Shown: one piece after another, positions 1 through 21,632 of the stretch
Layout of the letters: every line of letters begins with the position of its first letter
Numbering within the stretch: the first letter of the stretch is position 1
Virus record (IMG/VR): IMGVR_UViG_3300025646_004713
Location: 1-21,632 of that record
Reading direction: 5' to 3' (one strand)
DNA length: 21,632 bases
Origin: a virus
The notes under the pieces: model-generated
The model's input: the letters and a program-made list of their open reading frames with translations, nothing else
What the model was told of the DNA's origin: nothing
Databases searched by the model: none
Translations under genes and position numbers: made by a program

Positions 1-980
1 GGTTTGGAGTATCACCAACAGTTTCAAACATTACCACCCAGACAGCCGCTATTCTTTCAGGCGGTGGAGGTGGAGGCGGTGGAGGTAATGGATTAAATCC
101 ATCCGGTTCTTGGAATGCATATACATACACTGGTTCTGACCAAACATTAAACATTCCTGGCGATTATGCCTTTGAAAATATCCAATTTAAGATTTGGGGC
201 GCAGGAGGTGGCTCATCTATTGTTACTCTTATGTCTCGAGGAGCTCCGGGTGGATATGTAACTGGTCTTCTTGCAGTTAACCCAGGTGATGTTATTAAGA
301 TCGTTGTTGGTCAAGCAGGAACATTAGGTACAGCAACCGCTTCTAAACCTGCCCTTTATGGAGGCGGCGGCGCAATCTCTGATGGTATTCGATGGGGTGG
401 CGGACAAGGCGGTGGTTATTCCGGAATTTTTGCTACAACTGTTTCCTTTGCAAATGCAATTGCAATTGCTGGAGGAGGTGGTGGCGGTGGTCGCATAGCA
501 AATGGCGCTGGTGGTAACAAAGGTTGGGGTGGTGGACCATCTGGTGGTAATGGTTTTCAAAGTACTGACGACTCTGGTACAACTCTTGCGGGTCGTTCAG
601 GTGGTGGTGGTACACAATCCGCCGGAGGTATAGCAGGTACACCTTATTCTGGTATGACTGCTGGTAGTCAACTACTCGGTGGTACGGGTGGTCTATACGG
701 TGCTGGTTCAGGCGGTGGTGGATATTATGGTGGTGGTGGCGCATCTGCATACGGTAACGGCGGTGGTGGTTCCGGTTATTGGAATGGAAGTGTTTCAAGC
801 CCATCTTGGTACATGTCGTCGGGTACTGGCTCAACACTAACAGGTGGTGGTAGTTCTGGTGCTACTGGTTCTGCGCTTTCTCCTGTGCCACAAAGTGGCG
901 ATTCTCAATATCAAGCAGGAGTTGGCGTTGGAGGTGAAAGTAGCGCTGGTGGCCCAGGTTTAGTTCAAATATTCTACTAG
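1..980 (+). CDS. Glycine-rich tail-fibre/adhesin-type protein, 5' end missing
   Basis: The reading frame is open from base 3, so the ATG at 231 is an internal methionine and the gene starts before the window. The visible 325 residues begin with a short segment and a nine-glycine run (about residues 20-28 of the visible part), then a beta-rich stretch leading into the motif KIWGAGGG. After that the protein is dominated by GGGG, GGGS and GGGGYYGGGG runs and ends in GGPGLVQIFY. This pattern is known from phage glycine-rich tail proteins and from distal adhesins in which glycine runs pack as polyglycine-II helices. I infer a receptor-binding or fibre-tip role, supported by its position before the capsid genes and next to a sulfotransferase-like gene. 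The local rise in G+C is caused by glycine codons. The precise family is not established. Confidence 0.72.
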   Translation, partial: FGVSPTVSNITTQTAAILSGGGGGGGGGNGLNPSGSWNAYTYTGSDQTLNIPGDYAFENIQFKIWGAGGGSSIVTLMSRGAPGGYVTGLLAVNPGDVIKIVVGQAGTLGTATASKPALYGGGGAISDGIRWGGGQGGGYSGIFATTVSFANAIAIAGGGGGGGRIANGAGGNKGWGGGPSGGNGFQSTDDSGTTLAGRSGGGGTQSAGGIAGTPYSGMTAGSQLLGGTGGLYGAGSGGGGYYGGGGASAYGNGGGGSGYWNGSVSSPSWYMSSGTGSTLTGGGSSGATGSALSPVPQSGDSQYQAGVGVGGESSAGGPGLVQIFY

Positions 981-988
981 GAGATAAG

Positions 989-1600
989 ATGACAGTATTT
1001 TTTATGCATATACCAAGAACTGCCGGTAGATCAACGGGTCAGGTAATTGCTTCAAATTTTTCTAATATTGCTGATAAATCTTTATCTGGATATATTGATC
1101 TTAACGAAGATTATTCTTCTGTAGAAGCATTCATTGAACATGATATTTACAGCGTGGCAAAGAACAATCTTGTTAATCCTACGATGATTACTTTCATTAG
1201 AAATCCTGTAGATTCTGCTTATAGTTTTTGTAAAAAAGTTGCAAATTTATCAGATGAACAAATTATTCAAACGTCTGTATTAGACTCAATTGCTAATGAC
1301 ATGGTAAAACGTCTCGTTTTTAATTCGGCAGAAGAATTTTATACAAGAACAATAACAGCATTAGATATAGATGCAGCACTTATAAATTTACAATCTTTTG
1401 ATTTTGTTGGAAATTTTGATGATTATGAAAATGAAATTAATCGTATGTGTGATCAATTTGGATGGACGGTGCCAAGTCCTTTACCACACGTAGTTGAAGA
1501 ATCATGGCAAGAAACTCTAACAATTCCTGCTGACGTAAGAACACATATTGAAACGTATTGTTCTTCAGATATTGAATTATTTCAAAATTTTTATAAATAA
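989..1600 (+). CDS. Sulfotransferase-like protein
   Basis: A 203-residue protein with two signatures of the PAPS-dependent sulfotransferase fold. The N-terminal HIPRTAGRS (residues 7-15) corresponds to the HIPKTAGTS 5'-phosphosulfate-binding loop. The segment TFIRNPVDSAYSF (about residues 68-80) corresponds to the FVRDPxxRxxS 3'-phosphate-binding region. The usual loop lysine is replaced by arginine (R10), so catalytic activity is uncertain. The ATG at 989 follows AGGAGAT at 979-985, which overlaps the stop of the glycine-rich gene, so the two are probably translated together. Family members transfer sulfate to sugars or other small acceptors. Here the neighbour suggests modification of the fibre or of a surface glycan, which is inference. 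The C-terminal half has no motif I recognise. Confidence 0.62.
   Translation: MTVFFMHIPRTAGRSTGQVIASNFSNIADKSLSGYIDLNEDYSSVEAFIEHDIYSVAKNNLVNPTMITFIRNPVDSAYSFCKKVANLSDEQIIQTSVLDSIANDMVKRLVFNSAEEFYTRTITALDIDAALINLQSFDFVGNFDDYENEINRMCDQFGWTVPSPLPHVVEESWQETLTIPADVRTHIETYCSSDIELFQNFYK
1592..1599 (+). promoter_or_regulatory. T4-type late promoter box for gene 21
   Basis: Exact TATAAATA, the -10 element recognised by T4-family gp55 RNA polymerase, 28 bases before the gene 21 start. It overlaps the last codons of the sulfotransferase-like gene. A ribosome site (TAGGAA) follows at 1615-1620. Confidence 0.8.
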
Positions 1601-1627
1601 TAAAAAAATAACAATAGGAACAATTCA

Positions 1628-2284
1628 ATGAAACTCATTACCGAAATGATTGAATCTGAAGTAGATTTCGTCACCGAAGCAAAAGAAGACGGTGGTAAAA
1701 ACTATTTCATCGAAGGCGTTTTCATGCAGGGTAACATTAAAAACCGTAATGGTCGTATGTATCCTATGGAAACACTTGCAAAAGAAGTCAAACGATATAA
1801 CAAAGAGTATGTCGAGCAGAATAGAGCATATGGTGAGTTAGGTCATCCTCAAGGTCCAACAATTAATCTAGAGCGCGTATCTCATATGATTAAAGACCTA
1901 CATCAAGATGGTAACAATATCATTGGTAGAGCTAAGATCATGACTGAGACTCCAATGGGTAAGATTGTAAAGAATCTTATGGACGAGGGTGCAAAACTTG
2001 GCGTATCATCTCGCGGGATGGGCACATTGAAGCCAGGTAAAGATGGCGTCAACATGGTTCAATCAGATTTTCAGCTAGCAACTGCTGCTGATATCGTAGC
2101 CGATCCTTCAGCACCCAATGCATTTGTTGAGGGTGTTATGGAGGGTGTTGAGTGGTTACAAATTGATGATCGTTGGGTTCCTCAATACATTGAGGAAACA
2201 CAAAAGGCGATTAGAAAAGTTTCAAAGGCAGAACTTCAAGAAGCAAAAATCAGAGCATTTGAAAAGTTCTTGAAACAACTCTAA
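1628..2284 (+). CDS. 21: Prohead core protein protease (gp21)
   Basis: A 218-residue protein matching the T4 gp21 prohead protease family (peptidase family S80, a serine protease with the herpesvirus-assemblin type of fold). Visible hallmarks are YFIEGVFMQGNIKNRNGRMYP near residues 26-46, GELGHP with the probable catalytic histidine H73, and LGVSSRGMG with the probable nucleophile S127 or S128. In T4 the enzyme sits inside the prohead, processes scaffold and capsid proteins at (L/I)xE sites, and degrades itself before DNA packaging. Length is close to T4 gp21. The gene has its own late promoter and is followed by genes 22 and 23, the conserved order. The N-terminus MKLITEMIESE resembles the capsid-targeting leaders of T4 internal proteins. 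Confidence 0.95.
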   Translation: MKLITEMIESEVDFVTEAKEDGGKNYFIEGVFMQGNIKNRNGRMYPMETLAKEVKRYNKEYVEQNRAYGELGHPQGPTINLERVSHMIKDLHQDGNNIIGRAKIMTETPMGKIVKNLMDEGAKLGVSSRGMGTLKPGKDGVNMVQSDFQLATAADIVADPSAPNAFVEGVMEGVEWLQIDDRWVPQYIEETQKAIRKVSKAELQEAKIRAFEKFLKQL

Positions 2285-2296
2285 AAGATGAATTTT

Positions 2297-2304
2297 TATA
2301 AATA
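2297..2304 (+). promoter_or_regulatory. T4-type late promoter box for gene 22
   Basis: Exact TATAAATA in the short gap between genes 21 and 22, 38 bases before the gene 22 ATG. A strong ribosome site (AAGGAGAT) lies just before that start. Confidence 0.82.
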
Positions 2305-2342
2305 ATATGTAATTGAAATATTTTTCAATAAGGAGATAACAG

Positions 2343-3428
2343 ATGTCCGATAAAGAACTAGAAGTAATTGAGGACGCTGAGGTTCTTGAGACTGGAGATG
2401 AAGATCTTTTAGAGTTCAAGGCTTCAATGGGCGATCCTTCTGAGGTTCCTGATCCAAAGACAAAGAAGACAGATGAAAAGCCAAAGGGTAAGGGTGATCC
2501 AATGCCCAAGCTCAGCACAAAGGCTGGCATGATTAATGCTGCTGTTGAAATGATGTCTAAGATGAAGAAGGAAGATCTCAAGACTCTCTATGGTAAAGCA
2601 TTTACCGCTGAAGATGTCGAAGAAGATGAAACAGTAGAGCAAATTGTTGACGAAGCTCCCAGAGAACTTGCCACAATCACTGCCGATGATATTGATGTTT
2701 CAGAAGATATTGATGCAATGTTCAAAGATTCAGAACTCGACGAGGATTTCAAGTCTCGCGTTGCTACAATCTTCGAAGCTGCAGTAGTTTCAAAGGTCAA
2801 TGAGCAGATTGAAAAGTTTGCTATTGAAGTTGAGTCAGACGTTGAAGTTTCAAAAACTGAAATCGTTGATGAACTCACAGAAAAGGTAGACTCATATCTT
2901 GATTACGTTGTTCAAGAATGGGTTGAAGAAAATAGACTTGCCATTGAGAAGGGTGTTCGCGCCGATATGGTCGAAGACTTCCTCAAGGGTCTAAAGGGTC
3001 TATTTGAAGAGCACTATGTTGACATTCCAGAAGAGAAAGTTGACGTAGTTGAAGAGCTCATCGCAAAGGTTGATGAACTTGAAGAAAAACTAAGCGAAGA
3101 AACAGATCGCGCAGTTGAACTTCTAAAAAAGGTTAAGGTTTTTGAGCAAGAAAATATTTTTTCTGGCGCAATTGAAGGCTTAACACAAACACAGGTTGAT
3201 AAACTTCGTGGTCTTGCTGAGGGTATTGAATTCGTCAGCGAAGAAGATTTCAAAAAGAAGATCAACATGTTAAAGAAGCAATATTTTGATATTGATGAGA
3301 CGGTAAATGAATCCGTCATCGTTACTGATGATGAGTTTGATCCTATTTCTCTTGAAGAAGAGGAAAAAGGTTTAACAGGTGCTATGGCTCATTACATGAG
3401 TGCCATTTCAAGATCTGCTAAAAATTAA
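2343..3428 (+). CDS. 22: Prohead core scaffolding protein (gp22)
   Basis: A 361-residue, very acidic protein rich in Glu, Asp, Lys and Val, with long stretches that look like alpha-helical coiled coil (about residues 125-300). It has no enzyme motif. Its place between the prohead protease and the major capsid protein, its own late promoter, and its composition identify it as the main prohead scaffold equivalent to T4 gp22. It assembles inside the prohead and is cut to peptides by gp21. Several L/I-x-E tripeptides suitable for gp21 cleavage are present. The N-terminal 60 residues are low-complexity and charged (TKKTDEKPKGKG). T4 gp22 is somewhat shorter, so extra acidic sequence may be present. 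Assignment rests mostly on context and composition, because scaffold sequences diverge quickly. Confidence 0.88.
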   Translation: MSDKELEVIEDAEVLETGDEDLLEFKASMGDPSEVPDPKTKKTDEKPKGKGDPMPKLSTKAGMINAAVEMMSKMKKEDLKTLYGKAFTAEDVEEDETVEQIVDEAPRELATITADDIDVSEDIDAMFKDSELDEDFKSRVATIFEAAVVSKVNEQIEKFAIEVESDVEVSKTEIVDELTEKVDSYLDYVVQEWVEENRLAIEKGVRADMVEDFLKGLKGLFEEHYVDIPEEKVDVVEELIAKVDELEEKLSEETDRAVELLKKVKVFEQENIFSGAIEGLTQTQVDKLRGLAEGIEFVSEEDFKKKINMLKKQYFDIDETVNESVIVTDDEFDPISLEEEEKGLTGAMAHYMSAISRSAKN

Positions 3429-3434
3429 TAATAT

Positions 3435-3442
3435 TATAAATA
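3435..3442 (+). promoter_or_regulatory. T4-type late promoter box for gene 23
   Basis: Exact TATAAATA in the gap after gene 22. The gene 23 ATG follows 42 bases after the box and is preceded by TAAGGAGAAAA, a near-perfect ribosome site. Confidence 0.85.
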
Positions 3443-3483
3443 AACATGAAGGCTGATTACTAATACAGTAAGGAGAAAACAAA

Positions 3484-4860
3484 ATGTTTCTATCTGAAAA
3501 TCTACAGAAGAAGTGGCAGCCAGTACTTGAGCATCCTGACCTCACCGAGATTAAGGATCCTCATCGTCGCGCTGTCACAGCTACTCTTCTAGAGAACCAA
3601 GAAAAGGCTTCACGTGAAGCTGCCTATGGTTCTGGTGGTTACCAAATGCCCACACTATTGGGCGAAGCTGCTCCAACAAACGCAATGCAGGGCTCAAGCT
3701 CAACTGCAGCTGCTGGTGCAGTTGACATCTTCGATCCAGTGCTTATCTCACTAGTTCGTCGTTCCATGCCAAACCTCATTGCTTATGATGTTGCCGGCGT
3801 CCAGCCAATGACTGGCCCAACTGGTCTCATCTTCGCAATGCGTCCACGCTACGGTTCACAAGCTGGTTCGGAAGCTCTATACAACGAAGCTACAACAAGC
3901 TGGTCCGCTACAGCAAACAACTCTGTTGGTGGTGTTGCTTCAACCGGTCTCAATGGTGCTGGTGTACCAACAGCCGGTAGCGATCCAACCGATCGTGCTT
4001 CTGGTTCTGGTTATACCGTTCATACCGGTATGTCCACTACCACTGTTGAAGCTCTTGGCGATTCTGCTAATAACAAGATCTCCGAGATGGCATTCAGCAT
4101 CGAGAAGGTTGCAGTAACTGCAGTTTCTCGTGCACTAAAGGCTGAATACACCATGGAACTTGCTCAGGACCTCAAGGCAATTCATGGTCTCGATGCCGAA
4201 TCTGAACTCAGCAACATTCTTTCCGCTGAGATTCTTGCCGAAATCAACCGTGAAGTCATCCGTACAATCAACTATACAGCTACTGCTGGTGCTCAGTCAA
4301 ACGTCACCACAACTGGTACATTCGACCTAGATGTCGATGCCAACGGTCGCTGGTCAGTTGAGCGTTTCAAGGGTCTGGTCTTCCAAATCGAGCGTGAAGC
4401 CAACCAAATTGCTAAGTCAACTCGTCGCGGCAAGGGCAACGTCCTAATCTGCGGTTCTGACGTAGCTTCTGCTCTACAGATGGCTGGTGTTCTAGATTAC
4501 ACACCTGCTCTATCTGCTAACCTAAATGTTGACGATACAGGCAACACCTTCGCTGGTGTCCTAAATGGTCGCATGAAGGTCTATGTTGACCCATACTTCA
4601 CCAGTGCTTCTGGTGACCAGTATGTTACAGTTGGCTACAAGGGTTCCAGCGCATTCGACGCCGGTCTCTTCTACTGCCCATACGTTCCACTACAGATGGT
4701 TCGTGCAGTTGGCGAGAATACCTTCCAGCCTAAGATTGGCTTCAAGACCCGCTACGGAATCGTTGCCAATCCTTTTGCTACTTCTGCCGCCAATGGCGTC
4801 ATCAGCAGCCAGCAAAAGAACATCTACTATCGCATCGTTACTGTTGCAAATCTTATGTAA
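3484..4860 (+). CDS. 23: Major capsid protein (gp23)
   Basis: A 458-residue protein matching T4 gp23, which forms the hexamers of the head. Shared features with T4 are the N-terminal LQKKWQPVLE and LLENQEK, then VRRSMPNLIAYDVAGVQPMTGPTGLIFAMRPRYG (about residues 87-120), a region conserved across the family. The stretch TLLGEAAP contains LGE (residues 59-61) where the T4 protein is cut by the prohead protease after LTE, so mature capsid protein probably begins at A62. It is shorter than T4 gp23, as I recall for other marine T4-like phages. The gene favours C-ending codons (AAC, ATC, TTC, GAC) far more than its AT-rich neighbours, fitting very high late expression. A strong terminator follows. 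Confidence 0.96.
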   Translation: MFLSENLQKKWQPVLEHPDLTEIKDPHRRAVTATLLENQEKASREAAYGSGGYQMPTLLGEAAPTNAMQGSSSTAAAGAVDIFDPVLISLVRRSMPNLIAYDVAGVQPMTGPTGLIFAMRPRYGSQAGSEALYNEATTSWSATANNSVGGVASTGLNGAGVPTAGSDPTDRASGSGYTVHTGMSTTTVEALGDSANNKISEMAFSIEKVAVTAVSRALKAEYTMELAQDLKAIHGLDAESELSNILSAEILAEINREVIRTINYTATAGAQSNVTTTGTFDLDVDANGRWSVERFKGLVFQIEREANQIAKSTRRGKGNVLICGSDVASALQMAGVLDYTPALSANLNVDDTGNTFAGVLNGRMKVYVDPYFTSASGDQYVTVGYKGSSAFDAGLFYCPYVPLQMVRAVGENTFQPKIGFKTRYGIVANPFATSAANGVISSQQKNIYYRIVTVANLM

Positions 4861-4884
4861 TAATAAGATCCGAGTCAATCGGGC

Positions 4885-4916
4885 AAGAGGGGGGCTTCGG
4901 CTCCCCTCTTTTTTTT
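4885..4916 (+). terminator. Intrinsic terminator after gene 23
   Basis: An 11-base-pair stem (arms AAGAGGGGGGC at 4885-4895 and GCTCCCCTCTT at 4900-4910, one G-T pair) closes on a TTCG tetraloop and runs into eight T residues at 4909-4916. This is the strongest terminator in the window and separates the capsid genes from the next unit. Confidence 0.95.
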
Positions 4917-4920
4917 GTTC

Positions 4921-4986
4921 TCTACGTAATGCAGCTTGACGAAGTTTTTCACGCACTTCAGGTCTCTTGGCTGGATTGTCTTTTTT
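4921..4986 (-). pseudogene. Possible relic of a homing-nuclease tail (NUMOD-like fragment)
   Basis: On the minus strand this stretch reads NPAKRPEVREKLRQAAL, preceded by Lys-Lys-Asp and an in-frame TAA. The NP-x(5)-E-x-R-x-K-(L/I/M) pattern is typical of nuclease-associated modular repeats in phage HNH and GIY-YIG homing endonucleases. There is no ATG, and the frame runs straight into the gene 23 terminator, so it cannot be an intact gene. It lies in the 200-base gap between gene 23 and the next gene. It may be chance, since the fragment is only about 20 residues. Confidence 0.25.
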
Positions 4987-4987
4987 T

Positions 4988-4995
4988 TATAAATA
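4988..4995 (+). promoter_or_regulatory. T4-type late promoter box before the gene at 5061
   Basis: Exact TATAAATA directly after a run of eight T residues, 65 bases before the ATG at 5061. It would restart late transcription downstream of the gene 23 terminator and drive the small gene and the tail gene. Confidence 0.78.
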
Positions 4996-5060
4996 TATGT
5001 ATGATATGGGTAAAGTCTAACATAGTCACAGTAGACATATTATATTATAGGAAATAATAA

Positions 5061-5411
5061 ATGAAAACCTTTAAACAACATTTAATTGAAAATGATGAAT
5101 TTAAATTACCATTTTTAAGAACTATTACAATACCATATAGAAAAGATGAAATTACATTAGTATTTAATGCAGATATTAATGGAAAATATATCAGTGTTAG
5201 ATCATATTGGGATAGAGAAAAAACTCAAAGAGCTTGGCAAAGTCGTTATGATAATAAAATTTTTAATACTCCTGATGATTTATTTAAACTATATAAATCT
5301 CTTCGTAAAAAAGCAAAAGCTGTAATTAAAGAAGTTCAAGTGTCATATACTGACAATCATAAAGGTTATCGCGTAGCTGAATTTATAAAAGAGATTAAGA
5401 CATGGCATTAA
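5061..5411 (+). CDS. Small basic late protein, possible internal head protein
   Basis: A 116-residue lysine-rich protein that I cannot assign to a family. The start is supported by AGGAAATA at 5049-5056 and by the upstream late promoter. The N-terminus MKTFKQHLIEN resembles the capsid-targeting leaders of T4 internal head proteins, which begin with MKT(Y/F) and end in an (L/I)xE site cut by gp21; here LIE is at residues 8-10. A basic, DNA-compatible composition and placement next to the capsid genes under a late promoter agree with a packaged internal protein, but this is inference. The coding sequence is much more AT-rich than gene 23. Its last codons overlap the next gene by 10 bases. Confidence 0.7.
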   Translation: MKTFKQHLIENDEFKLPFLRTITIPYRKDEITLVFNADINGKYISVRSYWDREKTQRAWQSRYDNKIFNTPDDLFKLYKSLRKKAKAVIKEVQVSYTDNHKGYRVAEFIKEIKTWH

Positions 5412-5938
5412 TACCAAAGATTGGCGTAAACACTTTAAATGAAAACAATCTTACGCAAAATGTAAATTTTCTATCTCCACTTGGATTTAGATTTCAGCTT
5501 AACAGAGCACCTAATGTCGAGTACTTTTGTCAAAGTGCTACTCTGCCCACAATCTCTATTCAAGAAATTTTACAACCAAACCCAATAGGACAAATTCCAA
5601 GACCTGGTGATAGAGTCACTTACGAAACATTCACTCTACGATTCCGCGTAGATGAAAACATGTCAAATTATCTTGAAATTCATGATTGGATTATTGGACT
5701 AGGTCATCCTGTTTCACTAGATCAATATAAAAATATAAAGAAAGGTGATGGTATTTTTTCTGATGGATCGATTATGGTTTTATCTTCAAATCAAAATCCA
5801 TCTATACGTATTGCATTCCAAGACATGTTCCCTCTGTCACTTTCACCACTAGCGTTTGATGTCACGCAGACTGATGTAGAATACCTAGAAGCTGATGTTG
5901 TTTTTAGATATCGTATTTTTACAATCGAAAAGTTATAA
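5402..5938 (+). CDS. 3: Tail completion and sheath stabiliser-like protein (gp3-like; tail-tube fold)
   Basis: A 178-residue protein close to the length of T4 gp3 (176). The pattern FRFQLNRAPNVEYFCQSATLPTIS (about residues 29-52), then RPGDRVTYETFTLRFRVDENMSNYLEIHDWI, is typical of the tail-tube/tail-terminator fold shared by gp19-like and related proteins. In several marine T4-like phages, as I recall, gene 3 lies between gene 23 and uvsY, which fits this position. T4 gp3 caps the tail tube and stabilises the sheath before head joining. The alternative is a tail tube (gp19) paralogue; sequence alone does not separate them. The start overlaps the preceding gene, suggesting coupled late translation. 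Confidence 0.62.
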   Translation: MALIPKIGVNTLNENNLTQNVNFLSPLGFRFQLNRAPNVEYFCQSATLPTISIQEILQPNPIGQIPRPGDRVTYETFTLRFRVDENMSNYLEIHDWIIGLGHPVSLDQYKNIKKGDGIFSDGSIMVLSSNQNPSIRIAFQDMFPLSLSPLAFDVTQTDVEYLEADVVFRYRIFTIEKL

Positions 5939-5944
5939 AAATCT

Positions 5945-5973
5945 ATTTACTTGTTTAAAAATTACAGTATAAT
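5945..5973 (+). promoter_or_regulatory. Sigma70-like promoter for the Fe-S carrier gene
   Basis: A perfect -10 box TATAAT at 5968-5973 with a weak -35 (TTTACT at 5946-5951, 16-base spacing). A small perfect hairpin AGACT-TTGT-AGTCT at 5974-5987 spans the expected transcription start. The gene starts at 6004. It would allow early host-polymerase transcription of the recombination block. Confidence 0.6.
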
Positions 5974-6003
5974 AGACTTTGTAGTCTCTTTAAGGTAATA
6001 TAA

Positions 6004-6312
6004 ATGGTAAATATTACATCTTCTGCTAAAAATTATCTAAACTCAATCAAACCAGACAATGATTATGTATCATTGTATGTTAAGTCTGGAGGATGTGCTG
6101 GATTCCAGTACGTATGGGGGTTTGCAAAAGATAATAATGATATTCAATGGAGTAATCCAATTGATAATGTGTTGGTAATTGATCCTATGTCCGAGTTATA
6201 TATATTAGGTAGTACGATTGATTATGTTGTTGAGCTCGGTGGTTCTTTCTTATCCGTAAAGAATCCAATGTCAAGTTCTAATTGTGGGTGTGGAGAAAGT
6301 TTCGGTATATGA
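6004..6312 (+). CDS. A-type iron-sulfur carrier protein (IscA/HesB family)
   Basis: A 102-residue protein with the three conserved cysteines of A-type Fe-S carriers: C31 in KSGGCAGFQYVWGF and C94 and C96 in SSNCGCGESF. Length and spacing match bacterial IscA/ErpA/HesB proteins, which accept Fe-S clusters and hand them to apoproteins in the cytosol. HesB-like genes are recurrent auxiliary genes in marine T4-like phages (established knowledge from memory). Its client is unknown. It has its own promoter and shares a 4-base ATGA overlap with uvsY, so it is transcribed and translated with the recombination genes. Confidence 0.9.
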   Translation: MVNITSSAKNYLNSIKPDNDYVSLYVKSGGCAGFQYVWGFAKDNNDIQWSNPIDNVLVIDPMSELYILGSTIDYVVELGGSFLSVKNPMSSSNCGCGESFGI

Positions 6313-6746
6313 AAATTGAAGACATTATTGTTATGTGGCAGAGTGACTCTAAGATTGACGAGACTGAATTGTCTCGCGAGAGTCTAAATATTCCAATCTT
6401 ACATGGTAAATATCTAAAACATTTCTCTGATGAGAGATTGAAACTTCGTGCTTTTAAGATGAAACAAAAGCAATTACAACAACGCTTGATGGATTACTAT
6501 AGAGGCGATCTTAATAATCCAGAAGATCTTGCTGAACTTGGGCGAGAACCTTATCCATATAAAAGACTTAAACAAGATATAAATTATTATGTAGACAGTG
6601 ATGATGAGATGGTGCAGTTAAATACAAAAATAGCATATCAACAAGAGATGGTTGATGTACTCGAAGAAATAATAAAAGCAATAAATTCGAGGGGTTATGT
6701 CATCAAAAACAGTCTGGATTTCCTCCGATTTACTTCTGGACAATAA
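6309..6746 (+). CDS. uvsY: UvsY recombination mediator
   Basis: A 145-residue protein starting MKIEDIIVMWQSD at the ATG of an ATGA overlap with the Fe-S carrier stop. A longer frame from 6282 exists, but T4 UvsY begins at the equivalent of this methionine (MRLEDL). Matches to T4 UvsY include LDYYxG (MDYYRGD, about residues 55-61) and the C-terminal AINSRGYVIKNSLDFLRFTSGQ region, parallel to AIKSRGFAIKHIQDM in T4. UvsY loads UvsX recombinase onto gp32-coated single-stranded DNA during recombination-dependent replication. UvsX and gp32 are not in this window. The 3' end overlaps uvsW by 50 bases. Confidence 0.92.
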   Translation: MKIEDIIVMWQSDSKIDETELSRESLNIPILHGKYLKHFSDERLKLRAFKMKQKQLQQRLMDYYRGDLNNPEDLAELGREPYPYKRLKQDINYYVDSDDEMVQLNTKIAYQQEMVDVLEEIIKAINSRGYVIKNSLDFLRFTSGQ

Positions 6747-8205
6747 TGATGTTAGAGCGAACACGTTGATAATATCGAAGGAAAATGAAGTATATATGAA
6801 GGTCGATGCAGAACCTGTTATACGACAGGAGCTGTCGGATTACTTCACGTTTACAGTCCCTGGTGCTAAGTTTATGCCTGCGTATCGTAATCGTATGTGG
6901 GATGGCCGTATCAGACTTTACGATGGTAGAACAAAACAGCTGTATGTTGGATTATTGCCATATGTTAAACATTTTGCTGATGAACGCGAATATGATCTAG
7001 ACATTTTGGACAATATTGATATACAAGAAAATTTTTCAGTAAAAGAAGCAAAAGAATTTATACAAGAACTCAAAACTAAATTTACTCCTCGCGATTATCA
7101 ATTAGAAAGTTTTGTCCATCTTGTACGAAACAATCGTAGTTTACTTGTTTCACCTACTGCTTCAGGGAAATCATTTATTATATGGCTTTTGACTCAATGG
7201 TATGGTGATTCAAAAACTTTAATTATTGTCCCTACAACTTCGCTAGTACATCAGATGAAATCGGACTTTGTTGAGTATGGTTCTGATGTAAATGATATTC
7301 ATATTATTATGAGTGGTCATGAAAAACAAACAGATGCAAGAATAGTAGTATCAACATGGCAGTCATTATATAATTTACCAAAGAAATATTTCTCTCAATA
7401 TGAGGTAGTCGTTGGAGATGAATGTCATTTATTTAAAGCAAAGTCTTTGACATCTATCATGACTAAGTTAGTTGATTGTAAGTATCGATTTGGATTTACT
7501 GGTACGCTTGATGGCACACAAACGCATAAGCTCGTGCTTGAAGGATTGTTTGGTAAAGTAAAGCAATTTGTAAAAACAAAAGAACTGATTGAACAAGATC
7601 ACCTGGCAAACTTTAGAATTAAGTGTTTAGTTTTGAAGTATACTGATGAAGAAAAGAAACTTGTCAGTAAGATGAAGTATCAAGATGAGATTGATTTTAT
7701 AATAAGTAATAATAGAAGAAATGTTTTTATAAAGAACTTAGCATTATCATTGAATGGAAATACTCTTTTATTATTTCAATATGTAGAAAAGCATGGAAAG
7801 ATACTTTATGATTTAATATCAAAGTCGGTGGAAAACAATCGAAAAGTCTTTTTTGTATACGGAGGCACGGATGCAGAGACACGCGAACAGATCAGGGCTA
7901 TTACCGAAAAAGAAAAAGACGCAATCATTATTGCTTCGTATGGCACTTTTAGTACGGGGATTAATATTCGTAACCTTCATAATATTATTTTTTCTTCTCC
8001 CACTAAGTCTCGCATTCGCAATCTCCAATCTATTGGAAGGGGGTTACGCAAGGGTGATGAAAAAACTAGGGCGACGCTCTTCGACATCGCCGACGATTTA
8101 AGAAACAAGTCAAAAACAAATTACACACTAACACATTTTGCCGAAAGAATAAAAATCTATAACGAAGAAGAGTTTGAGTATAAAATTTATAATATAAATT
8201 TATAA
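6697..8205 (+). CDS. uvsW: UvsW helicase (branched-DNA/RNA-DNA helicase)
   Basis: A 502-residue superfamily 2 helicase equivalent to T4 UvsW. The N-terminal substrate-binding domain carries FMPAYRNRMWDGRIRLYD (residues 59-76), parallel to FNPRFRYGNWDGRIRL in T4. Helicase motifs follow: Walker A SPTASGKSF (152-160), DECH box (241-244), FTGTLDG (267-273) and motif VI QSIGRGLRKG (444-453). T4 UvsW unwinds R-loops, reverses stalled forks and moves Holliday junctions, shutting off origin replication late. The ATG at 6697 has a GAGGGG ribosome site inside uvsY, giving about 20 more N-terminal residues than T4; a TTG at 6766 is the alternative start. The 50-base overlap implies coupled translation. 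Confidence 0.95.
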   Translation: MSSKTVWISSDLLLDNNDVRANTLIISKENEVYMKVDAEPVIRQELSDYFTFTVPGAKFMPAYRNRMWDGRIRLYDGRTKQLYVGLLPYVKHFADEREYDLDILDNIDIQENFSVKEAKEFIQELKTKFTPRDYQLESFVHLVRNNRSLLVSPTASGKSFIIWLLTQWYGDSKTLIIVPTTSLVHQMKSDFVEYGSDVNDIHIIMSGHEKQTDARIVVSTWQSLYNLPKKYFSQYEVVVGDECHLFKAKSLTSIMTKLVDCKYRFGFTGTLDGTQTHKLVLEGLFGKVKQFVKTKELIEQDHLANFRIKCLVLKYTDEEKKLVSKMKYQDEIDFIISNNRRNVFIKNLALSLNGNTLLLFQYVEKHGKILYDLISKSVENNRKVFFVYGGTDAETREQIRAITEKEKDAIIIASYGTFSTGINIRNLHNIIFSSPTKSRIRNLQSIGRGLRKGDEKTRATLFDIADDLRNKSKTNYTLTHFAERIKIYNEEEFEYKIYNINL

Positions 8206-8218
8206 AAAAGGTTTACTA

Positions 8219-8572
8219 ATGGACCAAAATATTTTATACTTTAAATTAGTTACTGGAGAAAATTTAATTTCTTCTGTTGATGGAGAAGATGATGAAGGAT
8301 TATTATTAGTCAATCCTCTTCAACTTTTTTCTCGGCATACTAACTTTGGATCTTCAGTTAAAATATCAAAATGGATTCCTTTTGTTAATGAACAAGAATT
8401 TTTTTTAAGAAGGAATCATATAGTAACCTCTGGTATTCCAACCAATGATATAGTTGATTTTTACAATCAGGCTTTGGAATCTTTAGAAAATACGCAATCT
8501 CGTGAGTATGAAGAAGAAATAACCAGAGCTTTATATGAAAAATTTGCAAACACAAATATAATGGTACACTAA
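8219..8572 (+). CDS. Sm-like small phage protein
   Basis: A 117-residue protein with a pattern of short beta strands, starting ILYFKLVTGENLISSVDGEDDEG and continuing LLLVNPLQLF. The KLxTGExLIxxV...NPLxL arrangement is that of a family of Sm-like (LSm/Hfq-fold) proteins of T4-like marine phages; a structure from a putative cyanophage member has been described, as I recall. A homologous small gene commonly sits between uvsW and 55. The acidic C-terminal helix region (about residues 85-112) is outside the fold. RNA binding is possible but unproven. It lies 13 bases after uvsW and one base before gene 55, so it belongs to the same operon. Confidence 0.62.
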   Translation: MDQNILYFKLVTGENLISSVDGEDDEGLLLVNPLQLFSRHTNFGSSVKISKWIPFVNEQEFFLRRNHIVTSGIPTNDIVDFYNQALESLENTQSREYEEEITRALYEKFANTNIMVH

Positions 8573-8573
8573 T

Positions 8574-9128
8574 ATGGCAAAGAAAAAATTACAACATTAT
8601 GTAAACAACAAAGAGTTTCTTGCTGCAATGATTGAGTATAAAAAATCAGTTGTTGAAGCAGAGAAAAGAAATGAACAACGACCTCCTGTCACTCCGTATA
8701 TTGGCGAGTGTATTATGAAGATTGCTGTTCATCTTTCTCATAAACCAAACTTTGTTAATTATACCTTCAAAGATGAATTTATCTCCGATGGTATTGAAAA
8801 CTGTTTACAATATATCGATAATTTTGATCCAGAAAAATCTCAAAATCCTTTTGCGTATTTCACACAAATTATCTTTTATGCATTCCTAAGAAGAATTCAA
8901 AAAGAAAAGAAACATCTCTATACAAAATATAAATTAGCAGATGAAATTAATGTTACAAATATGAATTATGATACACAAGATCATGATGGTGGCACTGATT
9001 ATGTAAACAAATCAAAAGCTGATGAATGGTCAAGAGATCATATTGATGTTTTCATTGAGAATTTTGAAGAAACAAAACGCAGAAAAAGAAATAGAAATAC
9101 TGCAGTAGATACGTTGATGTCAGATTGA
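8574..9128 (+). CDS. 55: Late-promoter sigma factor (gp55)
   Basis: A 184-residue protein (T4 gp55 has 185). It shares with T4 the N-terminal YVNNKEFLAAMIEYK, the central EFISDGIENCLQYIDNFDPEKSQNPFAYFTQI (about residues 66-98) and FLRRIQKEKK, which form the reduced sigma region 2 that binds core polymerase and opens TATAAATA promoters. The C-terminus AVDTLMSD (177-184) lies where T4 gp55 carries its sliding-clamp-binding motif (SLDFLYE), but it is diverged. Four exact TATAAATA boxes in this window are its likely targets. The gene abuts the Sm-like gene and precedes gene 47 by four bases. Confidence 0.95.
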   Translation: MAKKKLQHYVNNKEFLAAMIEYKKSVVEAEKRNEQRPPVTPYIGECIMKIAVHLSHKPNFVNYTFKDEFISDGIENCLQYIDNFDPEKSQNPFAYFTQIIFYAFLRRIQKEKKHLYTKYKLADEINVTNMNYDTQDHDGGTDYVNKSKADEWSRDHIDVFIENFEETKRRKRNRNTAVDTLMSD

Positions 9129-9132
9129 TAAT

Positions 9133-10203
9133 ATGAAAGCAGCAATTATAACTGATACACACTTTGGTGTGCGTAATGACAGTCATATTTTTTTAGATTA
9201 TTTTGAAAAATTTTATACCAATATTTTCTTTCCATATATCTTAAAAAATAATATTCAAACCATCTTTCATCTTGGTGATATTGTTGATAGGCGAAAGTTT
9301 ATCAATTATGTCACTTTGAAAGAATTTAAACGAATCTTTGTTCAACCTTGTATTGATAACAATATCAAACTTGTTGGTATTGTCGGCAATCATGATATTC
9401 CATATCGGAACACAAATGAAGTCAATGCAATGAATGAATTGTTTAACAATCCTAATATCACATTCTATTCAGAGCCAATTGAATATAACTTTAGTGATTG
9501 TATTATTGCAATGCTACCATGGATTAATAATACTAACTATGATGAATCTTTGAACTTTGTAAAGAATACAAAAGCACAAATTTTATTTGGTCACTTAGAA
9601 CTCGCTGGTTTCGAAATGTATCGAGGTATGCCAAACCCACATGGTATGCAAGCAAGTCTTTTTGATAAATTTGATATGGTATGTTCAGGTCACTTTCATC
9701 ATAAGTCTTCAAGAGGAAACATTAACTATCTTGGTAATCCATATGAATTATTTTGGAATGACTATAATGATCAAAGAGGATTTCATATTTTTGATTCTGA
9801 AAAAAGAGACTTGACTTTTATTCAAAATCCATATAGAATGTTTAATAAGTTATGGTATGATGATTTTGACATTTCTTCTTATGAAGAGATTATGAGTAAA
9901 TATAATTTTGAAGAATATACAGATACATATGTGAAAGTGATTGTTAAAAATAAAAATAATCCTTACTGGTTTGACATGGTATTAGATTCCCTGTACAAAA
10001 ATAATCCCGCAAATGTTTCGATTGTTGAAGATAATAAAAATTTAGATCAACAATCTGAAGAAGAAATTATAAGTGAAGCGGAAGATACGTTGACTTCGCT
10101 TTTTAAATATGTCGAAAAGATGGAAACCAAAGTAGATAAACAAAAGTTACAGCAACTATTTTCCAATCTTTATATTGAGGCACAAAACACGGAAGTTGCA
10201 TGA
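9133..10203 (+). CDS. 47: Recombination nuclease subunit gp47 (Mre11/SbcD type)
   Basis: A 356-residue calcineurin-like phosphoesterase. Metal-binding motifs are DTHFG (D8, H10), GDIVDRR (D49), GNHD (85-88), GHLE (H154) and GHFHH (186-190), in the order of Mre11/SbcD nucleases. With gp46 it forms the complex that resects DNA ends to 3' single strands for UvsX/UvsY recombination and helps degrade host DNA. Length matches T4 gp47 (339) with a slightly longer C-terminus. Its stop overlaps the gene 46 start (ATGA at 10200-10203), as expected for two subunits made in fixed ratio. Confidence 0.95.
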   Translation: MKAAIITDTHFGVRNDSHIFLDYFEKFYTNIFFPYILKNNIQTIFHLGDIVDRRKFINYVTLKEFKRIFVQPCIDNNIKLVGIVGNHDIPYRNTNEVNAMNELFNNPNITFYSEPIEYNFSDCIIAMLPWINNTNYDESLNFVKNTKAQILFGHLELAGFEMYRGMPNPHGMQASLFDKFDMVCSGHFHHKSSRGNINYLGNPYELFWNDYNDQRGFHIFDSEKRDLTFIQNPYRMFNKLWYDDFDISSYEEIMSKYNFEEYTDTYVKVIVKNKNNPYWFDMVLDSLYKNNPANVSIVEDNKNLDQQSEEEIISEAEDTLTSLFKYVEKMETKVDKQKLQQLFSNLYIEAQNTEVA

Positions 10204-11915
10204 TTCATTTTCATAATGTTCGGTGGAAAAATTTTCTTTCTACCGGAAACAGTTGGACTGAAATTCAGTTTGACAGAAACCCAACAACTCTAATTATTGG
10301 AGAGAATGGCGCAGGTAAATCAACTGTGCTTGATGCATTATGCTTTGTTTTGTTTGGTAAGCCATTTCGTAAAATTAACAAACCACAACTTGTTAACTCA
10401 GTAAACGGAAAAGGATTACTAGTAGAAATCGATTTTAGTGTTGGGAATAAGAAATATAAAATTGTAAGAGGATATAAACCTCACGTATTTGAAATTTGGC
10501 AAGATGGTATAATGATAAACCAAACAGCCAAAATCACCGATTATCAATCAGATCTTGAAAAAAATATTTTAAAACTCAATTACAATTCTTTCACACAGAT
10601 TGTAATATTAGGCTCATCTACCTTTATTCCTTTTATGCAATTGCCAGCATGGCAAAGGAGAGAAGTAATTGAGGATCTACTTGATCTCAAAATCTTCACT
10701 TCAATGAATCTTATTTTAAAAGAAAAATTACAAACGAATAAAGAAAACTTGAAAGAGATTCGTCATCAAATTGACCTTGAAGACGAGAAACTGAATGTAC
10801 ATAATCATTACATTGATGAAATTCGATCAAAGAATAAAGAAAGAATTGAAACATTAAAAACTGAAATTGAAAAGTCAGAAACATCGATAGTAAGATTAAA
10901 TGTTGATATTGATTTGAATAATAAATTAATTGATCAATTAAAAGACTCAATTAAAGATGAAGATAACGTAAACAAAAAACTCCAAGAGATTCTCAAGATT
11001 GAGAGCAAGTTTGAAGATAAGACAAAGAAACTAAAAAGTGAACTCAAGTTTTATGAGCAAAATGATCATTGTCCAACTTGTACACAAGAAATCTCTTTAG
11101 AGATTAAAGAGACAAAGATCAATGACAACAATCAAAAGATTCAAGATGTGGTAGATGCTCTAGAAAAGTTACAGATTGAACTTGATAAAGAGAATCAGAG
11201 ACTACTTGATATTCATGAGATTAACTCAGAGATTAAAGAGCATCTAGAAAAAGTATCTGACTGTAACAATCAGATTTCTTCATTAAACAAGTACATTGGT
11301 CAATTAAGAGAAAATATTGACACAGAGGTTGCTGATGTTGGTAGTCTAAAGAATGAAAATAAAAAGGTAAAAGAGATTGAGAAAAAAATAAAAGGTTATG
11401 AAAAACAAAAAGAGGATTACCTTTACGAACAACAACTCTTAAATGTTGCCGCTGACATGTTAAAGGATACTGGAATCAAAACTCAAATTGTTCGGCAGTA
11501 TGTTCCAGTTATGAATAAACTCGTAAATAAATATCTTGCTGCAATGGAGTTCTTTGTAAGTTTTGAATTAGATGAAAATTTTGATGAGTCTATAAAATCA
11601 AGACATCGAGATAAGTTTAGTTATTCTTCTTTCAGTGAAGGCGAAAAGATGAGAATTGATTTGTCTCTATTACTTACATGGAGAGCCATTGCAAAAATGA
11701 AAAACTCTACCAACACAAACTTACTTATTTTGGATGAAATATTTGATGCTTCATTGGATACTTCTGGTTGTGATGAATTTCTAAAACTACTCAATGAACT
11801 TGGTAAGGATACCAATGTGTTTCTCATCAGCCACAAAGGTGATGTGTTGCAAGACAAGTTTCGTTCTGTCATTCGTTTTGAAAAATATAAAAATTTCTCG
11901 AGGGTAGCAGCATGA
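10200..11915 (+). CDS. 46: Recombination ATPase subunit gp46 (Rad50/SbcC type)
   Basis: A 571-residue SMC-like ATPase (T4 gp46 has 560). The N-terminal Walker A is GENGAGKST (34-42). Coiled-coil arms flank a zinc hook CPTC (291-294). The C-terminal ABC signature is FSEGEKMRIDLSLL (about 478-491), followed by Walker B LLILDEIFDASLD (about 508-520). It pairs with gp47 as the Mre11-Rad50-like end-processing complex. The coiled coils are shorter than in cellular Rad50, normal for phage versions. The gene ends in an ATGA overlap with the next small gene. Confidence 0.95.
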   Translation: MIHFHNVRWKNFLSTGNSWTEIQFDRNPTTLIIGENGAGKSTVLDALCFVLFGKPFRKINKPQLVNSVNGKGLLVEIDFSVGNKKYKIVRGYKPHVFEIWQDGIMINQTAKITDYQSDLEKNILKLNYNSFTQIVILGSSTFIPFMQLPAWQRREVIEDLLDLKIFTSMNLILKEKLQTNKENLKEIRHQIDLEDEKLNVHNHYIDEIRSKNKERIETLKTEIEKSETSIVRLNVDIDLNNKLIDQLKDSIKDEDNVNKKLQEILKIESKFEDKTKKLKSELKFYEQNDHCPTCTQEISLEIKETKINDNNQKIQDVVDALEKLQIELDKENQRLLDIHEINSEIKEHLEKVSDCNNQISSLNKYIGQLRENIDTEVADVGSLKNENKKVKEIEKKIKGYEKQKEDYLYEQQLLNVAADMLKDTGIKTQIVRQYVPVMNKLVNKYLAAMEFFVSFELDENFDESIKSRHRDKFSYSSFSEGEKMRIDLSLLLTWRAIAKMKNSTNTNLLILDEIFDASLDTSGCDEFLKLLNELGKDTNVFLISHKGDVLQDKFRSVIRFEKYKNFSRVAA

Positions 11916-12097
11916 AAAAATGGGGAATCAAAATTTTATTTGAAAAAAGATACATTTGGATTTTACACATAGATCCAAATGTACAATATGAAAATGTAGG
12001 ACCAAGACTATTCGATACAGAAAACCAAGCAAATGTTTGGGCAAAAAATTGTGGTATTAAAAATTATATCATTGAGGAATATACATGTTTGAATTAG
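11912..12097 (+). CDS. Small hypothetical protein in the 46-def overlap chain
   Basis: A 61-residue protein rich in aromatic residues (MKKWGIKILFEKRYIWILHIDP) that I do not recognise. Its start is the ATGA overlap with gene 46 and its end overlaps the peptide deformylase start by 13 bases, so translation is coupled on both sides. This tight fit, plus AT-rich codon use like the neighbours, supports a real gene. There is no membrane segment or catalytic motif. Function unknown. Confidence 0.62.
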   Translation: MKKWGIKILFEKRYIWILHIDPNVQYENVGPRLFDTENQANVWAKNCGIKNYIIEEYTCLN

Positions 12098-12627
12098 TTG
12101 ATAAGTATGATAAAATTTTAAAGACACCAACGCAACCTTGGGACTTTAATAATAACTATACCGATCTTTCCGGTAAAACGTGGGAGCCTGAAGAGTTTGC
12201 AAAAAAATTAGCATTGACTATGATCAATAAAAATGGTGTGGGGCTTTCCGCAAATCAATGTGGGCATTCTGTTTCTGTTTTTGTGATGGGTGATCCAAGC
12301 AATGAAGAAACAATTATGGCATTTTTTAATCCAAAACTTATTGACTTCATGGGAGATTTAGTTTATTATGAGGAAGGTTGTTTATCATATCCTAAATTAT
12401 TTGTTAAAATAAAACGACCATCACAAGTACGTATGAGATTTTCAGATGCTCAAGGTGAAACGACAACTACGAAGTATACGGGATTCAGTGCTCGTATTAT
12501 TCAACATGAATACGATCACCTTTCAGGCGCTATATTTACGGACAAAGCTAACGATTATCATCTCTCCCAAGCTAAAAAGAATCAGAGATTGCTTATGCGA
12601 AGGGTTAACAAAACTGCCGCTCGTTGA
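12085..12627 (+). CDS. def: Peptide deformylase
   Basis: A 180-residue metalloenzyme with all three family motifs: GVGLSANQ (51-58, consensus GxGLAAxQ), EGCLS (97-101, metal ligand C99) and HEYDH (141-145, ligands H141 and H145, catalytic E142). It removes the N-terminal formyl group from new proteins in the cytosol. Deformylases are known auxiliary genes in marine T4-like phages, where they are thought to support processing of proteins made during infection. The start at 12085 has a TGAGGA ribosome site. Motif I has Ser in place of the first Ala, which is not unusual. The phage enzyme appears catalytically complete. Confidence 0.93.
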   Translation: MFELVDKYDKILKTPTQPWDFNNNYTDLSGKTWEPEEFAKKLALTMINKNGVGLSANQCGHSVSVFVMGDPSNEETIMAFFNPKLIDFMGDLVYYEEGCLSYPKLFVKIKRPSQVRMRFSDAQGETTTTKYTGFSARIIQHEYDHLSGAIFTDKANDYHLSQAKKNQRLLMRRVNKTAAR

Positions 12628-12690
12628 GGTTAATTGGGTAATTGGTCAAGGTGAATCTACACCTATAATTAGATTTAATAGGTATAAACG

Positions 12691-13059
12691 ATGACAAATT
12701 TTGATAAAGTAGCAGAATTTATGAACGCCTTTGGTCAAGATGTTGAGACTGAACCACAATGGACTTCTGTTGCACAATTACGTTATAAATTAATCAAAGA
12801 AGAACTTGATGAATTGAGTGAAGCATTATACGAACGGAATCTGATTGAAGTGGCAGATGCTCTTACTGATTTACTTTATGTTGTTTATGGAGCAGGTCAT
12901 TCTTTTGGAATTGATCTTGACAAATGCTTCGAAGAGGTTCATAATAGTAACATGAGCAAACTTGGCGAAGATGGTAAACCTATCTATCGCGAAGATGGTA
13001 AAGTATTGAAAGGTCCGAATTACTGGGCTCCTAATTTAAAAAAAGTTTTGAATGTCTAA
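12691..13059 (+). CDS. mazG: MazG-type nucleotide pyrophosphohydrolase
   Basis: A 122-residue all-alpha protein with the metal-binding pattern of the MazG/HisE-like NTP pyrophosphatase superfamily: EELDEL (37-42) and EVADALTDLLYV (53-64), giving E37, E38, E41, E53 and D56 as likely magnesium ligands. These enzymes hydrolyse (d)NTPs or related nucleotides to monophosphates. Phage MazG proteins have been proposed to tune nucleotide or alarmone pools during infection. In this context removal of an unwanted dNTP is also conceivable, but there is no direct evidence. It follows deformylase after 63 bases with no obvious promoter and overlaps the next gene by 8 bases. Confidence 0.85.
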   Translation: MTNFDKVAEFMNAFGQDVETEPQWTSVAQLRYKLIKEELDELSEALYERNLIEVADALTDLLYVVYGAGHSFGIDLDKCFEEVHNSNMSKLGEDGKPIYREDGKVLKGPNYWAPNLKKVLNV

Positions 13060-13951
13060 TGAATTCCAAAATAGATTAGATTCTTATAATAAAGACCATT
13101 GCTGGCAATATGACATAAGAATTAATAATTTAGAGCATGATCTCAAAGAAGCATTTTTAACCAAAGAAGAAGCTGAAGCTATAACTCTTTCAGATTTTAG
13201 TTTTGAAAGAGTTGTTAATAAAGAAACACAACAACAAATGGTTGAGTTTATCGAGAGACACGAATGGCTCGGTAATATTTCTCAGATGTCTTCGCATTGG
13301 TTTGCTGCTTATTATAATGGATCTTTATTTCCAAAACTTGCTGGTGTTATTATTATGAACCAGCCAAATGCATTTTCGAAAATGCTTGGCGAAGATACTC
13401 CGAAATTGGAAAGACTTATTAGTCGCGGCGCTTGTATTAGTTGGTCTCCAAAACATTTGGCATCTTCGTTTATTATGTGGTCCATTCGTTGGATGGTCAA
13501 AAATACACAATATAGATTATTTACTGCGTATTCTGATCCAGCAGCAAAAGAGCTTGGTACGATTTATCAAGCATGTAATTTTTATTATCTTGGTAATAAG
13601 TTTGGCGGCACAGAAAGATACATAAGCCCATATAGTGGTAAAGTTGTTTCTGATCGATATTTTCGTCAAGTTTATACGTATAAAAAATATGCTGAAGAGC
13701 TTGGTATTATTTGGGATAAAAAATGGGAACAAGAAATTCGTGGAATGCAATGGGAAAATGTTCCAAATGATATTGAAGAGAAACTAAGAAATCAGTCTAA
13801 GATAGCTCTAAAAAAAGCTGAAAAAATACTTGACATTCCAACAAAACATAAGTATGCTTATGTATTAGGTGAAAATAAAAAAGAAACCAAAGAGTTAAAA
13901 AGATTGTTTTTACAAAAAAATAAAGTGTATGAATATCCAAAGGATAGATAA
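13052..13951 (+). CDS. Mom-like GNAT-fold protein, candidate DNA base modifier
   Basis: A 299-residue protein. Residues 120-149 (ERLISRGACISWSPKHLASSFIMWSIRWM) and 158-181 (TAYSDPAAKELGTIYQACNFYYLG) resemble the phage Mom-like branch of the GNAT superfamily, where an R-L/I-x-S-R..S-x-F segment precedes an (A/S)DP...G-x-IY-x-A-x-N-(F/W)-x-Y-x-G core. The C-terminal KHKYAYVLG...YEYPK is also seen in such proteins, as I recall. Phage Mu Mom modifies adenine in DNA to block restriction. An acyl or carbamoyl-type transfer to a base or base side chain is the likely role here, strengthened by the downstream dioxygenase. It overlaps mazG by 8 bases. Family placement is from memory of motifs, not a search. 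Confidence 0.58.
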   Translation: MSNEFQNRLDSYNKDHCWQYDIRINNLEHDLKEAFLTKEEAEAITLSDFSFERVVNKETQQQMVEFIERHEWLGNISQMSSHWFAAYYNGSLFPKLAGVIIMNQPNAFSKMLGEDTPKLERLISRGACISWSPKHLASSFIMWSIRWMVKNTQYRLFTAYSDPAAKELGTIYQACNFYYLGNKFGGTERYISPYSGKVVSDRYFRQVYTYKKYAEELGIIWDKKWEQEIRGMQWENVPNDIEEKLRNQSKIALKKAEKILDIPTKHKYAYVLGENKKETKELKRLFLQKNKVYEYPKDR

Positions 13952-13954
13952 ATT

Positions 13955-14530
13955 ATGGCAAATCATGTTAACAGTCACATTTCTTTCGAAAATCTTTCAG
14001 AAGAAGCAACTCAGTTTTTATCAAATATAATGCCATCTTTTGATACGCCGACTGCAAAAGTACTTGAGTATTTTTTCGAAGAATCAGAAGATACTATGAA
14101 TACATATGCTTGGTGTGTCGATAATCTTGGTGCGAAATGGGTAAACTTCGAAGAAATCGGAGAAGATACTTTCAATATGTTTTCAGCGTGGAGTTTCCCA
14201 AAAAGATTCGCCGATACACTTTATGAAAAGTTAGTAAGTCTAAATTCTCCAAATTTAGAAATGTGGTGCACCTACGAAGATGAGATGCCAAACTTCATTG
14301 GTGTTTATGGTCGTGGTCCATATGAAGCTGAATATGAAGAAGAATTAGACGAAAATCTTTATGAAGAAGAAATTGGGTCTTTGCCATATAATGAAGAAAC
14401 AGAAGAATTCAATGATGAGTGGTGGGAATTGGCTTATGGTTGGCAAAACAGAGAGAAACAATACTTCCAAGAAATATTGCAAGAACAAAAAGAATTGTGG
14501 AAAACGATTGAGATTTCGTATACATACTAA
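13955..14530 (+). CDS. Api92-like protein with ferredoxin-like domain and acidic tail
   Basis: A 191-residue protein. The N-terminus MANHVNSHISFENLSEEA and the segment YAWCVDNLGAKWVNFEE (about residues 50-66) match the pattern of the Api92-like ferredoxin-fold family (NxWGxKW type), found in phages and plasmids with no firmly known function. The C-terminal third (about 125-191) is strongly acidic and Trp/Tyr-rich, with GPYEAEYEEELDENLYEEE. Such composition can reflect DNA mimicry, but no evidence shows this here. It starts four bases after the Mom-like gene and its 3' end contains the -35 box of the dioxygenase promoter. Confidence 0.6.
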   Translation: MANHVNSHISFENLSEEATQFLSNIMPSFDTPTAKVLEYFFEESEDTMNTYAWCVDNLGAKWVNFEEIGEDTFNMFSAWSFPKRFADTLYEKLVSLNSPNLEMWCTYEDEMPNFIGVYGRGPYEAEYEEELDENLYEEEIGSLPYNEETEEFNDEWWELAYGWQNREKQYFQEILQEQKELWKTIEISYTY

Positions 14531-14552
14531 TATAATATATGAAATTGGAGGT
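14508..14552 (+). promoter_or_regulatory. Sigma70-like promoter and strong ribosome site for the dioxygenase gene
   Basis: TTGAGA at 14508-14513, a 17-base spacer and a perfect TATAAT at 14531-14536 form a near-consensus host promoter. The expected start near 14543 leaves a leader of only about 15 bases, which carries TTGGAGGT (14545-14552), five bases before the ATG at 14558. A second ATG at 14553 is out of frame. Confidence 0.75.
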
Positions 14553-14557
14553 ATGAT

Positions 14558-15814
14558 ATGAAAGAGTTAGTTCGCCCACATATTGATCGCGAAGATATTA
14601 TCGGCAAGTTTGCTGAACCAGAAGATATGAATATGGTTGTTCAAGAAGATTGCGATTTGTATAGTCTCAATCCTCATGATCCTGATCAGAAAAATGAAGA
14701 GAATATTATCTTCAAATTTCGCAAGGGTGTCTTTACAAAAGAAGAACAAGAACTAGCATATGCAGGTTTGCGCGAAGCAGCAACTGAATCTCAAAACCGA
14801 GGAAAAGCTGCTGGTCCAAGAGGCGATAATTTGGGTTCTGGGCAGCGTAGTCATCGTGATTGGGTGACTCCTTATCAACTAGAAGTAATTGAATACTTTT
14901 CTGGTAATCGTTTAGTTGAAGAATTTCCAACTAAAAAAGATGCCAAAGAAGAAACACGAGGTCAGGTTTGGTTGCGGTCAAAAGTCATTGGTGATAAGTA
15001 TGGCGAGTATGATGGTTGGTTTGACCGTTGGGTAACTCGTATGCACAACCAGCCTCCTAGTGTTCAAGCACAGGAAGCCGAAGAAGTTTGTAAAATGATT
15101 TCAGAAACAAATTATGCGCAAACTGTTTTGTCTGGTATCGCAGGTTTCTATGATCGTTATCCTCGTATTCCATATGGTCGTCCTGCTGGTTATAATGAGA
15201 AAAATCCAGAAAAGTTTGCCATGAGTTTTCCATATCTTCGTAAACTCAATAATATCTTTAGAAAAGAATTGCCTGTGCGATGGGCAGCACAAAGAGCAGC
15301 AGCTGATAAACTTGATCCAAAGTTTCTAATTGATGAAACAGTTTTTACAACACTGACTGTAAATTATAACTGGCGAACTGCAGGTCATCGTGATGCTGGT
15401 GATCTTTCTTCTGGATTCTCTAATATCTCTGGTATTGGTAAAGGTTGGAAAGGATTTGTATTCACACTTCCTGAATGGGAAATTGGTATCAATTTACAAC
15501 CAGGTGATTTGCTTCTCGTAAATAATCATGAAGGCATTCATACAAATACCGCTGAAATTGGTGATAATAATGATCGTGTTTCTATTGTCGCTTATTTTCG
15601 CGAGAAAATGCTCGAGTTGAAATCTTGGGATTATGAGATGACTCGAAAGCAGTTTGTAGAAGATCGACGCAAAGATAAAAACCATCCTCTCCAGCGTCCA
15701 CTTTGGAACGGTGTATCTCCAGGAATGTGGGAAACTGAAGAGTGGAGAGAATATATGAAATCTCACAATATTGACGACCCATATGGCGGAGGAACATTGG
15801 AGTCGTTTTTCTAA
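14558..15814 (+). CDS. TET/JBP-type 2-oxoglutarate/Fe(II) dioxygenase
   Basis: A 418-residue protein whose C-terminal half carries the TET/JBP dioxygenase signature. TVNYNWRTAGHRDAGD contains the iron ligands H277 and D279; the distal iron histidine is probably H328 in NNHEGIHTNT; and DRVSIVAYFR supplies a 2-oxoglutarate-binding arginine (R340 or R348). GWKGFVFTLPEW and LQPGDLLLVNNHEGIH are typical of the phage TET branch. These enzymes oxidise 5-methylcytosine (TET) or thymine (JBP) in DNA to the 5-hydroxymethyl base; phage TETs acting on 5-methylcytosine before further decoration have been reported. The N-terminal 200 residues are charged and may bind DNA. It has its own promoter and its stop overlaps the amidotransferase start (ATG inside TAATG). 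Confidence 0.86.
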   Translation: MKELVRPHIDREDIIGKFAEPEDMNMVVQEDCDLYSLNPHDPDQKNEENIIFKFRKGVFTKEEQELAYAGLREAATESQNRGKAAGPRGDNLGSGQRSHRDWVTPYQLEVIEYFSGNRLVEEFPTKKDAKEETRGQVWLRSKVIGDKYGEYDGWFDRWVTRMHNQPPSVQAQEAEEVCKMISETNYAQTVLSGIAGFYDRYPRIPYGRPAGYNEKNPEKFAMSFPYLRKLNNIFRKELPVRWAAQRAAADKLDPKFLIDETVFTTLTVNYNWRTAGHRDAGDLSSGFSNISGIGKGWKGFVFTLPEWEIGINLQPGDLLLVNNHEGIHTNTAEIGDNNDRVSIVAYFREKMLELKSWDYEMTRKQFVEDRRKDKNHPLQRPLWNGVSPGMWETEEWREYMKSHNIDDPYGGGTLESFF

Positions 15815-16527
15815 TGTGTGGCGTCATTGGTGTGTTTCTTCGAAACGTCAGTGATAATGACATTGAGATTGTAACAAAAGTAATTTTAGAATCACGCATA
15901 CGTGGCATGCATGCCACTGGTGTTTCTTATTATAAAAATGGTAAAATACATACCATTCGTGAACCAATATCAGCAAAATTGTTTTTAGAAAAACATCCTG
16001 TTCAAAAATTTGTAGAGGGTAATCAATTAACCATGATTGCTCATTGTCGTTATAGCACTAGCGACTTAGAGTTTAATCAACCTATCTACAATAAAGAATT
16101 AAGTATCGTTCACAATGGAGTGATTAGTCAAGAATTGCCAGAAAACTGGGAACGTCTATATGGTCACAAAACCAAAACAAAAAACGATACTGAACTTTTA
16201 TTGTATTCTAAAAATGTTTTTATAGATTGGGAAGATGCATCAATAGCTGCAGTTGAATTGACTGAAAATAAAACACTGCGTTATTACCGAAATGGCAAAC
16301 GTCCACTCTATCATTCAAAATTAAAAAATGGTTTTATTATTACATCTACTTCAGATATAATGAAAAGAGTAGATCCATCAATCAAATCTGAGAGGCTTAC
16401 GCCAGGAATATATAATATAGTGAAAGATAATCCTTTACATGAAAATAAAATTCAACACTATGAAGAAATTGAAAGTGAGATTAATATAAATGACTTACAA
16501 CCCGAATTCGTTCACATGGGGGTATGA
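15814..16527 (+). CDS. Stand-alone class II glutamine amidotransferase
   Basis: A 237-residue N-terminal-nucleophile hydrolase domain starting MCGVIGV, so Cys2 becomes the nucleophile after methionine removal. Glutamine-site motifs are RGMHATGVSYY (30-40), HCRYST (77-82), HNG (100-102) and NDTELLL (124-130), as in GlmS and PurF. Those enzymes carry a fused synthase domain; here none is present, so ammonia or a glutamine-derived group must be used by a partner. The obvious partner is the amidoligase that overlaps its 3' end by 38 bases. Stand-alone amidotransferase and amidoligase pairs have been predicted in phages to build amide-linked modifications. The phage deformylase upstream could help expose Cys2, which is speculation. 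Confidence 0.88.
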   Translation: MCGVIGVFLRNVSDNDIEIVTKVILESRIRGMHATGVSYYKNGKIHTIREPISAKLFLEKHPVQKFVEGNQLTMIAHCRYSTSDLEFNQPIYNKELSIVHNGVISQELPENWERLYGHKTKTKNDTELLLYSKNVFIDWEDASIAAVELTENKTLRYYRNGKRPLYHSKLKNGFIITSTSDIMKRVDPSIKSERLTPGIYNIVKDNPLHENKIQHYEEIESEININDLQPEFVHMGV

Positions 16528-17365
16528 AGTTGAGTGGGGCGATATCGATCGCCGACTTTCAATCCCAGAACATATTGGAAAGTGGGAATATGCAGAGACA
16601 GATATTGTAAATCTGTGCGAGCCGTTTCGTTATGTTGCATGTGACCCTCTTGGCAAAGAACCATATATGGGGGGTGAAGTAAACACCAAACCAACAAAAA
16701 CTTGGCAAGAGCAGGTTGACCGTATTTTGGAACTCAAACAATTTTTTGAAGATAATGGAAATACGCCAACAGCTTCTTGTATCAATCATGGTCATGTACA
16801 TGTTTTTGTTCCAGGTCTTAAAGAGGATCTAATATCTTTAAAAAAACTTATCGCCTACATCAAAGCGAATCAAGAACTCACAATTGAACGGGTTTATGGG
16901 TTTTATGATCATCCACAAATGAAAAAGGCAAAGGGCGCAACCATGTATCTAAAATACGATGGTGGTCGTATTATGCCTGATTATATGTGCGACAACATTA
17001 TCAATCTTGCAACTGATTTTGAATCTTTTATTAAACTTCATGCTGCTGGTAAAGATGGTGTATCAATGGGTCGCCCATTTCGTTATGCTATCAATACATA
17101 CTGCATGAAACACACAGGCACAATCGAGTTTCGTTGTTTCCGTTCAACAACAAAACGTAAACAATTAGAGGACCAGTGTAGATTTGCAGAAGCATTTGTT
17201 GATGCTGCGTTAAACGATGGACCATCTGTTTCTGAGATTCTAGATGCATATGATTATGAGTTTCCTCCATTCATTTGGGATCAATTTGAATATATTGGAT
17301 GGGAAAAAACAAAATATTCTAAAGAGAGAGGCAACAAAGTTAGAGAATTCCATGAAGTTGCGTAG
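16490..17365 (+). CDS. Amidoligase (glutamine-synthetase fold, COOH-NH2 ligase)
   Basis: A 291-residue protein with the motif series of the Amidoligase_2 family: WGYEVEWGD (10-18, metal-binding Glu), ACDPLG and GGEVNTKPT (50-69), CINHGHVHVFV (97-107), RPFRYAINTY (195-204) and GTIEFRCF (210-217). These ATP-dependent enzymes join a carboxyl to an amine through an acyl-phosphate. The first catalytic motif begins at residue 10, so the ATG at 16490 is the only workable start and the 38-base overlap with the amidotransferase is real. The pair is probably co-translated. Likely substrates are amino acids or an amino side chain on a modified base; the sequence does not say which. Confidence 0.8.
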   Translation: MTYNPNSFTWGYEVEWGDIDRRLSIPEHIGKWEYAETDIVNLCEPFRYVACDPLGKEPYMGGEVNTKPTKTWQEQVDRILELKQFFEDNGNTPTASCINHGHVHVFVPGLKEDLISLKKLIAYIKANQELTIERVYGFYDHPQMKKAKGATMYLKYDGGRIMPDYMCDNIINLATDFESFIKLHAAGKDGVSMGRPFRYAINTYCMKHTGTIEFRCFRSTTKRKQLEDQCRFAEAFVDAALNDGPSVSEILDAYDYEFPPFIWDQFEYIGWEKTKYSKERGNKVREFHEVA

Positions 17366-17885
17366 TTGTAGTTGTGAACAGTTTATGAATGCAATGACAG
17401 ATGACCCTGCTGATAAGTTTGCAAAGACATTCGTTGCGAAAGCGAATATGCAAAATCAGTGGGAGTTCTGTGTCGGTGCATGGGATAAAGATAATCTTAT
17501 GGGAGCTATTATAACAACACTTTCGAAAAGGTATCCAATAGTTGCAAATTTACAATTACTCCATACTTTCAATGCTCATCGAGGTAAGGGTGTGGCTAGG
17601 AGGTTGTGTGAACAATCTCTAAATTACGCCATACAGAACAGCTCAATGTATTTCCGCGTATCAGCCGAGCCAGATGCGGTAGTTTTTTATGAACGTATAG
17701 GGTTCCGTATGCTTGGAAAACAGAAGTCTGGATGCCAGCTGAGCATGTTTCGCATAGGTGGGAGAACCTTCCAGGAGGGTATCTATGATATTGAAGATCC
17801 TGTGATTTCCAAGGCTGTGTACAAGAAAGGGAAGGGAGGTTGCGTCGAAATCTTTGAAGAAAAACAACAGGTTACACTTTTTTGA
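17352..17885 (+). CDS. GNAT-family N-acetyltransferase
   Basis: A 177-residue GNAT protein. Acetyl-CoA-binding motif A is NAHRGKGVARRL (74-85), matching the R/Q-x-x-G-x-G/A pattern, and motif B appears as AVVFYERIGFRMLG (109-122). The start at 17352 overlaps the amidoligase by 14 bases. A longer frame from 17244 would overlap the amidoligase much further and adds nothing GNAT-like. A C-terminal extension of about 40 residues (from YDIEDPVI) is not part of the usual core. It ends the operon that begins at the dioxygenase promoter, so acylation of an amino group on a hypermodified base is the favoured role; protein or antibiotic acetylation remains possible. Confidence 0.82.
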   Translation: MKLRSCSCEQFMNAMTDDPADKFAKTFVAKANMQNQWEFCVGAWDKDNLMGAIITTLSKRYPIVANLQLLHTFNAHRGKGVARRLCEQSLNYAIQNSSMYFRVSAEPDAVVFYERIGFRMLGKQKSGCQLSMFRIGGRTFQEGIYDIEDPVISKAVYKKGKGGCVEIFEEKQQVTLF

Positions 17886-17895
17886 CAAAAAGTGT
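17874..17895. repeat. Perfect inverted repeat overlapping the GNAT stop and a -35 box
   Basis: Arms ACACTTTTT (17874-17882) and AAAAAGTGT (17887-17895) flank TGAC. The TGA stop of the GNAT gene (17883-17885) and the TTGACA -35 (17882-17887) lie in the centre. It may be an operator or a weak bidirectional terminator. Confidence 0.55.
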
Positions 17896-17923
17896 TTACA
17901 AAAATATAGAAATATAGCATAAT
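17882..17923 (+). promoter_or_regulatory. Two overlapping sigma70-like promoters for the HNH/ParB gene
   Basis: First: perfect -35 TTGACA (17882-17887), 17-base spacer, -10 TATAGA (17905-17910). Second: TTTACA (17895-17900), 17-base spacer, CATAAT (17918-17923). Either gives a leader of roughly 65-80 bases before the gene at 17994. The unit would also cover the helical enzyme, the kinase and the nuclease at the end of the window. Confidence 0.72.
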
Positions 17924-17943
17924 AACTTATCTGCGGTGAACAT

Positions 17944-17979
17944 ATGCGTCATTTCAGATACTCTTTAAACTTATCTTAG
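17944..17979 (+). CDS. Possible 11-codon leader peptide
   Basis: ATG at 17944 opens an 11-residue frame (MRHFRYSLNLS) that ends at TAG 17977-17979. A GGTGA stretch lies six bases upstream of its ATG. The stop touches the AGAAGGA ribosome site of the next gene, so reinitiation or coupling is possible. It may be fortuitous. Confidence 0.25.
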   Translation: MRHFRYSLNLS

Positions 17980-17993
17980 AAGGAAACACTCTA

Positions 17994-19499
17994 ATGATTA
18001 CTACTAATGCTATGGACTATAAAACATATGAAGAAAAGGTTCGCGACGCTACAAATCATGCTAAAAAGCATGTACCAGGCGCCAATGAAAAGGGGATGGT
18101 TGTTGATCATATCGTTCCAATCCTTTTTGGGTGGGAATATAACATTCCTATCGAGTTGATGTCAAATCTGAAGAATTTGCAATGCATTTCTGTAGAAAAA
18201 AACCTAAAAAAAGGAAGTTCTATTACGGAAGAATCAGTCGAGCTACTGCAATATTGGCGTCAAAATGGGCTTGTTAGTGATAAAGTTTCATATTTTATTG
18301 AAAAGAAATCCAAAGCAACCCAGTTGAATTATGATTGGTCGAAAGTATATGAAGAACTACATATTCCAGAGAATATGAAGATGTACACCATGGTAATTCC
18401 TACTGTTGTTGCATTCTCTATTGATCCTGTTTTTTGTCAAAGGTCGCATGAAGATCGTTGGCAAAAAACGAAAAAGGCACTTGGTCGTGTTGCTCTTCCT
18501 ACACATCGTAAGATGTCATTTTGTGTTTATCCTGATGGCAGAATTCGCCGTTTAGATGGAAACACTCGAACTTATGTTTGGGAAAATAATTTACAATTCG
18601 ATGAATATATTGTTCCAGAAAGTATCAGTGCAGATTTTTATGCTGTTGAAAATGATGAAGAAGCAGAAATTCTTTACCATTCAATTGATAGCATTGACAC
18701 TGCGGAAACATTTTCAGAGAAGATTTCTGGATATCTACGGTTCAAGAACTATCGCGATAATCTTCCTACGCAGTTTCGGAAGGGTGAAAAGGTCTATGAC
18801 ATTATGATTGTTGCCATTGACAATTTTATTCCTAAGAATGAAAAAGAACCACTTTCGTTCACCCATAACAAGAATATTGGTTATGGCGACAAAGCAAAAA
18901 AGACTGTTGAACTTCTTGACTACTTCATTCCAGAATTAGTTTCTTTGGGATCTGTGATAAATCAAGATACTCTGCCAAGGTCTTTAACTGCTCCTCTATG
19001 TGCATCGTTGGTGCGTCATATGATGAGGGATGGTCATGGCCAAGTCAATCTAGAATTACAAAAGATTGTCGAGATGACTGTGGATGCATGTAAATATGGT
19101 CGAAATGTTTTTGAACGCAGAAAAGGTTTATTTGCTGATTCTGTTGATTCTGTGATTCTAAAAAACATTGAAATTATGCTAGATGAATTGCTAACACCAG
19201 AATCGACTAATGCAGCTCTAAACCCAAGGATTGATTATAGGGAAACCACTACTCGTCAGGTGCTTCCATATAATGCTACGAAGACGACTGTAAATACTGC
19301 TGATCGTCGTATCTATTGTGGTTTCGTTCATTATGTCATCGATAAGTGTTTGAACGGAGAAGAAATAAGTGAAGATTTGCTTCTTGAATTGACAGGAAAG
19401 AAGGTAACAGATGAAACTCCTCGATCTGACTCAAATCAAGTAGAGATTGAAGCAATATCTATTGTGCAAAATGTATATGATAATTTTTGGAAACAATAA
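17994..19499 (+). CDS. HNH-type protein with a ParB-like segment
   Basis: A 501-residue protein. Residues 36-74 (VVDHIVPILFG..NLKNLQCISVEKNLKKGS) show an HNH nuclease pattern, D38-H39, N61 and N70 with K73. The middle region, HRKMSFCVYPDGRIRRLDGNTRTYVWEN (171-198) followed by YIVPESISADFYAVENDEEAEILYHSIDS, looks like the N-terminal ParB/sulfiredoxin fold, where a DGxxR motif forms the nucleotide-binding pocket. The C-terminal 250 residues are helical and unrecognised. The ATG is preceded by AGAAGGAAA and by strong promoters. It may recognise or cut DNA in relation to the base modification, or be a homing-type insertion fused to a host-takeover protein. Function is uncertain. Confidence 0.55.
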   Translation: MITTNAMDYKTYEEKVRDATNHAKKHVPGANEKGMVVDHIVPILFGWEYNIPIELMSNLKNLQCISVEKNLKKGSSITEESVELLQYWRQNGLVSDKVSYFIEKKSKATQLNYDWSKVYEELHIPENMKMYTMVIPTVVAFSIDPVFCQRSHEDRWQKTKKALGRVALPTHRKMSFCVYPDGRIRRLDGNTRTYVWENNLQFDEYIVPESISADFYAVENDEEAEILYHSIDSIDTAETFSEKISGYLRFKNYRDNLPTQFRKGEKVYDIMIVAIDNFIPKNEKEPLSFTHNKNIGYGDKAKKTVELLDYFIPELVSLGSVINQDTLPRSLTAPLCASLVRHMMRDGHGQVNLELQKIVEMTVDACKYGRNVFERRKGLFADSVDSVILKNIEIMLDELLTPESTNAALNPRIDYRETTTRQVLPYNATKTTVNTADRRIYCGFVHYVIDKCLNGEEISEDLLLELTGKKVTDETPRSDSNQVEIEAISIVQNVYDNFWKQ

Positions 19500-20519
19500 T
19501 TGGATTATCGCCTAAAAGAAAACCGTCGTGAAGGTTTCATCCGCTGGTTCGCTTGGTCACTTAAATATGGTGACTGCGATCCAGCGGTTTGGCTCACTAA
19601 CTATCTAAATCGACGGTATGAACATAATACAGAACAGAAACTCTGGTTCTGTTGGTTGTATGGTAACACTTACAATCTACCAACAGCATGGGTTTTGTTA
19701 AACGAGTTTCCTGACTTTGAACTCGCAACCGTTGATCGAATGGAGCAGTGGAATACTGCAAACTATAAAAGACTACGGTATCAGGTTGATACAAAATGGA
19801 ACAAGGGGCATCTACCTACCATGTTTGCTTCTTACCAAGAGTTCATAGGTGAACAAACCCAACAAAAAAAGATTGAATCGTTATATAAAGGTTCGCCATC
19901 TGAAAATTTTGATAGCCTTTGGAATACGATGAAATCTTCGTTGCATAAATTTGGTCGATATTCAACATGGTTTTACTTACAGCATTTGAAACAGACAGCC
20001 GATGTGAATATCAATCCAACCAGTTTAATGCTCAATGACTACTCAGGATCTCGCTCACATCGTAATGGTTTGCTGTTTTCTCTTGGTCGGGATGAGGACA
20101 TTAATGCTAAGTTAACCAAAGAGCAGTATGCTGATTTGGAAAAAGAGGCAACAGATATTCTAATTGAAACCAAACAAAGATTTCCCAAGTTAGCCAATCA
20201 AGTAGACTACTTCAACATGGAAACTTGTCTTTGTTCTTATAAAAAAATATTCCGCGAACATCATAGTCGCTATCTTGGTTACTATCTTGATCGCCAGTCT
20301 GGAGAAATTCAGAAAGCAGAGAGTGATGGATGGTATGGTATTGAATGGGAGGTTCTTTGGCAATCAAGAACTGAAACTCTCGATAAAAGATTAGACGAAA
20401 GATTTAATAAACAAAATGAGAAAAAGTTCTTGACTTCTTTCCATGAGGATGGTAGACTGAATAGAATGGAATGGATGTTTGAAGATCGCTCCAATACACT
20501 TGAAAGATTTTTAATATGA
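19500..20519 (+). CDS. Helical enzyme of the aGPT-pyrophosphorylase / hydroxymethyl-base kinase-associated type
   Basis: A 339-residue all-alpha protein. LWFCWLYGNTYNLPTAWVLLNEFP (48-71), SYQEFIGEQTQ (111-121), FGRYSTWFYLQHL (151-163), SRSHRNGL (184-191) and METCLCSYKKIFREHHSRYLGYYLDR (about 241-266) resemble DNA-glycosylase-like helical proteins predicted to act on hydroxymethyl-base phosphates in phage hypermodification. Known relatives transfer an amino acid or polyamine onto the activated methyl group of thymine derivatives. The start is TTG, directly after the TAA of the upstream gene, so translation probably depends on reinitiation; no in-frame ATG occurs for 80 codons. The next gene is a P-loop kinase, the expected preceding enzyme. 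Which subfamily it belongs to needs a profile search. Confidence 0.6.
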   Translation: MDYRLKENRREGFIRWFAWSLKYGDCDPAVWLTNYLNRRYEHNTEQKLWFCWLYGNTYNLPTAWVLLNEFPDFELATVDRMEQWNTANYKRLRYQVDTKWNKGHLPTMFASYQEFIGEQTQQKKIESLYKGSPSENFDSLWNTMKSSLHKFGRYSTWFYLQHLKQTADVNINPTSLMLNDYSGSRSHRNGLLFSLGRDEDINAKLTKEQYADLEKEATDILIETKQRFPKLANQVDYFNMETCLCSYKKIFREHHSRYLGYYLDRQSGEIQKAESDGWYGIEWEVLWQSRTETLDKRLDERFNKQNEKKFLTSFHEDGRLNRMEWMFEDRSNTLERFLI

Positions 20520-21064
20520 CAAAATTAATTGGTATTGTTGGAATGCCTGGAACTGGCAAGACAACATTAATTCGTGAATGGATGAAACTTCGTGATTGGA
20601 CTCCAGATACTCCAATCAAACTACTTGATAGTTATGTATCAGGTGATATTCGTTTGTTTGGTAAGTATGAAGAAGGCGAAACATTTGCAGGAACTGATCG
20701 ACTCAGCATGGCAGTTCAACCAGCAGCGATTGAGTACTTATCAGATAATCCTTCTCCTGTGAATATCTTTGAAGGTGATCGTCTTACATCAGCAAAGTTT
20801 TTTCAGGCTGCGGTCGAACTTGGGTATGAAGTTTCAATTGTTATCCTTGAAGTCTCAGACTCAGTTCGAGAAGCAAGATACAAAGAAAGAGGTTCAGATC
20901 AATCTGAGACTTTTATCCAAGGTCGCCGCACTAAGATTGAAAACATCAAAGAAAGTTTTGGTGGTAGTGTGTTGACTGGTGAACCTTCGTTGTATGAAGT
21001 TTTCCAACATGAGACACCAGAAGACACTCAGAAAATTATTGACCACATAGAAGGTTTGGTATGA
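20516..21064 (+). CDS. P-loop kinase, candidate hydroxymethyl-base DNA kinase
   Basis: A 182-residue P-loop NTPase with Walker A GMPGTGKTT (9-17) and a compact nucleotide-kinase-like layout, including IFEGDRL (about 83-89) as the probable Walker B region and REARYKERGSDQSETFIQGR as a lid-like Arg/Lys segment. Family members of this size phosphorylate small molecules, nucleotides or, in hypermodifying phages, 5-hydroxymethyl bases in DNA. Its ATGA overlap with the helical enzyme gene matches the kinase and transferase pairing predicted for base hypermodification. It could instead be an ordinary nucleoside or polynucleotide kinase. The stop overlaps the nuclease start (ATGA at 21061-21064). Confidence 0.68.
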   Translation: MTKLIGIVGMPGTGKTTLIREWMKLRDWTPDTPIKLLDSYVSGDIRLFGKYEEGETFAGTDRLSMAVQPAAIEYLSDNPSPVNIFEGDRLTSAKFFQAAVELGYEVSIVILEVSDSVREARYKERGSDQSETFIQGRRTKIENIKESFGGSVLTGEPSLYEVFQHETPEDTQKIIDHIEGLV

Positions 21065-21632
21065 TTGATTATAAACACGAAGCATTTGTTTACCTTTGGT
21101 ACGACTCAAATAATAAGAAATATTATTATGGGTCTCACAAGGTTTCCAAAAAACCAGGTAAAGATACATATGCTCATTCATCCACTTTAATGGAATCGTT
21201 TAATATGAATAGTGTTCCTCCTGGATTTAGTCGTAAAATAATTGCAGAAGGATCACATCAAGATATGTTAGATTTGGAAATTAAAATCTTACAAAACAGA
21301 TTTAGTAGTGGAAAATGGCATAGATATTGGAATGTTTGTATTAATAAAATGCCTTATATGTGGAAAGATCCAGAATATCGAAAGAAGATGTCTAATATAA
21401 CTAAAGAATTCTGGAAAGATCCAGAATATCGAAAGAAGATGTCTAAAAAGAGTAAAGAAAGATGGAAAGATCCAGAATATCGAAAGATGCGTTCTGAACA
21501 AGTGTCTAAAGATGTGAAAGAATTCTGGAAAGATCCAGAATATCGAAAGAAGATGTCTGAACAGAGGAAAGAAAGATGGAAAGATCCAGAATATCGAAAG
21601 AAGATTTCTGAACAAGTGTCTAAAGATGTGAA
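21061..21632 (+). CDS. GIY-YIG homing-type endonuclease with NUMOD-like repeats, 3' end missing
   Basis: The frame starts MIDYKHEAFVYLWYDSNNKKYYYGSHKV and is open to the window end (190 residues). VYLWYD...YYYGSHK is the GIY-YIG catalytic start in the variant common in phages; AHSSTL, FSRKIIAEGS and LDLEIKILQ then follow the domain pattern, with E78 of LDLEIK as the likely metal-binding glutamate. After residue 100 the protein becomes tandem WKDPEYRKKMS repeats, a nuclease-associated modular DNA-binding tail. Such genes are selfish homing elements in T4-like phages. It overlaps the kinase stop by four bases, so it may be cotranscribed with the modification genes. Confidence 0.82.
   Translation, partial: MIDYKHEAFVYLWYDSNNKKYYYGSHKVSKKPGKDTYAHSSTLMESFNMNSVPPGFSRKIIAEGSHQDMLDLEIKILQNRFSSGKWHRYWNVCINKMPYMWKDPEYRKKMSNITKEFWKDPEYRKKMSKKSKERWKDPEYRKMRSEQVSKDVKEFWKDPEYRKKMSEQRKERWKDPEYRKKISEQVSKDV
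21361..21632 (+). repeat. Tandem coding repeats of the nuclease tail
   Basis: Repeat units begin at 21361, 21412, 21463, 21526 and 21577, with lengths 51, 51, 63, 51 and at least 56 bases. Each starts TGGAAAGATCCAGAATATCG and encodes WKDPEYRK followed by a variable basic spacer. Near-identity at DNA level points to recent expansion. The array continues past the window. Confidence 0.92.

Follow-up and report, generated by a model that had tools for sequence, protein, structure and literature searches.

A probable post-replicative thymine-hypermodification operon with a TET/JBP oxygenase, a PF18751 kinase and an amino acid:DNA transferase in a T4-like phage

Organization of the locus and its conservation among relatives

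The window, by which we mean the whole 21,632-nucleotide stretch of IMG/VR record IMGVR_UViG_3300025646_004713 that was analyzed, is a fragment of a T4-like phage. Genes for a major head protein, tail tube, UvsY, a helicase, a late sigma factor and a gp46-like (SbcC-like) recombination nuclease subunit lie upstream of an operon, and the following features were assigned in and around it:

14558..15814, plus strand: TET/JBP Fe(II)/2-oxoglutarate oxygenase (418 aa; PF12851, phrog_24024)
15814..16527, plus strand: class II glutamine amidotransferase (GAT-II) domain protein (237 aa; PF13522)
16490..17365, plus strand: amidoligase-like protein, COOH-NH2 ligase fold (assigned from relatives matching Amidoligase_2, and from fold)
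17352..17885, plus strand: GNAT acyltransferase (PF13673, E 6.7e-15)
17994..19499, plus strand: protein with HNH-like N-terminus and possible ParB-like domain (501 aa; weak matches to phrog_6050, E 0.0067, and phrog_5104)
19500..20519, plus strand: ADDT, amino acid:DNA transferase (aGPT-Pplase2) (339 aa; PF18724)
20516..21064, plus strand: Ploopntkinase3-type kinase (182 aa; PF18751)

The initial annotation of this DNA had drawn attention to two reading frames overlapping by four bases, and both were found where it placed them, with the ADDT and kinase genes sharing ATGA at 20516-20519. The ADDT gene starts with TTG and abuts the TAA stop of the gene upstream. The ATGA overlap is not special to this pair, as the kinase gene overlaps the next, GIY-YIG-like ORF (21061-21632) in the identical way. 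That ORF carries a repeated KDPEYRKKMSE motif, extends past the end of the window and, judged by eye, is likely a homing endonuclease gene. A small ORF separates ADDT from kinase in many relatives. The genes for TET, GAT-II, amidoligase, GNAT, ADDT and kinase form one operon, so that the GAT-II, amidoligase and acetyltransferase genes between TET and ADDT, which lay outside the coordinates of the initial annotation, are part of the kinase-ADDT unit. A promoter scan returned 43 sites against 32.7 expected; the sequence TTTACA-17-CATAAT at 17895-17923, upstream of 17994, is a plausible putative promoter. Directly upstream of TET, at 13052-13951, is a gene for a Mom-like protein (PF25680, E 8e-11; phrog_1384, E 7.5e-16), so that the phage may modify adenine too.

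Searches of IMG/VR yielded 39 loci via ADDT and 17 via TET. A recognizable ADDT was present in 46 loci, of which 20 had at least 4.5 kb upstream and at least 1.5 kb downstream of it. TET, GAT-II, ADDT and kinase occurred in constant order in all 20 of these well-flanked loci, GNAT was present in 16 of the 20 and amidoligase in 11, a conservation of gene order well beyond chance. The pairing of a kinase with an ADDT-type protein downstream of TET, proposed from the window alone, is supported. In one locus (L043) TET and kinase are 80% and 92% identical to those of the window and ADDT only 32%; GAT-II is missing there and another protein takes its place. A divergent ADDT between near-constant TET and kinase looks like an exchangeable transferase cassette acting on a common activated base. 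In a further locus (L018) ADDT and kinase are separated by a gene of the flavin-dependent tryptophan-halogenase family (10106-11611; PF04820, E 8.5e-93), possibly another tailoring enzyme.

The HNH-like protein at 17994-19499 had no Pfam match. A possible ParB-like character was read by eye from the stretch RRLDGNTR; no database match bore it out, and there was no significant similarity to the ParB-like protein of locus L016. The latter (8706-9998) has a homing-endonuclease-like N-terminus and is encoded immediately upstream of ADDT; genes of its type recur in 9 of the 46 loci, and in the window the HNH-like protein takes the same place.

Predicted activities of the encoded enzymes

The ADDT protein matched PF18724 (formerly aGPT-Pplase2) over profile positions 12-231 of 232 (E 7.7e-25; 88.4 bits, cut-off 26.2) and phrog_3271 with E 6e-56. 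Its structure, predicted from 31 sequences of the window and its relatives, was helical throughout (pLDDT 83.2). The top PDB match of this model in Foldseek was 8z2m, a 5-PmdU glycinyltransferase (probability 1.00, TM 0.54/0.62, with a weak E of 0.084). The top three matches, at probability 0.98-1.00, were all chains from entries 8z2m and 8z2n, which are named 5-phosphomethyl-2'-deoxyuridine glycinyltransferase, and AGOG DNA glycosylases were the next plausible folds. Ten viral models matched with E below 0.001, and three of those are named ADDT. An unrelated fold, against which the initial annotation had asked that its helical protein be checked, was therefore not what modeling returned. PDB sequence searches with TET or ADDT gave no significant match; the ADDT of phage M6 is itself a sequence relative of the 8z2m chain (E 1.2e-90). 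A profile of the window-group ADDTs picked up those of phages ViI (E 8e-43) and Cr30 (5e-46), and did not detect those of M6, PhiW-14 or CaiB. Across ViI, M6, PhiW-14, CaiB, Cr30 and the window group, G152, G190, E241 and C245 do not vary and K248 hardly does.

Both the family and the model predict that ADDT swaps the phosphate of a phosphomethyl base for an amino acid. Homology thus favors the phosphomethyl intermediate that had been suggested for this locus, with the nearest solved fold being a 5-PmdU glycinyltransferase and G152, G190, E241 and C245 common to the ADDTs of chemically characterized thymine-hypermodifying phages. The suggestion of an amino-linked base stands as far as the kinase and ADDT pair with TET is concerned; the link itself may be of another kind, as the window ADDT is nearer to that of ViI than to that of M6. 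The base of ViI is an ether, 5-(2-aminoethoxy)methyl-dU (PMC6449724). Given this closeness to the ViI enzyme, an O-link would be as possible as an N-link.

The kinase matched Ploopntkinase3, PF18751 (E 1.4e-20; 74.1 bits, cut-off 27). Its Walker A motif is intact (GMPGTGKTT; GxPGTGKTT in relatives), and across 43 relatives Walker A, GKYxxGExFxGTDRxSMAVQP and EGDR are kept. We predict from these matches that it is a 5-hydroxymethyl-base DNA kinase which replaces the usual HMUDK. The HMUDK helical domain (PF18723) was found in ViI, M6 and PhiW-14; it had no match in the window kinase and was not found in two contigs of the lineage (G001 and G002), in Cr30 or in CaiB, so that HMUDK was rejected as the activating kinase where the lineage was tested.

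The kinase substrate is the weakest link in this scheme, given that PF18751 kinases occur in mycobacteriophages without ADDT, and to our knowledge no PF18751 member is a proven DNA kinase. The enzyme could instead be a nucleotide kinase of general metabolism, with some other activation route linking the TET product to ADDT. Relatives are annotated as adenylate kinase, and a PDB profile search gave general P-loop matches only, adenylate kinases among them. In mycobacteriophage Phipps, the PF18751 kinase gene adjoins the terminase gene, with no detectable TET or ADDT; specificity for hydroxymethyl bases is therefore not a property of the family. However, the kinase stays downstream of ADDT in 20/20 syntenic loci, CaiB has a PF18751 kinase beside TET and ADDT, and, with HMUDK lacking from G001, G002, Cr30 and CaiB, the genes seen include no further candidate for the activation step. 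We consider a purely metabolic role unlikely.

TET matched PF12851 (E 5.1e-16; 58.8 bits, cut-off 34.9) and phrog_24024 (E 8.9e-122). Its HxD...H...R signature (an H-R-D pair, distal His and Arg, which bind Fe and 2-oxoglutarate in the superfamily) is kept in at least 97% of 46 relatives. Its predicted reaction is hydroxylation of thymine in DNA at the 5-methyl group. Public annotations can mask this family: the TET/JBP genes of KF301602.1, KU682439.2 and MG450654.1 are labeled 'SNF2 DNA repair protein'. A 'queuine tRNA-ribosyltransferase' gene of Mycobacterium phage Indlovu (L115, 809-1687) has weak similarity to Tet_JBP and phrog_24024 and neighbors a glycosyltransferase, a deacetylase and a PF18751-like kinase; its annotation is possibly mistaken.

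GAT-II matched PF13522 (E 1.2e-10) and begins Met-Cys, the Cys being the nucleophile, which is kept in relatives whose start lies inside the contig; it is predicted to supply NH3 from glutamine. The amidoligase assignment rests on relatives and fold: 11 of 14 family members matched Amidoligase_2 (PF12224; best E 7.3e-9), whilst the window member scored below the cut-off (E 0.07; 13.4 bits, cut-off 22), and its model (pLDDT 80) had YbdK and gamma-glutamylcysteine synthetase as top PDB folds (probability 0.97-1.0, at E above 0.001). The predicted role of this enzyme is to amidate the carboxylate of the amino acid once attached, or to conjugate it, and that of the GNAT protein, from its family, is acylation of the side-chain amine on the base. 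PALP-type PLP enzymes decarboxylate the attached amino acid. M6, Cygsa01 and ViI (in the last at 30.6 bits, under the cut-off) have such an enzyme, and none was found in Cr30 or in seven contigs of the window lineage. This is consistent with a retained carboxylate, on which GAT-II, as the source of ammonia, and the amidoligase would have an obvious substrate.

Candidate base and proposed pathway

The initial annotation had proposed phosphomethyl-cytosine as the intermediate. On that route TET would convert 5-methylcytosine to 5hmC, the kinase would form phosphomethylcytosine and ADDT would add an amino acid to cytosine. We searched for a C5-cytosine methyltransferase in 13 large contigs plus Cr30 and then in 41 contigs plus 16 phages including Cr30 (54 IMG/VR contigs and 16 phages, the window itself lying outside the search). 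None was found in any ADDT-bearing record; the sole match among the 70 records was Methylophilales phage Melnitz, which has no ADDT. As the contigs are mostly fragments, this absence rests mainly on the complete Cr30 and CaiB genomes and on contigs of 161, 126 and 98 kb.

The source of the hydroxymethyl group was then compared between phages. ViI, M6 and PhiW-14 have no TET and carry ADDT, HMUDK and a divergent TS-like protein, which scores 50.6-66.3 bits; Cygsa01 and VPALA likewise lack TET and pair ADDT with a divergent TS-like protein. In Cr30 and CaiB, ADDT occurs together with TET, with neither a divergent TS-like protein nor HMUDK. The TS of Cr30 looks ordinary, with a score of 372.9 bits (TS-like proteins of other phages, 33.5-66.3) and the dUMP-selecting Asn retained (IPYNIAFY). 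In 13 related contigs, a PF00303 search for a TS homolog that might serve as dUMP hydroxymethylase found none. This complementary distribution, which spans few independent lineages and is good circumstantial evidence short of proof, suggests that TET replaces the TS-like hydroxymethylase, 5hmU being made directly in DNA. Together with the lack of a C5-methyltransferase in ADDT-bearing records, it makes thymine, or hmU, the likelier substrate.

Some observations do favor cytosine. In Melnitz a C5-methyltransferase, TET and a relative of the kinase adjoin, so that TET and kinase do co-occur with cytosine methylation; phage TETs acting on 5mC exist; and a host methyltransferase could provide 5mC. 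Against this, the ADDTs of chemically characterized phages come from thymine systems, the closest match in fold among solved structures is named as a 5-PmdU transferase, the ADDT-bearing records tested, complete Cr30 included, gave no methyltransferase, and a literature search of limited coverage returned nothing relevant on a 5hmC DNA kinase or on phosphomethylcytosine. The inferred cytosine target is probably mistaken, and we regard that route as quite improbable for this operon. The Melnitz row itself (MZ577098; L094, 4010-8090), in which C5-methyltransferase, TET, a 427-aa protein and a PF18751-like kinase are encoded consecutively, is a candidate place to seek phosphorylated 5hmC in DNA.

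That the TET product mostly stays 5hmU or receives another cap, with GAT-II, amidoligase and ADDT acting on, for example, a protein or nucleotide, is very improbable, for although close TET relatives in DLP6, C48C1 and S-CBWM1 lack ADDT, the window ADDT is full-length, shares its residues with the ViI and M6 enzymes and is in fixed synteny with TET.

The locus probably serves a T4-like phage for post-replicative hypermodification of its thymine, working through TET, the PF18751 kinase, ADDT and tailoring enzymes. The reactions, substrates and order of steps that follow are our reading of the gene identities, ADDT fold, synteny and catalytic residues, and of the absence, where tested, of C5-methyltransferase, hydroxymethylase-like TS and PLP enzyme. 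TET/JBP would convert thymine in DNA to 5-hydroxymethyluracil, and the Ploopntkinase3 enzyme would phosphorylate the hydroxymethyl group to give 5-phosphomethyl-dU. Through ADDT, an amino acid would replace the phosphate; GAT-II and amidoligase may then amidate or extend its carboxylate and GNAT acylate its amine. The final modified base would shield the genome from nucleases or host defenses. We know of no phage with the window's gene set whose DNA bases have been analyzed. More tentatively, the product may be an undescribed thymine base, formed by TET oxidation in DNA, a DNA kinase other than HMUDK and an interchangeable ADDT, followed by GAT-II/amidoligase amidation, such as an N-acylated aminoacyl-amide on the 5-methyl group.

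Should this pathway be correct, phages would reach 5-phosphomethyl-dU in two unrelated ways, by nucleotide-level hydroxymethylation or by TET oxidation of finished DNA. The latter would be a prokaryotic counterpart to thymine oxidation by JBP, and the operon would bring the base-modifying DNA kinases to two families and provide new side chains on DNA.

Comparison with known hypermodification systems

In the route of ViI, M6 and PhiW-14, 5hmdU is made and incorporated first and phosphorylated in DNA afterwards, whilst the JBP of trypanosomatids hydroxylates thymine in DNA; M6 DNA bears a thymine hypermodification (PMC6449724). The bases concerned are 5-NeOmdU in Salmonella phage ViI, 5-NedU in Pseudomonas phage M6 and putrescinylthymidine in Delftia phage PhiW-14. 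The window lineage has in common with these phages, whose thymine hypermodification is chemically proven, the ADDT family PF18724, a predicted kinase-activated hydroxymethyl base and a side chain that would derive from an amine or amino acid. The three phages have a TS-like protein (presumed dUMP hydroxymethylase) and HMUDK (PF18723), and ViI and M6 a PALP-type PLP enzyme; in contrast, the window lineage has TET/JBP, a PF18751 kinase, GAT-II, amidoligase and GNAT.

The CmoX/CmoY carboxymethylcytosine system of phage S-B43 (PMC12783734) resembles the proposed pathway in that a side chain on a phage DNA base is amidated by an ATP-dependent ligase. Unlike the window, it acts on cytosine and uses a C5-methyltransferase homolog, Cx-SAM and an asparagine-synthetase-like ligase, and the terms TET, kinase and Pplase are absent from its description (PMC12783734).

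The initial annotation did not know the phosphomethyl-cytosine route to be established. TET-kinase-ADDT sets are already in print as thymine predictions, in CaiB (PMC9302106) and Tonitrus (PMC11955845), and the combination of ParB, TET, ADDT and kinase is a published prediction in actinophages. Gordonia phage CaiB has ParB, TET/JBP, pyrophosphorylase and kinase genes with 4-bp overlaps, credited to Iyer 2013 (PMC9302106); Rhodococcus phage Tonitrus reportedly has a thymidine hypermodification set of tet-like protein, aGPT-Pplase2 and 5-hmU DNA kinase (PMC11955845). The actinophage ParB-TET/JBP-pyrophosphorylase-kinase predictions cite Iyer 2013 and Lee 2018/2022 (PMC9302106, PMC11955845). The window is like CaiB in having TET/JBP, ADDT and a PF18751 kinase in one overlapping operon, and CaiB has no C5-methyltransferase. 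It differs in that CaiB is an actinophage whose ADDT and TET are only remotely similar and among whose genes 1-5 no GAT-II or amidoligase is named. What is new here is the T4-like phage version, in which the tailoring genes apparently differ, being an amidotransferase and amidoligase and not a PLP enzyme, and the ADDT cassette looks exchangeable.

Caulobacter phage Cr30, a complete T4-like genome, likewise has no C5-methyltransferase, and the sequence of the 40 kb region examined showed neither GAT-II nor amidoligase. A literature search for the base composition of its DNA came up empty. Its TET, ADDT and kinase are 39%, 29% and 38% identical to those of the window; unlike in the window, the genes are spread over approximately 9 kb with others interspersed. 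As a complete, cultured phage of Caulobacter crescentus, Cr30 opens the core question to nucleoside mass spectrometry.
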